Shown here: one piece after another, positions 1 through 64,000 of the stretch
Layout of the letters: every line of letters begins with the position of its first letter
Numbering within the stretch: position 1 is the stretch's first letter
Source of the DNA: Caldicellulosiruptor bescii DSM 6725
Lineage (GTDB): Bacteria; Bacillota; Thermoanaerobacteria; Caldicellulosiruptorales; Caldicellulosiruptoraceae
Reading direction: 5' to 3'
DNA: 64,000 bases
NCBI RefSeq assembly: GCF_000022325.1
Contig: NC_012034.1
Location: forward strand, 1,859,501 to 1,923,500
The notes under the pieces: generated by a model
What the model was told of the DNA's origin: nothing
The model's input: the letters and a program-made list of their open reading frames with translations, nothing else
Database searches by the model: none
Program-made: the position numbers and the translations under genes

Positions 1-552
1 TTCATCAACACTATAAAACACCTTTTTTTCACCACTAAAACTTGCCAAGTTTGGATCGTCTGCATTTATTATAGCTAAAGCCTGTCCAATATGATCTAAA
101 ATCAGATCTTTTACCCTGTCAAGTTCACCGTACCTGTCAAGCTGGTCTCTGAACACATTGGTTGTAACAAATATGTCTGGTTTTAAGTATCTTGTTACAA
201 TTGGCAGTGAGCCTTCGTCAACTTCAAAACATGCAATATCATAATTTGACCTTAGATTATTTATAAAAGCACTTACAATCCCGTTTGCCATGTTTGACCC
301 CTTCAAATTAGAAAGCACAACTCTATCGTCCGCAATTAACCAGTTTATTATGTTGTTTGTGGTTGTCTTACCATTTGTACCTGATATAAGTATCTTCAAT
401 TTGCACCTTTTATCAATCTCTTTTATAATCCTTGGATAAATTTTCAGGGCAATCTTACCTGGTGCGCTTGTTGCATCTTTCCCACAAAGCTTCAGCATAA
501 GCTTAACAATCATCCCCAGCAAAATGGCAATGTAAAGCCTTATATTTTCCAA
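1..552 (-). CDS. murT: MurT-like Mur ligase (lipid II isoglutaminyl synthase subunit), partial at left edge
   Basis: The first 184 codons of a Mur-ligase family protein; the rest lies beyond base 1. The reading frame is open and contains the Mur ATP-binding loop SGTNGKTTT followed by an ATP-ligase core with FEVDEGSLP and VFRDQLDRYGELD, characteristic of MurT (DUF1727 family) rather than MurC-F. MurT works with the glutaminase GatD to amidate the D-Glu of lipid II; GatD would be expected just beyond the window, which cannot be seen. The start chosen is TTG at 550-552, because an in-frame TAA precedes it directly and AGGAG lies about 8 bases upstream. The N-terminal hydrophobic stretch (LYIAILLGMIVKLML) is usual for MurT. 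Confidence 0.85.
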   Translation of the reverse strand, partial: MENIRLYIAILLGMIVKLMLKLCGKDATSAPGKIALKIYPRIIKEIDKRCKLKILISGTNGKTTTNNIINWLIADDRVVLSNLKGSNMANGIVSAFINNLRSNYDIACFEVDEGSLPIVTRYLKPDIFVTTNVFRDQLDRYGELDRVKDLILDHIGQALAIINADDPNLASFSGEKKVFYSVDE

Positions 553-584
553 TTATCTCATCTCCTACTTTCTGAAAAGATTTG

Positions 585-617
585 TAAAAATACAAAAAAG
601 CAAGGCACTGCCTTGCC
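585..617 (-). terminator. Intrinsic terminator after xerD
   Basis: Downstream of the xerD stop on the minus strand a GCAAGGCA/TGCCTTGC hairpin (600-616) is followed by a run of six T and a further T-rich stretch. It separates xerD from murT. Confidence 0.85.
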
Positions 618-645
618 CCACGTATTTTCAAAATAAAAATCTTAT

Positions 646-1521
646 TTATGCACGTGGATGGGTTTTTTGATACACCTCTTTTAGCTTAACATTTGCAACT
701 TGAAGGTATCTCTGTGTTGTGGAAATATCAGCATGGCCAAGCATTTGCTGAACAGCTCTCACATCCGCACCATTTTCAATTAGATGAGTGGCAAAAGAGT
801 GTCTGAGCACATGCGGTGTTATTTCTTTATCTATCTTTGCATTTTGTGCATAAAACTTTACTATCTTCCAAAATCCCTGTCTTGTCATTCTTTCACCGCT
901 AAAGTTCAAAAAAAGAGCTTCTTCATCTTTACTTTTTGCAAGGTAAGGTCGTGAATGACGCAAATACTTCTCCACTGCCGAAATGGCATATGAACCAATG
1001 GGAATAACTCTGTCTCTTTTCTTGTTTTTGCAAATAATATATCCGTGTTCAAGATTGATGTCGTCAAGATTGAGATTTATAAGCTCGCTTACCCTGATAC
1101 CTGTTGCATACAAAAGCTCAAGCATTGCTTTATCTCTGATTCCTTTAATATCATCCTCTTTCGGACATGAAAGAAGCCTTTCCACCTCATCTCTTGTAAG
1201 TATCTGAGGTGGACTTTTTTCAAGTTTTGGAGGTTCAATCTCAATCTTTCCAATATCAACAATATCCTGAATTTTTAGAAATTCATAAAAGACTTTTAGT
1301 GAAACAATTGCACGTGCAATAGTACTGTTTGATTTACCACCTTTTTGCATACTGATAATGTATGCTATCAATGTTGTCTGAGAAGTATTTTCAAGTTTTA
1401 TTTTTATGTCATCTAAAAACTCTATGTATTTTTTAGCGTCCCGTAAATACGAACTTATAGTATTCTGTGAAAATCTATTCTGTCTCTGGAGGTAATTACC
1501 AAACGCTTCTATGATACTCAT
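646..1521 (-). CDS. xerD: Site-specific tyrosine recombinase XerD
   Basis: 291 residues, normal XerC/XerD length. An N-terminal SAM-like core-binding domain (about 1-95) is followed by the catalytic domain with R143 (ATGIRVSEL), Lys near 167, H237-x-x-R240 (HVLRHSFATHL), H263 (LGHADISTT) and nucleophile Y272. The family resolves chromosome dimers at dif with a partner recombinase and FtsK. XerD is preferred over XerC because it lies next to spoIIM, as in the Bacillus spoIIM-fur-xerD neighbourhood. ATG start with AAGGGG about 12 bases upstream. Integron or phage integrases are less likely given the housekeeping context and length. Confidence 0.88.
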   Translation of the reverse strand: MSIIEAFGNYLQRQNRFSQNTISSYLRDAKKYIEFLDDIKIKLENTSQTTLIAYIISMQKGGKSNSTIARAIVSLKVFYEFLKIQDIVDIGKIEIEPPKLEKSPPQILTRDEVERLLSCPKEDDIKGIRDKAMLELLYATGIRVSELINLNLDDINLEHGYIICKNKKRDRVIPIGSYAISAVEKYLRHSRPYLAKSKDEEALFLNFSGERMTRQGFWKIVKFYAQNAKIDKEITPHVLRHSFATHLIENGADVRAVQQMLGHADISTTQRYLQVANVKLKEVYQKTHPRA

Positions 1522-1576
1522 CTATACCCAAATCCCCTTATATCTATAAATAAGTTCCTGCCAGCTTATATCAATC

Positions 1577-2140
1577 TTATATTAACCTGCAAGCAAGTTT
1601 TGCTACCATGTTGTCAATCACCAATATCCCGCACATTAAAAATATTATAATCATTCCAATAATTGCAAATGAGCTTTTGTCTATTCTTGCCATTTTGTTT
1701 TTAAAGAATAACATTATAAATGAATACAGAATAAGTATAATCAAAAATATAAAAACAATCAATTCCTTTAATAGTATATACGATAGAAAGAATGCAAACC
1801 CTTTTATCTTATACACGTAAAAAAAGACAGCAGTAGCAAGCCCAAATGAAAACCCTTTAAATACTACAATTCCTATATTCAAAAGCTGCATGTATCTATG
1901 AAGGTTAGAAAGCCCCCATATGCAAAGACAAAACAGTATTACTCCTAATGAGAAAATCAAAACATTTTTCCAATAGTCTTTGTTTCCTTGTTTTGCCATA
2001 TTTATTGAAATTACCACAAAGTTAGAAAGCTGACTTTTCTGATTTGCGTTCATTCCCAAGAAAAATCTTATGCCAAAAAACATACTAAGAAGATATAAAA
2101 CAGAAATAGATACAATTAAAAGTTTTATTTTTGTCTTCAT
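1577..2140 (-). CDS. spoIIM: Stage II sporulation protein M (SpoIIM)
   Basis: 187 residues, almost entirely hydrophobic with about five membrane segments. The central KGFSFGLATAVFFYVYKIKG stretch and the alternating membrane pattern match the SpoIIM/DUF95 family, which forms the DMP engulfment complex with SpoIID and SpoIIP in the mother-cell membrane. The open frame extends further upstream to 2314, but that part is hydrophilic and overlaps the preceding gene, so the ATG at 2138-2140 (MKTKIKLLIV) is preferred; its ribosome site (AAGAGAAG) is weak. The neighbouring spoIIP supports the assignment. Confidence 0.75.
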   Translation of the reverse strand: MKTKIKLLIVSISVLYLLSMFFGIRFFLGMNANQKSQLSNFVVISINMAKQGNKDYWKNVLIFSLGVILFCLCIWGLSNLHRYMQLLNIGIVVFKGFSFGLATAVFFYVYKIKGFAFFLSYILLKELIVFIFLIILILYSFIMLFFKNKMARIDKSSFAIIGMIIIFLMCGILVIDNMVAKLACRLI

Positions 2141-2192
2141 TGTTATCTTCTCTTTTGCAAATTTTATAGTAAAATGATATGTTAATCTTTTT

Positions 2193-2519
2193 TTAATTAT
2201 TCCCTCCCAAAGAAAATAGATACCCCTTTGATTTAAAAATGATAAAGTTTGTCTTTTTATAAAAGTGGTTGAGCAAATTTTTGCTAAATTTGACTGAAAA
2301 TCTTCCACCCGCAAACTTTAAATTTATACTGTCATAGCTAAAAAGTATTTTGAGAATGTACTCGTCGTGTGGCAACATCCTTTGCTTGCTTATCTCAACA
2401 ATGAAAATCATGATTAAAAAGATAACAAATATCAAAATTAGGCCTCTTCTTATTTTTCTGATAAAATTTTTATATTCACAATATCTTTTGTATCTGCTTT
2501 TTCTCAAACCAAAACTCAC
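2193..2519 (-). CDS. Small single-span membrane protein of unknown function
   Basis: 108 residues, not recognised. A basic N-terminus (RKSRYKRYCEYKNFIRKIRR) precedes one strong membrane segment (LILIFVIFLIMIFIV, about residues 27-42) and a mostly extracytoplasmic tail. The GTG start at 2517-2519 overlaps the spoIIP stop (GTGA), so the two are probably translationally coupled. Its position between spoIIP and spoIIM suggests a sporulation role, which is inference only. Confidence 0.6.
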   Translation of the reverse strand: MSFGLRKSRYKRYCEYKNFIRKIRRGLILIFVIFLIMIFIVEISKQRMLPHDEYILKILFSYDSINLKFAGGRFSVKFSKNLLNHFYKKTNFIIFKSKGYLFSLGGNN

Positions 2520-3649
2520 CTTCCCATGATAGTATCATCCAATGCCTTTGCAACAATCTGGCAACTCCTTAAGGCTTCTTCTAAGGTATTCCCATTGCTA
2601 CCAATTTCAATGATTATAGCATATGGTGATACATGTTGATTGTATCGTGCAGCAGAGAGGTTTATAGGTCTTGTAATCTGAGGGCATATTTTGCTGAGAT
2701 TTTTTTGAAGATGCACAGCAAACAGAAGGTTCTGTCGCCAAAAAGGATGATAAAGCCCAAGCTTGTCTGTCCCTACAACAAGCATTACCTTTGCAACCTC
2801 ATATCCAAACGCAACTGTTGAAACCTTTACTTTTTTTGAACCATTTCCAATAGCATCTCTGTGTAAATCTATAAAGACTTTTATATCAGGATGTTCACTT
2901 TTATATTTCTCTATTACCTTCAATGACCGCGAATAAGAACCCTTGTATTCTGGATAATCATTTACATCTTTGCTGTGATAAACTTTATAACCATATTGTT
3001 TTTCTAAGATTCTTTTTAACTCCTCCCCTACTCTCACAACGTTGTAGTTAAAGTCAAGTGTTCTGTCTGTTGTGCCAGGAGTGTATACAAGGTTTTGAGA
3101 AAAAGAATTGTAGCTTTCTGTTGTGTGAGTATGGTAAATTAAAATGGACGGTTTTTTTCCATTGAAGATTTTGAAATTTGTCTTCAAAAGGATATTAGCA
3201 TCAATTTTATAATCTGTCTGATTCATAATCTCTATGTTATTGCAGGTCCCAACTTTTTGAGTACTATTTGTAAAGTATTTCTGAAATTCGATATTTTCAT
3301 TCTGGCTTTCTGATTGAACATTTTTCTTATCTTCTTGGGTCTGCTGATTATAATCTATCATAATAGCATCGTCTTCATATAAAGGTACACCTTCAACTTC
3401 TTGAAAGTTTGTTCCAGCAAACATCGGATAAGAAAACCTTACTATATTTTCAATCTTAATAATCTTGTTTGCAAAATGGTCAGAAAAAATTGGTATATTA
3501 AATGAAATAATCTCTTTTGAATAGCTGAAAAGCACTGCTGTGGCTACTTGATTTGAAAAAACTAATCTTTCAACTAAAAAGCCAACACCAACCACAAAAA
3601 GTATAGTAGTTACCAATACTACCTTTTTAAAATCAACAACCTTAACCAT
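2516..3649 (-). CDS. spoIIP: Stage II sporulation protein P (SpoIIP), peptidoglycan amidase/endopeptidase
   Basis: 377 residues with an N-terminal membrane anchor (about 8-28) and the SpoIIP catalytic domain in the C-terminal 230 residues. Diagnostic motifs are ILIYHTHTTESY, TPGTTDRTLDFNYNVVRVG and VFIDLHRDAIG, which supply the metal-binding His/Glu residues of this amidase-like fold. SpoIIP cleaves septal peptidoglycan during engulfment together with SpoIID and SpoIIM. Start ATG at 3647-3649; the best Shine-Dalgarno (AAAGGAG) is unusually far, about 16 bases upstream. Confidence 0.9.
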   Translation of the reverse strand: MVKVVDFKKVVLVTTILFVVGVGFLVERLVFSNQVATAVLFSYSKEIISFNIPIFSDHFANKIIKIENIVRFSYPMFAGTNFQEVEGVPLYEDDAIMIDYNQQTQEDKKNVQSESQNENIEFQKYFTNSTQKVGTCNNIEIMNQTDYKIDANILLKTNFKIFNGKKPSILIYHTHTTESYNSFSQNLVYTPGTTDRTLDFNYNVVRVGEELKRILEKQYGYKVYHSKDVNDYPEYKGSYSRSLKVIEKYKSEHPDIKVFIDLHRDAIGNGSKKVKVSTVAFGYEVAKVMLVVGTDKLGLYHPFWRQNLLFAVHLQKNLSKICPQITRPINLSAARYNQHVSPYAIIIEIGSNGNTLEEALRSCQIVAKALDDTIMGR

Positions 3650-3749
3650 TTTAAATCATTAAAAACTCCTTTTAAAAACTCTTGATGTTATTTAAAAACT
3701 TTCTTTTTAAAATTCTTATTCTTCAAGCCTCCCTTTTATTACAACTCAC

Positions 3750-4733
3750 TCAATTCACATATCTATACTCTTCATTCTCTTTTACCTCCGGATGAATTGC
3801 CTTATTTATTCCATCGGCTATCACAGTCGAAATATTTTCAACAATCCTGTCAATGTCTTTCGGCGTTACAAAGAGATTCCCATAGTAAGGGAATATAACC
3901 TCTTTGATAAGATTAAATCTGTCCTCATCAGGAATACTCTCTAAAAGCATATAAAGCGGCGATGACCTATCCGTTTCATTTTTTAGTCTTTCGAGTAGAA
4001 GGTCTATGGCATCATTTGCAATAATTGCTGCATCAACCACCATAGGAACACCAATTGCCACAACAGGCACACCAACTGTTTCTTTTGTGATACCTTTTCG
4101 TTCATTTCCAATACCTGATCCAGGAACAATACCCGTATCTGCTATCTGGATAGCAGTTGATATCCTCTCAAGCCTTCTTGAAGCAAGTGCGTCAATTGCA
4201 ATTATTAAATCAGGATGTATTCTCTGAACTATACCGCCTATTATTTCGCTAGTCTCGATTCCAGTTATGCCCATAACACCTGGCGATATCGCGCAAACAG
4301 AACGTATTCGCCTATCTTTTATCTTTTCTGGCACAAACTCAAACAAATGACGTGTAATCAACACCTTTGAGACAACTTTTGGTCCTAAAGAGTCGGGCGT
4401 AACATCCCAGTTACCAAGTCCAACAACAAGCACGGTAGATTTTTGCGACACATTTATCAAGCTTTCAAGCTCGTTTGCCAGTATCTTTGATACTTGTTCC
4501 TGGACCTCAAAATCTTCATCGCGCAGCCCATCAGCTTCGATTGTGATATAATTGCCCATAGGCTTTTGCAAGATTGCTTCACCTTTTATAGAGTTAACCT
4601 TGACCTTAGTGATTTTAATTTTATCGTCAAACTCTTTTCTCTCTTCAACCTCAACACCTTCTATCTCTCTTCCAAGCCCTTTTTGGACAAGTTCTCTTGT
4701 TTCAAGGGCAAGGTCTGTTTGAATTTTAAACAT
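3750..4733 (-). CDS. gpr: Germination protease GPR (spore protease)
   Basis: 327 residues, slightly shorter than Bacillus GPR. The N-terminus (FKIQTDLALETRELV) and the motifs VGLGNWDVTPDSLGPKV, CAISPGVMGITGIETSEI and IAIDALASR are those of peptidase family A25. GPR is made as an inactive zymogen in the forespore and degrades SASPs at germination. Strong site AGGTGGG before the ATG. A SASP gene, its substrate class, lies immediately upstream at 4874-5047, followed by ypeB-sleB, giving a compact germination block. Confidence 0.93.
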   Translation of the reverse strand: MFKIQTDLALETRELVQKGLGREIEGVEVEERKEFDDKIKITKVKVNSIKGEAILQKPMGNYITIEADGLRDEDFEVQEQVSKILANELESLINVSQKSTVLVVGLGNWDVTPDSLGPKVVSKVLITRHLFEFVPEKIKDRRIRSVCAISPGVMGITGIETSEIIGGIVQRIHPDLIIAIDALASRRLERISTAIQIADTGIVPGSGIGNERKGITKETVGVPVVAIGVPMVVDAAIIANDAIDLLLERLKNETDRSSPLYMLLESIPDEDRFNLIKEVIFPYYGNLFVTPKDIDRIVENISTVIADGINKAIHPEVKENEEYRYVN

Positions 4734-4814
4734 TTTTATTTCCCACCTTTCCTTTGAAACTTCTTCTTACAAATTATTGTTTTCACTTTTGAGCTCATTT
4801 AACCAAAAATGTAT

Positions 4815-4872
4815 GTTAAAAGGGAACTGCAAGATTATACTCTTGCAGCCCCCTCTTTTTATTTTCAGGGGG
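4815..4872 (-). terminator. Hairpin(s) after the SASP gene, probable terminator
   Basis: On the minus strand after the SASP stop a C-run/G-run pair (CCCCCC...GGGGG) is followed by the hairpin CTGCAAGA-gtataa-TCTTGCAG (4827-4848) and TTCCCTTTT. The T-tract is imperfect, so termination may be partial and gpr may be reached by read-through. Confidence 0.55.
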
Positions 4873-4873
4873 G

Positions 4874-5047
4874 TTATTGCTTTTCTTTCAAGGCTTTTTC
4901 TGCCATCTCAATAGCTTTTCTGACGATGTTACCACAGTCGCGCGATTTTACTTCTCCCCAACCGTACTTAGAAACTACATCGTACACTCCAAGCTCTTTT
5001 GCTATCTCCATTTTAAGCTCCTCTGACATAATCTTTTGCCTTGCCAA
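4874..5047 (-). CDS. sspF: SspF-like small acid-soluble spore protein (alpha/beta-type SASP)
   Basis: 57 residues from a TTG start: MARQKIMSEELKMEIAKELG, then YDVVSKYGWGEVKSRDCGN and VRKAIEMAEKAL. This follows Bacillus SspF closely, with the conserved (M)SDE-K-ELAKELG-YD and RD-GN-V-AIE motifs. Alpha/beta SASPs coat and protect spore DNA. The TTG (5045-5047) is preceded at 8 bases by AGGGGGG, a strong ribosome site. No ATG opens this frame: an upstream ATG reading MDNKLNSF is one base out of frame across a five-base A/T homopolymer at 5096-5100. I judge that reading coincidental because the TTG start reproduces the normal SspF length. Confidence 0.82.
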   Translation of the reverse strand: MARQKIMSEELKMEIAKELGVYDVVSKYGWGEVKSRDCGNIVRKAIEMAEKALKEKQ

Positions 5048-5124
5048 GCCAATCGCCCCCCTTGCGGCTTTTTCACCGCATATCTTAGTTTGTTCAAAAA
5101 CTATTCAATTTATTATCCATTTGC

Positions 5125-6525
5125 TTACATTGATAAAATGCCATTAGGGTCTTTAATTATCTCCAAGATATTTTCTTCCTTTCCAGTGATTGCATTTATA
5201 TAATCAGCAAAATATTTGCCATCGTATTTGCCTAAAAATTCATATGTGAAGACTTCTTTTCCAGAATCAAGTGGAATTATAGCAAGGGATACGCTTTGTA
5301 CATCAAAATTCTTGCTAATAAAATTTCTTGCTTGCCTTTCAGATATTGCAGGTTTAGGAATATTCCTTGAAGTGTGAGACATATAATATGCTGTTGCATC
5401 AAACCCTACTATTTGCCCTGTGTCAAGAGCAACTCTAACTTTCACCATATCGGGATATATCTTAACACCATTTTGCAGAGGAATATAATTTATCAGGGCA
5501 GTGTTGTCCTGTTTTAGATAAAAGGTGTCAATCATGTTAGCAAAACCTTTTACAATTAAAAACTTTTTAGCATTTTCCTTTGCTTTTGCAACACCTATTT
5601 TTGGGGAAGAGGAAGCCCTGTTGTCAATCATCCAAATTACTTTGCCGCCTTTTTTAGAAATAGCTATTGTGATTGTCCTGTCGCGAATTCTTCTGTCAGG
5701 AATTATCTCAAAAGTATAAACCTTGATTCTATCTCCTGAAAGTCCTAAATAATTGACTATATCAGATCTTTTAAGATTTAAAAAGCCAAGCGCAATCTTT
5801 TTGGCTTGTTCTTTACTTATAAGTTTTTCTGGAAGCCCTTTTGGAGTTTGGCGGCTGATGTGGTCAGAAAAAGGTCCGTCATATATCAAAGTTGGGTAGT
5901 CTTTAAACCCTGCCTCAACTGCCAGCATCCTGCTGCTTGTAACATTCTGAGATATCCTCTTGAGCTTTGACGTTCCAACTACTCTGACCTCGCCCCACCT
6001 CAGCCTTCCCTGACTTATCTCAATTGCAAGCTCATTTAGGTTGTTACTGAGCTTATCTGCATACGCTCGAAGTTTTTTGAGCTGCTTTTGCTGAAGCAAT
6101 GTCTCCTTTTTGCCGTTCATAAGCTGTTTTGAAAGTGAAAAACTGAGGTCTCCAACTTGAGTAAGATACTTTGCTGTTTTTTCAAGTGCAACATTGTTCT
6201 CAATAGGAAGCTGAGAAAGGTTCTCCTGCGCTGCAAAAGCGTTTCGCCACACCTCGGTATATAATATTGCCCTTTGCCTGTCATCACCTGACACTTCAGC
6301 TTTTGAAAGAAGTGATTGGATGTTTTGAACATAACCTACCATGTCGAAAAATGCTCTGTGCCACATATTGGTAAGATAGTTATGGAAGTTTGCTTTGCCT
6401 CTATACTGATTTACTCCCCAAAGCGCTACAATCACCAAAATACCAAGCGTAATAGCCATCACACTCCAAAGTCTTACACTTTTTAGTCTTTCCCTAAGTT
6501 CTTTATATCCACCTAAAATACTCAA
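5125..6525 (-). CDS. ypeB: Germination protein YpeB
   Basis: 466 residues. One N-terminal membrane segment (VMAITLGILVIVALWGVNQY, about 22-41) is followed by a helical N-domain and a C-terminal region with PepSY-like repeats (ISKEQAKKIALGFLNL; VAKAKENAKKFLIVKGF; ISERQARNFISKNFDV). This architecture is typical of YpeB, which stabilises the cortex-lytic enzyme SleB and is needed for its accumulation in spores. It lies directly downstream of sleB (29-base gap), the standard sleB-ypeB operon. Confidence 0.92.
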   Translation of the reverse strand: MSILGGYKELRERLKSVRLWSVMAITLGILVIVALWGVNQYRGKANFHNYLTNMWHRAFFDMVGYVQNIQSLLSKAEVSGDDRQRAILYTEVWRNAFAAQENLSQLPIENNVALEKTAKYLTQVGDLSFSLSKQLMNGKKETLLQQKQLKKLRAYADKLSNNLNELAIEISQGRLRWGEVRVVGTSKLKRISQNVTSSRMLAVEAGFKDYPTLIYDGPFSDHISRQTPKGLPEKLISKEQAKKIALGFLNLKRSDIVNYLGLSGDRIKVYTFEIIPDRRIRDRTITIAISKKGGKVIWMIDNRASSSPKIGVAKAKENAKKFLIVKGFANMIDTFYLKQDNTALINYIPLQNGVKIYPDMVKVRVALDTGQIVGFDATAYYMSHTSRNIPKPAISERQARNFISKNFDVQSVSLAIIPLDSGKEVFTYEFLGKYDGKYFADYINAITGKEENILEIIKDPNGILSM

Positions 6526-6554
6526 GATAATCTCACCTCTTTAGTTTATTGATT

Positions 6555-7112
6555 TTATTTTGCAAATCTGTGCTTGCCAATGACAAGCATAACTTTTCTG
6601 CTCCAAATCCATTTATTTGTCGTCTTTGCAGGATTGTAGTAATATATACAACCGTTTGTCGGGTCCCAACCATTTAACGCATCTCTTGCGGCTTTCAAAG
6701 CTGTCGGTTCAAGTTTTGCGTTAATCTGCCCGTCAGATACACAAGTAAAGGCACCCGGCTGATAGATTACACCGCTGATTGTCTTTGGAAATCCAGGGTG
6801 TTTTGTTCTGTTTATAATTACAGCACCAATTGCAACCTGACCTATATAAGGTTCTCCTCTTGCTTCACCATTTATAACTCTGGCCAAAAGATATAAATCT
6901 TTGTTTTGGTAGCTTGTTGAACTCTGTGTTTCAATAGATTGGTTTAAAACTTCTTTGTCAGTACTTTCCAATGCCTTTTCAAGTCTTTTCTCAATTTTTT
7001 CGTAACTTGACCTTTTTATATCATAAATAAGTTTTGCAGAATAAATGCTGAGGATAAAACTTATAAAAAGAAGCAGGAGAAAAAATGAATATCTTTTTAA
7101 GATTTTACTCAT
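6555..7112 (-). CDS. sleB: Spore cortex-lytic enzyme SleB-type cell wall hydrolase
   Basis: 185 residues: an N-terminal membrane or signal segment (about 8-30), a linker and the SleB catalytic domain (about 73-185) with LLARVINGEARGEPYIGQVA, whose Glu residues include the catalytic one, then AVIINRTKHPGFP, ISGVIYQPGAFTC and the C-terminal AAR-ALNGWDPTNG. SleB is a lytic transglycosylase acting on muramic-lactam cortex. Bacillus SleB (about 305 residues) has an N-terminal peptidoglycan-binding domain; that domain is missing here, so cortex targeting may rely on the membrane anchor and YpeB. The operon with ypeB argues for SleB rather than CwlJ. Confidence 0.88.
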   Translation of the reverse strand: MSKILKRYSFFLLLLFISFILSIYSAKLIYDIKRSSYEKIEKRLEKALESTDKEVLNQSIETQSSTSYQNKDLYLLARVINGEARGEPYIGQVAIGAVIINRTKHPGFPKTISGVIYQPGAFTCVSDGQINAKLEPTALKAARDALNGWDPTNGCIYYYNPAKTTNKWIWSRKVMLVIGKHRFAK

Positions 7113-7228
7113 GCTTCAAACCCCCAAATATAAATTTTTCTAAAATTATTTTTTGTAAGCTCATTTTTATTATTCAAAATTAGCGGTAAAATAAACTTAA
7201 AGACTTGCAAGGGTGGAGGAAAAAACAA

Positions 7229-8341
7229 ATGAAGGTTTTGATACTAAGCCTTGACGCAGGCGGTGGACATTTTGCTGCTTCAAATGCATTAAAAACTGCC
7301 ATTTTACAAAAATATCCTGACTCAAATGTTGAAATTGTAGATACACTAAAAATTATAAGTCCTGTACTTGACAAGCTTGCCGTGGGAACGTATTTAAAAG
7401 CAATCAAGTCAGTGCCATTTATTTATGGTCTTGTATATGACTCTACTGACAAAGAACCTCCAACCAGATGGAGTAGAGCTTTGTATGAAAAGTTCTACTT
7501 CGCATTTTATAAACTTTATAATATTATCTCAGATTTCAAGCCGGATATAGTAATTGGTACTCATCCATCACCAGTTGACATGGTTGCCCAGCTCAAAAAA
7601 AGAGGTAATATAAATGTGCCAATTATAAGTATTGTTACTGATTTCACTATTCATCCATACTGGATAAACCATTTTGCCGATTATATTATTGTTCATCATC
7701 AAAACCTTGTGTATGAAGCGATAAAAAAAGGTGCTCAAAAAGATAAAGTAGTGCCACTTGGTATTCCTATTAACCCTTCGTTTGCTCAAACATATGACAA
7801 AAAAGAGGTCATTAAAAATTTAAACCTGGAAGATAAGCCTACCATCCTTGTTATGGGCGGTAGCTTAGGACTTGGTAATATAGAAGAGATAGTTGAAAAA
7901 GTGTGTTCAAATTGTGATGAAAACTATCAAATAATTGTGGTAGCTGGGAAAAACAAGGCCCTCAAAAATTCTTTGGAACAAAAAGATTTTGGAAGAAAGA
8001 TAATAGTATACGGGTTTATTGATTTCATAGACAAACTCATGGCAATAAGTGATATTCTCATCACAAAACCCGGGGGACTGACTTGTGCAGAAGCACTGTC
8101 ATGCAAACTTCCCATGATATTGATATCGCCCATTCCTGGACAAGAAGAAAGAAACACTTTTTATCTCATAAACAATGGAGCAGCTGCATATGTAAAAAAT
8201 ACCGAAAACTTTGATATAGTATTTAGTCAGATATTAAATAATCCCCAACGTTTAGAGCATATGAAACTTGCCTGTTCGTTTTTGGGAAAGCCAAACTCGT
8301 CACTCGACATTGCAGAATTTATAAGGGGAATGGTCCTGTAA
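7229..8341 (+). CDS. Diacylglycerol glucosyltransferase / MGDG synthase-like GT28 enzyme (UgtP-like)
   Basis: 370 residues. The N-terminal GT-B domain starts with LILSLDAGGGHFAASNAL (MGDG synthase signature) and contains IGTHPSPVD and VTDFTIHPYW; the C-terminal nucleotide-sugar domain has VMGGSLGLGN, KPGGLTCAEAL and the PGQEERN loop. The family transfers Glc or Gal from UDP-sugars to diacylglycerol at the inner membrane face. The start is the ATG at 7229 with GGAGG 9 bases upstream; an ATG 24 bases earlier has no site. It is the only plus-strand gene in this block, divergent from sleB. The donor sugar cannot be read from the sequence. Confidence 0.85.
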   Translation: MKVLILSLDAGGGHFAASNALKTAILQKYPDSNVEIVDTLKIISPVLDKLAVGTYLKAIKSVPFIYGLVYDSTDKEPPTRWSRALYEKFYFAFYKLYNIISDFKPDIVIGTHPSPVDMVAQLKKRGNINVPIISIVTDFTIHPYWINHFADYIIVHHQNLVYEAIKKGAQKDKVVPLGIPINPSFAQTYDKKEVIKNLNLEDKPTILVMGGSLGLGNIEEIVEKVCSNCDENYQIIVVAGKNKALKNSLEQKDFGRKIIVYGFIDFIDKLMAISDILITKPGGLTCAEALSCKLPMILISPIPGQEERNTFYLINNGAAAYVKNTENFDIVFSQILNNPQRLEHMKLACSFLGKPNSSLDIAEFIRGMVL

Positions 8342-8366
8342 ACTACCCATTCCCCTTCGATTTTTT
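8323..8366 (+). terminator. Intrinsic terminator overlapping the glycosyltransferase stop codon
   Basis: AAGGGGAATGGT (8323 on) pairs with ACCCATTCCCCTT (to 8357), followed by six T at 8361-8366. The stem includes the last codons and the stop of the upstream gene. Confidence 0.8.
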
Positions 8367-9273
8367 AATTTGTTTTGGGTAAAAATTTCAGAGGATTTTG
8401 ATTTTCTCCATTGTAAATTATCTCAAAATGAAGATGCGGCGGATCCATATACTCTATGTTAGAACTTGTTCCAACCTCTCCTATTTTCTCTCCCTGCCTT
8501 ACAATGTCTCCTATTTGAATATCCTTTAAGTCTTTGAGATTGTAGTACTTTGAGATATATCCATCTCCATGGTCTATTACAACATATTTCCCGTAAAGAG
8601 GGTCTTCTCCTAAATCAATAACTGTACCATCAAAACAAGCTTTTACAGCGCTACCTTCCTGAGCTTCTATGTCAATTCCAGGGTGTTCTGTCCACTCATC
8701 AAGAGTTTTTGAGTATACAAGCGACTGGTCAGAAAACTCTCTTATTACCTTCCCAATGGTAGGAAAGATAGGCTTGAAGTCAACAGGGTTTATAACCTCA
8801 ACATCATCCTGGCCGGTATCAGTTCCAATCTGAATATTTTTGTTTGCACTTTGATTTTGGCTCTCGTGCTTTTGGTGTAAAGCAGAAGATCTTTTATTTT
8901 TTAAACTACCACTTTTTGAATTACTGCTGGATTTCGTAGAGTGCTCATTGACATTTAATTTACCACTATTTTGGGCTACATTTTTCTCTTGTGAGCTTAT
9001 AGTGGAAGATTTAGAGGCATTCTTTTTCAAATTATCCTGTTTGGTTACCTCTTCTGTGGTAATTTGTGGCACTGGTATTTCAGCAGGTTTGGTTTGTCCT
9101 TCTAAAGATTGGTTACTACCTTGACTTTCTTCAACTTCATATTTTGTAAAGTCTGTGGTGGCAATGGTATAAACTGAAAATCCTATTACCAGCAGACATA
9201 CAGCTACGATAATATAAAAACCTTTAGTGTCAAAAAAGTCTAAAAGTTTTTCTTTCCAGTTTTTCTTGTTCAC
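8365..9273 (-). CDS. spoIIQ: M23 (LytM) family peptidase, probable SpoIIQ
   Basis: 302 residues from a GTG start (9271-9273) preceded at six bases by a perfect AAGGAGGT; the open frame upstream has no comparable site. One membrane segment (about 18-38) is followed by a long low-complexity Ser/Lys/Asn/Gln linker (about 45-160) and a LytM domain with SKTLDEWTEHPGIDI and HLHFEI. The zinc ligands H-x3-D and H-x-H are present, so the peptidase looks catalytically competent, unlike Bacillus SpoIIQ, which has lost a ligand. SpoIIQ bridges forespore and mother cell with SpoIIIAH. The location near spoIIM/spoIIP supports SpoIIQ; a generic M23 hydrolase is the alternative. Confidence 0.7.
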   Translation of the reverse strand: MNKKNWKEKLLDFFDTKGFYIIVAVCLLVIGFSVYTIATTDFTKYEVEESQGSNQSLEGQTKPAEIPVPQITTEEVTKQDNLKKNASKSSTISSQEKNVAQNSGKLNVNEHSTKSSSNSKSGSLKNKRSSALHQKHESQNQSANKNIQIGTDTGQDDVEVINPVDFKPIFPTIGKVIREFSDQSLVYSKTLDEWTEHPGIDIEAQEGSAVKACFDGTVIDLGEDPLYGKYVVIDHGDGYISKYYNLKDLKDIQIGDIVRQGEKIGEVGTSSNIEYMDPPHLHFEIIYNGENQNPLKFLPKTN

Positions 9274-9431
9274 CTTCGCACCTCCTTCTATAAAAGTATT
9301 TTTGCCATCCATTGCTTTGTTTATACATATATAGAAATTGATATCCATAAATTTTCTTTGAATATTTCCCTGCAGTTTGATATCATAACCTTACAAAACA
9401 AGATTTAAGAACAAAAAGAAGGTGCAGAGAA

Positions 9432-9704
9432 GTGGAAAGAGAAAGGGAAAAAGAAAAGAGCAGGAAAAGTTTTATTCAAAAAATTTCTATCTATTCAAAA
9501 AAAATTTTGCTTGTGATAAGCCTTATTTCTATTGTGATGGCACTAATTGGAATAAAGTTTTATATTTTGTCGCTGCACTATGTATCAGACAAAATAGACT
9601 TAAAAATCTTAGCCCAAGGATTTTTGCAAAATTCTGTTTACATATTCGTTGAAGGACTGGGTGCAGCAATCTTGGTGGACTTTCTTTCAAAAACAAAAAA
9701 TTAA
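9432..9704 (+). CDS. Small two-span membrane protein, unknown function
   Basis: 90 residues from a GTG start with AAGGTG about 8 bases upstream. A highly charged N-terminus (EREREKEKSRKS) is followed by a membrane segment (ILLVISLISIVMALIGIKFYIL) and a second weaker hydrophobic stretch near the C-terminus (YIFVEGLGAAILVDFL). It ends in a good terminator, which supports its being a real gene. Not recognised. Confidence 0.6.
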   Translation: MEREREKEKSRKSFIQKISIYSKKILLVISLISIVMALIGIKFYILSLHYVSDKIDLKILAQGFLQNSVYIFVEGLGAAILVDFLSKTKN

Positions 9705-9742
9705 AGGGCAAAGACTCAATAGCTTCGCCCTTTAATTTTACC
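9697..9742. terminator. Bidirectional intrinsic terminator
   Basis: TTAAAGGGC (9701-9709) pairs with GCCCTTTAA (9727-9735). T-rich flanks on both strands serve the small plus-strand gene and the minus-strand minJ-like operon. Confidence 0.8.
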
Positions 9743-9747
9743 AGAGT

Positions 9748-11019
9748 TCAGCTTCTGTTGAACAAAAAATTTTTTACTCTTCTTGCTATACTTTTTATAA
9801 ACATAAAATATCCATCAGACTCAAGCTGATAATTAGCACTCACATTTTTAGTAATAACAATTATTCCAAGATTTCTTATTCCATTTTCATAGTCCTGATA
9901 ATATAGCTCTTTCATCTTTCCTCTTTTGTCCATAGCTTTTACCCATAGGTAAATCTGTGCATCAGAAAATATTCTTTCTATATCCTCTTCTTTTTGAACT
10001 TGAATACCATTTATTGAAAGAATAACATCACCCGGTTTTATTCCCATCTTGGCTGCTACACTATTTTCTTCGACATACAACACCTTTATTTTATTTTCCT
10101 CTGCTTCAAATATTGAATCTCCTTCTTTTTGTCTCTTCTGCTGATACAGTATAATCCCTTCATGAGCCATTGGGGCAAACAAAGCTGCCACCCACTTAAA
10201 AGCATAGACCTTGTATGAAAGTGCGCTCATAGCAAACAAAACAACGCTGAAAATGCTTAAAATCCCAGCGCTTTTTTTGCTTATCACAGCAGGTTCATCT
10301 TCTACCGCCAAATCTCCGTATCCAAGTGCAGCCACAATAGGAGTCATAAGAAGCATAGCATTTGGCAAAAGATTCTGTGGCTTGAAAAGAGGCCACCAGG
10401 AAGGTTCAAACAGCTCAATTTTGACAACCTGCGCGGTAGTCTGATAGTTATACGCAATTATTACCATCGGTATAGCCCAGAACCTTTGCATAAGATAAGC
10501 ACCTGAGGTTGAAAAAATGCCTTCTTTTTTTCTTCTCTCAATCACAACAGGTATCGCCCCACGAAAACCATCCAAGAAAATTAGAAGACTTTCAACAAAA
10601 TGAAGTATTGCCACAATTACCAATATTCCTGAGATATCAACAATTGGTTTTTTGAAGATGAGAGATATCACCGAAATAATTCCGGCAGCATATGAAAAAC
10701 AGAGATATCTTGGATTTATTAGTGCAAGAATCAAAGCAATATACCAAAGATACATAAAACTATCCACATCCACTACTATGCCAAAAAATAAGGTAATTAA
10801 ACTAACTATATAACCTCCTACAAGTCCCGCGATAGAAGACTCTACAACCTTGTATAGAAGGCTGACTCGGTTGTGTCCAATCACAGCCTGTTCAAATTCT
10901 TGTTCTCTTCTGTACAAAAAAGAAATCAAGATTACTACCACCCAGAAGTTCCAGCTAAAAAGAAGTTGAAATATACTAAGTCCTGTCAGTTCAAATATCT
11001 GCCAGAAAAACTTTAACAT
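9748..11019 (-). CDS. minJ: MinJ-like multispanning membrane protein with C-terminal PDZ domain
   Basis: 423 residues. About eight membrane segments fill residues 1-300, followed by a PDZ domain (VLYVEENSVAAKMGIKPGDV, ILSINGIQV). The architecture and the order ftsE-ftsX-peptidase-ctp-this gene match the Bacillus ftsEX-ctpB-minJ region; MinJ links DivIVA to MinD at the septum. The start is the ATG at 11017-11019 with GAGGTG six bases upstream, not the upstream one at 11040 that would overlap ctp. No minC or minD is nearby, so a Min-related role is inference from family and synteny. Confidence 0.72.
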   Translation of the reverse strand: MLKFFWQIFELTGLSIFQLLFSWNFWVVVILISFLYRREQEFEQAVIGHNRVSLLYKVVESSIAGLVGGYIVSLITLFFGIVVDVDSFMYLWYIALILALINPRYLCFSYAAGIISVISLIFKKPIVDISGILVIVAILHFVESLLIFLDGFRGAIPVVIERRKKEGIFSTSGAYLMQRFWAIPMVIIAYNYQTTAQVVKIELFEPSWWPLFKPQNLLPNAMLLMTPIVAALGYGDLAVEDEPAVISKKSAGILSIFSVVLFAMSALSYKVYAFKWVAALFAPMAHEGIILYQQKRQKEGDSIFEAEENKIKVLYVEENSVAAKMGIKPGDVILSINGIQVQKEEDIERIFSDAQIYLWVKAMDKRGKMKELYYQDYENGIRNLGIIVITKNVSANYQLESDGYFMFIKSIARRVKNFLFNRS

Positions 11020-11036
11020 TATATGCACCTCAAATT

Positions 11037-12230
11037 TCAAAACTTGCTCTTTGAAATTTCACTCTTTAATATCTCAATAGCTTTTTTCAGCTGCAAATCT
11101 TTATCCATTGGAACATTCATTTTGTCCTGATACTCTTTGGGTTGAACTACTTTAATATCTGGCTTTATTCCTCTTTTGTGAATATATGCTCCACTTGGCA
11201 AAAGATACTGGCTTACTGTTATTTTTATTGCAGACCCATCTCCCAGGTCAAATACCTGCTGAACAACGCCTTTGCCAAAAGTCTTCTCACCAACAATTTT
11301 TGCCCTCTTTTGGTCTTTTAAACATCCAGCTAATATCTCTGAAGCTGACGCTGAATACTTATTGGTAAGCACCACAAGCGGTGTTACCGTGTCACCATTT
11401 TTGTATGATTTGAAATACTCTTTGTTATTGTATCTGTCCTTGAGATACACTATAAGCTGTCCTTTCTTGAGAAAATTGCTTGCAATGTCAACAACAGACT
11501 CTAAAAGCCCACCAGGGTTAAATCTCAGGTCAATGACAAGTCCACGGCAGCCAGAGCTTTTGAGTTTGTCATAGCTATTGTAAAAGTCCTGAGGAGTATT
11601 TTCATCAAAGTTAGTGATTTTGATATAACCTATGTTGTTTTCAAAAATGGAAGTAGATACAGTCTTTATTTTTATCTCGTCTCTGACAATCTTAAGGTCA
11701 ATAGGCTTTGAGCTGCCATCGCGCAAAATTGTAACTGTCACGCTTGTTCCTTTTGGCCCTCTCATCAAACTTACAGCCTTTTCTATATCTTTTGATGTCA
11801 AACTTATTCCATTTACTTTTATAATCTTATCCCCTGGTTTTATCCCCGCCTTGTACGCCGGAGAACCTTCAAAGGGTGTTACAACTTCGATATAATGTTC
11901 GCCAGGCTCTATTGTTACTCCTACCCCAAAATACGTACCTTTACTTTGTATCATGAACTCTTCATATTCTTTTTTAGTAAAATACTCAGTGTACGGATCA
12001 CCAACACTTGCGGCAATCCCATCTATTGCACCGTCTACAATTTTCTGGTCACTTATATCCTTAGGCTCATAGTAGTATTTTTTCAAAAGCCATATAACCT
12101 TAGATAATTTAGGATTAGTTACTAATTTGTTTGTATATATAGGACTTCCAAAATAGACATAAGTGGTCGCAATATATGTTACAATTGCAGTTATGAGAAC
12201 TATTGCAAAAGTTTGAAGTCTTTTTTTCAT
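11037..12230 (-). CDS. ctpB: Carboxyl-terminal processing protease (S41, CtpA/CtpB family)
   Basis: 397 residues: N-terminal membrane anchor (about 8-26), PDZ domain (about 95-185, with VEVVTPFEGSPAYKAGIKPG-like spacing) and an S41 catalytic domain. The Ser/Lys/Gln triad is visible as S295 (KYSASASEILAG), K320 (GEKTFGKGVVQQ) and Q324, with the same spacing as the CtpB triad. CtpB processes the SpoIVFA/SpoIVB signalling system in Bacillus, whereas vegetative CtpA acts on envelope proteins. It lies between the M23 peptidase and minJ, so either role is possible. ATG start with an ordinary site. Confidence 0.9.
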   Translation of the reverse strand: MKKRLQTFAIVLITAIVTYIATTYVYFGSPIYTNKLVTNPKLSKVIWLLKKYYYEPKDISDQKIVDGAIDGIAASVGDPYTEYFTKKEYEEFMIQSKGTYFGVGVTIEPGEHYIEVVTPFEGSPAYKAGIKPGDKIIKVNGISLTSKDIEKAVSLMRGPKGTSVTVTILRDGSSKPIDLKIVRDEIKIKTVSTSIFENNIGYIKITNFDENTPQDFYNSYDKLKSSGCRGLVIDLRFNPGGLLESVVDIASNFLKKGQLIVYLKDRYNNKEYFKSYKNGDTVTPLVVLTNKYSASASEILAGCLKDQKRAKIVGEKTFGKGVVQQVFDLGDGSAIKITVSQYLLPSGAYIHKRGIKPDIKVVQPKEYQDKMNVPMDKDLQLKKAIEILKSEISKSKF

Positions 12231-12245
12231 TCTCTTTTCAGCTCC

Positions 12246-13385
12246 TTATCTTAGGAAATTAAGCGGGTCAGTAACATCGCCGTTTATTCTAACTTCAAAA
12301 TGAAGGTGCGGACCGGTAGCATACCCAGTTGCACCAACATTGCCAATACTTTCGCCTCTTTTCACTTTTTGACCCACAGCTACGTTGATTGAAGAAAGAT
12401 GAGCATATAAAGTTGAAATACCACTACCATTATCTATAATGATAGTCTTACCATAACCAGACACCCATCCGGCTAAAATCACATCACCGTCTGCTGCTGC
12501 TAAAACACTTGCTCCATATGGTGCTGCAATGTCTATCCCTGTGTGCATTTTGTTTTTCTTCAAAATTGGATGAAATCTCATACCAAAATATGATGTTATC
12601 CCATAATACCCCTCAAGCGGCCACAAGAGTTTGCCACCTTTATATATGCGTTTTGTCTTCTGTCTTGCCAAAATCTCCTTTATTTTCTTGGAAAGCTCAT
12701 TTGAAATCTCTTCAAGTTCATCAAGCATCTTTTCCAATTTATCTTGCTCTTTTTCAAGTTCCAACAAAAGTTTTTTCTTTTCATTTTGCTCCGCCAAAAG
12801 AGAAGCTTGGTAGTTTTCAAGCTCCCTCTTTTCTCTATTTAAGTCTTCCTTTAGCAGTACAAGTTCTTCTTTCTTATTTTTGATAGTCTCAATGCTCTTT
12901 GTGTACTCATTTAGTATTTGCTTATCATATTCAATTATATCGTTAAAAAGATACATTCTTGTAAAAAAATCTGAAAGGTTTTGAGAGTCAAGTAGCATTT
13001 CAATATACGATACAGAGACAGTATTTAGCTCATAAATACATCTTATTCTATCTTTAAACTTTTCATAATACATTTCTTTTCTTTTTTCTTCTTCATTAAG
13101 TTCAGCCTCTGTCTGCAAAATCTTGTTTTCAACAGATGCAATGTTTGCTTTTAAATTTCTTATTTTTTCTTCTACATTATCAATCTTTTTGTCAAGATTA
13201 TCTATTTGTAATAAGACCTGCTTTTGCTGTTTTTTAACTTCTACTATCTTCTGCTGTGTCTTTTGCTTGCTCTTTTCAATAGACCTTAGCTTGCTTTGAT
13301 ACTCTTTTAAGGTATTTGATACAGCAGTTTCAAAAAAAATAATAAATACAAGCAAAATAGAGAAAATTTTTAGTTTATTTTTCAA
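12246..13385 (-). CDS. Coiled-coil M23 murein hydrolase (EnvC/PcsB-like FtsEX partner)
   Basis: 379 residues from a TTG start (13383-13385) with AGGGGG 9 bases upstream. A signal or anchor segment (about 5-24) is followed by a long coiled coil of Lys/Glu heptads (about 25-245) and a LytM domain with MHTGIDIAAPYG, the HL of LYAHLSS and GPHLHFEVR, so all zinc ligands are present. In other bacteria FtsEX activates periplasmic or extracellular hydrolases carrying such coiled coils (EnvC, PcsB, RipC, CwlO). The gene directly follows ftsX, so it is probably the cognate FtsEX-controlled hydrolase (inference). Confidence 0.88.
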   Translation of the reverse strand: MKNKLKIFSILLVFIIFFETAVSNTLKEYQSKLRSIEKSKQKTQQKIVEVKKQQKQVLLQIDNLDKKIDNVEEKIRNLKANIASVENKILQTEAELNEEEKRKEMYYEKFKDRIRCIYELNTVSVSYIEMLLDSQNLSDFFTRMYLFNDIIEYDKQILNEYTKSIETIKNKKEELVLLKEDLNREKRELENYQASLLAEQNEKKKLLLELEKEQDKLEKMLDELEEISNELSKKIKEILARQKTKRIYKGGKLLWPLEGYYGITSYFGMRFHPILKKNKMHTGIDIAAPYGASVLAAADGDVILAGWVSGYGKTIIIDNGSGISTLYAHLSSINVAVGQKVKRGESIGNVGATGYATGPHLHFEVRINGDVTDPLNFLR

Positions 13386-13429
13386 CAGGCAAACCCCCTC
13401 TTTTACAAAAGACAAAAGAGGCTTGATTT

Positions 13430-14314
13430 TTAGGCTTTTAAGTACCTTCTTAGAGAAATTAAACTTCCCAGTATGCCTACCATGCTTCCTGTAAATATAA
13501 ACACTCCTAATATTTTGTACTTGTAAATAGAAATGTTGACAAAATCAACAAAGGTAATAGTTTGTGAAAGGTACCTTATTGCATAGTGATAAAATAACAG
13601 AACAATGGCATATGCTAAAATCGAACCTAAAATGCCTATAATAAATCCTTCAACCACAAAAGGTCCGCTTATAAACCTGTTAGTTGCACCAATATATCTC
13701 ATAATTGAGATTTCTCTTCGCCTTGCAAAGAGGGTTATTTTGATAGTATTGGCAATTATAAATATAGCAACTATATAAAGACCCAAAATTAAAAGTAAGC
13801 AAAAAAGATTTATTATCTTCAAAATCCTTTTAAGCTTTTCAACCGTCTCAGAAGGAAAATAAACCTGAGCAACACCATCTAAGGTTTCTAATTCTTCAGC
13901 AAGTTTTTTAGTGTATTCAATCTTTACAGGCTTTACTACAAAGTATCCCCGCAGAGGATTGTCTTTTTCAAGTCCTTCAAGCAAAAACGCATTTTTACCA
14001 AGCTTATTTTTCAAATCTTGAAGAGCCATCTGTGGACTTATGTAATTAAACTCTCGAACCAAAGCATTTTTCCTCAAATACTCCTCAATCACAACCACTT
14101 TTTCTTCCTGACCTTTTTGCAGTATCACCCTTATATCAACCGTCTTTTCTATCTGCTGTGAGATATACTCCAGATTAATCCCGATTGCAATAAATATCCC
14201 AACCACAGTTAAGGCTGCCACCACTATAGAAATAGAAGCAGCAGCCATGGTCTTATTTAAAAAAATGTTTTTAAATCCATCTTTGCAAAAGTACTTGATT
14301 GTCTGAAGACTCAT
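13430..14314 (-). CDS. ftsX: Cell division ABC transporter permease FtsX
   Basis: 294 residues with the FtsX layout: one N-terminal membrane segment (about 24-48), an extracellular domain (about 50-165) and three C-terminal membrane segments including FARRREISIMRYIGATNRFI, the conserved FtsE-coupling region. FtsX transmits ATP-driven changes to a cell-wall hydrolase. Its start lies inside the 3' end of ftsE (44-base overlap); the N-terminus ([16 protein letters not shown]) is the normal family start, so the overlap appears real. Confidence 0.92.
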   Translation of the reverse strand: MSLQTIKYFCKDGFKNIFLNKTMAAASISIVVAALTVVGIFIAIGINLEYISQQIEKTVDIRVILQKGQEEKVVVIEEYLRKNALVREFNYISPQMALQDLKNKLGKNAFLLEGLEKDNPLRGYFVVKPVKIEYTKKLAEELETLDGVAQVYFPSETVEKLKRILKIINLFCLLLILGLYIVAIFIIANTIKITLFARRREISIMRYIGATNRFISGPFVVEGFIIGILGSILAYAIVLLFYHYAIRYLSQTITFVDFVNISIYKYKILGVFIFTGSMVGILGSLISLRRYLKA

Positions 14315-14990
14315 AGCTGTAAACTCCTCTATGCTGATCTTTTACAATTCTGCCACAGTCAATCGCCACAACCCTTTTTCTCATGCTATCAACAATCTCT
14401 TTAGCATGTGTTGCAACAAGCACAGTTGTTCCTCTCTTGTTAATATCTTCTAAAAGTCTCATTATCTCCCATGATGTATCAGGATCTAAGTTACCTGTTG
14501 GCTCATCAGCCACAAGCAAGGTGGGCTTGTTTACAATTGCTCGCGCCAAGGCAACCCGCTGCTGCTCACCGCCTGAAAGCTCGTGCGGGTAACATTTTGC
14601 CTTGTGCGCAAGCCCTACCAAAGACAGAACATAAGGAACCTGTCTTCTGATGATTTTTGCAGGTGCTCCTGTTATTTGCATAGCAAACTCCACATTTTCA
14701 TATACAGTTTTGTTGGGAAGAAGTCTAAAATCCTGAAATACTATTCCAATCTTTCTTCTGTAATATGGTATCTCCCTTTTTGGAAGCTGTGTGAGCTTGT
14801 ACTCACCAACAATAATCTCTCCTTCAGTTGGGTCAATCTCTTTCAAAAGAAGCTTTACGATTGTAGATTTTCCTGCCCCGCTTGAACCAACCAAAAATAC
14901 AAATTCACCTTTTTCAATGGTCAAATTGATATTTGTGAGCGCAAGCACCCCATTTGGATATCTTTTGCTCACATTTATAAACTTTACCAT
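14271..14990 (-). CDS. ftsE: Cell division ATP-binding protein FtsE
   Basis: 239 residues with Walker [11 protein letters not shown]-loop [17 protein letters not shown], signature [14 protein letters not shown], Walker [13 protein letters not shown] and the H-loop ATH. It matches FtsE closely; the first residues [18 protein letters not shown] are typical. The C-terminal tail runs about ten residues longer than usual and overlaps ftsX by 44 bases, favouring coupled translation of the pair. It heads the ftsEX-peptidase-ctp-minJ operon. Confidence 0.94.
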
Positions 14991-15013
14991 TCTTTGTTCA
15001 CCTGCAATGTTTT

Positions 15014-16108
15014 TTAAAATGTAATGTTACCCTTTGTATACTCTAAATACTGATTTACAAGCATAGCCATTTTGAAGATAATAGCATCTTCGAACTTTCT
15101 AAGGTCAAGCCCTATCATTCTTTCTATCTTGTCAAGTCTGTAAACCAAGGTATTTCTGTGAATATAAAGCTGTCTTGCTGTCTCTGAGACATTCAAGTTG
15201 CATTCAAAGAACATCTCAACAGTCTGTATGAGTTCTGGGTCAAAATCAGAAAGTTTTACATCCTTGAAGACCTCTTCCAAGAACATCTCACAAAGTTTTG
15301 TCGGCATCTGATATATAAGTCTTCCAAGGCCGAGCTTGTGATAACTCACAATATACTTGTCCTTTTCAAAGATGTAGCCTATTTTGAGCGCTGCTTCTGC
15401 CTCCTTATAAGACATCGAAAGTTCTTTTATGTCATCAACAACAGATCCAATTCCAATATACGCTTTGAGCAAAAGCTCTGAGTTGAGCGTGTCAAGTATA
15501 ATCCTTGCAACCTTGTATGCATCCTCATCATTTGAACCTGGTTTTAACTCTTTTATGAATACCAGAATATTGTTGTCAAGCTGGATAATAAAATCTTTTG
15601 TGCTCTTTGGGAATATGCTTGTCAAAATCTCACCGATATTCAGGTCTTTAATCTCTTTTGCATTTGGAATATAGATAGCAAATACAACCCTTGTTGCACC
15701 TGTTGCAATGTGAAGTTCTCTTGCCTTTGTGTAAATCTCCCCTGGCAGAATATTGTCATACAACAGATTTTTTATAAAGAGCTTTTTATCATACGCAGAT
15801 GCCGGCTCTTTTGCCTTCATCACAACAAGGTTTAACATATCCAAAAGCTTTTCAGCATGAGGTTCTGTGTTGTTTATATAAAGAACATAGGTGTCTGTCT
15901 GGCTTCTGTAAACCTTGTATGTGCGACCCTCAAATATCTCAAGGTCAGTGTCTGTTTTTATCATGTCAATTGCAACTGTGTTGATTCTGTTTTGAGAAAG
16001 TGGATTTGAGCTGTAGATAACTCTACCATCAGCTTCAATATATCCAAATTCATCGTCGATGATGTCTTTTGCCTGCTCTAAAACATCAATAACCTTCTGT
16101 GTCATCAT
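15014..16108 (-). CDS. CdaR/PucR-type transcriptional regulator
   Basis: 364 residues. The C-terminal PucR-type helix-turn-helix (ETARQLYIHRNTLVYRLDKI, ending about 20 residues before the C-terminus) is preceded by a GGDEF-like CdaR middle domain (LKAYIGIGSVVDDIKELSMS-YKEAEAAL). The family includes CdaR, a sugar-diacid regulator, and PucR. The start is the ATG at 16106-16108, with GTGAGG about 9 bases upstream; an earlier GTG overlaps that site. It lies directly downstream of the MsmX-type ATPase gene but behind a strong terminator. A link to carbohydrate uptake is plausible; the ligand is unknown. Confidence 0.75.
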   Translation of the reverse strand: MMTQKVIDVLEQAKDIIDDEFGYIEADGRVIYSSNPLSQNRINTVAIDMIKTDTDLEIFEGRTYKVYRSQTDTYVLYINNTEPHAEKLLDMLNLVVMKAKEPASAYDKKLFIKNLLYDNILPGEIYTKARELHIATGATRVVFAIYIPNAKEIKDLNIGEILTSIFPKSTKDFIIQLDNNILVFIKELKPGSNDEDAYKVARIILDTLNSELLLKAYIGIGSVVDDIKELSMSYKEAEAALKIGYIFEKDKYIVSYHKLGLGRLIYQMPTKLCEMFLEEVFKDVKLSDFDPELIQTVEMFFECNLNVSETARQLYIHRNTLVYRLDKIERMIGLDLRKFEDAIIFKMAMLVNQYLEYTKGNITF

Positions 16109-16189
16109 AACGCAATACCTCACCCTTTTCTCAATAGTATTTTATAACTCTATTATACTTTTTTTCTCTGAAGTTGTAAAAGGTTTTTG

Positions 16190-16233
16190 AAAACAAAAAG
16201 CCCCTGCCACACTTTCCCACATGGCAAGGGCTT
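16190..16233 (-). terminator. Intrinsic terminator after the MsmX-type ATPase gene
   Basis: AAGCCCTTGCCA and TGGCAGGGGCTT form a long stem (16198-16233) followed by a T-rich tail on the minus strand. Confidence 0.85.
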
Positions 16234-16243
16234 AATTTTAATC

Positions 16244-17356
16244 TTAGTGAACAATAGCCTTCTCTGTTTCTTTATCAAACAGGTGAATTCTGTTAACGTC
16301 AAATGCAAGTTTAATTCTGTCGCCACTTTTTGCCTTTGACCTTGGATCAACTCTCGCAATGAGGTTAAGACCATCAACAACAACATATAAAAGTGTTTCA
16401 GAACCAAGCATCTCAACAACATCAACATCTGCATCAACAACAGCATCCTGAGCTGTCTGCAGGAATATCTCTTCATCGTGCAAATCTTCTGGTCTAATAC
16501 CCATTATAACTTCCTTCCCAACATAGCCGAGCTCTTCAACTTTCTTTGCCTTTCCTTCTGGGAGTTTTATTGCGTTGTTTCCAAATACAACATATAAGTT
16601 TTTATCTTTTTGCTCAATCCTTGATTCAATGAAGTTCATCTGTGGCGAACCAATGAAACCTGCAACAAACAGATTTGCAGGTTGCTCATACAGAACCTGT
16701 GGTGTATCAACCTGCTGGATAAATCCATCTTTCATAACAACAATTCTTGTACCCATTGTCATAGCTTCTGTTTGGTCGTGTGTAACGTAGATGAATGTTG
16801 TTCCAAGTCTCTTGTGAAGTTTGGATAGCTCTGCTCTCATCTGGACTCTGAGCTTTGCGTCCAAGTTTGAAAGAGGCTCATCCATGAGGAATACCTTTGG
16901 TTCTCTCACAATAGCACGACCTAAAGCCACTCTCTGTCTCTGACCACCGGACAGAGCCTTTGGTTTTCTGTCAAGCAGGTGCTCAATTCCCAAAATCTTA
17001 GCTGCTTCATGTACACGTCTTTTTATCTCATCTTTTGGAAACTTTCTGAGCTTGAGACCAAATGCCATGTTCTCAAAAACTGTCATGTGAGGATACAGAG
17101 CATAGTTCTGGAAAACCATTGCAATGTCTCTATCCTTTGGTGGGACGTCGTTTACCAGCTTGTCCCCTATGTAGATTTCGCCTTCTGTTACCTCTTCAAG
17201 GCCTGCTATCATTCTCAGTGTTGTTGTCTTACCACAACCAGATGGTCCAACCAAAACTATGAATTCCTTGTCCTCAATATCTAAGTTAAAGTCAGAAACA
17301 GCTGTAACACCACCAGGATATCTCTTGTAAACACCTTTTAATCTTACACTTGCCAC
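16244..17356 (-). CDS. msmX: Multiple-sugar ABC transporter ATPase (MsmX/UgpC/MalK family)
   Basis: 370 residues: ABC domain (1-235) with Walker [24 protein letters not shown], Walker [17 protein letters not shown] and the H-loop THDQ, then a C-terminal TOBE/OB regulatory domain (about 240-365). This is the CUT1 carbohydrate-importer ATPase type. No permease or binding-protein gene is adjacent and a terminator follows, so it is probably a shared ATPase serving several sugar transporters encoded elsewhere, as MsmX does in Bacillus and Streptococcus (inference). GTAGGAGGT lies before the ATG. Confidence 0.9.
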
Positions 17357-17499
17357 TTTTCTTTTACCTCCTACACAGTATTGTATATAAACTTGTAATA
17401 AATCTTCTTCTAATATAGACTATACAATTATTTGCGATTAAAAACTATTGATTTTTTAAACAAACTTTTCAAAAACCTTTTAGATAACATGTCTAAACT

Positions 17500-17545
17500 A
17501 TCTTACCAAAAACAAAGGCTGATAAGGAGCCTTTCCTTATCAGCC
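17500..17545 (-). terminator. Intrinsic terminator after the GlsB-family gene
   Basis: An eleven-base stem GGCTGATAAGG/CCTTATCAGCC (17517-17545) is followed by TTTGTTTTTGG on the minus strand, just after the 17554 stop. Confidence 0.88.
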
Positions 17546-17553
17546 AAATTTTA

Positions 17554-17829
17554 CTACTGCTGTTGTTTGGTTGCCGTATCAATCTCTTTTCTGAAAAGTC
17601 CCAGCACAAATATAAATATTGCCGCACCGAGGATGGTTGGAATAATAGGAATACCAGCAATCACAGGACCAAGTTTCCTGAAAAACGGAATATATGCTCC
17701 AATCCAAGACCCGACAAGTCCAGCAATCATAGCTCCAATAAATCCGCCTGGCATTTTATACTTGGTCAGCGCATCGCCTATATATCCTGCAATTGCCGCA
17801 ACAATCAGGGTCATTATAAATCCGAGCAT
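17554..17829 (-). CDS. GlsB/YeaQ/YmgE family stress-associated membrane protein
   Basis: 91 residues with three Gly-rich membrane segments (GFIMTLIVAAIAGYIGDAL; GFIGAMIAGLVGSWIGAYIP; IPTILGAAIFIFVLGLF). This is the transglycosylase-associated (GlsB/YeaQ) pattern; the biochemical role of the family is not established. A terminator follows the stop. It may form a two-gene unit with the thiamine pyrophosphokinase gene 60 bases upstream. Confidence 0.82.
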   Translation of the reverse strand: MLGFIMTLIVAAIAGYIGDALTKYKMPGGFIGAMIAGLVGSWIGAYIPFFRKLGPVIAGIPIIPTILGAAIFIFVLGLFRKEIDTATKQQQ

Positions 17830-17889
17830 AAGTTTTGACCCCCTTTTTGATGGAGCATCTACTCATTAGTATGATTACTTTTATCGAAT

Positions 17890-18525
17890 TTAATCACTTG
17901 ATAATATTACCAACAATACCCCATCTTTTACCTCAACAATTGCTTCATCTTCAATAATAACATTTGACACACCATAAGGATTTCCAAACTCCATCATACC
18001 ATCTTCTAAAGGATAATACAAACCTTTGGTACAAATACCACTTACAGTTTGTGTGTATGGAAGTAAAGAAAGCAAGTGTCCTTTTTTCCCATGGATTTTT
18101 ATTTTGTTTCTTGTCATCATGATTATGTTATTTTCATCTACTATTGCGCCCTTTATGTCGTGCTCAAGCAGATAATACAAAAGACTTATGTTTGCAAGAA
18201 CATGGTCAAGTCTTTTGCCAGTGCAAGAAAGCATTACCACCTCGTCAAACCCATTCTCAGCTAAATACTCAATGGCAATCTGTGTATCTGTTTTATCCTT
18301 TTCACAAGGAAATTCTATTATTTGTATACCATTAGTTTTAAAATATTCCAAAACTTTTTTATCTACAGAGTCAAAATCGCCTATTATCAAGTTTGGCACA
18401 AAACCATATTTGTATGCTACGTTTGCTCCACCGTCACAGCAAATTATAAAATCAGCATCTTTCATATGTTCATCATAAAATGACTTGTCTGCAACCTTGC
18501 CATTTGAGATTATAACACCCTTCAT
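17890..18525 (-). CDS. thiN: Thiamine pyrophosphokinase
   Basis: 211 residues, normal length. Motifs ICCDGGANVAYKYG, NLIIGDFDSVD and CEKDKTDTQIAIEYL form the ATP/thiamine active site of TPK, and the C-terminal beta domain ends with GNPYGVSNVIIEDEA. It converts thiamine and ATP to thiamine pyrophosphate and AMP. It lies 30 bases downstream of polC on the same strand, so probably at the end of that long transcript. Confidence 0.9.
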   Translation of the reverse strand: MKGVIISNGKVADKSFYDEHMKDADFIICCDGGANVAYKYGFVPNLIIGDFDSVDKKVLEYFKTNGIQIIEFPCEKDKTDTQIAIEYLAENGFDEVVMLSCTGKRLDHVLANISLLYYLLEHDIKGAIVDENNIIMMTRNKIKIHGKKGHLLSLLPYTQTVSGICTKGLYYPLEDGMMEFGNPYGVSNVIIEDEAIVEVKDGVLLVILSSD

Positions 18526-18555
18526 GTCTTTTTTCCCTTTCCTGATAATAAATTT

Positions 18556-21500
18556 TTAGAAAAAGCTTAGCTGACTTGTCTGTGGCAAGTCTTTTAACAC
18601 TTTATACTGAGTCAAAATCTCTATAACCTGCTTGTTTAGCTTTGCACGTCTTATAAGGTCATCCACAGACAAAAATCTTCCTTCTTTGCGCGCCTCTACA
18701 ATGCTTTTTGCAGCTGCCACCCCAACATTTGGCAGAGCATTAAAGGGTATTAAAAGCCCTCCATCTTTTATAATGAACTTCTCAGCATCAGACTCGTTCA
18801 AATCAACAGGGTAAAACTTTAAACCCCGTGCTAACATCTCATTTGCAATCTCAAGCACTGTCAGAAGGTTTTTGTCTTTCTGAGAAAGACTACTTATCCT
18901 GTTTTCCAAATCTCTTATCTTTTGCCTTATAGCATCTCTCCCCTTGAGGATTGTTGCATAATCAAAATCGTCTGCTCTGACTGTAAAATATGTTGCATAG
19001 AATGCCTCCTTATAATGTACCTTGAAATAAGCAATCCTGAACGCCATCATTACATAAGCTGCAGCATGTGCTTTTGGAAACATGTAGGTTATCTTTTTAC
19101 AACTCTCTATATACCAGTCTGGAACATTGTGAGCTCTTAGAAGTTGCTCATCCTCCGGTTTTAGTCCTTTACCTTTTCTAACATCTTCCATGATTCTGAA
19201 ACTGTCTTTTGGTGGAACACCCTTTTGAATTAAATATAACATAATATCGTCTCTTGTAGAAATTACCTCTTTGAGCGTTGCAATTCCATTTCTTACTAAA
19301 TCCTGAGCATTGTTTGTCCACACATTTGTACCGTGCGAAAGACCTGAAATACGAACAAGCTCAGCAAACGTCTTTGGTTTTGTCTCAATTAACATCTGTC
19401 TTACAAACCTTGTCCCAAACTCAGGTATACCGAAAGTCCCTACTTCACAATCTATGTCCTCAGGAGAAATTCCAAGAGCTTCTGTGCTTGTAAAAATTGA
19501 CATGGTAGCCTTATCGTCAAGTGGTATTGAGCGCGGGTCAACTCCTGTTAAGTCCTGGAGCATTCTTATAACAGTCGGGTCATCGTGTCCAAGAATATCA
19601 AGTTTTAAAAGTCTTCCTGATATAGCATGATAATCAAAGTGCGTTGTAATAACACTTTTGTCAGTGCTATCTGCTGGATGCTGAATAGGTGTGAAATCAA
19701 ATATTTCTTTGTCTCTTGGAACAATCATAAGCCCACCAGGATGCTGGCCTGTTGTTCTTTTTACTCCTGTGCAACCCTGAGAAAGTCTTAAAATCTCTGC
19801 AGGATGAAGACTCAAACCTTTTTCCTCAGCATATTTTGTCACAAACCCGTGCGCAGTCTTTTCAGCAACTGTTGAGATTGTACCAGCTCTGAAAACATAA
19901 CCTTGTCCAAAAAGTTCTTCTGTAAACTTGTGTGCTATTGGTTGATAATCTCCAGAAAAGTTAAGGTCAATATCAGGCTCTTTATCCCCATCAAATCCCA
20001 AGAACGTTTCAAACGGAATGTCGTGCCCATCTTTTTTAAGTTTCTCCCCACAGCGTGGACAGTTTTTGTCTTCCAAGTCATAACCACATCCAACAGAACC
20101 ATCTGTTATAAATTCAGAATACTTGCAGTTTGGACAAATATAATGTGGGGGCAACGGATTTACCTCGGTTATCCCACACATTGTTGCAACAAGAGAAGAA
20201 CCAACAGAACCTCGCGAACCAACAAGATAACCGTCTGACAAAGATTTGAACACAAGCTTTTGAGCAATCAAATACATTACTGCAAAACCATTCTTGATTA
20301 TCGAATTCAGTTCCTTTTCAAGCCGTGCTCTTACAATCTCCGGAAGAGGGTCCCCATATATTTCGTGAGCTTTCTTCATTGTCATATTGTATATTTCTTC
20401 CTCAGCGCCTTCAATCTTGGGTGGAAAAGTCTCATCGGGTATTGGTTTTACATCTTCTATCATATCGGCAATCTTATTGGTATTTTCTACAACAACTTCA
20501 TAACAAGAATCACTGCCAAGATATTCAAATTCTTTTAGCATCTCATCTGTTGTTCTGAAATAAAGTAATGGGTCATTTTCAACATCATCGTATCCTTGGT
20601 TATGTTTCAAAATCTGGCGCAAGATTCTTTGGTGTGGATGACAATAGTGCGCATCAGATGTCGCAACAACAAGCTTGCCAAGTTTTTTGCCAAGATTGTA
20701 AATCTTCCTATTGATTTCTCTTAAATCTTCTTCATCTTTTAAATATCCTTCTCTAATCAAAAAAGAATTATTCTCAACCGGCATTATCTCAAGGAAATCA
20801 TAAAATGCTGCTATCTTTTCTATCTCTTCCTCACTTTTTCCTTCCAAAAAGGCCCTGAAAATTTCACCAGACTCACACGCACTTCCTATCAAAAGTCCAT
20901 CCTTTAATTGTATCAAAAGACTTTTGGGTATCCTTGGCCTTTTATAGAAGTATTCTAAATGAGAATACGATACCAGTTTGTAGAGATTTTTTAACCCCTG
21001 CTGGTTCTTTACAAGTATAGTTGCATGATAGCTGTGAGATTTGAGGTCTGCTTTTGCGTTTGACTCAATTGAATTAAGTTCTTTTAACCATTTGTATCCT
21101 CTTGCTTTTAATCTTTCCACAAGAGAAATAAAGATACCAGCTGTTGTTTCTGCGTCAGAATCAGCTCTGTGATGATGTTTTAACTCTATATTTAAAAACT
21201 CTGCAACTTTGTTTAACTTATGAGAAGACAGATCTGTCAAAAGCCTTCTTGAAAGTTCCAGCGTATCGATATATGTATAGTCGAATATAATTCCACATTC
21301 CTGGTACGCCTTTTTCAAAAATCCAATGTCAAACTGAGCGTTGTGCGCAACAAGAACGCTGCCGCTTGCAAACTTTTCAAACTCCAAAATGGCATCACTC
21401 AGCTTTGGGGCTTTATCAACCATATCTTGGTATATGCCTGTTAGCTCTGATATTCTGACAGGGATTTTGCCTTCGGGGTCAACAAATGTAGAAAATCTTT

Positions 21501-22764
21501 CTGTTATTTGACCGTTTTCTATTTTCACAGCACCAATTTCTATTATTCTATCTCTTTGACTGTCAAACCCTGTTGTTTCAATGTCAACAACCACAAAGGT
21601 AGAGTCAAATCCTTGTCCTTCCTTAGGATTGTAAACAACTGGCACGCCATCATCAATAAGATAGCATTCCATCCCATAGATAACTTTGATATTACAGCTT
21701 TTGCTAGCCTCCTGTGCTTCCGGAAACGCCTGAACAACTCCATGGTCTGTTATTGCAACTGCTCGGTGCCCCATTGAAGCTGCCAATTTTATAATCTCCT
21801 CTGCAGAGCACACAGCATCCATAGCAGACATTTTAGTATGAGCATGAAGTTCTACTCTCTTGTTATTGCTTGTATCAAGTCGCTGAGGTTTTTGACTTTT
21901 GTTTATGTTTTTAGCATTCACCACAACCGCTTTTTCAAAATCGTCAAATTCTACCCTGCCTTCAACCTTAACATAATCTCCAACAGAAATTGAAGTAGGA
22001 ATTTTATCTTTCTTGGCAACAATTTTTACAAAGGTTGAATTTAAATAGTCTGTGATGTAAAGCTTGTGTATGAGCACATTCTGGTTTTTAGTCTCTTTTA
22101 TCTCAAGATTAAAAATTTCACCTTCAATCACACAATCAGTACCAACTTTGATAAGAGAAATAGGAATTACCTCTTTCTTTTCATCTATCTTTTTGCCAAA
22201 TATAATGGTCGGGTCTGTCTCAACCTCACTCTTTTCAGTTGTAATTTTCTCAGTTTCTTCTTTCTTTTCCTCGATAAGCCTTAGATATTTTTCTACTTCC
22301 TGGTCTGTGTCAAACTGGATAAAAAAGTCTTTAATCTTAAAATCCACGTCGCATACTATTCCAAACTCTTCAGACAGTATTTGCTTTACAAGCACATCTA
22401 CCTTTCTTTCAAAAAGGATATCTCTTATACCATTTGGAACCAGAAAATCTAAGCCGTTTGAACTTGGCACAATCTCACATTCTCTCAAAAAATGACTAAG
22501 ACCGTTACATCTTTTTGAAATCTTATAAAATAAAAACCATCTATATTTCTTCAAAAGTTCTTCCAACGTCAGGTTTCTGGTTTTGAAAAGTTTTATCTCA
22601 ACATCCCTGCAACTTTCTAAAAGAGACTTAAACCTTTGTTCAATGCCTATAAGGTCTGTACCTTGAAGACTATCAAGGCTTTCCACATAAACTTTAAGGT
22701 CCTTACTTGATTTATCAAACTCAATCTTGACAGGCTTTACCGGCAAAAATAGAGTCTCGCTCAT
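18556..22764 (-). CDS. polC: DNA polymerase III alpha subunit, Gram-positive type (PolC)
   Basis: 1402 residues. In order: N-terminal domain (1-200); OB-fold (about 205-300); PHP domain starting RVELHAHTKMSAMDAV (about 305) with AITDHGVVQ; an inserted DEDDh 3'-5' exonuclease (about 385-550: FVVVDIETTGFD, HNAQFDIGFL); the rest of PHP; a four-Cys zinc site (CPNC...CPRCG, about 895-925); and the polymerase palm with DGDKEPDIDLNFSGDYQ (Asp near 931). This is the replicative polymerase of low-GC Gram-positives. Its GTG/ATG-proximal end overlaps the GT2 gene by four bases (ATGA). Length and motifs are complete. Confidence 0.97.
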   Translation of the reverse strand: MSETLFLPVKPVKIEFDKSSKDLKVYVESLDSLQGTDLIGIEQRFKSLLESCRDVEIKLFKTRNLTLEELLKKYRWFLFYKISKRCNGLSHFLRECEIVPSSNGLDFLVPNGIRDILFERKVDVLVKQILSEEFGIVCDVDFKIKDFFIQFDTDQEVEKYLRLIEEKKEETEKITTEKSEVETDPTIIFGKKIDEKKEVIPISLIKVGTDCVIEGEIFNLEIKETKNQNVLIHKLYITDYLNSTFVKIVAKKDKIPTSISVGDYVKVEGRVEFDDFEKAVVVNAKNINKSQKPQRLDTSNNKRVELHAHTKMSAMDAVCSAEEIIKLAASMGHRAVAITDHGVVQAFPEAQEASKSCNIKVIYGMECYLIDDGVPVVYNPKEGQGFDSTFVVVDIETTGFDSQRDRIIEIGAVKIENGQITERFSTFVDPEGKIPVRISELTGIYQDMVDKAPKLSDAILEFEKFASGSVLVAHNAQFDIGFLKKAYQECGIIFDYTYIDTLELSRRLLTDLSSHKLNKVAEFLNIELKHHHRADSDAETTAGIFISLVERLKARGYKWLKELNSIESNAKADLKSHSYHATILVKNQQGLKNLYKLVSYSHLEYFYKRPRIPKSLLIQLKDGLLIGSACESGEIFRAFLEGKSEEEIEKIAAFYDFLEIMPVENNSFLIREGYLKDEEDLREINRKIYNLGKKLGKLVVATSDAHYCHPHQRILRQILKHNQGYDDVENDPLLYFRTTDEMLKEFEYLGSDSCYEVVVENTNKIADMIEDVKPIPDETFPPKIEGAEEEIYNMTMKKAHEIYGDPLPEIVRARLEKELNSIIKNGFAVMYLIAQKLVFKSLSDGYLVGSRGSVGSSLVATMCGITEVNPLPPHYICPNCKYSEFITDGSVGCGYDLEDKNCPRCGEKLKKDGHDIPFETFLGFDGDKEPDIDLNFSGDYQPIAHKFTEELFGQGYVFRAGTISTVAEKTAHGFVTKYAEEKGLSLHPAEILRLSQGCTGVKRTTGQHPGGLMIVPRDKEIFDFTPIQHPADSTDKSVITTHFDYHAISGRLLKLDILGHDDPTVIRMLQDLTGVDPRSIPLDDKATMSIFTSTEALGISPEDIDCEVGTFGIPEFGTRFVRQMLIETKPKTFAELVRISGLSHGTNVWTNNAQDLVRNGIATLKEVISTRDDIMLYLIQKGVPPKDSFRIMEDVRKGKGLKPEDEQLLRAHNVPDWYIESCKKITYMFPKAHAAAYVMMAFRIAYFKVHYKEAFYATYFTVRADDFDYATILKGRDAIRQKIRDLENRISSLSQKDKNLLTVLEIANEMLARGLKFYPVDLNESDAEKFIIKDGGLLIPFNALPNVGVAAAKSIVEARKEGRFLSVDDLIRRAKLNKQVIEILTQYKVLKDLPQTSQLSFF

Positions 22765-23429
22765 TGCCCATCCCTACTTTTTTTGAGATTGACATAACCT
22801 TTTATTATATCTGAATACATCTTCATCCGGTGCTGAGCACCTTTTATAAAACCCAGTTTTTCTTCTTTCATCACATGCGAAACCTTTGGCAGTGGTACTG
22901 TCAATACTCTTAAGTTAAACTTTTTGGCATACTCAGTTAAAATAATCTCTATTGCATACCCCAAATCTTTTATATCCTCGCGCGACTCTAAAATTTTTTC
23001 AAAAACCCATCTTTTTATCCCTCTCTGGCCTGACAAAAAAGGCGAAATCTTCTGGGCAAGGTCGGTGGAAAACCTGCCGTCAGAAAAAATTCCAATTGTC
23101 ATGTCAGCCTGGTCTTCAAGCAAAGGTCTAATTAAATTTTCAACATCTTCAACCTTGAGATTTACAAGGTCTGCATCAAGCATCAATATTATATCTCCCT
23201 CTGTATTCTCCACACCGTAAAAAATAGCATAGCTCTTTCCCCTGTTTTTTTCAAGTCTTAAGACACTCACACCATTTTTTGCTGCTACTTCAGCTGTTTT
23301 ATCTTCAGAACCATCGTCAATTACAAAAATCTCATCTACAAGTTCACACTTTTTTACAACACTAAGCACAGCACCTATTCTCTTTTCTTCGTTGTAAGCA
23401 GGAATAAGACAAACCACCTTCTTACACAT
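22761..23429 (-). CDS. Family 2 glycosyltransferase
   Basis: 222 residues with the GT-A fold: CLIPAYNEEKRIGAVL, VIDDGSEDKTAEVA and the DxD motif in MLDADLVNL. The sequence resembles dolichol-phosphate-mannose/glucosyl-3-phosphoglycerate synthase-like enzymes, but the acceptor cannot be read. It is inserted between ispG and polC, overlapping polC by four bases. In many Firmicutes proS sits here instead, so this is a lineage-specific replacement in a conserved operon. Confidence 0.82.
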   Translation of the reverse strand: MCKKVVCLIPAYNEEKRIGAVLSVVKKCELVDEIFVIDDGSEDKTAEVAAKNGVSVLRLEKNRGKSYAIFYGVENTEGDIILMLDADLVNLKVEDVENLIRPLLEDQADMTIGIFSDGRFSTDLAQKISPFLSGQRGIKRWVFEKILESREDIKDLGYAIEIILTEYAKKFNLRVLTVPLPKVSHVMKEEKLGFIKGAQHRMKMYSDIIKGYVNLKKSRDGQ

Positions 23430-23449
23430 ATTTTCACCTCATCGAAAAA

Positions 23450-24496
23450 TTAAGAAAGAGAATAGATTTCCTTTACAAGCTCATCTACAATCTCATTCTC
23501 TTTCACTTTCCTTATAATCTTGCCTTTCTTAAACAGAAGTCCTTCACCAACGCCACATGCCACACCTACATCAGCTTCTTTTGCCTCACCAGGGCCGTTT
23601 ACTGCACAGCCCATTATTGCGACTGTAATGTCCAAGTCCAAATTTTGTATTCTCTTTTCAACCTCATCTGCAATCTTTAAAAGGTCAACATTACATCTTG
23701 CACAGGTGGGACATGATACTATCTTCACACCTTTTCTGAGATTTAAACTTTTTAAAATCTCTTTTGCCACAATAACCTCTTTCTCTGGACTATCTGTAAG
23801 AGAAACTCTTATTGTATCACCAATTCCCCTCAAAAGAAGATAGCCAATTGCAATACTTGACTTAACAGTTCCTGCAACAAAAGTTCCTGCTTCGGTAAGA
23901 CCAACATGAAGAGGATAGTTTAGGTTTTGGGATAGTATTTCATAGCTCTTAATTGTAGTTAAAACATCTGAAGATTTGACAGACACAACAATATTGTCAA
24001 AGTCAAACTTTTCAAGAAGTTTTACCTGATAAATTGCAGCCTCCACAATAGCCTCTGGTACAGGAGATTTGTATTTTTGCAAAATATCCTTTGGGAGCGA
24101 ACCTGAATTTGCACCAACTCTGACGGCAATCCCATATCTTTTGGCCTCTTTAGCTATTTCTTGGACTTTTCTTTCATTTCCAATGTTCCCAGGATTTATT
24201 CTAATCTTATCAGCGCCATTGTATATAGCTTCAAGCGCGAGCTTATAGTCAAAATGAATGTCAGCAACAAGTGGAATGTGGATTCTTGACTTTATTTTAC
24301 TTATGGCCTTAGCACTATCTAAATCAGGGACAGCAACTCTTATGATGTCGCATCCCAAACTCTCAAGGCTCAGTATCTGCTCAACTGTAGCCTCAACATC
24401 CTTTGTCTTTGTATTTGTCATTGACTGAATTCTAATTGGCTCACCGCCACCAATATAAAGATTGCCTATTCTAACCTTTTTTGTCAATAATTTCAC
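23450..24496 (-). CDS. ispG: 4-hydroxy-3-methylbut-2-en-1-yl diphosphate synthase (IspG/GcpE)
   Basis: 348 residues: TIM barrel (GGGEPIRIQSMTNTKTKDVE; VADIHFDYKLAL; KIRINPGNIGN) followed by a 4Fe-4S domain with CPTCARCNVDL (near 260) and MGCAVNGPGEAKEADVG. It reduces MEcPP to HMBPP in the MEP isoprenoid pathway. It follows rseP with a four-base overlap, and dxr of the same pathway lies just upstream. Confidence 0.95.
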   Translation of the reverse strand: MKLLTKKVRIGNLYIGGGEPIRIQSMTNTKTKDVEATVEQILSLESLGCDIIRVAVPDLDSAKAISKIKSRIHIPLVADIHFDYKLALEAIYNGADKIRINPGNIGNERKVQEIAKEAKRYGIAVRVGANSGSLPKDILQKYKSPVPEAIVEAAIYQVKLLEKFDFDNIVVSVKSSDVLTTIKSYEILSQNLNYPLHVGLTEAGTFVAGTVKSSIAIGYLLLRGIGDTIRVSLTDSPEKEVIVAKEILKSLNLRKGVKIVSCPTCARCNVDLLKIADEVEKRIQNLDLDITVAIMGCAVNGPGEAKEADVGVACGVGEGLLFKKGKIIRKVKENEIVDELVKEIYSLS

Positions 24497-25542
24497 CTTC
24501 CAGGCATTATTATGTTTTTTATGTCATTGAAGGTAACTATCACCAGCAAAAACAGAAGAAGTACAAAACCAATTGTGTGAATCAGTGCTTCTTTTTCTCT
24601 ATTAAAAGGTTTTCTTGCCACAGCTTCGTACAAATAAAACACAAGCCTGCTGCCATCTAAAGCAGGAAATGGGATGAGATTTATAACACCCAAGTTCACT
24701 GAAATCAGCTGCATAAGCCACAGAATATTCAAAAGACCTCTGAGCACGCTCTGTTTAAATCCGGCATTCGCAGCCTCTCCAATTGTTTTCACCATACCAA
24801 CAGGTCCCATAATCTCAGAACCAGAAACTTTTCCTGTTATCATCAGCACAACACTGTATATAGTCTCTTTTATCTCAGCATATGTCCCAAATATTCCATA
24901 ATAGATGCTATCAAATAAATTTTTTCGTGATATCTTTGACAAAACGCCTATTCGCTTTGTTTTTGTATTCGGGTCATACTTAGGCTTTACCCTGAAAGTA
25001 TATTGTTTGCCATCTCTTAAAACTTTTATCTTTACTTCTCTGTCTTTGTAGAGCATATTGTGAACAGCCAAATAAAAGTTTACCTGGTCCCAGACATAAA
25101 CTCTATTTTTGTCAAGCGCAACAATCCTGTCACCACTTCTAATCCCAGCCTCATATGCAGGCATGTTTGGCTCCACCCTACCAATTGTGTTTGTTCCAAA
25201 ACCAATAAAATAACCAATCCCTATCATGATTATTATGGCAAGAACAAAGTTCATAACAGGTCCCATCAAAACCATCAAAATCCTTTTGTGAACCTTTGCG
25301 TTATTGAGTGCTCGTGGGTGGTCAACATCCTGGTCTTCACCAAGAGGCTTTACATACCCTCCTATCAAAAATGTCCTCACAGAATATTCTGTCTCTTTGC
25401 CTTTGATGCTAAAGAGTTTGGGACCAAAACCAATGGCAAATTCTTCAACAAGTACACCTGAAAGTTTACATATAATAAAATGTCCAAATTCATGAACAAG
25501 TATCACTATTGTCAGCACAATTAAAGCCAGTATAAGATTCAT
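24493..25542 (-). CDS. rseP: RseP/RasP-type site-2 metalloprotease
   Basis: 349 residues, four membrane segments and a PDZ domain (about 105-190). Zinc motif H17-E-F-G-H21 (ILVHEFGHF) in the first membrane segment, RIGRVEPNMPAYEAGIRSGD-like PDZ start, and the second ligand motif NLIPFPALDGSRL near the C-terminus. These proteases cut membrane anti-sigma factors and signal-peptide remnants within the membrane. It shares its start/stop with dxr (one-base overlap) in the uppS-cdsA-dxr-rseP-ispG run. Confidence 0.94.
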   Translation of the reverse strand: MNLILALIVLTIVILVHEFGHFIICKLSGVLVEEFAIGFGPKLFSIKGKETEYSVRTFLIGGYVKPLGEDQDVDHPRALNNAKVHKRILMVLMGPVMNFVLAIIIMIGIGYFIGFGTNTIGRVEPNMPAYEAGIRSGDRIVALDKNRVYVWDQVNFYLAVHNMLYKDREVKIKVLRDGKQYTFRVKPKYDPNTKTKRIGVLSKISRKNLFDSIYYGIFGTYAEIKETIYSVVLMITGKVSGSEIMGPVGMVKTIGEAANAGFKQSVLRGLLNILWLMQLISVNLGVINLIPFPALDGSRLVFYLYEAVARKPFNREKEALIHTIGFVLLLFLLVIVTFNDIKNIIMPGR

Positions 25543-26708
25543 TAGTTTTTCTCACCTTCCACAAGATTTTTAAACTTCTGCCTTGCCTCTGCATCAATTT
25601 CCAAAACGTCCTGAATGGATTCCACTTTTTGCCCCCTGTGACTTTCAATATTTTTAGCTACATACTTCATAATATCAACAAAGCCAATTTTCCCTTCCAA
25701 GAAATATTTTACAGCCTCTTCATTGGCAGCATTGAGCACAATCGGGTAACTTTCTCCTTTTTTTGCACACTCATATGCAATTTTGAGCAAAAAGAATGTA
25801 TCAAAATCAGGCTCTTCAAATGTAAGGTTTTTTACTCTTGCAAGGTCAAGTGGCGCAGCTACTGCTTTGCCTCTTTCGGGAAAAGTAAGCGCATATTCAA
25901 TCGGAAGACGCATATCAGGATAAGATAGCTGTGCTTTTACTGATCCATCAATAAATTCAACCATTGAATGAATAATACTTTGAGGATGTATAACAACATC
26001 AATATCATCACATTTTTTATCAAAGAAAAACATGGCTTCTATCACTTCAAAGCCTTTGTTTATCAGGGTGGCTGAGTCAACCGTGATTTTCCTACCCATG
26101 TTCCACGTAGGATGCTTCAGCACATCTTCTACATTGACGCTTTGTAAGTCTTTGAGTTTTTTGCCCCTAAAAGGTCCTCCTGATGCTGTGAGAATTATCT
26201 TTTTTATATTTTTTTTGTCTTCACCTACAAGGCACTGGAAAATAGCACTGTGTTCTGAGTCAACAGGAATAAGAACAGGGATAGAATCTTTTGCTTGTTT
26301 TTGGGAAAGAATCCTTTTTATAATCTTTCCACCTGTCACAAGCGTCTCTTTGTTGGCAAGAGCAACTCTTTTACCTGCCAAAATAGCCTCAACTGTCGGC
26401 ACCAAACCAGATATACCAATAAGTGCATTTACAATCAAATCTGCTGCTGGATATGTTGCAATGCTAATTAGCCCTTCATGACCTGTTACAACTATCTTAT
26501 CAGGAAAATTTTCTTTTAATACAGTGTAGTACTTTTCATCTACAATACATAAAATGTCAGGGTTAAGCTCTCTTGCTTGCTTAATTAAAAGATCCACATT
26601 TTTGTGCGCTGAAAGTCCCACAACTTTAATCCCAAGCTTTTTTGCAACATCTATTGTCTGAACACCTATAGACCCAGTTGACCCAAGGATGCAAATGCTC
26701 TTTGTCAT
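25542..26708 (-). CDS. dxr: 1-deoxy-D-xylulose 5-phosphate reductoisomerase (Dxr/IspC)
   Basis: 388 residues. NADPH-binding ILGSTGSIGVQTIDV at the N-terminus, NKETLVTGG, VDSEHSAIFQCL, TASGGPFRG, HPTWNMGRKITVDSATL and HPQSIIHSMVE are the signature segments of this MEP-pathway enzyme. It converts DXP to MEP. Stop and the rseP start overlap at 25542. No anomaly seen. Confidence 0.96.
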   Translation of the reverse strand: MTKSICILGSTGSIGVQTIDVAKKLGIKVVGLSAHKNVDLLIKQARELNPDILCIVDEKYYTVLKENFPDKIVVTGHEGLISIATYPAADLIVNALIGISGLVPTVEAILAGKRVALANKETLVTGGKIIKRILSQKQAKDSIPVLIPVDSEHSAIFQCLVGEDKKNIKKIILTASGGPFRGKKLKDLQSVNVEDVLKHPTWNMGRKITVDSATLINKGFEVIEAMFFFDKKCDDIDVVIHPQSIIHSMVEFIDGSVKAQLSYPDMRLPIEYALTFPERGKAVAAPLDLARVKNLTFEEPDFDTFFLLKIAYECAKKGESYPIVLNAANEEAVKYFLEGKIGFVDIMKYVAKNIESHRGQKVESIQDVLEIDAEARQKFKNLVEGEKN

Positions 26709-26734
26709 ATACTTCGCTCCCTTAAAAGCAATTA

Positions 26735-27520
26735 TTAAAATAATCCAAATTTTGCAAGAAAATAGATTATTGGTGTGACCATGATTAAGCTGTCGAACCT
26801 GTCAAGCACACCGCCGTGTCCTGGTAAAATAGAGCCAAAATCCTTTTTCTGCTGCTGTCTTTTTAGCATTGAAGCAAACAAATCACCTGTGTGTGCAACT
26901 ACAGATAGCATCATACCTTCTGCTGTACTTATAACCATAGTTGATAAATCAAAATTTTTGCCTGAAAATCCAAACTGATAAAACCAAACAGCAAGCACAC
27001 CTCCAACCATTGCTCCAAAAAAGCCTTCTAAACTTTTCTTAGGACTTATATTACTCCATATTCTCCTTTTGCCAAGTGCGAGACCAGCAAAATACGCAAA
27101 AGTATCTGAAAGCCAGCATACAAGATAAGGAAGCCATATTAGCTTTTTCCCATTTCTAAATTCGCCCAAAAGCACTAAAAACAAAATGGGAAAGACTATA
27201 TAAATAAAAGAGAATGCCACATAAATTATGCTTTGTGAAGCTATCCTGTTTTTAAAGCTTTCTATGAGGGCAAGTAGAAAAAGAAGCATAAATAAAACGA
27301 ACATTTTGTTACCAATATTAACATCGCTGAAAACAACAATGCAGCTCAATGCTATGCTCAAATACAGCATATATCTTTCTATCTTAAACAAATTGAAAAA
27401 TTCATACAAAGCAACTGCTGCAACAAGAGCACCAAAAATCTTCAGCCAAATACCACCAAAAAAGTTTGCTGCAGCAACCAACGCTATTCCCCAGATAGCA
27501 GTGATTATCCTCTGTTTCAT
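26735..27520 (-). CDS. cdsA: Phosphatidate cytidylyltransferase (CdsA)
   Basis: 261 residues, about eight membrane segments, with the CdsA signature near the C-terminus (HTGDLFASMLKRQQQKKDFG, then LPGHGGVLDRFDSL). It makes CDP-diacylglycerol from CTP and phosphatidic acid. The start is the ATG at 27518-27520, preceded by GGAGG; an ATG twelve codons earlier overlaps that site. It sits 19 bases after uppS. Confidence 0.93.
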   Translation of the reverse strand: MKQRIITAIWGIALVAAANFFGGIWLKIFGALVAAVALYEFFNLFKIERYMLYLSIALSCIVVFSDVNIGNKMFVLFMLLFLLALIESFKNRIASQSIIYVAFSFIYIVFPILFLVLLGEFRNGKKLIWLPYLVCWLSDTFAYFAGLALGKRRIWSNISPKKSLEGFFGAMVGGVLAVWFYQFGFSGKNFDLSTMVISTAEGMMLSVVAHTGDLFASMLKRQQQKKDFGSILPGHGGVLDRFDSLIMVTPIIYFLAKFGLF

Positions 27521-27539
27521 TCTATTTCCTCCAAAAAGG

Positions 27540-28286
27540 CTATTTAACACCGCCAAATCTTCTTTCTCTCTTTTGATAGTCTTCGATAGCTTTTAAAAGG
27601 TGCTCCTTTTTGAAGTCTGGCCACAGGACATTTGAAAACCAAAATTCTGTATATGATATCTGCCACAAAAGAAAGTTTGAAACCCTCATCTCTCCACTAG
27701 GTCTTATCAAAAGGTCAGGGTCAGGGATCTCATTTGTGTAAAGGTATTTTTTAAAGAGGTCCTCATCAACATCTTCGATATCAATTTTACCACTCTTTAT
27801 GTCCAAAGCCAAATTTTTTACCGCATTTATTATCTCCTGTCTTGCACCATAATTCAAAGCTATAACAACACAAAGTCCACGTTTGTCTTTGGTTCTTTCT
27901 TCAGCACTTACAATTCTCTCTTGAATATCTTTATCAAGCTTTGAAATATCCCCTATAACCCTGATTCTTATCTGGGTCTTGTGTATGAGGTTTTCTATCT
28001 CTGTATCAAAGAATTCTCTCAAAAGATTCATAAGATTTTCAACTTCCTCTTTAGGCCTTTTCCAGTTTTCTGTCGAAAAAGCGTAAACTGTAAGATATTT
28101 TAGCCCTATCTCATCAGCAAAAAGGACTATCTCTTTTAGTTTCTGCGCACCAAACCTGTGCCCCGCCGAACGTGGAAGACCTCTTTTTTTTGCCCATCTA
28201 CCATTTCCATCCATAATGATTGCAATGTGCTGTGGCATCTTTTCTTTTTCTATTTTTATTTTTTCCCTTTTCAAAAATTCTAACAT
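27540..28286 (-). CDS. uppS: Isoprenyl transferase, undecaprenyl diphosphate synthase (UppS)
   Basis: 248 residues. Motifs HIAIIMDGNGRWAKKRGLP with the catalytic Asp, SAGHRFGAQKLKEIV, YAFSTENWKRP and the C-terminal DLLIRPSGEMRVSNFLLWQ define cis-prenyltransferases. It makes the lipid carrier for peptidoglycan and teichoic acids; uppP at 50253 recycles the same carrier. It is preceded by a strong terminator-like hairpin (28313-28341), so its expression may depend on read-through or an unseen promoter. Confidence 0.95.
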   Translation of the reverse strand: MLEFLKREKIKIEKEKMPQHIAIIMDGNGRWAKKRGLPRSAGHRFGAQKLKEIVLFADEIGLKYLTVYAFSTENWKRPKEEVENLMNLLREFFDTEIENLIHKTQIRIRVIGDISKLDKDIQERIVSAEERTKDKRGLCVVIALNYGARQEIINAVKNLALDIKSGKIDIEDVDEDLFKKYLYTNEIPDPDLLIRPSGEMRVSNFLLWQISYTEFWFSNVLWPDFKKEHLLKAIEDYQKRERRFGGVK

Positions 28287-28312
28287 TTGACTCCATACTC
28301 CCTTTTTATTGA

Positions 28313-28341
28313 TTAAAAAAATAACGGGGTTGCTGCCCCCG
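28313..28341 (-). terminator. Terminator-like hairpin between frr and uppS
   Basis: CGGGG-gcagcaa-CCCCG (28325-28341) is followed on the minus strand by TTATTTTTTT. It lies in the 93-base frr-uppS gap and could end or attenuate the pyrH-frr transcript. Confidence 0.75.
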
Positions 28342-28379
28342 CCAAACCCTTGAAATTTCCCACTGTTGTAACTAAAAGT

Positions 28380-28934
28380 CTATACCTCCATAATCTCTTT
28401 TTCCTTTGCACTCAAAAGTTTCTCAATCTGCTCTATGTATTTGTCGTGAAGCTTCTGGACATCTTCTTCGGCATCTTTAAGGTCATCTTCTGTAATCTCA
28501 TTGTTCTTTTTCATTTTTTTGTATTCATCAAGTGCCTCTCTTCTTATGTTTCTAATTGCCACCTTTGCATCTTCAGCCATCTTTTTGACCTGTTTTACAA
28601 GCTCTTTTCTTCTTTCTTCTGTGAGTTCAGGGAAAATAAGTCTTATAACCTTTCCGTCATTTGTTGGATTTACTCCAAGGTCAGATTTTTGAATAGCTTT
28701 TTCAATTTCTTTGAGCATTCTTGCTTCCCATGGCTGGATAACAATCATTCTCGCTTCGGGAACGGTTATGCTTGCAACCTGAGGAATGGGAGTTGGAACA
28801 CCATAATAGTCCACCATCACCTTGTCCAGAATATGAGGATTTGCTCTTCCTGCTCTGATTGTGGCAAATTCCTCTTTCAAAGTCTCAATTGCCTTTTTCA
28901 TCTTCTCCTCTGCAACCTGAATAGGTTCTGCCAT
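28380..28934 (-). CDS. frr: Ribosome recycling factor
   Basis: 184 residues, standard length. MKKAIETLKEEFATIRAGRANP, YGVPTPIPQVASITVPEAR and ELTEERRKELVKQVKKMAED are family hallmarks. It splits post-termination ribosomes together with EF-G; an EF-G paralogue lies at 45708-47792. One base separates it from pyrH. Confidence 0.97.
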   Translation of the reverse strand: MAEPIQVAEEKMKKAIETLKEEFATIRAGRANPHILDKVMVDYYGVPTPIPQVASITVPEARMIVIQPWEARMLKEIEKAIQKSDLGVNPTNDGKVIRLIFPELTEERRKELVKQVKKMAEDAKVAIRNIRREALDEYKKMKKNNEITEDDLKDAEEDVQKLHDKYIEQIEKLLSAKEKEIMEV

Positions 28935-28935
28935 T

Positions 28936-29655
28936 TTACTTTGCCTCCTTTACATTTACAATTGTTCCTATGTTCTCGCCCATAACAGCTTTAAGAATAT
29001 TTCCTTTTGCAAGTTCAAACACCAAAATAGGAATTTCATTGTCCATGCACATAGATGTTGCTGTTGAGTCCATAACCTCAAGTCGCTGATTGATGACATC
29101 TAAGTAAGTTATAAAGTCATACTTTTTAGCATTTGGATTTTTCCTCGGGTCACTGTCATAGACACCGTCTACTTTTTTTGCAAGAAGGATTGCCTCTGCA
29201 TCAATCTCAGCAGCACGCAAAGCTGCTGCAGTGTCTGTTGAGAAGAAAGGATTGCCTGTGCCACATGCAAAAATCACAACCCTGCCCTTTTCCAAGTGGC
29301 GAATTGCTCGGCGTCGGATGTACGGCTCTGCAATCTGTCTCATCTCGATTGCGCTCTGGACTCTTGTCGGAATGCCTCTTTTTTCAAGAATGCTCTGAAG
29401 TGCAAGTGAATTAATAACAGTTGCAAGCATTCCCATATAGTCGGCTGTTGCTCTGTCTATGTGTTCAGCACTTCTTCCTCTGAAGAAGTTGCCACCACCG
29501 ACCACAATAGCAACTTCCACTCCAAGCTCCCTTACCTTTTCAATCTCTTCACAGATGGTTTCAACAACCTGCCAGTCAATTCCAAAGCCCTTTTCACCGC
29601 CCAAAGCTTCACCACTTAATTTTAATATTACCCTTTTGTATTTTGGCTTAACCAT
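28936..29655 (-). CDS. pyrH: Uridylate kinase (PyrH)
   Basis: 239 residues, amino-acid-kinase fold: [53 protein letters not shown] and [19 protein letters not shown]. It phosphorylates UMP to UDP. It is preceded by its own promoter (29683-29712) and by a terminator after tsf, so pyrH-frr forms a transcript distinct from rpsB-tsf. Confidence 0.96.
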
Positions 29656-29682
29656 TTTTATCTTCTCCTTCTTTACGATAAT

Positions 29683-29712
29683 ATTTTACAAACAAAGATA
29701 CACTTATATCAA
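29683..29712 (-). promoter_or_regulatory. Sigma-A promoter of pyrH-frr
   Basis: Minus strand: -35 TTGATA (29707-29712), 18-base spacer, -10 TAAAAT (29683-29688), lying between the tsf terminator and the pyrH start. Confidence 0.65.
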
Positions 29713-29724
29713 GAGTTTTTGCTC

Positions 29725-29766
29725 AAAAAAAGGGAACACCACTTTTCAATAAAATAGTGTTCCCTT
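29725..29766 (-). terminator. Intrinsic terminator after tsf
   Basis: AAGGGAACACTATTTT pairs with AAAAGTGGTGTTCCCTT, followed by seven T on the minus strand; it separates rpsB-tsf from pyrH-frr. Confidence 0.9.
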
Positions 29767-29786
29767 CCTCTGCCATATTTAAAATT

Positions 29787-30401
29787 TTAACATGAAGCAG
29801 CCTTTTCAATTCCTTCTCCTCTTTCAAATCTTGCAAATCTTCTTATAACAATATTTTCACCAATTTTTGCAATTTTTTCTGTGAGCAAGTCTTTTATCTT
29901 CATATCAGGGTTTTTAATCCAAGGTTGCTCAAGTAAGCAAACCTCTTCAAAGAACTTCTCAAGCCTACCCTCAACAATCCTGTCAACAACATTTTCCGGC
30001 TTTCCTTCATTCAAAGCCTGCTGTCTTAAAATTGTCTTTTCTTTTTCAATTACATCAAGAGGTACCTCTTCTCTTGAAACATATTTTGGATTTGCTGCTG
30101 CAATCTGCATAGCAATATCCTTTGCAAATTGTCTAAATTCTTCATTTCTTGCAACAAAGTCTGTCTCGCAATTTATCTCAACCAAAACACCAATTCTGCC
30201 ATTTCCATGGATATAGCTTTCAACAATCCCTTCTGCCGCAACACGTGAAGCCTTCTTTGCAGCCTTTGCAAGACCTCTTTCTCTCAAAAGTTCTATTGCC
30301 TTGTCCATATCGCCGCCTGCATCTTCTAAAGCTTTTTTACAGTCCATCATACCAGCACCAGTTTTTTCTCTGAGCTCTTTTACCATCTCAGCAGTAATCA
30401 T
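29787..30401 (-). CDS. tsf: Elongation factor Ts
   Basis: 204 residues, the short EF-Ts form with a single core subdomain. [40 protein letters not shown] and the EF-Tu-contacting [13 protein letters not shown] are visible. It is the nucleotide-exchange factor for EF-Tu. It is 37 bases downstream of rpsB and is followed by a terminator. Confidence 0.97.
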
Positions 30402-30438
30402 GAAAAATCCCTCCTACAATTGTTTGATAAAATACATA

Positions 30439-31212
30439 TTATTCTTCATCTATATCATCAGCTGCTATTTCCACCTGTTCAGACGCTTTGTCAACTTCTT
30501 GAGACGAAGTTGTAGCAGGTGTAAACTGCTCACCTTCTCTTCCTTCAATCACAGCATCTGCAATCTTGGATGTGATGAGCTTTACAGCACGGATTGCATC
30601 ATCATTTCCAGGAATTACGTAGTCAATCTCGTCAGGGTCACAGTTTGTATCGACAATCGCAACTATTGGAATCCCAAGTTTTCTTGCCTCAAGCACAGCA
30701 TTTCTTTCTTTTCTTGGGTCAACAATATACAGGATATCAGGAATGCGTGGCATATTTTGAATTCCACCAAGATATTTCAAAAGTCTTTCTTTTTCTTTTC
30801 TCAAGAGATTTACTTCTTTCTTTGGCAGAACTTCGAATGTTCCGTCTTCTTCCATTCGCTGTAGCTCTTTTAACCTCTCAATTCTTGTTTTGATTGTTCT
30901 GAAGTTTGTCAAAAGTCCTCCAAGCCATCGCTGATTGATGTAAAACATTCCACATCTTTCAGCTTCTTCTTTGATTGTCTCTTGAGCTTGTTTCTTTGTC
31001 CCAACAAAGAGTACAATCTTACCTTCTGCTACCTGAGACTTTACAAACTCATAAGCCTCGTCCATTTTCTTTACTGTCTTCTGAAGGTCAATGATATAAA
31101 TTCCATTTCTTTCAGTAAAGATGTATTCAGCCATCTTGGGATTCCATCTGCGTGTCTGATGACCGAAATGCACACCTGCTTCAAGAAGCTGTTTCATTGT
31201 TAAAACTGGCAT
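30439..31212 (-). CDS. rpsB: 30S ribosomal protein S2
   Basis: 257 residues: [46 protein letters not shown] and [25 protein letters not shown]. The C-terminal 30 residues form an acidic, Ser/Thr-rich tail (ends AADDIDEE). The start is the ATG at 31210-31212 with GGGAGG upstream; an ATG six codons earlier overlaps that site. It has a structured leader of about 100 bases behind an excellent promoter. Confidence 0.97.
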
Positions 31213-31313
31213 TTGTCTTACCTCCCTCAATTCGGTTTTTCTTCGAGCCGGATAATAAGAAGGCCTTTTATGCCTTCCACCGAAGATTTCCGACTCTGCT
31301 TTTTTACAAAGCC
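31213..31313 (-). promoter_or_regulatory. rpsB 5' leader, possible S2 autoregulatory structure
   Basis: Between the promoter and rpsB, about 100 transcribed bases contain GAAGGC-ataaaag-GCCTTC (around 31259-31280), plus outer pairing possibilities between CGGAAATCTTCGG and CCGGCTCGAAG. S2 leaders are known regulators in bacteria; whether this one binds S2 cannot be settled by eye. Confidence 0.4.
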
Positions 31314-31319
31314 GAGAAT

Positions 31320-31348
31320 ATTATAGCACAGGTTAATATTAATAACAA
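31320..31348 (-). promoter_or_regulatory. Strong sigma-A promoter of rpsB-tsf
   Basis: Minus strand: -35 TTGTTA (31343-31348), exactly 17 bases, -10 TATAAT (31320-31325) with an extended TGC immediately before it. Confidence 0.85.
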
Positions 31349-31427
31349 GACAATATTGTTTTTTTACAAAAATTTTTATATAATCATATCTGCAAAACCC
31401 CCAAATTTTATTTTGAAGGTCTATATC

Positions 31428-31466
31428 CAAAAAAAGAGGTCGTGGCAAGGTGCCATGACCTCTTTT
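31428..31466. terminator. Bidirectional intrinsic terminator after the sugar dehydrogenase gene
   Basis: AGAGGTCGTGGCA pairs with TGCCATGACCTCT, with T-runs on either side. On the minus strand it ends the polysaccharide unit before the rpsB promoter. Confidence 0.88.
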
Positions 31467-31469
31467 TCT

Positions 31470-32750
31470 TTATATCTTTTCCAACACAAATCCTTTTTCT
31501 TTTGCATCATTGTAAGAAAACACATTTCGGGTGTCAATAATAATTGCCTTAGAAGGAGATATATACTCAAAAATTTTTTCAAATTCTATCCCGTGCTGCT
31601 TTGCCAAAATCAAAACAAGCTGTACATCTTTCAAAGCCTCTTGCAAACTCTCAACTTTAAAATCATATTTGGTTTTTACCGCAGGGTCAAACGCTTTAAC
31701 CTCAACACCTCGAACTTTTAAATTCTTAATTATTTCAATGGCAGGGCTGAGCCTGTCATCAGAAGAATAATCTTTCATCGCAATGCCAAGTACTGCAATC
31801 TTTTTATCACAATTATATTTTTCAATAGTTTTCATAACAAGGTCGGAAATATAATTAGGAATGCCTTCATTGAACATTCTTGCGGTTTTAGAAAGTTTAA
31901 GCTCAATACCCAGCTCCTGTGCCTTTGCATTTAAATAATAAAATGCATTAGGGATGCAAAATCCTCCAACCCCAGGCCCGGGATACAAGAGATTTACTCT
32001 TTTGTGAGTGTTTGCAACCTTTATCACCTCAAATATATCAAGATTCATTGCCTTTGTAAATCTCTCAAACTCGTTTACCATCGCAATATTTATATCTCTT
32101 TGCAGATTCTCAATCACCTTTGCTGTCTCAACAACTTCAAACGAAGATGCAACAATTATCTCTTCCTTGCAAATCACCTTAATCAAATCAACAGCTCTTT
32201 TTACGCTATTTTCACAAAATCCCGCCAAAGCAGTAGGCATATTTTCAAATTCTTCAAAAGCCTTCCCCTCTGCAATTCTCTCTGAAGCATAGGCTAAATA
32301 AAAGTCTTCTCCACATTTCAAACCACTCTCTTCTAATATTGGTAAAAATATATTTCTTGTTGTACCTGGAACAACGGTTGAACGCAAAAGTATCAGCTGA
32401 TTTTTTCTCAAGTTTTTGCTTATCTCTTTTGCACACGAAACGAGATAATCAAAGTAAGGTTTTCCACCGTAAACAGGTATTGGAACCGTGACTATTACAT
32501 CATCTACATTTTCAAGTGCCAGCTTGTAATTTACCATGGGAATAAATTTTCCATTTTCAAGCTGCTCCTTTAAAATCTCCTGTATAGTCTTTCCATTGTA
32601 ACTTTCTAAATGGTGAGTCTCTCCCTTTTTAAGCTCCTCAATCAATTTTTCATTGCTATCAACACCAAAGACTTTGAAACCTTTCATTGCAAACGAAAGA
32701 GCAAGGGGAAGACCAACATATCCAAGGCCAATTACACATACGCTATTCAA
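31470..32750 (-). CDS. Nucleotide-sugar dehydrogenase (UDP-Glc/UDP-ManNAc dehydrogenase family)
   Basis: 426 residues. NAD-binding CVIGLGYVGLPLALSFA, STVVPGTTRNIF, the central ENLQRDINIAMVNEF helix and the active-site loop GPGVGGFCIPNAFYY with the catalytic Cys are those of the UDP-glucose/UDP-N-acetylmannosamine 6-dehydrogenase family. It supplies a uronic acid for surface polysaccharide; the exact sugar cannot be told. It overlaps the upstream glycosyltransferase by 8 bases. Confidence 0.9.
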   Translation of the reverse strand: MNSVCVIGLGYVGLPLALSFAMKGFKVFGVDSNEKLIEELKKGETHHLESYNGKTIQEILKEQLENGKFIPMVNYKLALENVDDVIVTVPIPVYGGKPYFDYLVSCAKEISKNLRKNQLILLRSTVVPGTTRNIFLPILEESGLKCGEDFYLAYASERIAEGKAFEEFENMPTALAGFCENSVKRAVDLIKVICKEEIIVASSFEVVETAKVIENLQRDINIAMVNEFERFTKAMNLDIFEVIKVANTHKRVNLLYPGPGVGGFCIPNAFYYLNAKAQELGIELKLSKTARMFNEGIPNYISDLVMKTIEKYNCDKKIAVLGIAMKDYSSDDRLSPAIEIIKNLKVRGVEVKAFDPAVKTKYDFKVESLQEALKDVQLVLILAKQHGIEFEKIFEYISPSKAIIIDTRNVFSYNDAKEKGFVLEKI

Positions 32751-33909
32751 TGTTTATCCCTTCCCTCTTTAGTATATCAATAATTTGAGTTACTCTGCTA
32801 TCCCATGAGGTTTGCTTTGCATACTCTATTCTTTTTTCTATCTTTTCAATATTAGGATTTTGTGCCTCCTGCAGAGCTTGAATGCATTTTACAAGCATAT
32901 CTTCATAGTTTTTGCCAATATACACAACATCGGAAAATTGTTCTACTTGGGGCATTGAAGTTGAAACAATTGGTTTTCCTGTTGCCAAATATTCATAAAA
33001 TTTTAGCGGGCTTACATTCTCTGAGAGCTTGTTTGTTCTGAATAAGTTTAAGCAAACATCAAATTGAGATACATACTGCGGCAAATCCTTGTTATCAATC
33101 CTTCCAAGCAAATAAATATTGCTCAGCTTCTTTAAATTATCCACGCTTACACCAGCACCCACAGGTCCTATCAAAACAAAAGACCACTCTCTTTTTTCTT
33201 TTGCTAAATATTCTATAAGCTGAGTGTCTATCCATGTGTGGATAACACCCACAAAGCCAAAGATAGGACGGGGTATATTATTCATCTTATCGGGTACAGG
33301 CAGTTTATTTGAAGCTTTATTAAAGTGTTCAAACTCAGCACCGTTTGGCACAAGATATGTGTGAGGATTTAATAACTTGAGCTTATTATATAATCCATGG
33401 GTTGTTGTAAAAACTACATTACTCTTTTGAGCAAGCTCATCTTCCATGCTTTCAACCAAAGCCTTGTCAATAAACCCTTGAAACTCTGAATGTTTGTCTA
33501 TACAGTCGTAAACTAAAAAACTGTAAGAAAGATGTTCAAGAAGATCAACAGTGTTTGGCATGTAGGTCCATATTATAGGTGACTTTAAATCAAAGTTTTG
33601 ATAGATAACTTCTTTTACAAAATTTGCTATCATTTTTTGATTGAACTTATTGATGGACCTTTTCTTGTTATAAAAGGGAATAATTGGTGGCAGAGCAAAT
33701 ACAAAAAGGTTCTCCTTTATTCTTTTTGGAGACTTTCTAAATCTTGTTAGGTAAGGTCTCAAACTAGGGTCTTTTAATGGACCTATCAAGGTCACAGGTG
33801 GGTCTAAATAAAATATTCTACAGTTTTGTGGCATTCTTTTCATTATCTGTTGTTTACGTGTTGGTATAGGATCCCATGGTGTTGTTGAAAAACAAATTAT
33901 ATCTATCAT
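32743..33909 (-). CDS. Glycosyltransferase, GT-B fold, TuaH-like
   Basis: 388 residues. The N-terminal domain (CFSTTPWDPIPTRKQQIM; IWTYMPNTVDLL; LVYDCIDKHSEF) and the C-terminal donor-binding domain (FGFVGVIHTWIDTQLI; NVSPLKFYEYLATGKPIVST) resemble TuaH-type transferases of teichuronic acid synthesis. Together with the dehydrogenase gene it overlaps, this suggests a uronic-acid-containing wall polymer. The acceptor is unknown. Confidence 0.78.
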   Translation of the reverse strand: MIDIICFSTTPWDPIPTRKQQIMKRMPQNCRIFYLDPPVTLIGPLKDPSLRPYLTRFRKSPKRIKENLFVFALPPIIPFYNKKRSINKFNQKMIANFVKEVIYQNFDLKSPIIWTYMPNTVDLLEHLSYSFLVYDCIDKHSEFQGFIDKALVESMEDELAQKSNVVFTTTHGLYNKLKLLNPHTYLVPNGAEFEHFNKASNKLPVPDKMNNIPRPIFGFVGVIHTWIDTQLIEYLAKEKREWSFVLIGPVGAGVSVDNLKKLSNIYLLGRIDNKDLPQYVSQFDVCLNLFRTNKLSENVSPLKFYEYLATGKPIVSTSMPQVEQFSDVVYIGKNYEDMLVKCIQALQEAQNPNIEKIEKRIEYAKQTSWDSRVTQIIDILKREGINIE

Positions 33910-33959
33910 CTTTATCCCAGTCCCTTAGTAATTTTTTTGAAACTCTTTTTACAAATCTT

Positions 33960-33989
33960 AAGATACAATATTTCTGGCAGTCCAGTCAA
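33960..33989 (-). promoter_or_regulatory. Candidate promoter of the glycosyltransferase-dehydrogenase unit
   Basis: Minus strand: TTGACT (33984-33989), 18 bases, TATCTT (33960-33965), about 50 bases before the gene start. Confidence 0.5.
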
Positions 33990-34008
33990 CAAAAAATTCT
34001 AAAATCTC

Positions 34009-34038
34009 TTGACCAAGCTAAATAATTTGTAATACTAT
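34009..34038 (+). promoter_or_regulatory. Candidate promoter of the plus-strand surface-polymer unit
   Basis: TTGACC (34009-34014), 18 bases, TACTAT (34033-34038), divergent from the promoter at 33960-33989; the first gene starts at 34077. Confidence 0.55.
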
Positions 34039-34076
34039 GGTCTTGATAAACTATTGTGGTGGAGGGAGAAACAAAT

Positions 34077-34595
34077 ATGAAAATAGTGGACCAAAAGGGA
34101 AGACTATTTGGCATCATTAATATTGTTGACCTCATTTTGATAGTGCTGATTGTTGCAATTGCATGGGTAGGGTTTGCCAAAATTTCATCACATGCAAAAT
34201 CATCCGACAATGCAGCAGAAAATGAGTTTGTGGAAATCAAGCCGGGTGAAGCAATCATCAATGTAAAAATTCCTCTTGCTGACCCTGTTATGGCTCAGTC
34301 TCTTCACAAAAACGATTATTTGGTAACTGGCGACACTTTGACAAAATCATACATTCAAGACATTCAAATAAAAGATGGAATATATGAAAGAACATCATCA
34401 GACGGCAAAATTGTTGTCGCAACCCACCCATACAAGAAAGATGTCTATCTTACTATCTATGGCTATGTAACTTTGCAAGGGGCAACAATAAAGCTTGACA
34501 AGCAAACAGTCAGAGTTGGAAAGACATTTTATGTAAAGACAAGAACTACAGAACTTGTTGGAGTTGTTACTGGAGTGAAAATTGTGAAAGAATAA
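34077..34595 (+). CDS. DUF4330-type single-span membrane protein
   Basis: 172 residues. The N-terminus KIVDQKGRLFGIINIVDLIL followed by one membrane segment is the DUF4330 hallmark; the remainder is a predicted extracytoplasmic beta-rich domain (residues about 50-172). The function of the family is unknown, and it is often encoded beside polysaccharide genes. The start ATG at 34077 has GGAGGGAG eight bases upstream; an in-frame upstream GTG lacks a site. Confidence 0.75.
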   Translation: MKIVDQKGRLFGIINIVDLILIVLIVAIAWVGFAKISSHAKSSDNAAENEFVEIKPGEAIINVKIPLADPVMAQSLHKNDYLVTGDTLTKSYIQDIQIKDGIYERTSSDGKIVVATHPYKKDVYLTIYGYVTLQGATIKLDKQTVRVGKTFYVKTRTTELVGVVTGVKIVKE

Positions 34596-34608
34596 GGCTG
34601 GTGGAAAC

Positions 34609-35118
34609 ATGATTAAAGAAAGTTATTTCTATAAATTAGCTATGTTATTAGCAAGATATTTGAAGGAGAGCAGAATATATGAGCTTGTTTCCAAGCTATT
34701 TTATTTTTCAAGATACTCAGCAGTTTTTGAACTTGTTAGAAAAAAGCCAAAAGAAGACTACATACAACAATCCCTTATTTTAAGGGTTCTTTTGAACTTT
34801 TATAACCAAATTATTAATATTATGCATCGGAGGCTGCTATTCTCAAAAAGTCTGTTGTCACACAGTTTTTTGGTTTATGTTGTCCGTGAACAGATAAGAT
34901 TTATGAAAGGAAAACCTGTTTTTTTCTGCATTCTTTACGCTTTTATCTTCTACACTGGCTTTGTAGCTGGAAAAATTGTAAAAGGTATACTCTCAATAAA
35001 TAGTTTATCTTTATGGGCAATCTTGCTACTTTTAAATTTTTTCAGCTTTCAAGATATAAAGAAAAAGTTTTCAAAAGAAAGTATAATTATCAGATTCTTT
35101 AAAGACATTTTTGCTTGA
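34609..35118 (+). CDS. Hypothetical membrane protein
   Basis: 169 residues, not recognised. A basic, amphipathic N-terminal half (YKLAMLLARYLKESRIYELV; RRLLFSKSLLSHSFLVYVV) is followed by two membrane segments (VFFCILYAFIFYTGFVAGKI; LWAILLLLNFFSF). It lies 13 bases after the DUF4330 gene and 28 before the O-antigen-ligase-like gene, so probably a partner in the same polymer-export unit. Confidence 0.6.
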   Translation: MIKESYFYKLAMLLARYLKESRIYELVSKLFYFSRYSAVFELVRKKPKEDYIQQSLILRVLLNFYNQIINIMHRRLLFSKSLLSHSFLVYVVREQIRFMKGKPVFFCILYAFIFYTGFVAGKIVKGILSINSLSLWAILLLLNFFSFQDIKKKFSKESIIIRFFKDIFA

Positions 35119-35146
35119 AAATAGAATTGTTGAAAGGTGAAATAGG

Positions 35147-36532
35147 ATGGTTGAAAAGAAATCTTTATATATCACCTCTTTTTTGATATTTGTGCTGGGA
35201 ATTGCAAGCAGTTTAATTTCTGTAAAGTTAGGTATACTTGTACTTGGTCTGTTTTTGCTTGTGCTGATAATGTTAGAAGACCCATCTAAGTTGATATATG
35301 GTGTTGTACTTTATGCTTTTGTGGATTTTCTTTTCAGAAAACTTTCTATTTTAAGCAGTTTTGCTTCTGTATGGGATGAAGCGCTATTTTTGATAATTGT
35401 CTTTGCGTTCTTATTAAAGTCAATTATAAAAAATCAATCAAGTTTGAGATTTTCCCCTTTAGATGTATATATTCTGATTTTTTTGCTTGTCTGTGTGTTT
35501 TTACTGTTTAAAAATTCGCCTGATATGAGAATAGCATTAGAAGGATTTAGAGTATATGCAGAGTACGCTTTATGGTTTTTCGTAGGACTGTGGCTTTTAA
35601 AAGACGCAAGGCAATTTGAAAGGATTATTACAATATTTATCCTGATGATGTTTATAATATCCATCTACGGCATATACCAGTATATTATTGGTGTTGAAAT
35701 ACCTTCAAGTTGGATTGATAGCAGTAGAGAAACGTATATAAGAACAAGGGTATTTTCAATTATAGGAAGTCCAAATGTCCTTGGAAGTCTTTTGGCAATG
35801 TCAATACCTTTTGTTCTTCCTTACGTCCTTTATGAGAAAAATATTAAAAAGAGAATTTATTATTCGGTTGTATTAATTTCAATGATTGCCTGCCTTGGGT
35901 TTACATTTTCAAGAGGAGCATGGCTTGCATTTTTGTTTTCAATGCTTCTTTTTGGTTTTTTCATAGACAAAAAAGTTTTGGGTATTCTCTTTGCCATCTT
36001 TACATCAGTTCCTATTTTGGCACCTTCAATTGTAATGAGAGTGCTTTATATGCTAAGCTCTGAGTATGCCAAAAGCAGCGCAAGGGCAGGAAGAATTGCC
36101 CGCTGGACAAAAGCATACGATATTTTGACACAGCATCCTCTCTTTGGGGTTGGATTTGGAAGATTTGGCGGTGCGGTTGCAAAGAGAAATATAGCCAATG
36201 CGTTTTACGTAGATAATTTTTATCTTAAAAGTGCTGTCGAAATGGGAATCATTGGAGTAGGTATTATGATTTTGGTGTTTATAGTAGGGCTTTTGCTTGC
36301 TGCAAGAACTGTAAAACATCTGCGCTCAAAAGAACTTAAGAATATAGCAAGCGGAGTGCTCATTGGTCTTGCAACAGTCTTGATGCATAACGTGGTTGAA
36401 AACATTTTTGAAGTCCCAATGATGACAACATATTTCTGGCTGTTTTTGGGATTTTTGTTTGCTCTCAAATCAGCAGAAGATAAAAGCCAATTTTCTGAAC
36501 AAAGCAATATTTGCAACAATGGGGGAAGCTAA
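35147..36532 (+). CDS. O-antigen ligase/polymerase family (Wzy/WaaL-like) membrane protein
   Basis: 461 residues with about eleven membrane segments and the family's large extracytoplasmic loop containing VFSIIGSPNVLGSLLAMSIP, SRGAWLAFLFSM and the RxxRW-K-A--I---HPLFGVGFGRFGG stretch, whose Arg/His residues are characteristic of Wzy_C ligases. It probably polymerises or ligates lipid-linked glycans at the cell surface. The next gene, rqcH, starts three bases downstream, so the unit may continue into it. Confidence 0.82.
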   Translation: MVEKKSLYITSFLIFVLGIASSLISVKLGILVLGLFLLVLIMLEDPSKLIYGVVLYAFVDFLFRKLSILSSFASVWDEALFLIIVFAFLLKSIIKNQSSLRFSPLDVYILIFLLVCVFLLFKNSPDMRIALEGFRVYAEYALWFFVGLWLLKDARQFERIITIFILMMFIISIYGIYQYIIGVEIPSSWIDSSRETYIRTRVFSIIGSPNVLGSLLAMSIPFVLPYVLYEKNIKKRIYYSVVLISMIACLGFTFSRGAWLAFLFSMLLFGFFIDKKVLGILFAIFTSVPILAPSIVMRVLYMLSSEYAKSSARAGRIARWTKAYDILTQHPLFGVGFGRFGGAVAKRNIANAFYVDNFYLKSAVEMGIIGVGIMILVFIVGLLLAARTVKHLRSKELKNIASGVLIGLATVLMHNVVENIFEVPMMTTYFWLFLGFLFALKSAEDKSQFSEQSNICNNGGS

Positions 36533-36535
36533 AAG

Positions 36536-38293
36536 ATGCCATTTGACGGAGTTGTTCTAAGTGCTCTTAAAAAAGAATTAATTTTGGAGCTTGTAGATGG
36601 TAAAGTTGAAAGAATATATCAGCCAAATCAGTTTGAAGTCAATCTTTATGTTTATAAGCTCGGAAAAACAAAAAAACTCATTATCTCCGCAAATCCCTCT
36701 TTGCCAAGGATATACATCACAGAAAGGCAAAAGAAAAACCCAGAAGTTGCTCCAAATTTTTGCATGATTTTGCGCAAGAATTTGCTCGGAGCAAGGCTTG
36801 TCGGAATTTATCAGCAAGGTTTAGAAAGAATTTTGCAAATAGAATTTGAAACAAAAAGTGAACTTGGTGACACAGAAGTAAAGTATCTTATATTTGAAAT
36901 GATGGGGAGACACAGCAATATATTCTTGGTAGATTCCAACTATAAAATTATTGATGCTATAAGAAGATTGTCATTCGAAGATTCACCAAGACCAATTTTA
37001 CCCGGAGTCAAATATACATTGCCGCCAGTTTTGACAAAGAAAAATCCTATTGAAGTTTCGTTTGATGAATTTATATCATTTTTTAAATCCTCAAATAAAA
37101 GTCCAGAAAATATACTGACCGACAATCTTTCAGGAATTAGCAAACAATTTGCTAATGAAGTTATCTTGCGTGCACAAGTTTTTGAAAAAAGTCTTGAAAA
37201 TAAGGATACAATTAAAAGGATTTTTGATTCTTTAAAAGAATTATTATATTGTATAGTCGAAAAAGGGGAGATACTTCCAACACTCTATACTGAAAAAGGA
37301 AATGTAGTTGATTTTTATGTGATTGACCTGAAATGTTTTTCTTCTTTTCCCAAAAAACATTTTTCAAATTTAAATTTGTGTATAGACGAATACTATTTTA
37401 AAAAAGAGCAACATACAGTATTTATTGAAAAACGTCAACACCTTCAGAAGATTATAGAACAAAATGTAAAAAAGCTGAGTCAAAAATATGATCAGAACAT
37501 TCAAAAAATACAAGAGGCTAAAAATGCTGAGGTGTACAGAAAATATGGTGACCTAATTTTAGCAAATCTTTACCAGCTCAGAGAAACAAATGAGGATTTT
37601 GTTGAGGTTATTGATTATTACAGTGAAGATTTATCTACTATGAAGATTCCGCTTGAAAAAGACAAAGATTTGAAACAAAATGCCGAGAGGTATTATAAGC
37701 TTTACAATAAGCTCAAAAAAGCTGAAGAGTATGCTAAAAATGAAATTGCTGAAATTGAAAAAGAAATTGAATTTCTGCAAAGTTTAGAAGCACTGCTTGA
37801 AAAAAGCCAAGAGATAGAAGACCTTTTGAGTATAGAAGAAGAGTTAGAAAAAGAAGGTTATATCAAAACTCAGGTAGAAAACGTAGGTCAGCAAAAGAAA
37901 AAAGAAAATCAAAAATCAAAACCTCACCACTTTATCAGCTCAGATGGATTTGACATATATGTGGGAAGAAACAATCTGCAGAACGATTTTCTCACCATAA
38001 GATTTGCTTCAAGCCATGACATCTGGCTTCACACCCAAAAGATTCCCGGCTCTCATGTTATAATTCGAACAAACAACAAAGAAGTCCCGCAAACAACCTT
38101 GGTTGAAGCTGCACTTCTTGCAAGCTACTTTAGCAAAGCCAAGCATTCAACAAAAGTGCCGGTTGACTATACATTTGTAAAGTATGTAAAAAAGCCACCT
38201 AAATCCAAGCCAGGTTTTGTTATATACGACAACTTTAAAACTATCATTGTTGATTCACCTGAAAATATTGATAACTTCAACAAAGTTGAGTAA
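36536..38293 (+). CDS. rqcH: Rqc2 homologue RqcH (NFACT protein of ribosome quality control)
   Basis: 585 residues. NFACT-N domain at the start (MPFDGVVLSALKKEL; RIYITERQKKNPEVAPNFCM; FEMMGRHSNIFLVD), helix-hairpin and long coiled coil (about 295-455), and C-terminal NFACT-R domain (SSDGFDIYVGRNNLQNDFLT; DIWLHTQKIPGSHVII). RqcH binds obstructed 50S subunits and recruits Ala-tRNA for C-terminal tailing. Older annotation as a fibronectin-binding protein refers to the same family. Confidence 0.93.
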   Translation: MPFDGVVLSALKKELILELVDGKVERIYQPNQFEVNLYVYKLGKTKKLIISANPSLPRIYITERQKKNPEVAPNFCMILRKNLLGARLVGIYQQGLERILQIEFETKSELGDTEVKYLIFEMMGRHSNIFLVDSNYKIIDAIRRLSFEDSPRPILPGVKYTLPPVLTKKNPIEVSFDEFISFFKSSNKSPENILTDNLSGISKQFANEVILRAQVFEKSLENKDTIKRIFDSLKELLYCIVEKGEILPTLYTEKGNVVDFYVIDLKCFSSFPKKHFSNLNLCIDEYYFKKEQHTVFIEKRQHLQKIIEQNVKKLSQKYDQNIQKIQEAKNAEVYRKYGDLILANLYQLRETNEDFVEVIDYYSEDLSTMKIPLEKDKDLKQNAERYYKLYNKLKKAEEYAKNEIAEIEKEIEFLQSLEALLEKSQEIEDLLSIEEELEKEGYIKTQVENVGQQKKKENQKSKPHHFISSDGFDIYVGRNNLQNDFLTIRFASSHDIWLHTQKIPGSHVIIRTNNKEVPQTTLVEAALLASYFSKAKHSTKVPVDYTFVKYVKKPPKSKPGFVIYDNFKTIIVDSPENIDNFNKVE

Positions 38294-38350
38294 TGGCTTC
38301 TATGTTTAACAATTTAGATAAACTAAAAATACGGACGGGAGGGATTTTGA

Positions 38351-39598
38351 ATGCCAAAAGAAGGTAACTGCGTGGTTGCGCAATCAGGGGGACCAACTGC
38401 TGTCATCAACGCATCGCTTTTGGGTGTTATTGAAGAAGCTATGAAACAGCACCCAATTCGTGCTATTTATGGTGCTAAAAATGGAATCATTGGACTTATT
38501 GATGAAGAACTTTATGACCTCAGAATGGAAGACCCTGAAGAGCTAAAACTCTTAAAGACAACTCCATCCTCTGCCTTAGGTTCTTGCAGGTATCAGCTCA
38601 AGCCTTTTGAACATGACGAAAAAGACTATATCAAGATTTTTAATGTATTTGAGGCGCATAACATTCGCTACTTTTTCTATATAGGCGGAAACGACTCAAT
38701 GGATACAGCTGACAAATTAACACGATACGCGCAAAAGATTGGGTATGACATCTGCATAATCGGAATTCCAAAGACAATTGACAACGACCTTGTGATGACA
38801 GACCACTGTCCGGGTTTTGGAAGTGCTGCAAAGTACATTGCAACATCTGTGATGGAAATTGCAAGAGATGCAATTGTGTATCCGACAAACATTGTTACTA
38901 TAATTGAAGTGATGGGAAGAAATGCTGGTTGGCTTGCAGCAGCATCTGCTCTGGCATCCAAAGATATAGGTGCACCAGATTTAATATATCTTCCTGAAGT
39001 TCCATTTTCAATTGACAAGTTTTTGGATGATGTAAGAAATATTCACAAGAAAACTGGAAAGATTACCATTGTTGTATCTGAAGGTATTAAAGACAAAGAA
39101 GGCAAATATATTGCTGATATGAGCCACAAGTTTGGAATAGACGCGTTTGGACATGTACAGCTTGGCGGAGCAGCATTTGTTTTAGAGAATATCATCCGCG
39201 AAGAAGTGGAAAAGAGAGTAAAATCAATTCAATTCAACGTGCTACAGCGAAGTGCTGCTCACATCATGTCCAAAACTGACGTTGAGGAAGCATACATGGT
39301 TGGACGCATGGCAGTAAGGTATGCGGTTGAAGGTGCTTGTGGATACATGGTAGCAATAAAACGCGACAGTGACAATCCTTATTCAAGTTCAACAGAACTT
39401 GTTGAGCTGAACAAGGTTGCAAATGCTGAAAAGCTTGTCCCACTTGCGTGGATTTCTCATGATGGCAACTATGTAAAAGAAGACGCTTTAAATTATATCC
39501 AGCCACTAATTGAAGGTGAAGTTGAAGTCAAGTACGAAAAAGGCCTTCCTCGATATGCAAAGCTCAGAAAGATAATGGTTCCAAAGAAGGTTGTATAA
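38351..39598 (+). CDS. 6-phosphofructokinase, predicted PPi-dependent
   Basis: 415 residues, longer than bacterial ATP-PFK (about 320). The phosphoryl-donor loop reads GGNDSMDTA, with Asp where ATP enzymes have the second Gly of GGDGS, and the following loop reads GIPKTIDNDL, with Lys where ATP enzymes have Gly (PGTIDND). Both changes are the known markers of PPi use. Substrate motifs VIEVMGRNAGWLAA and QLGGAA are present. It would run glycolysis reversibly on pyrophosphate, as reported for Caldicellulosiruptor. Strong GGGAGGG site before the ATG. Confidence 0.88.
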   Translation: MPKEGNCVVAQSGGPTAVINASLLGVIEEAMKQHPIRAIYGAKNGIIGLIDEELYDLRMEDPEELKLLKTTPSSALGSCRYQLKPFEHDEKDYIKIFNVFEAHNIRYFFYIGGNDSMDTADKLTRYAQKIGYDICIIGIPKTIDNDLVMTDHCPGFGSAAKYIATSVMEIARDAIVYPTNIVTIIEVMGRNAGWLAAASALASKDIGAPDLIYLPEVPFSIDKFLDDVRNIHKKTGKITIVVSEGIKDKEGKYIADMSHKFGIDAFGHVQLGGAAFVLENIIREEVEKRVKSIQFNVLQRSAAHIMSKTDVEEAYMVGRMAVRYAVEGACGYMVAIKRDSDNPYSSSTELVELNKVANAEKLVPLAWISHDGNYVKEDALNYIQPLIEGEVEVKYEKGLPRYAKLRKIMVPKKVV

Positions 39599-39605
39599 AT
39601 CACAA

Positions 39606-39653
39606 AAAAAGCGGGAGCTTTAAACCAAAAGTACTGCTCCCGCTTTAATTTTT
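39606..39653. terminator. Bidirectional terminator between pfk and clpC
   Basis: GCGGGAGC (39611-39618) pairs with GCTCCCGC (39636-39643); seven T follow on the minus strand and TTTAATTTTT on the plus strand, serving both convergent genes. Confidence 0.9.
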
Positions 39654-42141
39654 ACTGTGACTGAGCCATTTCAGATGAAGATGTAGATGCCTTTTCTTTT
39701 TTGATTATCTCTGTATTTCCATCAATAAAGTCTACTATAAATTCATCGCCCTGTTTTATCTTCCCTTCCAAGATAGCCTCTGAAATCTTGTCTTCTACCA
39801 TACTCTGGATTGCTCGCTTTAACGGTCTTGCACCAAATACAGGGTCAAATCCTTTTTTAGCAATTGCTTCAACTAAGGAAGAAGTAAACTCTGCATAGTA
39901 CTCGCTTGCTTTTATCCTTTCCTGCAAGTTTTTAAGCATTATCTCTACAATCTTTTTAACATCCTCTTCATCAAGCGGATGGAAGACTATAATTTCATCA
40001 ATTCTGTTCAAAAACTCTGGTCTGAAAGTTTTCTTAAGCTCTGCCATGACATTTTCCTTTATTCTTTCATATGTTCTTTGTTTTTCATCTTCTGAAGTTG
40101 AAAATCCTAACTTTTTAGGGTTTGTGATGAGGTTTGCTCCTATGTTAGATGTCATGATGATAACAGTGTTTCTAAAGCTTACCGTTCTTCCCTGAGAGTC
40201 TGTGAGCCTTCCATCGTCAAGTATCTGCAAAAGCAGGTTGAAAACATCAGGGTGCGCTTTTTCTATCTCATCGAACAGCACAACAGAGTACGGTCTTCTT
40301 CTGACCTTTTCGGTAAGCTGGCCACCTTCTTCATATCCGACATAACCTGGAGGCGAACCAATAAGCTTTGACACATTGAACTTTTCCATATACTCCGACA
40401 TGTCGATTCTTATCATAGCATCCTCTGTGCCAAACAGTGCTTCTGCTAAAGCCCTTGCAAGCTCTGTTTTACCTACACCAGTAGGTCCAAGGAAGATAAA
40501 CGAACCAATTGGTCTTTTCGGGTCTTTGAGACCAACTCTTCCTCGTCTTATAGCCCTTGCAACAGCTTTAACAGCCTCATCCTGACCAACAACTCGTCTG
40601 TGCAAAACCTCTTCAAGCTTTAAAAGTCTTTCAGATTCATCTTCGGTAAGTTTATTTACCGGAATCCCTGTCCAGCTTGATACAATGTACGCTATATCAT
40701 CTTCTGTAACAATTGGCTGTGTCTTTTGCTGGTCATTTGTCCATGAATTTTTTATCTTTTCAAGCTCTTGGCGAAGTTTCATTATTTCATCTCTTATCTT
40801 TGCAGCTTTTTCGTACTCCTGAAGTCTTATAGCCTCTTCCTTTTCTTTTTCAAGCTTTTCAATCTTCTCTTCAAACTCCTTAACATGCGGTGGCAGTGTG
40901 TACATTCTGAGTCTCACTCTTGATGCTGCTTCATCAATAAGGTCAATTGCTTTGTCCGGCAAGTATCTATCTGTAATATATTTAGTAGACAGCTCAACAG
41001 CAGCTTTTATAGCCTCATCAGTTATCTTTACACCATGATGAGCTTCGTATTTGTCTCTAAGACCTTTTAAAATCTGTATAGCCTCTTCAGGTGTTGGCTC
41101 ACCAACCAAAATTGGTTGGAATCTTCGCTCAAGTGCAGCATCTTTTTCTATGTGTTTTCTGTACTCATCAAGTGTAGTTGCACCAATTACCTGTATCTCA
41201 CCGCGTGCAAGAGCAGGTTTTAAGATGTTTGACGCATCGATTGCACCTTCTGCTGCACCAGCACCTATTATAGTGTGCATCTCATCAATAAACAGAATTA
41301 CATTTCCTGCTTTTCTAACCTCTTCCATAGCTTTTTTGAGCCTTTCTTCAAACTCTCCTCTGAATTTTGACCCTGCAACCATAGCGGAAAGGTCTAAAGC
41401 CACAACTCTTTTATTTCTCAAAAGTTCTGGAACATTTCCCTCAACAATCTTTTGTGCAAGCCCTTCAACAATGGCAGTCTTACCAACCCCCGGCTCACCA
41501 ATCAAGCACGGATTGTTCTTTGTTCTTCTTGACAAAATTTGAATAACTCTCTCTATCTCCTTCTCACGGCCAATTACAGGGTCAATTTTGCCCTCAAGCG
41601 CAAGCTGTGTAAGGTCCCTACTAAACTGATTTAACGTTGGAGTGTTCTGTGTTTGGAAATTGATCTGCTGCTGAGGAGATACACCACCAACATTTTTTGC
41701 ATCCTCGTTCAAAAGCTTCATTATCTCTTCAAAAAGTCTCTGCGGGTCAACACCAAGGTCCATTAAAATCCTGACAGCAACACTTTCTCCTTCTCTCATT
41801 ATCGCAAGCAGGATATGTTCTGTGCTGATATAACTGCTGCCAAGTCTTCGCGCTTCCATAAAGGCAATCTCAAACACTCTTTTGGTCCTTGGGGTAAAAC
41901 CTGTCGGTGGCTGTGGAAGCTGATAATCGCCTCTTCCAATTAGCTCTTCAATTTCATCAATAACCTTTTCTTCAGTAACACCCTGGCTTTGCAAAACTCT
42001 TGCAGCAATGCCACCACCTTCTCTTATAAGTCCCAAAAGCAAGTGCTCTGTTCCAACATAGTTATGACCAAGCTCGGCAGCAGCCTGCTGCGCAAGCATT
42101 ATTGCTTTCTCAGCTCTTTCTGTAAACCTTCCTTGAAACAT
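39652..42141 (-). CDS. clpC: ATP-dependent Clp protease ATP-binding subunit ClpC
   Basis: 829 residues: double Clp_N domain (1-145), AAA-1 with Walker A GEPGVGKT and [18 protein letters not shown], a UVR/middle coiled-coil (about 410-470), AAA-2 with [16 protein letters not shown] and [14 protein letters not shown], and the C-terminal D2-small domain. ClpC with ClpP degrades phosphoarginine-marked proteins; its marker kinase McsB is encoded next to it. Fourth gene of the CtsR operon. Confidence 0.96.
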
Positions 42142-42157
42142 ATTAATTCTTCCCTCC

Positions 42158-43144
42158 CTATTCCAAAATTTTTCTTATAAGTTCTGCTCTTTTTATGTCT
42201 CTTTCCTCTGGTGTCATTTCCCTGCCAAAGTAGTCTTGGATAATGGCTGGCTGAATTAAATTCAAAAGCACATCCAACCTGTCAATTGTTGTTTCTTTAA
42301 TTATACCCATACTGATACCCATTCTCACATCAGATATGAGCTTTAAAGCTTCGTTTGAAGAGATATTCCTTGCATATTTTAAAATTCCATATGCTCTGTA
42401 AACCTTGTCTTCGACAAAAGCTCTGTTTTCGCTCAAAAGCTTCAATCTTGCCTGCTGTTCCTGCTCTATTATCTGGTTTGTAATTGAAATTACATTTGCT
42501 ATAATGTCTTCTTCAGGCTGACCTAAGGTAATCTGATTAGAAATTTGATAAAGATTTCCTGCTGCCTCACTTCCCTCACCATAAAATCCTCTCACTGCAA
42601 TCCCCAACTTTGTTATTGTGTCAATTATTCCTTTCATGTATCCCAAAAGTGTCAAAGCAGGAAGATGAAGCATAAAAGATGCTCTCAAACCGGTTCCAAC
42701 ATTTGTAGGACATGAAGTAAGATACCCCCATGTTTCGTCATAGGCATAAGGAAGATGCTGTTCCAAAAAGTCGTCAATCCTGTTTGCATCTTCCCATGCT
42801 TTTTGTATCTGCTGTCCCCTATAAAGAACCTGAATTCTTAAATGGTCCTCTTCATTTATCATAATGCTGATATTCTCATTTTGGTCAATTGCCACAGCAC
42901 TTTTTATTTTTGATGATGCAAGTGCGGGTGATATTAAATGTTTTTCTATTAACACCTGCCGTTTTATAAGAGGTAGCTTTTTTATCTCAAAAAACTCAAA
43001 ATGATACTGCTTGTTTTTCAAAATTACATCCCTTACCCTGTCTATAACATTTGAGGCATCATAGTCATTCATCTTTATGGTAAAAGGCACATCAGAAAGA
43101 TTCCTTGCAAGTCTTATTCTGCTTGTAATAACAATATCATTCAT
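42158..43144 (-). CDS. mcsB: Protein arginine kinase McsB
   Basis: 328 residues of the guanido-kinase fold without the N-terminal creatine-kinase domain: [36 protein letters not shown] (active-site Cys) and the C-terminal phosphoarginine-binding helices. McsB phosphorylates Arg residues, inactivating CtsR and tagging proteins for ClpCP. It is shorter than Bacillus McsB (363), mainly at the N-terminus. Ten bases follow mcsA. Confidence 0.94.
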
Positions 43145-43153
43145 CTTGAAAAA

Positions 43154-43666
43154 TCACTCCCGTGAAAGCTTTTTTTCAAGCTCTCTTATCTTATCTCTAA
43201 TCTGTGCAGCTTTTTCATATTCCTCATTCTTTATAGCCACATTGAGCTCTATTTTGAGCCTGTCTATTTCCCTTTTTATTGCTATATCTTCACCCATCTT
43301 GGTAGGAATTTTACCCACATGCTTGGTATTACCATGAATTCTGCGAAAAATGGGATAGAGTTTTTCTGAAAAAGAGCTGTAACACATAGCACAACCAAAC
43401 CTGCCAGCTCTTCTGAATTCATCAAATGTCATACCACAACCCTTACATGTAAGAGCAATCTCAAAAGAAGGTTTCAAAACTTGGGTTCCAAAAGTTGGCT
43501 CTAATATTCCTGCCAAAAAGTTTGTTACAGAAAATGGTGCGTCAAACTCTATACTGCCTTTTTGTTTTGCACATACTTCGCAAAGATGCATCTCTGTCTT
43601 AACTCCGTTTATAATCTGAGTATAGTGAACAGTTGCCGGTCTTTTCCCACAATTTTCACAAAGCAT
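43154..43666 (-). CDS. mcsA: McsA, zinc-binding activator of McsB
   Basis: 170 residues. Paired Cys motifs CENCGKRPATVHY / CEVCAKQKG and CKGCGMTFDEF / CAMCYSSF form two zinc sites, and the C-terminal UVR domain reads LKIELNVAIKNEEYEKAAQIR. McsA stimulates McsB kinase activity and tethers it to ClpC. Position between ctsR and mcsB is the standard one. Confidence 0.94.
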   Translation of the reverse strand: MLCENCGKRPATVHYTQIINGVKTEMHLCEVCAKQKGSIEFDAPFSVTNFLAGILEPTFGTQVLKPSFEIALTCKGCGMTFDEFRRAGRFGCAMCYSSFSEKLYPIFRRIHGNTKHVGKIPTKMGEDIAIKREIDRLKIELNVAIKNEEYEKAAQIRDKIRELEKKLSRE

Positions 43667-43713
43667 GATTTCTCACCGTCCTTTAAAAAGAAAAGCTTCT
43701 TCTCATTTAAATA

Positions 43714-44172
43714 TTACCCATTCATAAGAGAAATTATCATCGCTTTTAGAATTAACATTCTAAGCGTATCTTTCAACGGCTGGTTCACAGGTATTGTCTT
43801 GTCATTGAGCGCAGCTTTCATTATATTTGCTTCTCTTTTTGATATCACACCATTTTCAAGTAAACACTCAACAATTTCGTTTGCCTGATGCTGGCTTACA
43901 GGTGAGTTTATATTGTTCAAAATATTTTCAAGCAGATTAGAAGAATTTTCAAACTTGACTTTTACAATTCTAATAGACCCGCCACCACCACGTTTACTTT
44001 CAATGTAATATCCTCTTTCAATAGTAAACCTGGTGGAAAGCACATAATTTATCTGAGATGGTGCACAGTTGAAAAAGTTTGCAAGTTCATTTCTTTGAAT
44101 CTCAACCTCACCATCTTTTTTTTCAATAAGTTGTTTTATGAACTCCTCAATGATGTCAGAAAGCCTTGGCAT
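43714..44172 (-). CDS. ctsR: Transcriptional repressor CtsR
   Basis: 152 residues. Winged-helix region FFNCAPSQINYVLSTRFTIERGYYIESKRGGGGSIRI includes the Gly-rich wing and Arg residue that McsB targets in other species; the C-terminal dimerisation domain ends with PLKDTLRMLILKAMI. CtsR represses class III heat-shock genes. A perfect CtsR operator lies between its own promoter and start (44205-44221), so the operon is autoregulated. Confidence 0.95.
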   Translation of the reverse strand: MPRLSDIIEEFIKQLIEKKDGEVEIQRNELANFFNCAPSQINYVLSTRFTIERGYYIESKRGGGGSIRIVKVKFENSSNLLENILNNINSPVSQHQANEIVECLLENGVISKREANIMKAALNDKTIPVNQPLKDTLRMLILKAMIISLMNG

Positions 44173-44204
44173 AAAAATTCCACCCCGCTTTAACCTTTGC
44201 TGAC

Positions 44205-44221
44205 TTTGACTATCTTTGACC
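44205..44221 (-). promoter_or_regulatory. CtsR operator
   Basis: Minus strand GGTCAAAGATAGTCAAA fits the CtsR consensus RGTCAAANANRGTCAAA at every position. It begins about ten bases after the -10 box, so bound CtsR would block initiation. Confidence 0.93.
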
Positions 44222-44231
44222 TTGCAAATAT

Positions 44232-44260
44232 ATTTTAAAACATTTTTCTTTAAAATGCAA
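44232..44260 (-). promoter_or_regulatory. Sigma-A promoter of ctsR-mcsA-mcsB-clpC
   Basis: TTGCAT (44255-44260), 17 bases, TAAAAT (44232-44237) on the minus strand, immediately upstream of the CtsR operator. Confidence 0.8.
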
Positions 44261-44270
44261 TATTTTTTTG

Positions 44271-44299
44271 TTGTTAAGATGTAACAAATATATTATAAT
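44271..44299 (+). promoter_or_regulatory. Sigma-A promoter of the polysaccharide deacetylase gene
   Basis: TTGTTA (44271-44276), 17 bases, TATAAT (44294-44299). It is back-to-back with the ctsR promoter, the two -35 boxes being ten bases apart, but the CtsR operator lies on the far side. Confidence 0.8.
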
Positions 44300-44339
44300 C
44301 ATTTGTATAAAATGCTTGTTTGAGAGGTAAGAAAAAAGG

Positions 44340-45242
44340 TTGAACCTCAAAAAGTTAGTATTTGTAACCTCTTTGATAGTTTTGGCGTTATTTTCCTTCT
44401 TCTTATCCATGCATATTAGCAAAAACTTTTTCTCAGCTATAATTTTAAAACAAAATCACACCTACATTCAAGAAGAGAAACTTAAGATTTTTGAAAAACC
44501 AAAACCTTCACATAATCAAAATTCAGCCAATCTCAGTCTAAATAAAAATGGTAAAAGTAAAAATCTTCTTCATACTCAAAATAAAGATGTACAAGTTGAA
44601 AAGCAGGAAAAAAATGAAAAAATTATTTATCTTACTATTGATGACGGTCCATCACCTGTCACCCCTTCTATACTCGAAATTTTGGAAAAGGAAAAAGTTA
44701 AAGCTACATTTTTTGTTGTAGGTGTAAACTGTATAAAATATCCTCAATACTTAAAAGAAATTTATCAGAAAGGCCATTTGATAGGAAATCATTCATATTC
44801 TCATCAGTATAATAGCATATATAAAGATTTTAAACATTTTGTTGAGGACTTCAAAAAGGCACAAGCTACTATATATAAAATTATAGGAGTAGAACCCAAA
44901 TATTATAGATTTCCTGGGGGCTCTTTAAGCAGAGTTTCACCACAAATTAAAAAATTTCTTGATGCAAATGGTATAGTATATATCGATTGGAACGCAATTA
45001 CTGGCGACTCAATAAAAAATCATGAAAATCTTACACCAAATCAAATCTTAAAAATTACAACTTCAACAGCTAATAAAAAAAATGAAGTTGTACTTTTAAT
45101 GCATGACAGTTCTTCTAAAAAGAATGTAATAGAAGCTCTGCCAAGTATAATCAGAACTTTCAAAAAACAAGGATACAGATTTGAAACAATTGACAGGATA
45201 CAAAAACCCATTCAGTTTAAAACAAAAGCCGCATCACATTGA
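44340..45242 (+). CDS. Polysaccharide deacetylase (CE4, PgdA-like)
   Basis: 300 residues from a TTG start with GAGAGGT upstream. A signal-anchor segment (about 6-26) and a Lys/Asn-rich linker precede the NodB domain (about 98-280) with all five motifs: TIDDGP, HSYSH, RFPGG, the DWNAITGDS segment and LLMHD. It probably deacetylates GlcNAc (or MurNAc) in peptidoglycan or another extracellular glycan. Last codons and stop lie within the terminator stem. Confidence 0.9.
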   Translation: MNLKKLVFVTSLIVLALFSFFLSMHISKNFFSAIILKQNHTYIQEEKLKIFEKPKPSHNQNSANLSLNKNGKSKNLLHTQNKDVQVEKQEKNEKIIYLTIDDGPSPVTPSILEILEKEKVKATFFVVGVNCIKYPQYLKEIYQKGHLIGNHSYSHQYNSIYKDFKHFVEDFKKAQATIYKIIGVEPKYYRFPGGSLSRVSPQIKKFLDANGIVYIDWNAITGDSIKNHENLTPNQILKITTSTANKKNEVVLLMHDSSSKKNVIEALPSIIRTFKKQGYRFETIDRIQKPIQFKTKAASH

Positions 45243-45253
45243 TGCGGCTTTTA
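45225..45253. terminator. Bidirectional terminator between deacetylase and zinc-ribbon genes
   Basis: AAAGCCGCATCA-catt-TGATGCGGCTTT; T-runs follow on both strands. The TGA stop of the deacetylase gene lies in the hairpin. Confidence 0.88.
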
Positions 45254-45284
45254 ACTTCCCCATTTTATTTAAAACCTGCAGTGG

Positions 45285-45581
45285 TTATCTTGCTGCCTTT
45301 ATCTTGGAGAAACAATCACTGCAGTATATGGGTCTGTCGTTTCTGGGTCTGAACGGAACCTTTGTCTCTTTCCCACAAGCGCTGCACACTGCATCGTAAA
45401 GTTCACGTCTTTGGGTTTGTCTTCCTTCTCTTCTTTGCATAGCTTTTCTCTGGTCCCTACACTCTTTACATCTTGTTGGTTCGTTCTTGAACCCCTTCTG
45501 CGCGTAAAATTCCTGTTCACCTGCTGTGAACACAAACTCTCTTCCGCAATCCTTGCAAACTAAAACCTTGTCTTGATACAT
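45285..45581 (-). CDS. Zinc-ribbon protein of unknown function
   Basis: 98 residues with four CxxC pairs: CKDCGREFVFTAGEQEFY, CKECRDQRK, CSACGKETKVPF and CSDCFSKI, forming two probable zinc-ribbon domains joined by a very basic Arg/Gln segment (RREGRQTQRREL). It belongs to a common small Firmicutes zinc-ribbon family without an assigned role; RNA or ribosome binding is a guess from charge. It has its own strong promoter and a 5' end able to fold. Confidence 0.82.
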   Translation of the reverse strand: MYQDKVLVCKDCGREFVFTAGEQEFYAQKGFKNEPTRCKECRDQRKAMQRREGRQTQRRELYDAVCSACGKETKVPFRPRNDRPIYCSDCFSKIKAAR

Positions 45582-45619
45582 TCTAAAATTCCCCTCACTT
45601 CATGGATTTAGATTTTTCT

Positions 45620-45654
45620 GACGCCTATTGTTCCTTTGCCGAACAACCAACGTC
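45620..45654 (-). promoter_or_regulatory. 5'-end stem-loop in the zinc-ribbon gene leader
   Basis: GACG-ttgg-TTGTTC-ggcaaag-GAACAA-tagg-CGTC forms two stacked stems with a symmetric internal loop. The predicted transcription start falls at its first base. It may protect the mRNA 5' end or regulate; function unknown. Confidence 0.45.
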
Positions 45655-45660
45655 TTCTTA

Positions 45661-45689
45661 ATTATAACCCCATTTTAGCATTTTGTAAA
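45661..45689 (-). promoter_or_regulatory. Sigma-A promoter of the zinc-ribbon gene
   Basis: TTTACA (45684-45689), 17 bases, TATAAT (45661-45666) on the minus strand, in the gap after the EF-G-like gene. Confidence 0.8.
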
Positions 45690-45707
45690 TAGCAAATTAA
45701 AAATTTT

Positions 45708-47792
45708 TTACTCCTCTTCTTCCTCCTGCAATGAAGCTTTAGCTGCCTCTATTACCTTTTGGGCAATATGGCTCGGTACCTCTTCATACCTTGCAAACTC
45801 CATGGAAAAATATCCTCTCCCCTGTGTCATGGACCTGAGGTCTGTTGCATATTTGAACATTTCAGCAAGAGGAACTTCTGCCAAGATCTCTTCTAAGTGA
45901 TTGTCAAGCGGCTGCATACCCAGAACTCTTCCTCTTCGCCTGTTCAAATCACCCATAATATCACCTGTATAGTCTTGTGGAACTACAACCTTCACGCTCA
46001 TGATAGGTTCTAAAAGCACCGGGTTTGCCTGCGCAAGACCTTTTTTGAAGGCTAAAGATGTTGCAACTTTGAACGCAAGCTCTGAAGAGTCAACCGGATG
46101 GTATGATCCATCAACCAAAGTAGCTTTCAAATTCATAACAGGATAGCCTGCAAGTACACCCTTTTTAATACACTCTCTTAGTCCCTTTTCAACAGCAGGA
46201 ATGTACTGTTTTGGAACAGCACCGCCAAATATTTTCTCTTCAAAAACTAAGTCTTCTTCCGGGCTTGGTTCAAATTCAATAAACACATGCCCGTACTGGC
46301 CATGTCCACCTGTTTGTTTTTTGTACTTTCCTTCGCTCTTTACCTTTTTTCTGATAGTCTCTCGATAAGGAACTTTTGGGTCAGACAAGACAACTGAGAC
46401 ACCAAACTTGTTTTTAAGCTTGCTGACGATCACATCTATGTGCATCTCACCAATACCATAGATGATGTTTTGACCAGTCTCATTGTTCTTTTCTATCCTG
46501 AAAGTAAGGTCCTCTTCCATGAGCCTGTGAAGACCGTTTGAAATCTTTTCCTCATCGCCTTTTGTCTTTGGCTCAATTGCAAGCATAAGCCAGGGACGTG
46601 GAAAATCAATCTCTTCAAGCTTGATAGGTTTTGACTGTTCGCACAGGGTGGAGTTTGTCAAAGTAGATTGTAGCTTTGTCACAACTCCAATGTCACCTGC
46701 CACAAGCTCAGATACAGGAATCTGTTTTTTGCCTCTTATCATAAAGATTTGTGAAATCTTTTCAGGCTTTTCTGACATGGTATTAAGCAAGGTCATCTCC
46801 GGCTTTAAAACACCGCTTACCACTTTAAGATATGAAATTCTGCCAACAAACGGGTCAGCAACTGTTTTGAATACAAAAGCACAGACAGGTTGGTTTTTGT
46901 CAACTTTTATATTTAATTCATTTCCATTTTTCGTATCCTTTGCTTTATACTGCTTTTCATTAGCTGCCGGCAAGAGTCTTGAGATGCTGTCCAAAAGTTC
47001 TTTAACACCAAGACCCTTTGTAGCACATCCGCACAATATCGGAAAGACCGACCTTTGTTTTACCCCTTCGCTAAGTCCCCTGTAGATTTCATCCTCAGAG
47101 ATTTCTTCACCTGCAAAATATTTTTCCATCAGATTTTCATCATTTTCGACCGAATCCTCAATAAGACTATTTCTTATCTCTTCAATTTTATCACTCAACC
47201 CGCTCGGAATTTCTATTTCCTTTGCGGTGTTATCTTCATACCTATAAGCTCTTTTTGAAATCACATCAACAAAACCAACAAACCTTCCATTTTCGACTAT
47301 CGGATACTGAATTGGGATTGCCTTTGGCGTTAAAACTTGCTTAATTTTATCCACTACTTTATCAAAATTGGCATTTTCCTCATCCATCTTGTTAACAAAT
47401 ATAAGCACCGGAAGACTATGCTTTTGAGCAAGCTCCCATGCCTTCTCAGACCCAACCTGCACACCTGTTTTTGCACCGATCACCAACACTGCAGAGTCAG
47501 CTATATGCAATGCTTCACATACCTCTCCAACAAAGTCAAAGTATCCCGGTGTGTCAAGAATGTTTATCTTGTAGTTCTGCCACTCAAGAGGTTCTACTGT
47601 CATTGAAATTGAGATTCGCCTTTTTATCTCTTCAGGGTCAAAATCTGATGTTGTTGTACCATCTTCTATCCTTCCCATTCTGTCTATACATTTTGCGGCA
47701 AACAACATACTTTCTGTGAGGATTGTTTTTCCATCCCCCCCGTGACCAAGTAAAACCACATTCTTTATATACTGCGGAGCATAATCTTTCAT
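45708..47792 (-). CDS. Elongation factor G-like translational GTPase (EF-G paralogue)
   Basis: 694 residues with all five EF-G domains. G1 reads GHGGDGKT rather than AHIDAGKT, G3 is DTPGYFDF, G4 is NKMDEENAN; domain IV contains the GGHGQYGHVFIEF segment and domain V ends at EARYEE-like FARYEEVPSHIA. The deviating G1 and a Glu-rich C-terminus (LQEEEEE) mark the EF-G-like (type II/FusA2) group, not the main translocase, which normally lies in the str operon. A role in recycling or stress translation is possible but unproven. Confidence 0.85.
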   Translation of the reverse strand: MKDYAPQYIKNVVLLGHGGDGKTILTESMLFAAKCIDRMGRIEDGTTTSDFDPEEIKRRISISMTVEPLEWQNYKINILDTPGYFDFVGEVCEALHIADSAVLVIGAKTGVQVGSEKAWELAQKHSLPVLIFVNKMDEENANFDKVVDKIKQVLTPKAIPIQYPIVENGRFVGFVDVISKRAYRYEDNTAKEIEIPSGLSDKIEEIRNSLIEDSVENDENLMEKYFAGEEISEDEIYRGLSEGVKQRSVFPILCGCATKGLGVKELLDSISRLLPAANEKQYKAKDTKNGNELNIKVDKNQPVCAFVFKTVADPFVGRISYLKVVSGVLKPEMTLLNTMSEKPEKISQIFMIRGKKQIPVSELVAGDIGVVTKLQSTLTNSTLCEQSKPIKLEEIDFPRPWLMLAIEPKTKGDEEKISNGLHRLMEEDLTFRIEKNNETGQNIIYGIGEMHIDVIVSKLKNKFGVSVVLSDPKVPYRETIRKKVKSEGKYKKQTGGHGQYGHVFIEFEPSPEEDLVFEEKIFGGAVPKQYIPAVEKGLRECIKKGVLAGYPVMNLKATLVDGSYHPVDSSELAFKVATSLAFKKGLAQANPVLLEPIMSVKVVVPQDYTGDIMGDLNRRRGRVLGMQPLDNHLEEILAEVPLAEMFKYATDLRSMTQGRGYFSMEFARYEEVPSHIAQKVIEAAKASLQEEEEE

Positions 47793-47959
47793 ACAGGCAT
47801 TCCCCCTTGTAACTTAAAAGATTTAAATTTGTGTACGATAAATAAGATATTCTACAATGATTTTAAAAATCCTTTTGCTACTTTGCTAATCTTTTCAGAA
47901 AAAATTTGAAAAGGTATGTTTAGCAGAAGTTTAAAATGAGTTAGAATATATAAATCTTA

Positions 47960-47989
47960 TTGACGTGGCAAAAAATGTTGCTGTAAAAT
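47960..47989 (+). promoter_or_regulatory. Promoter of the HD-GYP gene
   Basis: TTGACG (47960-47965), 18 bases, TAAAAT (47984-47989), about 55 bases before the ATG. The rest of the 253-base gap (47793-48045) shows no gene. Confidence 0.7.
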
Positions 47990-48012
47990 TTTATATAGAA
48001 GGCTTTTTAATC

Positions 48013-48044
48013 TGATTTTAAAAAATAAAGGGGTTTTAAAATCA
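48013..48044 (+). repeat. Perfect inverted repeat enclosing the ribosome-binding site of the HD-GYP gene
   Basis: TGATTTTAAAA (48013-48023) and TTTTAAAATCA (48034-48044) flank a ten-base loop holding AAAGGGG, the Shine-Dalgarno; the ATG follows one base later. The site is displayed in a loop or, alternatively, is a palindromic operator. Confidence 0.7.
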
Positions 48045-48045
48045 C

Positions 48046-49098
48046 ATGAAAAAAGTGACAGTTGATCAGCTCGAAGAAGGTATGAAACTTGCGCGGGATG
48101 TGTTTACTGAAAACGGCAAGCTTTTGCTTCCAGAAGGGTTTATCATAAAACTTTCATTTATTCAAAAGCTGAGAGAACACAACATTGACAGCGTCTATGT
48201 GGAAGATGAAAAAGCTGAAAGTTATGTGAAAGAAGAGGTTATTTATCATGAAACCTTTGTTGCCATTCAGGACCTGATGCTGTCTGCAAAGGCAGGAGAA
48301 ATTGTTGACCCATTTGTCGCAAAAGAAATTGTAAATGATATCGTCTCTCAAATAATCGAAGAAGAAGATGTATTTTTGAAAATTGTTGGATTTAGAGATG
48401 TGGATAACTATACATACTTCCACTCTGTTGATGTGAGCATTTTTGCCGCTATAATTGGAAAGCTTTTAGAACTTGACAGAAAACAAATAGAAGATTTGGC
48501 TTTGGCAGCACTTCTGCATGATTTTGGCAAGATGAAAATCCCTCATGAGATATTAAACAAACCCGCAAAGCTTACCGACGAAGAGTTCGAAGAGATGAAA
48601 AAACACACTATATACGGATATCAAATTGTAAAAAACATGGAGGGGATTTCTGAACAAGTTGCAGAAGTAGCACTTTTGCATCACGAAAGACTTGATGGTT
48701 CTGGATATCCTCTCAAACTAAAAGGTGATAAAATACCACTATTTGCCAAAATTGTGGCAGTGGCAGATGTTTACGACGCGCTTACAGCAGACAGAGTGTA
48801 TAAAAAGAAAATAGTGCCAACAAAGGCAGCAGATTATCTTACAAAATATTCGGGCATTCATTTTGACAAAGATATTGTCCAAAAGTTTTTAAAGATGGTA
48901 GTTAAATATCCGGTGGGTTGCTTTGTTGTTCTAAATACTGGCGAGATTGCAATTGTGTACGAAGAAAATCCTTTCAACAAGACAAGACCAATCGTGAAAG
49001 TTGTTGCAAGAAAAGAAGGTCCACCTGTGCTCATTCCTTATTTTGTGGACCTTTCTCAAGATTATAAAAGGGAAATTATTGATGTAATTAACTATTAA
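48046..49098 (+). CDS. HD-GYP domain protein, probable c-di-GMP phosphodiesterase
   Basis: 350 residues. The N-terminal domain (KVTVDQLEEGMKLARDVF, DUF3391-like) is followed by an HD-GYP domain (about 110-290) with LLHDFGKMKIP (HD near 158), EEMKKHTIYGYQIV, HHERLDGSGYP (near 211-221) and VADVYDALTADRVY. The His/Asp metal ligands and the GYP motif are all present, so hydrolysis of c-di-GMP to pGpG or GMP is expected. A beta-rich C-terminal extension (about 290-350) is common in this type. Monocistronic; its stop overlaps the convergent tsaD stop by four bases. Confidence 0.9.
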   Translation: MKKVTVDQLEEGMKLARDVFTENGKLLLPEGFIIKLSFIQKLREHNIDSVYVEDEKAESYVKEEVIYHETFVAIQDLMLSAKAGEIVDPFVAKEIVNDIVSQIIEEEDVFLKIVGFRDVDNYTYFHSVDVSIFAAIIGKLLELDRKQIEDLALAALLHDFGKMKIPHEILNKPAKLTDEEFEEMKKHTIYGYQIVKNMEGISEQVAEVALLHHERLDGSGYPLKLKGDKIPLFAKIVAVADVYDALTADRVYKKKIVPTKAADYLTKYSGIHFDKDIVQKFLKMVVKYPVGCFVVLNTGEIAIVYEENPFNKTRPIVKVVARKEGPPVLIPYFVDLSQDYKREIIDVINY

Positions 49099-50105
49099 CT
49101 TTTTTTGCTTACAAGATTTATATAAGGGACAGCATTTTCACGGTAAGATGATACTATTCCTTTTTGCAGCTTAAAGTATCCACACGAAGCAATCATAGCT
49201 GCATTGTCTGTACAGTACTTAAATTCCGGCACAAAAAATTCAATATTGTGCTCGGCACATTTTTTATAAAATTCACTTCTTAGCTTTGAGTTTGCAGCAA
49301 CGCCACCGGCAACTGCTATTTTTCTTATATTTGTCTCAAGTGATAGATTGATTGTTTTTTCAACAAGTATGCTCACAACTGTTTTTTGAAATGACGCAGC
49401 AACATCTTCTATTTTAAATTCTTCGCCCCTCTGCCAAAGCCCATGAACATGGTTTATCACGGCAGATTTTAATCCGCTGAAGCTAAAATTGTATCCACCA
49501 ACATCAGCAACAGGATATTTGTATTTGTCCTCATCACCTTGCTTTGCGATTTTGTCTATGGCAGGACCGCCAGGATATCCAAGCCCTAAGTATCTTGCAA
49601 TCTTATCAAAAGCCTCGCCTGCCGCATCATCTCTAGTTTTACCAACCACCTCATACTCTTCAAAATCTTTTAAAATAATTAGATTAGTATGCCCTCCAGA
49701 GACCACCAGAACAATCAGTGGTGGTGTAAGCTGAGGGTATGTTATAAAATTTGCATAAATATGCCCTTCAATGTGATTCACAGCAACAAACGGAAGCCTT
49801 TTTGCATAGCTTAGTGCCTTTGCAAAAGAAAGTCCAACAAGAAGCGAACCTACAAGACCAGGTCCGTACGTTGCAGCAATACCATCAATGTCGTCTATAG
49901 TCAAACCTGCCTGTTTGAACGCCATATCAACAACGTATGAAATTTTTTCAACATGTTTGCGAGAAGCTATCTCTGGGACAACACCACCAAATTGATAATG
50001 AATATCTATCTGGGAGTATATTACATTTGACAGAATCTTTCTTCCATCTTCTACAATTGCAGCAGAAGTTTCATCGCATGAAGTTTCAATCCCAAGTACA
50101 AGCAT
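49095..50105 (-). CDS. tsaD: tRNA N6-threonylcarbamoyladenosine synthase TsaD
   Basis: 336 residues, ASKHA fold: GIETSCDETSAAIVEDG, the iron-binding VNHIEGHIYANF, VSGGHTNL, GDAAGEAFDK-like DDAAGEAFDKIARYLGL and GGVAANSKLR, DNAAMIA. It forms t6A37 on ANN-reading tRNAs with TsaB and TsaE (not in the window). Old name Gcp. AAGGAG site before the ATG. Confidence 0.96.
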   Translation of the reverse strand: MLVLGIETSCDETSAAIVEDGRKILSNVIYSQIDIHYQFGGVVPEIASRKHVEKISYVVDMAFKQAGLTIDDIDGIAATYGPGLVGSLLVGLSFAKALSYAKRLPFVAVNHIEGHIYANFITYPQLTPPLIVLVVSGGHTNLIILKDFEEYEVVGKTRDDAAGEAFDKIARYLGLGYPGGPAIDKIAKQGDEDKYKYPVADVGGYNFSFSGLKSAVINHVHGLWQRGEEFKIEDVAASFQKTVVSILVEKTINLSLETNIRKIAVAGGVAANSKLRSEFYKKCAEHNIEFFVPEFKYCTDNAAMIASCGYFKLQKGIVSSYRENAVPYINLVSKKS

Positions 50106-50153
50106 CTTTTATCTCTCAGCTCCTTAACCAAGAATAAAGTTTAATACCCTTTT

Positions 50154-50181
50154 ATTATACCAAATTCTCATAGAATTTTAA
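50154..50181 (-). promoter_or_regulatory. Candidate promoter of tsaD
   Basis: Minus strand TTAAAA (50176-50181), 16 bases, TATAAT (50154-50159). Confidence 0.45.
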
Positions 50182-50210
50182 TTTTTCATATTACATATTT
50201 TTGATATAAT
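50182..50210 (+). promoter_or_regulatory. Candidate extended -10 promoter of uppP
   Basis: TATAAT (50205-50210) preceded by TGA in the extended -10 position; the -35 region (TTTTTC, 17 bases away) is poor. Confidence 0.5.
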
Positions 50211-50252
50211 AGATTAGTCTAAGACTTTTTTAAACAGAGGAGGGTATGGCTT

Positions 50253-51050
50253 TTGACAACATTTCAAGCAATCTTCTTAGGAATATTGCAGGGGCTTGGA
50301 GAATTCTTGCCAATTTCAAGCTCTGCGCACCTGATAATCTTCCCATGGCTCTTTGGCTGGAAAGAACACTCTCTTGTATTTGATGTTGCTCTGCATCTTG
50401 GAACACTCTTGGCGGTACTTGTATATTTTTGGAAGGATTACTTGGATATCGTGGTACAAGGGATTGCAAAGCCAAAGTCAGAAAAAGGAAAATTGTTCTG
50501 GTTTATAATAGTTGCAACAATTCCGGGTGCACTTTTTGGATACTTATTTGAAAATATTGTAGAAGAAGTTTTCAGAAAACAATATCTTTTGATTGCAATT
50601 GTACTTGCAGTGTTTGGTTTTATCTTGTACTATGTAGACTCAATTGCAAAAAATAAAATAGAACTTTCAAAGATGAATGTGTTTCAAGCAGCCCTAATTG
50701 GTGTCTCACAGGCGTTTGCTCTTTTCCCCGGGATTTCGCGATCTGGCATAACAATGACAACAGGACTTTTGCTTGGTCTTAAAAAAGAAGCTGCAGCTAA
50801 ATTTTCGTTCTTGATGTCAGCACCTATTATACTTGGTGCAGGAGCTGTGTCGCTTTTAAAAAACATCAATCATGTGTCTGCTGAGTTTTCCAACTTTGCA
50901 ATTGGCTTTTTTACATCGGCAGTTGTAGGTTTTCTGGCAATTCATTTTTTGCTTGGTATTGTCAAAAAAAGCGGTTTTAAAATTTTCGCATATTACAGAT
51001 TTTTCTTAGCTGCAGTCATTTTAGCCTTCTATCTTTTAAGAGCAGTGTAG
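50253..51050 (+). CDS. uppP: Undecaprenyl-diphosphatase UppP (BacA)
   Basis: 265 residues, eight membrane segments, with [18 protein letters not shown] (Glu-rich motif 1) and [20 protein letters not shown] (motif 2), the two active-site signatures. It dephosphorylates undecaprenyl-PP to recycle the lipid carrier. Start is TTG (50253) with AGGAGGG eight bases upstream; the nearby ATG is in another frame. Its last 35 bases overlap the convergent gene at 51016. Confidence 0.95.
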
Positions 51051-51996
51051 ATAAGCTCAGCATTGCTATAATGCCAAGGCCTATATATCCCATGAGAGAG
51101 TACAATTTTCTCAGCAATACCTGAAACTGATTAAAGCCCAAAAGAAGCGAAATAATGATAATAACAAACTCAGCTTTTGAGTTTTTGATAGAATAGCAAA
51201 GTCCCATGTAGTTTGCAAGAACTGTTGTAAGTATTTCTAAAAATGCACATGTAACAAGAATAAACTGCAAAATAATACTCTTTTCAACTTTTAAAAGAGG
51301 CATCTGGGAGGTTTGAGTGCTGCTCTTTGAAAGCAATATGGTATTTATAATGCTCAGCAATAAAAAAATTAGTATTGATGATATCACTATTGATATTTTT
51401 ATCTCCTCTTTATGAAATCTTTCTTTAAGACCATTTATTACAGGAAAGGCCAACAACGAATTGTAAGTAGAGTAAAGCAGAGGAAAGATAAGATGCTGTG
51501 AAATATTTTTTGGTAAAGTGCATTTTAAACTTTCAAATTGAAAGACTATCTCATTTTTATGCACAGATCTTAGAAAAATTAGAATAACTGTTGTAGTTAA
51601 AATGCTAACCACAACTTTATTTATATTTATAACTGCCAGCAAACCATGTTTGAAAATTGCAATGCTCAAGACAAAACAAAGCAGAGTAAATATATACCTG
51701 CTTACTCCCAAAAATTCTTCTCCAAGCTGACCAAATGCAGAAAACATAACTATTAGTGTGATTATAGAAAAGAGTAAGATGTAAGATTTGAAAATAATTA
51801 AAATTATTCTGTTCTTAATTTTGATGTTTATAAGATAAAGCAAAATAAGAAATATCAAAATGGAAGAAAGGCTAATATAAAAAATGCTTGTTTCTTTGAA
51901 CTGAGAGAAAAAATAGAAAACCTCCTGACCGGTGGAAAAACCAGCACCTATTATTGAGCCAAGGACGCTTGATATAATTGCAAAAATTCTTCCCAT
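51016..51996 (-). CDS. YkvI-like multispanning membrane protein
   Basis: 326 residues with about ten membrane segments. The N-terminus [30 protein letters not shown] is the signature of the YkvI family, related to APC-type transporters; the substrate is unknown. The ATG at 51994-51996 is chosen because the hydrophobic family start follows at once; AGGAG lies about 11 bases upstream. Two earlier ATGs add nine residues. Convergent overlap of 35 bases with uppP. Confidence 0.78.
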
Positions 51997-52090
51997 GTGC
52001 GATGCTTCTCCTAATACCATCATATATTTCTCAACTTACATGATATTTAAATTCAAAATACTATATGAAAGAATTCTGGAGGAAGAAAAA

Positions 52091-52717
52091 ATGGAGTTTA
52101 TAAAACAAATATTTATCTCAATTGCTGAATACCTATCTCAGTTTGGTCATTTAGGTATATTCATAGGAATGACGCTTGAGTCTGCCTGCATTCCAATACC
52201 CTCTGAAGTCATCCTGCCACTTGGTGGGTATCTTGTATACAAAGGAATTGGAAGTGTACTCTCCATGACCATTGTTGCAACCCTGGGATGTTTAGCAGGA
52301 TCTGTAATAGCCTATGTATTAGGGTATTTTGGCGGAAGGCCATTTATACTCAAGTACGGTAAATACTTTTTTATCTCAAAGCACGATTTCGAAAGAGCAG
52401 AAAAATTCTTTCAAAAAAGAGGGGAAATTACTATATTTTTGAGCAGACTTCTGCCTATTATAAGAACATTCATCTCACTTCCTGCTGGAATTGCAAAGAT
52501 GAATTTTACAAAGTTTTGCTTTTATACAATCCTTGGTTCATTCCCATGGTGCTTCCTTTTTGTGTATCTTGGCAAAAAACTTGGAGATAATTGGAAGTCA
52601 ATTGAAGAGAATTTAAAAGGTTTTGATTATCTTATATTAGCCCTAATAATTGCTGCAATTGTGGGTTATGTTGTCTATAAAATCTTTAAAGGCAAAAAGT
52701 CAGCTGAGATTGAATAA
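52091..52717 (+). CDS. DedA family membrane protein
   Basis: 208 residues with the DedA/SNARE-associated motifs: GMTLESACIPIPSEVILPLGG, GYFGGRPFILKYGKYFFIS, FLSRLLPIIRTFISLPAGIAKM and the final amphipathic and membrane helices. Members act in lipid-carrier or phospholipid flipping (UptA/PopT types recycle undecaprenyl phosphate), which would fit uppP just upstream, though subtype cannot be told. ATG with GGAGG site; the open frame further upstream lacks one. Confidence 0.88.
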   Translation: MEFIKQIFISIAEYLSQFGHLGIFIGMTLESACIPIPSEVILPLGGYLVYKGIGSVLSMTIVATLGCLAGSVIAYVLGYFGGRPFILKYGKYFFISKHDFERAEKFFQKRGEITIFLSRLLPIIRTFISLPAGIAKMNFTKFCFYTILGSFPWCFLFVYLGKKLGDNWKSIEENLKGFDYLILALIIAAIVGYVVYKIFKGKKSAEIE

Positions 52718-52738
52718 ATATAAATGTTGATGTATAAT
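52710..52738 (+). promoter_or_regulatory. Promoter of argD, overlapping the dedA stop
   Basis: TTGAAT (52710-52715), 17 bases, TATAAT (52733-52738); the -35 contains the last codons of the DedA gene. Confidence 0.7.
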
Positions 52739-52770
52739 TATTAAAAACATTTGAGTGAGGGACCAAAACA

Positions 52771-53976
52771 ATGAAGTTAGATGAGATAATCTCTTATGAT
52801 TCACAGTACTATGTCAACGTTTTTGGCAGTCGAATACCACTTGCATTTGTAAGAGGAAAAGGATGCATTCTTTATGACAGCCAAAACAAAGAATATCTTG
52901 ATTTTATCTCTGGAATTTCTGTCTGCAATTTGGGGCACAGCCACCCAAAATTTGTTGCTGCCCTGAAAGAACAGATTGAAAAGCTTATACACACATCAAG
53001 CCTGTTTTATATTGAACCTCAAGCACTTTTGGCAAAAAAACTTGCTGAAGTTTCTAAATTTGACAAAGTATTTTTCTGTAACTCTGGGGCTGAGGCAAAC
53101 GAGGCTGCAATAAAGCTTGTGAGAAATTATTTTTATAAAAAAGGGCTTTCTAAATATAAAATCATTACACTTGAAAATTCGTTCCATGGAAGAACTCTTG
53201 CAACAACTGCTGCAACAGGTCAAAAAAAGTATCAAAAGCCCTTTGAACCAATGCCAGAAGGATTTATAAACGTTGAGGCAGACATTGAAAAGATAAAAAA
53301 TGCCATAGACGACAAAACAGCAGCGGTTATGATTGAGCTTGTCCAGGCAGAAGGCGGAATAAAGGTGCTTTCAAAAGAGTTTGTACAAAAGCTTTATAGC
53401 CTCTGCAAAGAACACGGGCTTTTGTTTGTAATTGACGAGGTTCAGACAGGTATTGGAAGGTGCGGCAGTCTTTTTTGTTTTGAGCAGTATGATATAACAC
53501 CTGATATAATTACTCTTGCAAAAGGGCTTGGAAATGGTGTGCCGATTGGAGCTATGCTTTGCAAAAAAGAGGTTGCCACATTTGAACCAGGGGAGCACGG
53601 TTCAACTTTTGGTGGAAATTTGCTTGCAACAAGAGCAGCTTTAGAAGTATTGAAGATAATCGAAGAAGAAAATATAATTGAAAATGTAAATAAAATGAGC
53701 ACATACTTAAAGCAAAAACTTCTTGAGCTAAAAAAAGAATTTGATTTTATAACAGATGTGAGAGGTTTAGGTCTTTTAATAGGTGTTGAATTTTCCTTCC
53801 CGGTAAAAGATCTTGTAAAAGAATTAGCGTTAACTGGACTTTTGACAAGTAGCTGTGGTGGAGGCAATGTAATACGATTTGCTCCACCTTTGATTGTTCA
53901 AAAAACTCACATAGATAAAGCTTTGGAAATCTTCAAAGACGTGGTGAAAAGGTATGCTGACATGGGAAGAGCTTGA
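52771..53976 (+). CDS. argD: Acetylornithine (or related) class III aminotransferase, ArgD-like
   Basis: 401 residues, fold-type I PLP enzyme: FISGISVCNLGHSHPKFV, FFCNSGAEANEAAIKL, SFHGRTLATTAATGQ, FVIDEVQTGIGRCG and the Schiff-base Lys in TLAKGLGNGVPIGAM (near 250). This pattern and length fit acetylornithine transaminase of arginine synthesis; GABA or ornithine aminotransferase activity cannot be excluded, as no other arg gene is adjacent. Its 3' end overlaps the uracil-DNA glycosylase gene by 23 bases. Confidence 0.85.
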   Translation: MKLDEIISYDSQYYVNVFGSRIPLAFVRGKGCILYDSQNKEYLDFISGISVCNLGHSHPKFVAALKEQIEKLIHTSSLFYIEPQALLAKKLAEVSKFDKVFFCNSGAEANEAAIKLVRNYFYKKGLSKYKIITLENSFHGRTLATTAATGQKKYQKPFEPMPEGFINVEADIEKIKNAIDDKTAAVMIELVQAEGGIKVLSKEFVQKLYSLCKEHGLLFVIDEVQTGIGRCGSLFCFEQYDITPDIITLAKGLGNGVPIGAMLCKKEVATFEPGEHGSTFGGNLLATRAALEVLKIIEEENIIENVNKMSTYLKQKLLELKKEFDFITDVRGLGLLIGVEFSFPVKDLVKELALTGLLTSSCGGGNVIRFAPPLIVQKTHIDKALEIFKDVVKRYADMGRA

Positions 53977-54511
53977 AAATGCATGTCTTTCATGTGAAAA
54001 GTGTCCTATTTCTAAAAATCGCACAAACGTTGTTGTGGGTGATGGGAATAAAAACGCAAAGCTTGTGTTTGTAGGTGAAGCTCCGGGTGAGGAAGAAGAC
54101 AAGCAAGGAAAACCTTTTGTGGGAAGGGCAGGAAAGTTTTTGGATTTGGCTTTGGCTTCTTTAGAGCTTTCAAGAGAAAAAGATTTTTATATCTGCAACA
54201 TTTTAAAGTGTAGACCCCCAAACAACCGCGTTCCAACAGAGCTTGAAGCTCAAAACTGCTTGCCTTTTTTGAGAGCCCAGATAAAACTCATCTCTCCAAA
54301 AATAATTGTCTGCCTCGGTGCAACTGCCATGAAATATATTCTTGGCAAAGACCTTAAAATCACTCAAGACAGGGGGAAGTGGTTTGAAAAAGGTAGTTTT
54401 TTGATTATGGCTACATACCATCCAGCAGCACTTTTAAGAGACCCAGGCAAAAGAGAGGATTTTTACAGGGATTTGAAAAGTGTAAAGGAAAGGCTGGAGA
54501 AAATAAAATAG
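53954..54511 (+). CDS. Family 4 uracil-DNA glycosylase (Fe-S)
   Basis: 185 residues. CLSCEKC with two later Cys (CNILKCR; IVCLGA) supply the 4Fe-4S cluster; GEAPGEEEDKQGKPFVGRAG is the uracil-pocket motif of family 4 UDGs and ATYHPAALLRDPGKR the DNA-binding one. It removes uracil from deaminated cytosine, an important repair in thermophiles. ATG lies within argD with a GTGAAAAGGT ribosome site. Confidence 0.93.
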   Translation: MLTWEELENACLSCEKCPISKNRTNVVVGDGNKNAKLVFVGEAPGEEEDKQGKPFVGRAGKFLDLALASLELSREKDFYICNILKCRPPNNRVPTELEAQNCLPFLRAQIKLISPKIIVCLGATAMKYILGKDLKITQDRGKWFEKGSFLIMATYHPAALLRDPGKREDFYRDLKSVKERLEKIK

Positions 54512-54534
54512 TTGCCAGAAAAAAATATAAATGA

Positions 54535-54570
54535 GGGGCAAACCATTTTGTGGTATGCCCCTTTAGCTTC
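54535..54570. terminator. Hairpin between udg and the SLH gene
   Basis: GGGGCA-aACCA-ttttg-TGGTa-TGCCCC; moderately T-rich on both sides. Probably ends both convergent transcripts. Confidence 0.65.
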
Positions 54571-56298
54571 TTATGGTATCTTTATTCTAATTACATTGCC
54601 ATCTACTACTCTATCAGAGTAAATAGCATAAACTGTAAAGTAATAGTAATGTCCTCTTTTGAGTTCCTTATATTCTCCATTTAGTAAATACTTATCTTTT
54701 GCTTTGATATTTACAGAAGTAACGTTTTTATCTGATATTACTGCCAGTAACCCATCTTTATTTAAGTCGGGTGTTGAGTTTTTATCAGATACTACAACTT
54801 TATATCCTTGAAGCTTATCGCTATCAATTTTGTCCCATCTTAAGTTTATATACCACTGTCCCCTCCATCTTACTGTTTTTGCCTGCAACTTTGGTCTTAA
54901 TTTTGCAATCTCCAAATTAGAATAATAAATGGCCTTGATGCTATTCCCAGGGACAACCCTGTCCTGATACTGAGCTGTTACACTAAAATAATATTCTTCA
55001 CCATCTTTTAAATACTCACCGAAATCTCCATTTTTGTAAGGAATTGTGTTGTCAATAATAATCTGAGTTGTATTTTTGTCATTGATAAAAACAAGATAAC
55101 CATTGTCCGGATATTTAGGTTCTTTAGTCTTTTTGGATATCACAATCCAATATCCTATAAGTCGGAAATCGTCTATCTTTTGCCAGCTTAAAACAAATTT
55201 ATTGTCTTTATATTCATACTTAACAGATGGTTTTTCAAAATAATTTGGTATAACTGGCATTCTCATTTTCACAGCATTGCCTTTTACGTAGACATTTCCT
55301 TCATAGATTGCTGTAACACTGAAATAATACTCTTCTCCGCTCTTTATATAAGCTCCAAAATCGCCATTGTTATATTTTGAGTTTACTCCAATTTCTATAT
55401 AATTGGCATTTCTATCAGATAAGATTGTAAGATAACCATCTTGCGGATATCCCGGCTGGCTATTGTTTTTTGAGATAACAACTGCATATCCTTTCAGTTT
55501 TTTGTCATTTATTCTATTCCATATCAGGACAACTCTGTCCCCCTTTGTATAGGCAGTAACATTGGGTACAGGATAAGTATATTGCTGATTAGAACCTGAT
55601 GAAGAATCGTCATAGGTAACTTTTTCTTCAGTTGATTGAGCATTAATAACATTATACAACAGCACTGCTGCCTGTGCACGTGTTAGAATTCCTTGCGGGT
55701 CAAACTTATATTGATTAGAATTTGAAACTGGGCTTCCCACCATAATACCCTTTGCAATGGCAATTGCGACATGTTTAACAAGATTCTTTGATATCTGGTC
55801 TTTATCAATGTAGTTACTTAAAATACTCAGGTCAACATTTTCATTCTGCAATCCCTTTGCTTTTACAAGGGCAACTGCCATATCCTCTCTTACCGCATAG
55901 TCAGATGGCTTAAAGTAGTCACCATTCTGAGTTCTAAAACCTGTCAAATAAAATTTTGCAGTCTCTACATGTGGATATGCCCAGTGGTCTTTTGGAACAT
56001 CTTTAAAGGATGGATTATCTGTCACTTTGATTGGAAGGTTCAAGCTAATTACCATAATCCTTGCAAATTCAGCTCTTGTAACTGGATTGTCTGGTCTGAA
56101 TGTGTTATCTGGATAACCTGTTATAATTCCTCTTTCTACCATGAATTTCACTGCATTGTATGCCCAATGATTTTGAGGAAGGTCAGAAAAAATAGGATTT
56201 GATGTGCCTTGCGCAAAAGCAATTGCAGAAAAAATTTGTACTATAGCAAAAACCAACATTACACATATCAGCAAAAGACGCTTTTTAAATAATTTCAT
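54571..56298 (-). CDS. S-layer homology protein with three Fn3-like repeats
   Basis: 575 residues. A signal peptide (cut probably after AIAFAQ, about 30) is followed by three SLH repeats (about 32-85: FSDLPQNHWAYNAVKFMVER; 95-150: FKDVPKDHWAYPHV; 155-220: less conserved) that anchor to pyruvylated wall polymer. Three repeats of about 100 residues follow (starting near 243, 345 and 455), each with a core GYxVVISKxxxxP, then YLxxISDxNxT, NGDFGxYxKxGEEYYFSVTA and VxxGNxI, resembling fibronectin type III folds. No catalytic domain is seen, so it may be a structural or glycan-binding surface protein. AGAGGAGG abuts the ATG. Confidence 0.85.
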   Translation of the reverse strand: MKLFKKRLLLICVMLVFAIVQIFSAIAFAQGTSNPIFSDLPQNHWAYNAVKFMVERGIITGYPDNTFRPDNPVTRAEFARIMVISLNLPIKVTDNPSFKDVPKDHWAYPHVETAKFYLTGFRTQNGDYFKPSDYAVREDMAVALVKAKGLQNENVDLSILSNYIDKDQISKNLVKHVAIAIAKGIMVGSPVSNSNQYKFDPQGILTRAQAAVLLYNVINAQSTEEKVTYDDSSSGSNQQYTYPVPNVTAYTKGDRVVLIWNRINDKKLKGYAVVISKNNSQPGYPQDGYLTILSDRNANYIEIGVNSKYNNGDFGAYIKSGEEYYFSVTAIYEGNVYVKGNAVKMRMPVIPNYFEKPSVKYEYKDNKFVLSWQKIDDFRLIGYWIVISKKTKEPKYPDNGYLVFINDKNTTQIIIDNTIPYKNGDFGEYLKDGEEYYFSVTAQYQDRVVPGNSIKAIYYSNLEIAKLRPKLQAKTVRWRGQWYINLRWDKIDSDKLQGYKVVVSDKNSTPDLNKDGLLAVISDKNVTSVNIKAKDKYLLNGEYKELKRGHYYYFTVYAIYSDRVVDGNVIRIKIP

Positions 56299-56360
56299 CC
56301 TCCTCTGAACCCCTTTCTTAAATTTATTTTAATTGTGATACTTCCATTATAGCCATAATT

Positions 56361-56390
56361 TTTATAATTCATATTATCAAATGATTACAA
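56361..56390 (-). promoter_or_regulatory. Candidate promoter of the SLH gene
   Basis: Minus strand TTGTAA (56385-56390), 18 bases, TATAAA (56361-56366). Confidence 0.4.
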
Positions 56391-56424
56391 AATTGTGTAA
56401 TTTATTTCTAACCTCATTATTTGA

Positions 56425-56453
56425 TTGATTTACCATCTAAATTTTGCGATAAT
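56425..56453 (+). promoter_or_regulatory. Promoter of the GAF/GGDEF cluster
   Basis: TTGATT (56425-56430), 17 bases, GATAAT (56448-56453), about 40 bases before the first gene. Confidence 0.65.
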
Positions 56454-56494
56454 TTTAATATAGCGATTTTCTCAAAAGTGGTGACTTTGACATT

Positions 56495-57643
56495 ATGATA
56501 GAACTTTATGACCAAATTTCGAAATTACGAAATATTCTTGAGAAATTGAGTTCTTATATATTATATGTCTCAACTGAAAAAAATATAGAGGATATTCTCC
56601 TTCAAACCATTGATATATGTTTAGAACTTACAACAAGTGATGGTGCCACAATTTATCTTAAAGAAATAATAGAAAACGAGGAAAAACTTGTAATCAAAGC
56701 TACAAAAAATCAATCAGTCAATTTTGAGTTCTACTTGGGATACTCACTGCCCATAAATTCTATTAGTATAGCAGGATATGTTGCTTCTAACCGCAAACCT
56801 GTGATTATAAATAACACTTTATCTTTACTTGAAAATCATGAATATAGGCAATTCAAATTTTTTGACAGGAGTTTGCATTATATTACAATTAACACTATAA
56901 CAGTACCAATTTTTGATTACACAAACAGGGTTATAGGAGTTTTGCAAGTTGTTAATAAGAAGGCAAAACCTCAATTAAAACTTGAAGAAAACAATGCTCA
57001 TCTATTTACTATTGACTATACTGATAACGATGCAAGAATTATATTAGCAATCTCGGCACTTTTAGGAATCATTTTAGACAGAATTTGGCTTTATCAAAAA
57101 AATGATCAACTGATAACAAATACTCAAAAGATGCTAAGTAATATTTTCGACTCGGTAAAAAAATCAATTTTGACTTTAAATGATATAATGCTGACAGGTC
57201 AGCAAAAGTTCATAGAGTATCTTCAAGCTGAGAAAAGAAAAAAAGTTCTCGAGTTTAAGGAAGGATTTGAACTTTGTAAAAAACAAATTGAACTCTCAAA
57301 AGTTACTGAGACAATTATAACTGTATGTTATTTATCAATTGAAACTTCAGATAATAAATTATCAAATATATTCTATGAAGTACTTTCATCAGAAATAAGA
57401 ATATATGACATTCCTGTAATGGTAAAAGAAAATGAGTATGTCCTTCTACTTTATAACGTCGATTTGATAAAAGCTAAAATGATTGCTAAAAGGATAGAAA
57501 GAAAAATGATTGAAAAGGCAAATTCACAAAACTATAACTTTTCATTCAAAACCAAATGGAGTTTCTATGAAATAAAGCCTTCAGAAGAAAAAACTCTTGA
57601 GGAAATATGTGAAGGTTTAAAAAGTACTGGAGCAGAGCTTTAA
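56495..57643 (+). CDS. GAF sensor with degenerate GGDEF domain retaining an I-site
   Basis: 382 residues. The N-terminal GAF domain (about 20-195: TTSDGATIYLKE, SIAGYVASNRKPVIINN, VPIFDYTNRVIGVLQVVNKK) is followed by a helical linker and a domain collinear with the GGDEF domain of the gene at 58421. Where that cyclase has GGDEF this one has KENEY (residues 311-315), so it cannot be a normal diguanylate cyclase. The RxxD I-site (R302-I-Y-D305), five residues before, is preserved, and the DxLTGLxxR region is replaced by KKVLEFKEGFEL. Likely a c-di-GMP-binding effector or regulator (inference). No clear Shine-Dalgarno. Confidence 0.85.
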   Translation: MIELYDQISKLRNILEKLSSYILYVSTEKNIEDILLQTIDICLELTTSDGATIYLKEIIENEEKLVIKATKNQSVNFEFYLGYSLPINSISIAGYVASNRKPVIINNTLSLLENHEYRQFKFFDRSLHYITINTITVPIFDYTNRVIGVLQVVNKKAKPQLKLEENNAHLFTIDYTDNDARIILAISALLGIILDRIWLYQKNDQLITNTQKMLSNIFDSVKKSILTLNDIMLTGQQKFIEYLQAEKRKKVLEFKEGFELCKKQIELSKVTETIITVCYLSIETSDNKLSNIFYEVLSSEIRIYDIPVMVKENEYVLLLYNVDLIKAKMIAKRIERKMIEKANSQNYNFSFKTKWSFYEIKPSEEKTLEEICEGLKSTGAEL

Positions 57644-57689
57644 ATTGCTTTTAAGCTGTTAATTAATGAATGGTAGTGAAGAAGAAAAA

Positions 57690-58391
57690 ATGTCAAAGGA
57701 AAACCCTTTAAAATTTCTGGGAATTATAAGTGCTTTTAATCCTAATTATAACAATACCTCTGTTTACTTTGAATTGGAAGATAATCTTTTTTTAATTGAC
57801 TGTGGTGGAGGTATATTTAACTCCCTTTTGAGTTTGAAACTACTTGAAAAATATTTGCATTTAAATGTTTTAATAACTCATACACACCCTGACCACATTG
57901 CAAGTTTAGGTCAATTAATATTGTATTGTTATTATCAACTAAGTAAGAAAATAACTCTTATCTTTCCTCAACCTGAAATAATATCAAATTTACTTGACTA
58001 TATGGGTATCAGAAATGAGATATACACTTTGAAAACCCCTCAGGACTTTGTTAACTATCTCAGTAAACTTACGGTAATATCCTTAGAACAAGTTCATGTA
58101 AATGAATTGCCTTGTTTTGGATATCTAATTTACTTGAATAATATAACATTTTATTACAGTGGGGACTCAAAATCAATTCCTCTTTATATCCTAACCAAAT
58201 TTTTAGAAGGCGAAATAGATTTTTTATTCCAAGACACTTGTTCAGAAAATCATAACCATCATCCCCATCTTTCCATAAAGGAACTTTCAGAACAAATACC
58301 ACCCTCAAAAAGAAAACAGGTTTATTGTATACATATTGATGAAAGGTTTGATATAAATTTAGCTAAAAATTTAGGGTTTAATATACCTTAA
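57690..58391 (+). CDS. Metallo-beta-lactamase-fold hydrolase
   Basis: 233 residues. The metal motif THTHPDH and later ligands in YYSGDSKSIP (Asp) and YCIHIDE (His) fit the beta-lactamase-fold phosphodiesterase/RNase Z-like group; FLFQDTCSENHNHHPHLSI carries further His. It contains FLGIISAFNPNYNNTSVYFE at the start as in that group. The substrate is unknown. Its place between two GAF-GGDEF paralogues suggests a nucleotide or signal phosphodiester substrate (inference). Start is uncertain: ATG 57690 is chosen because FLG follows soon after; ATG 57666 adds eight residues, and neither has a good ribosome site. Confidence 0.78.
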   Translation: MSKENPLKFLGIISAFNPNYNNTSVYFELEDNLFLIDCGGGIFNSLLSLKLLEKYLHLNVLITHTHPDHIASLGQLILYCYYQLSKKITLIFPQPEIISNLLDYMGIRNEIYTLKTPQDFVNYLSKLTVISLEQVHVNELPCFGYLIYLNNITFYYSGDSKSIPLYILTKFLEGEIDFLFQDTCSENHNHHPHLSIKELSEQIPPSKRKQVYCIHIDERFDINLAKNLGFNIP

Positions 58392-58420
58392 GAAATTGTA
58401 CCTGAGAGGGATGCAAAAAA

Positions 58421-59627
58421 ATGATCGAATATAATAATCCCCAAGATTTAAAAAGACTAATCAGAAAACTCAATAAAATTGGAATTACAATTTCACGGGA
58501 GAAAAACGTCGATACCATTTTAGAAATGATCTTAAATGAAAGCATTGACATCACAAATAGTGATGGTGGTACCCTCTATATCGTAAAAGAATTCGAAGGA
58601 CAAACATATTTAGTCATCACACTTGCCAAAAACTACTCAGTTGATTTTAATTACATTGGTTATAAAATACCTATAGATAATCAAAGCATTGTCGGATACG
58701 TTGCCCAAAATGGCATTCCTGTTACAATTAACAACATTCAAAATATCCAAAATTCTCACCTGCAGCAGTTTAAACTTTTCGACCAAGCTTTACATTATAA
58801 AACCCTAAATCTTATGGCAATACCCATGATTGATTATCAAGGCAATGTGATTGGTGTTTTGCAGATAATAAACAAAAAGAAAGACAACTCCATTAAGCTA
58901 ACAGAAGACAACATCTACCAAAATATTGCTGACTTTACAAAAGAAGATGAAGAAATTATTTTGTCACTTGCATCTCAAGCGTCTTTATTAATTGAACGAA
59001 TTCATCTTTACCAAAGGATAGAAAAAAATATTGCAAACACTCGTTATGCTCTAATCAGTTTATTTAATTCTATGAAACAAGTGATTGCAAACTTGAGTGA
59101 AGATATTTTAATTGAACAAGAAGAGTTTAAAAAATATGCATCTTTGGACGATCTGACAGGTCTGTTTACGCGAAATGAAGGAATGATTTATTTAGAAAAG
59201 CAGATACAACTCTCCAAAATGAATGAAACACACTTTGTTGTTTGCTTTATTGATGTCGATAGATTAAAACAAGTAAACGATACATTTTGCCACCAAATAG
59301 GGCTATGAACTTTTAAAAAGCTTTGCTCAAATTCTAAAAGAAAGTATCAGAAGTTATGATATAGCATTCAGATATGGCGGAGATGAGTTTGTGTTGATAC
59401 TTTATAAAGCAACAATAAGAGAAGCTAATATTGTTCTTACAAGAATCCAAAATAAAATCGACGAGTTTAACGCAAAAGTCCAAAAGCCCTATAAGATTCA
59501 AATAAGCTATGGATTTGCTGAATATTCCCCAACTTCCAATTTGAACTCCGAAGACTTGATTAAAATAGCTGATGAGAATATGTATAAGGTCAAGAAAGAA
59601 AAGAAAAAAAGTCGACCCTCATATTAA
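58421..59627 (+). pseudogene. GAF-GGDEF diguanylate cyclase with a single-base frameshift
   Basis: The frame at 58421-59308 gives a GAF domain (about 20-195: NSDGGTLYIVKE, SIVGYVAQNGIPVTINN, IPMIDYQGNVIGVLQIINKK) and the first half of a GGDEF domain (LDDLTGLFTRNEGM; CFIDVDRLKQVNDTFCHQIG). It then hits a stop after the GGG at 59300-59302. Dropping one G restores GYELLKSFAQIL and continues to 59627 with the I-site RSYD and an intact GGDEF (59376-59390), 401 residues in all. Nothing else is missing, so this is either recent inactivation, strain phase variation at a short G-run, or a sequencing error. It has a GAGAGGG site. Confidence 0.88.
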
Positions 59628-59640
59628 TTATGAGGGTCGT
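59600..59640 (-). terminator. Terminator of the riboswitch-controlled gene (bidirectional hairpin)
   Basis: CGACCCTCATA-ttaat-TATGAGGGTCG (59613-59639). On the minus strand it is followed by ACTTTTTTTCTTTTC, a strong terminator 50 bases after the 59690 stop; on the plus strand only TTC follows. Confidence 0.85.
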
Positions 59641-59689
59641 TCAAAATATATAAAGGAGTTCGAGGGGTTATGAGGATAGAGGGATTATC

Positions 59690-60109
59690 TTAGAATGACC
59701 ATACAAACCTTGAAAAATGATCTGTTTTCAGCTGTTGTTTTTTAAGTTTGACATAAATATTCTTCCCCGCAGACCTATCATAGATGTACCCTTTATATCC
59801 TTCACATCTTAGGTGCACATCTTTTTTGAACTTAGCATCTGGTGAAAATTCAATGTACACAGTTCCATTTTCAGCATATATCTGTGCATAAAAGGTAATT
59901 GCATCTATTCCATCAGGTAGCGAGTCTTTCTTAAAATCAATTTCTACAAAGCCTACCTGAAATTTTCCTCCTTCATTTGTTACAGTAAAACTACCACTAA
60001 ATTGAATAGGAGTTTCATCTTGTGCAAAAGCAATGCTACTCAAACCTAATGATAAAGTAATTACCAAAAGTACAGCAATTGACCATTTCTTCAAAACATG
60101 ATGCTTCAT
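59690..60109 (-). CDS. Small secreted protein controlled by a c-di-GMP riboswitch
   Basis: 139 residues, not recognised. A clear signal peptide (KKWSIAVLLVITLSLGLSSIAFA, cut about residue 29 before QDE) is followed by a roughly 110-residue beta-rich domain (FSGSFTVTNEGGKFQVGFVE; YAQIYAENGTVYIEFSPDA) and a basic C-terminus (KNIYVKLKKQQLKTDHF). No SLH, sortase or membrane anchor is seen. AAAGGAGGTG precedes the ATG, and upstream are a terminator and a c-di-GMP-I aptamer. A surface, adhesion or biofilm role is inferred only from this control. Confidence 0.85.
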   Translation of the reverse strand: MKHHVLKKWSIAVLLVITLSLGLSSIAFAQDETPIQFSGSFTVTNEGGKFQVGFVEIDFKKDSLPDGIDAITFYAQIYAENGTVYIEFSPDAKFKKDVHLRCEGYKGYIYDRSAGKNIYVKLKKQQLKTDHFSRFVWSF

Positions 60110-60133
60110 AACTTTTTACACCTCCTTTAAGTT

Positions 60134-60153
60134 GAGCAAGCAAAATCTTGCTC
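60134..60153 (-). repeat. Hairpin just upstream of the secreted-protein ribosome site
   Basis: GAGCAAG-attttg-CTTGCTC; separate from the terminator and directly before AACTTAAAGGAGGTG. May affect RNA stability or ribosome access. Confidence 0.5.
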
Positions 60154-60154
60154 A

Positions 60155-60194
60155 TTAATATATCAAAAGGCACCTGGCTTTACTGCCAGGTGCC
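60155..60194 (-). terminator. Intrinsic terminator of the riboswitch expression platform
   Basis: GGCACCTGGC-agtaaa-GCCAGGTGCC (60169-60194) followed by TTTTGATATATT on the minus strand. Its 5' arm (CCTGGCAGT) can also pair with the aptamer segment ATTGCCAGG. Confidence 0.85.
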
Positions 60195-60238
60195 TCTCTA
60201 CCAAAGGGAAATACTCTTTTTTACTCCCTTTACCCTTG

Positions 60239-60350
60239 GACATATGTTTCGGCAGCCTGGCAATCATAGGAAAAGGTAAAAACCCTTTTCCGACAGACCC
60301 ATGGCTTTGCGCCCCTGCCTTTCGACAGGTTTGCCTTTATCGACATATGC
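60239..60350 (-). promoter_or_regulatory. Cyclic di-GMP-I (GEMM-I) riboswitch aptamer
   Basis: Minus strand shows the class hallmarks in order: P1 strand CATATGT, AAAGGCAAACC, the GAAA tetraloop in TGTCGAAAGGCA, GGGGCGCAAAGCC, ATGGGTCT, a long P3-type hairpin GGAAAAGG...CCTTTTCC, TATGATTGCCAGGCTGCCG and the closing ACATATG. It lies upstream of the terminator and the secreted-protein gene. The 60110-60486 gap contains only this, its terminator, hairpin and promoters. Confidence 0.92.
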
Positions 60351-60394
60351 TTCACTTATTTTTAAAAGCTCTGTTCAAATTAGCATTCTTTGTG

Positions 60395-60400
60395 TATAAT
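60395..60400 (+). promoter_or_regulatory. Possible -10 box for the cyclase-ATPase-TPR gene
   Basis: TATAAT about 85 bases before the ATG; the -35 at 17 bases (TGTTCA) is weak. Confidence 0.35.
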
Positions 60401-60422
60401 TTTTATGTATTTCTCTAATTAT

Positions 60423-60450
60423 ATTATCGCATAAATTTTTAAATTTTCAA
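60423..60450 (-). promoter_or_regulatory. Candidate promoter of the riboswitch transcript
   Basis: Minus strand TTGAAA (60445-60450), 16 bases, GATAAT (60423-60428) with an extended TGC before the -10; the aptamer starts about 65 bases downstream. Confidence 0.5.
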
Positions 60451-60486
60451 TAGCTTTTTAAAAAAATTTTTGGGTTGTGAAAAACT

Positions 60487-63400
60487 ATGATTTGTTTTAA
60501 CTGTGGCAATAAAATTCAATCTCCTAATGCTGAAAAATGTATCTTTTGCGGAATGAAATTTAAGGGTGTGTGTCCATATTGCAATTCATTATTACCTACC
60601 TACATTAATTTCTGCCCTAATTGTGGGGAATTTGTAAGACAAGGTGAAGCTAATCAACAATCTGCTGACGAACTAAAAAAGGTAGCCGTGCTATTTGCAG
60701 ATATATCAGGATTTACTAAGCTTTCCGAAAAAATAAGCCCTGATGAGGTTAATGATATAATCAATGAATTTTTTGAATATATTTTAAAGCCTGTTTACTA
60801 CTATGAAGGTACCATAGATAAATTCATTGGAGATTGTGTTATGCTACTATTTGGTGCAAAAAACTCTCACTTGGATGACCCAAAGCGTGCTGTGTTGTGT
60901 GCTCTTGAAATGTTGAAGCTCTGTAACGAGTTTTCAGTACAAAAAAATTTAAAAATATCAATGAGTATCGGCATAAATTATGGTATAGTTGCAATTGGCA
61001 AAGTCGGAGGATATTATGAAAAGGATTATACTGTTATTGGTGAAGTCGTTAATGTTGCTCAGAGATTACAAGCAGCAGCACCTGAGAATACTATTTATGT
61101 ATCAGAGAGTATTTATAGAGAGACTTTTGATTTATTCCTATATTCAGAGGCAAAAGAAATTTATGTTAAAAATAAAAGCAATCCCATAAGGTGTTATATA
61201 CCTTTAGAAATTATCAATGAAGCTACAACATTTGATGTAATTTCTCGTATCCAGGATAGCTATTTATCAAAACTATTTAATATAATCGCATCAAAAGATA
61301 CAAATAGCGTTCTTTTACTGGGGCCAAACGGTATTGGAAAAACTTCTCTTTTAGAAAAATTAACTAATCATTTAGTTGCAAACAATATAAAAACGTATTA
61401 CATTAGATGCAGTTTTAATAATTATTCGCGCCCTTACTTGTTAATTTCGCAAATAATATGTAAAGTATTAAATGTGAGTGTAGACGATGTGCAAACCATA
61501 AAGCAACATCGATTAATCTCTTTTCTTGACTTTTTATTTAAAGATGACTTAGAAAAAAAAGAAACTTGTTTCAATTTTCTTTCTATCATTCTGCAATTAG
61601 ATATCGAGGATGATTTTAGAAATATTGTTTCATCCATGACCAAAGAAGATTTGGAATTTGAAATTCGGCAAAATGTACTTCTATTTTTTGATGCTTTTTT
61701 GAGCTCAAATTTTTCTATTTTTTTAATAGATGACATCCATTATGCTGACATTGAATCAATTCAAATCCTGGAATATTTAAAGACAAATTTGTATTGTGAT
61801 AAAGTAATCTTTATTATAACTTCAGAAAATGAAAGTATCCACCTTAATGCCGAAAAAACCATCTATGTACAGAAATTGTCACTTCAGGAAACAGAGGAAT
61901 TTCTGAAATCTTTCTTTAATGTTAATACTGTTGATGAAAAATTTACCCAGCTAATGGTGGACATATCAGAAGGAAAAATTTCTTACCTTCAAGAGGTTTG
62001 TAGATGGCTTTATTTGAATCATCAGTTGTGCATTCAGAACAATAAGCTGTTTCTTCAAAACACTAATATAAATGCTTCAGAAATATTTTATAAAATTGTT
62101 GAACACAGACTTTCTCAACTCGATAAGGAATTAATACAATTTTTGAAAATAGCTGCTGTTTTTGGACAAAGATTTAATTTACGTATAGTATTAAATGTTC
62201 TAAAACCTTCAAAATCTGAAAATGATATCATCTTAACTCTTTCAAAAAGTAATTTCATTAAATTTGTTGACATAACTTATCAATCTTCAACAGCAGACAA
62301 AATCTTCGAATTTGCAAATAATATTATTTTTGAAGCAGTCCTGAGATCAATACCAAAAAGTACTAAAATAAATTTTCATCTTAAAATTGCCAAATCTATT
62401 GAAAAACTATTCAGAGAAAATATTAGTTATTATTACGAGCTTTTGATTTATCATTACCGTGAAGCGAACGATATAATAAATTCTTCCAAATATTGTATAT
62501 CACTTGCAAATTATTACAAAAAGCAGCTTTTGTACAAGTACGCAGTAAAATACTTTAAAATTGCAATTGAAATGTTAGAAAATTACAACCAACAAAAAAA
62601 CAATCTATATACAAGAGCACTTGAAGAATTATCAAGTTTAGAAAAACAAATGGGTAACTATGTTGAAGCTCTTAAGTACTTAATTATCTTAGATAGTGTA
62701 GCAGATGCCGAAAAAAGTCTATTTATAAAAAGCGAAATATGTGAATCTCTCATCCTTACTGCTGACTTTGCTAAAGCGAAAGAAATACTCATAGGGCTTG
62801 AAAAAAATATTGACAGGAATAGTACCTTATATTCAAAATTAGTCTACCTCAAGAGTCTATTTCAATGTTATACTGGGGCTTCAGATATTAACCATATTTT
62901 GGAAGAGGCAGAAACTATAATAATGCAAGATAATGAGATTGAGAATCTTGTGAAAGTCTTTAATATAGTTGCATATACATTTTATAGAAACTATGGAGAT
63001 ATTAATAAGGCAATAAATTACTTACAAAAAGCTAAATCTGCCGCAATTAAAACTAATAATATTGCTTTACGTGTCAAACTTACCAGTAATCTTGGTATTC
63101 TTTATTTTCAAACTGGTCAAATTAATAGTGCAATACAAAATTTAACATCAGCCTTAGAAGAAAGCAAAAAAATTTCCGATAGACATACACAAATTCATAT
63201 TTTGATAAATTTAGGGATAATTTATACAAAGAAAGGACTTCTTAAAAAAGCACACGAATATCTAAACCAAGCTTATGAAAATGCTGAAAAATGGAATTTC
63301 TCGTATGAAGAATGTGCTTGCCTACTTAATATAGGCGAAATCTACATTGAAAAAGGCTTATTAATACATAGCTATGAATTGTTTTTAGCCTCACTAAATA

Positions 63401-63948
63401 TCAGCGAAACAAAAATGTTTACTGCCGAAAAAGCTTTGAGTTTTATAAATCTCGCAAAAGTTTTGATCCTTATGAAAAATTGGCAAGCTGCTGACGAATT
63501 TCTTAATAAAGCAACAAGTTTTATTGAAAATTTAAAAGACATAGATATATCTTATGAATATCATCTAACTAAGGCAGAGTTTTTTATGTTGTCAAACAAT
63601 TTTTTGGATGCAGAGAGAGAAATTGATATTTCATTAAAGTTTGCAGAAAAAAACATATTCAGACAAATAGAATGCATAAGAAAGAAAGGGGAAATACTTT
63701 CTGCTGCTGAAAAGTATAGTGAAGCAATAGAATGCTTCAAAAATGCAATAAAACTTAGTGAAACAAGTGGTTCTGCCTTAGAACTTGCAAAGTGCTATTT
63801 TCTCTTAGCAAAAACTTATCTAAAAACTTCGCAAAAAGACCAAGCAAAGTATTATATTGAAATGTCAGAAAAATGGAGCAAATTAATTGATGATGAGTGC
63901 AGTATCAAGACTGAAATAGCTTCATTTAAAAAGTTTTTGATAAGTTAG
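60487..63948 (+). CDS. Zinc-ribbon / class III nucleotidyl cyclase / AAA ATPase / TPR protein
   Basis: 1153 residues. Two zinc ribbons lie at 1-47 (C3-C6/C18-C21 and C29-C32/C43-C46). The cyclase domain spans about 65-240: metal Asp D72 (LFADISGFTKLSE) and D116, Lys112 in DKFIGD, Thr182 in DYTVIGE, where class IIIb cyclases replace the adenine-binding Asp, N189 and R193 (VVNVAQRL). All catalytic residues are present, so cAMP synthesis is expected. The ATPase has P-loop GPNGIGKTS (279-287) and FLIDDIHYAD (near 410). From about 690 to the end run TPR-like helical repeats (LGILYFQTGQINSAIQNLTS; LGIIYTKKGLLKKAHEYLNQ). Ribosome site weak. The 52 bases to the window end hold nothing recognisable. 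Confidence 0.9.
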   Translation: MICFNCGNKIQSPNAEKCIFCGMKFKGVCPYCNSLLPTYINFCPNCGEFVRQGEANQQSADELKKVAVLFADISGFTKLSEKISPDEVNDIINEFFEYILKPVYYYEGTIDKFIGDCVMLLFGAKNSHLDDPKRAVLCALEMLKLCNEFSVQKNLKISMSIGINYGIVAIGKVGGYYEKDYTVIGEVVNVAQRLQAAAPENTIYVSESIYRETFDLFLYSEAKEIYVKNKSNPIRCYIPLEIINEATTFDVISRIQDSYLSKLFNIIASKDTNSVLLLGPNGIGKTSLLEKLTNHLVANNIKTYYIRCSFNNYSRPYLLISQIICKVLNVSVDDVQTIKQHRLISFLDFLFKDDLEKKETCFNFLSIILQLDIEDDFRNIVSSMTKEDLEFEIRQNVLLFFDAFLSSNFSIFLIDDIHYADIESIQILEYLKTNLYCDKVIFIITSENESIHLNAEKTIYVQKLSLQETEEFLKSFFNVNTVDEKFTQLMVDISEGKISYLQEVCRWLYLNHQLCIQNNKLFLQNTNINASEIFYKIVEHRLSQLDKELIQFLKIAAVFGQRFNLRIVLNVLKPSKSENDIILTLSKSNFIKFVDITYQSSTADKIFEFANNIIFEAVLRSIPKSTKINFHLKIAKSIEKLFRENISYYYELLIYHYREANDIINSSKYCISLANYYKKQLLYKYAVKYFKIAIEMLENYNQQKNNLYTRALEELSSLEKQMGNYVEALKYLIILDSVADAEKSLFIKSEICESLILTADFAKAKEILIGLEKNIDRNSTLYSKLVYLKSLFQCYTGASDINHILEEAETIIMQDNEIENLVKVFNIVAYTFYRNYGDINKAINYLQKAKSAAIKTNNIALRVKLTSNLGILYFQTGQINSAIQNLTSALEESKKISDRHTQIHILINLGIIYTKKGLLKKAHEYLNQAYENAEKWNFSYEECACLLNIGEIYIEKGLLIHSYELFLASLNISETKMFTAEKALSFINLAKVLILMKNWQAADEFLNKATSFIENLKDIDISYEYHLTKAEFFMLSNNFLDAEREIDISLKFAEKNIFRQIECIRKKGEILSAAEKYSEAIECFKNAIKLSETSGSALELAKCYFLLAKTYLKTSQKDQAKYYIEMSEKWSKLIDDECSIKTEIASFKKFLIS

Positions 63949-64000
63949 ATCAACTCTATTGTTTGAGCATAAAGTATTTTACTAATGTAACATTTCCTTA

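Follow-up and report, generated by a model that had tools for sequence, protein, structure and literature searches.

The leader of a gene for a small secreted protein of Caldicellulosiruptor (now Anaerocellum) bescii very probably contains a class I c-di-GMP (GEMM-I) riboswitch working as a transcriptional OFF switch. There is no doubt about the aptamer; strong support for an OFF architecture of the leader comes from its sequence and from folding predictions, and from these we infer ligand binding, the direction of the switch and its efficiency. The aptamer (60344-60247, minus strand) is the sole Rfam RNA that cmscan found in the whole window, by which we mean the entire 64,000-nt stretch of DNA that was analysed, and all the switch elements (aptamer, linker hairpin, terminator and gene) lie on the minus strand. 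In order of transcription, the features are:

60423-60450, minus strand: promoter-like element, TTGAAA-16-GATAAT with TG ahead of the -10 (consensus scan; five orthologous loci keep the element)
60241-60349, minus strand: P1 helix, CATATG 60349-60344 with CATATG 60246-60241, which encloses the aptamer (sequence; present in the 75 °C fold)
60247-60344, minus strand: c-di-GMP-I aptamer (cmscan, RF03167 74.0 bits, RF01051 78.2 bits)
60314-60329, minus strand: P2 hairpin with GAAA loop (cmscan alignment)
60251-60264, minus strand: switching strand A (AUUGCCAGGCUGCC), the P3 3' strand in the aptamer and otherwise the predicted antiterminator 5' strand (pairing, folds)
60201-60239, minus strand: linker hairpin between aptamer and terminator, predicted in both states (folds)
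60182-60194, minus strand: strand T (GGCACCUGGCAGU), the terminator 5' arm and part of its loop, which can pair with A (folds, duplex energy, conservation)
60165-60194, minus strand: predicted intrinsic terminator, a 10-pair stem (60194-60169) with a 6-nt loop, followed by UUUU (folds)
60119-60128, minus strand: ribosome-binding site AAAGGAGGTG (sequence)
59690-60109, minus strand: regulated gene, single copy, for a 139-aa secreted protein with signal peptide (open frame, genome comparison)
59613-59639, minus strand: terminator closing the regulated gene (terminator scan)

The initial annotation had assigned the element to the c-di-GMP-I family, naming no strand, and had proposed a covariance-model search as a check. 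The match to RF01051 scores 78.2 bits, well over the gathering cut-off of 35 bits, and covers model positions 1-87 end to end and untruncated; with the canonical pocket bases also present, the assignment stands. The three-way junction of P1, P2 and P3 and the GAAA-capped P2 were found in the cmscan alignment, the P1 sequence and the folds. The pocket bases G20, A47 and C92 (Vc2 numbering) are all kept, at what we take to be G60335, A60308 and C60252 or C60251, respectively, the last being the cytosine that pairs with the ligand.

An altered specificity, of the type of the GGC variant (RF03167) or of the cGAMP aptamers (GEMM-Ib), is very unlikely here. RF03167 is ranked first by cmscan E-value, and its 74.0 bits exceed the gathering score of 59, but RF01051 is ahead in bits, and the variant G at the A47-equivalent is missing: this base is G in the RF03167 consensus and A in the RF01051 consensus, in this RNA (A60308) and in all the RF03167-matching loci that were read. 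The name 'GGC' presumably denotes the nucleotides found at 20, 47 and 92. On the diagnostic base (A, not G) and the bit scores we rejected the Rfam 'GGC variant' label, which looks wrong for an RNA whose sequence is that expected of a canonical c-di-GMP-I element; the label, it appears, can attach to canonical c-di-GMP-I RNAs. The G20-equivalent is G (60335), unlike the A of the cGAMP types. Hypr GGDEF enzymes, which make cGAMP, carry Ser at a site that is ordinarily Asp, and Asp was found at this site in all five readable domains (5/5) of the six GGDEF domains in the genome. Among the window-type loci, L020 (G011:C1:912798-912897) precedes a gene for an HD-GYP-type (PF13487) protein, and since the diagnostic base is A and one copy stands before such a gene, c-di-GMP is favoured as the ligand. 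If the L020 element turned off a c-di-GMP phosphodiesterase in this way, the result would be positive feedback. The genus makes c-di-GMP, with measurements published for three of its species (PMC4342205, PMC9933333). As a separate observation, the c-di-GMP-I-like aptamers of three loci in another genus of the class (L049, L051 and L052, near position 1510) have GAGC in place of the GGGC or AGGC present elsewhere, which puts A, the cGAMP-type base, at the G20-equivalent; no Ser-type (Hypr) GGDEF was found among the readable domains of the two genomes with GAGC aptamers.

The switch is predicted to depend on the complementarity between strand A of the aptamer and strand T of the terminator. The initial annotation had described nine pairs, one of them G-U, between AUUGCCAGG (60264-60256) and CCUGGCAGU (60190-60182); these are present, but the helix was understated, as a fold of the transcript that stops right after this arm of the terminator shows a full alternative helix, AUUGCCAGG-(C)-UGCC with GGCACCUGGCAGU, of 13 pairs and one bulged C. 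The additional pairs cover 60254-60251, including the cytosines 60252 and 60251, one of which is the ligand-pairing base. Nine contiguous pairs were rejected as a standalone proof, because by chance a longer run (10 contiguous pairs against the 14-nt aptamer strand) occurs in one terminator among the window's nine others. We replaced this measure by duplex energies and by a comparison of 26 loci with 69 control terminators, the latter drawn from a 400-kb portion of this genome. The A:T duplex has an energy of -21.8 kcal/mol, and shuffling the terminator arm 2000 times gave no value this low, while the lowest energy among the controls is -15.9 kcal/mol and none of the 69 forms at least nine contiguous pairs with the aptamer strand.

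The comparison covered 12 genomes of the genus, each with one to four copies of the aptamer. GGCRYCTGGC is present in the terminator 5' arm at all 26 aptamer-terminator loci of these genomes and in 0/69 control terminators, and this arm and strand A are complementary at each of the 26. These loci are related and do not represent independent events, so that a fairer count takes the three terminator types and adds the outer lineages. The stems differ among the three types (GGCACCTGG, GGCATCTGG and AAAACGGCGTC), and because of this the constant part of T is the part that pairs with the aptamer; at several loci part of the conserved GGCRYCTGGC falls in the loop of the terminator, a place where the hairpin has no need of it. 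Maintenance of the A:T pairing despite divergence of the terminator stem points to selection on switching. In L044, a locus from the sister genus, the stem is altered in its middle and both pairing ends are retained. Outside the genus the two arms change together, being GGCTGCC/GGCAGCC in L036 and GGTTGCC/GGCAACC in L046, and co-changed arms were also seen by eye in L049-L052; covariation is confined to few positions, because in the aptamer the longer half of A hardly varies. Pairing of the A:T type is absent from eight loci of another genus (L037-L043 and L045), and having an aptamer therefore does not by itself entail it. About six window-type relatives (L009, L012 and L015-L019 among others) have just six contiguous pairs plus four past a bulge.

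Several loci are built differently. Two relatives in the genus (L026 and L034) have another platform without a terminator, in which a hairpin strand CTCCTTATATGGAG is complementary to the ribosome-binding region CTCCATATAAGGAG; their sequence suggests translational control. The aptamer of L035 stops after the 5' strand of P3, seemingly interrupted by an insertion, and L023, of the celA type, combines window-type upstream sequence with a mismatched P1, as though two copies had recombined.

Folding predictions agree with a switch that is decided during transcription. At the point where T leaves the polymerase, the predicted lead of the antiterminator over the aptamer is 8.6 kcal/mol (37 °C) or 3.5 (75 °C), and at full length the combination of aptamer and terminator is favoured by 8.0 and 2.0 kcal/mol, respectively; these energies contain no ligand term, tertiary contacts or real transcription kinetics, and are extrapolated to growth temperature. 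Over the 26 loci, the median antiterminator probability is 0.999 (37 °C) and 0.90 (75 °C) at the exit of T, and 0.04 and 0.09 at full length, with the tapirin-type loci and L014 as exceptions that are predicted to stay in the antiterminator state at full length at 37 °C. Since the antiterminator is the better fold at T exit and the terminator at full length, read-through would be kinetically favoured in the ligand-free RNA, and ligand holding A would favour termination.

We propose that the polymerase would transcribe the aptamer, the linker hairpin and, next, T as the 5' arm of the terminator. If no ligand is bound, T would invade the aptamer 3' strand A to give the 13-pair antiterminator, with P3 opened and the ligand-pairing C hidden, and this state would allow read-through and expression of the secreted-protein gene. 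When c-di-GMP is bound, A would be locked in the aptamer and T would pair with the terminator 3' arm, so that with abundant c-di-GMP transcription would end about 55 nt upstream of the start codon. The OFF direction that the initial annotation had predicted is upheld by the complementarity at 26/26 loci, the aptamer-free terminator and a layout like that of the Cd1 riboswitch, and it is still a prediction.

The opposite direction, an ON switch in which the ligand blocks the terminator, has precedent in some GEMM-I RNAs such as the pilM riboswitch of Geobacter (PMC9262584); moreover, adhesion-related genes are frequently upregulated by c-di-GMP, and in Bacillus a collagen adhesin is under a class I switch (PMC4933901). 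We nevertheless consider it highly improbable. The pilM terminator includes a strand of the aptamer, whereas here the terminator lies wholly downstream (60194-60169), contains no aptamer sequence and is compatible with the aptamer in full-length folds at 37, 55 and 75 °C; since it borrows nothing from the aptamer, the two can coexist, which is the topology of an OFF switch. Furthermore, the strand conserved for aptamer pairing is the terminator's own 5' arm. The ON topology was rejected on this anatomy of the leader. A decayed or constitutive element, in which the terminator attenuates whatever the ligand state, would be in keeping with the weak U-tract, which is short (UUUUGAU), and with the history of the downstream gene, which is interrupted in two genomes (G007 and G008) and absent from another (G005) with the riboswitch retained. 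Such decay is extremely unlikely, however, given that the A:T pairing is preserved where the terminator stem diverges and that the promoter-like element and the ribosome-binding site are both present. The simple terminator scan did not return the terminator at 60194-60169.

The closest known system to the proposed OFF switch is Cd1 of Clostridioides difficile, a measured transcriptional OFF switch of the flagellar operon (PMC9262584). Both have a GEMM-I aptamer followed by strands T and H that form the terminator, and an antiterminator made of T and the aptamer 3' strand that hides the ligand-pairing C (C87 in Cd1; PMC9262584); in both the antiterminator is stable just transiently and the terminator is more stable at full length, as is predicted here. 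The two differ in P1, which is a clear 6-pair helix here and is described as lacking or weak in Cd1, in their unrelated platform sequences, and in the target, here a secreted protein in a thermophile, in a system known from sequence and folds. In C. difficile, every class I riboswitch that was tested is reported to be OFF, one of them upstream of a putative adhesin (PMC6200980). The aptamer class and the predicted direction are thus shared with that group, whose targets include surface proteins (PMC6200980), whereas in the present case the likely targets are a secreted protein specific to the genus, tapirin and, at a distance, CelA. The pilM riboswitch of Geobacter metallireducens responds to cGAMP and is ON (PMC9262584); it shares a homologous aptamer fold and transcriptional control with the RNA described here, but has A where this RNA has G at the G20-equivalent.

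The switch would control a single-gene unit, because the terminator at 59613-59639 ends the regulated gene. The 139-aa protein was found in 11 of the 12 genomes of the genus, whole in nine of them, and is restricted to the genus in the collections searched, a scan of named genomes giving no relatives. No family was recognised in Pfam or NCBIfam, the best match among PDB sequences had an E of 0.21, and the structure model (mean pLDDT 61) was too uncertain for a fold search. Adjoining the riboswitch gene on the plus strand (58421-59627) is a GAF-GGDEF (diguanylate cyclase) gene that is frameshifted in this genome; in five relatives its GGDEF region is uninterrupted, with Asp at the site in four and Asn in one. 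A metallo-beta-lactamase-fold protein with weak matches to RNase Z and cyclic-nucleotide-degrading families is encoded between two GAF genes (57666-58391, plus strand), and a divergent gene (60487-63948, plus strand) encodes a 1153-aa protein with a zinc ribbon, a class III nucleotide cyclase, an AAA ATPase and TPR repeats.

Two further c-di-GMP-I copies are present in the genome (L004:12616-12527 and L004:6652-6563, both on the minus strand), with the same A:T pairing. One is about 115-150 nt upstream of the gene for the cellulose adhesin tapirin, identified by NCBIfam NF051896 (962.7 bits) and PDB matches 6n2b and 4wa0. The other is upstream of the gene for the main cellulase, CelA (GH9-CBM3x3-GH48), with a gap of 488 nt after its terminator, a spacing that is conserved (459-533 nt in seven genomes). 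This copy has a TTGACA-17-TATAAT promoter ahead of the aptamer, and there may be a second promoter closer to celA, inside the leader. Between riboswitch and start codon, the celA leader also has a second perfect hairpin (L004:6396-6360, minus strand; CATTGGCTGCC...GGCAGCCAATG), with arms similar to strand A of the aptamer and to the complement of that strand.

The type of switch is already known, and what makes this example of interest is its likely regulon. We found no report linking riboswitches to tapirin or celA in the open-access literature, and a 2021 regulon study, according to which no dedicated transcription factor serves the glucan degradation locus, makes no mention of riboswitches in its text (PMC8579813). 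It is possible, and we put it forward tentatively, that the paralogous c-di-GMP OFF switches of the genus jointly shut down the secreted protein, tapirin and CelA as c-di-GMP rises, that c-di-GMP would in this way loosen the hold on cellulose, and that this would account for some of the control that the glucan degradation locus has seemed to lack. Candidates for this control are two of the predicted OFF switches, the celA copy at a distance of about 490 nt from its gene and the tapirin copy at about 115-150 nt.

The usual role of c-di-GMP is pro-adhesion. If our proposal is true, its effect on cellulose attachment would be the reverse in these bacteria, and the model offers a testable direction of c-di-GMP control for an industrially studied cellulose degrader.
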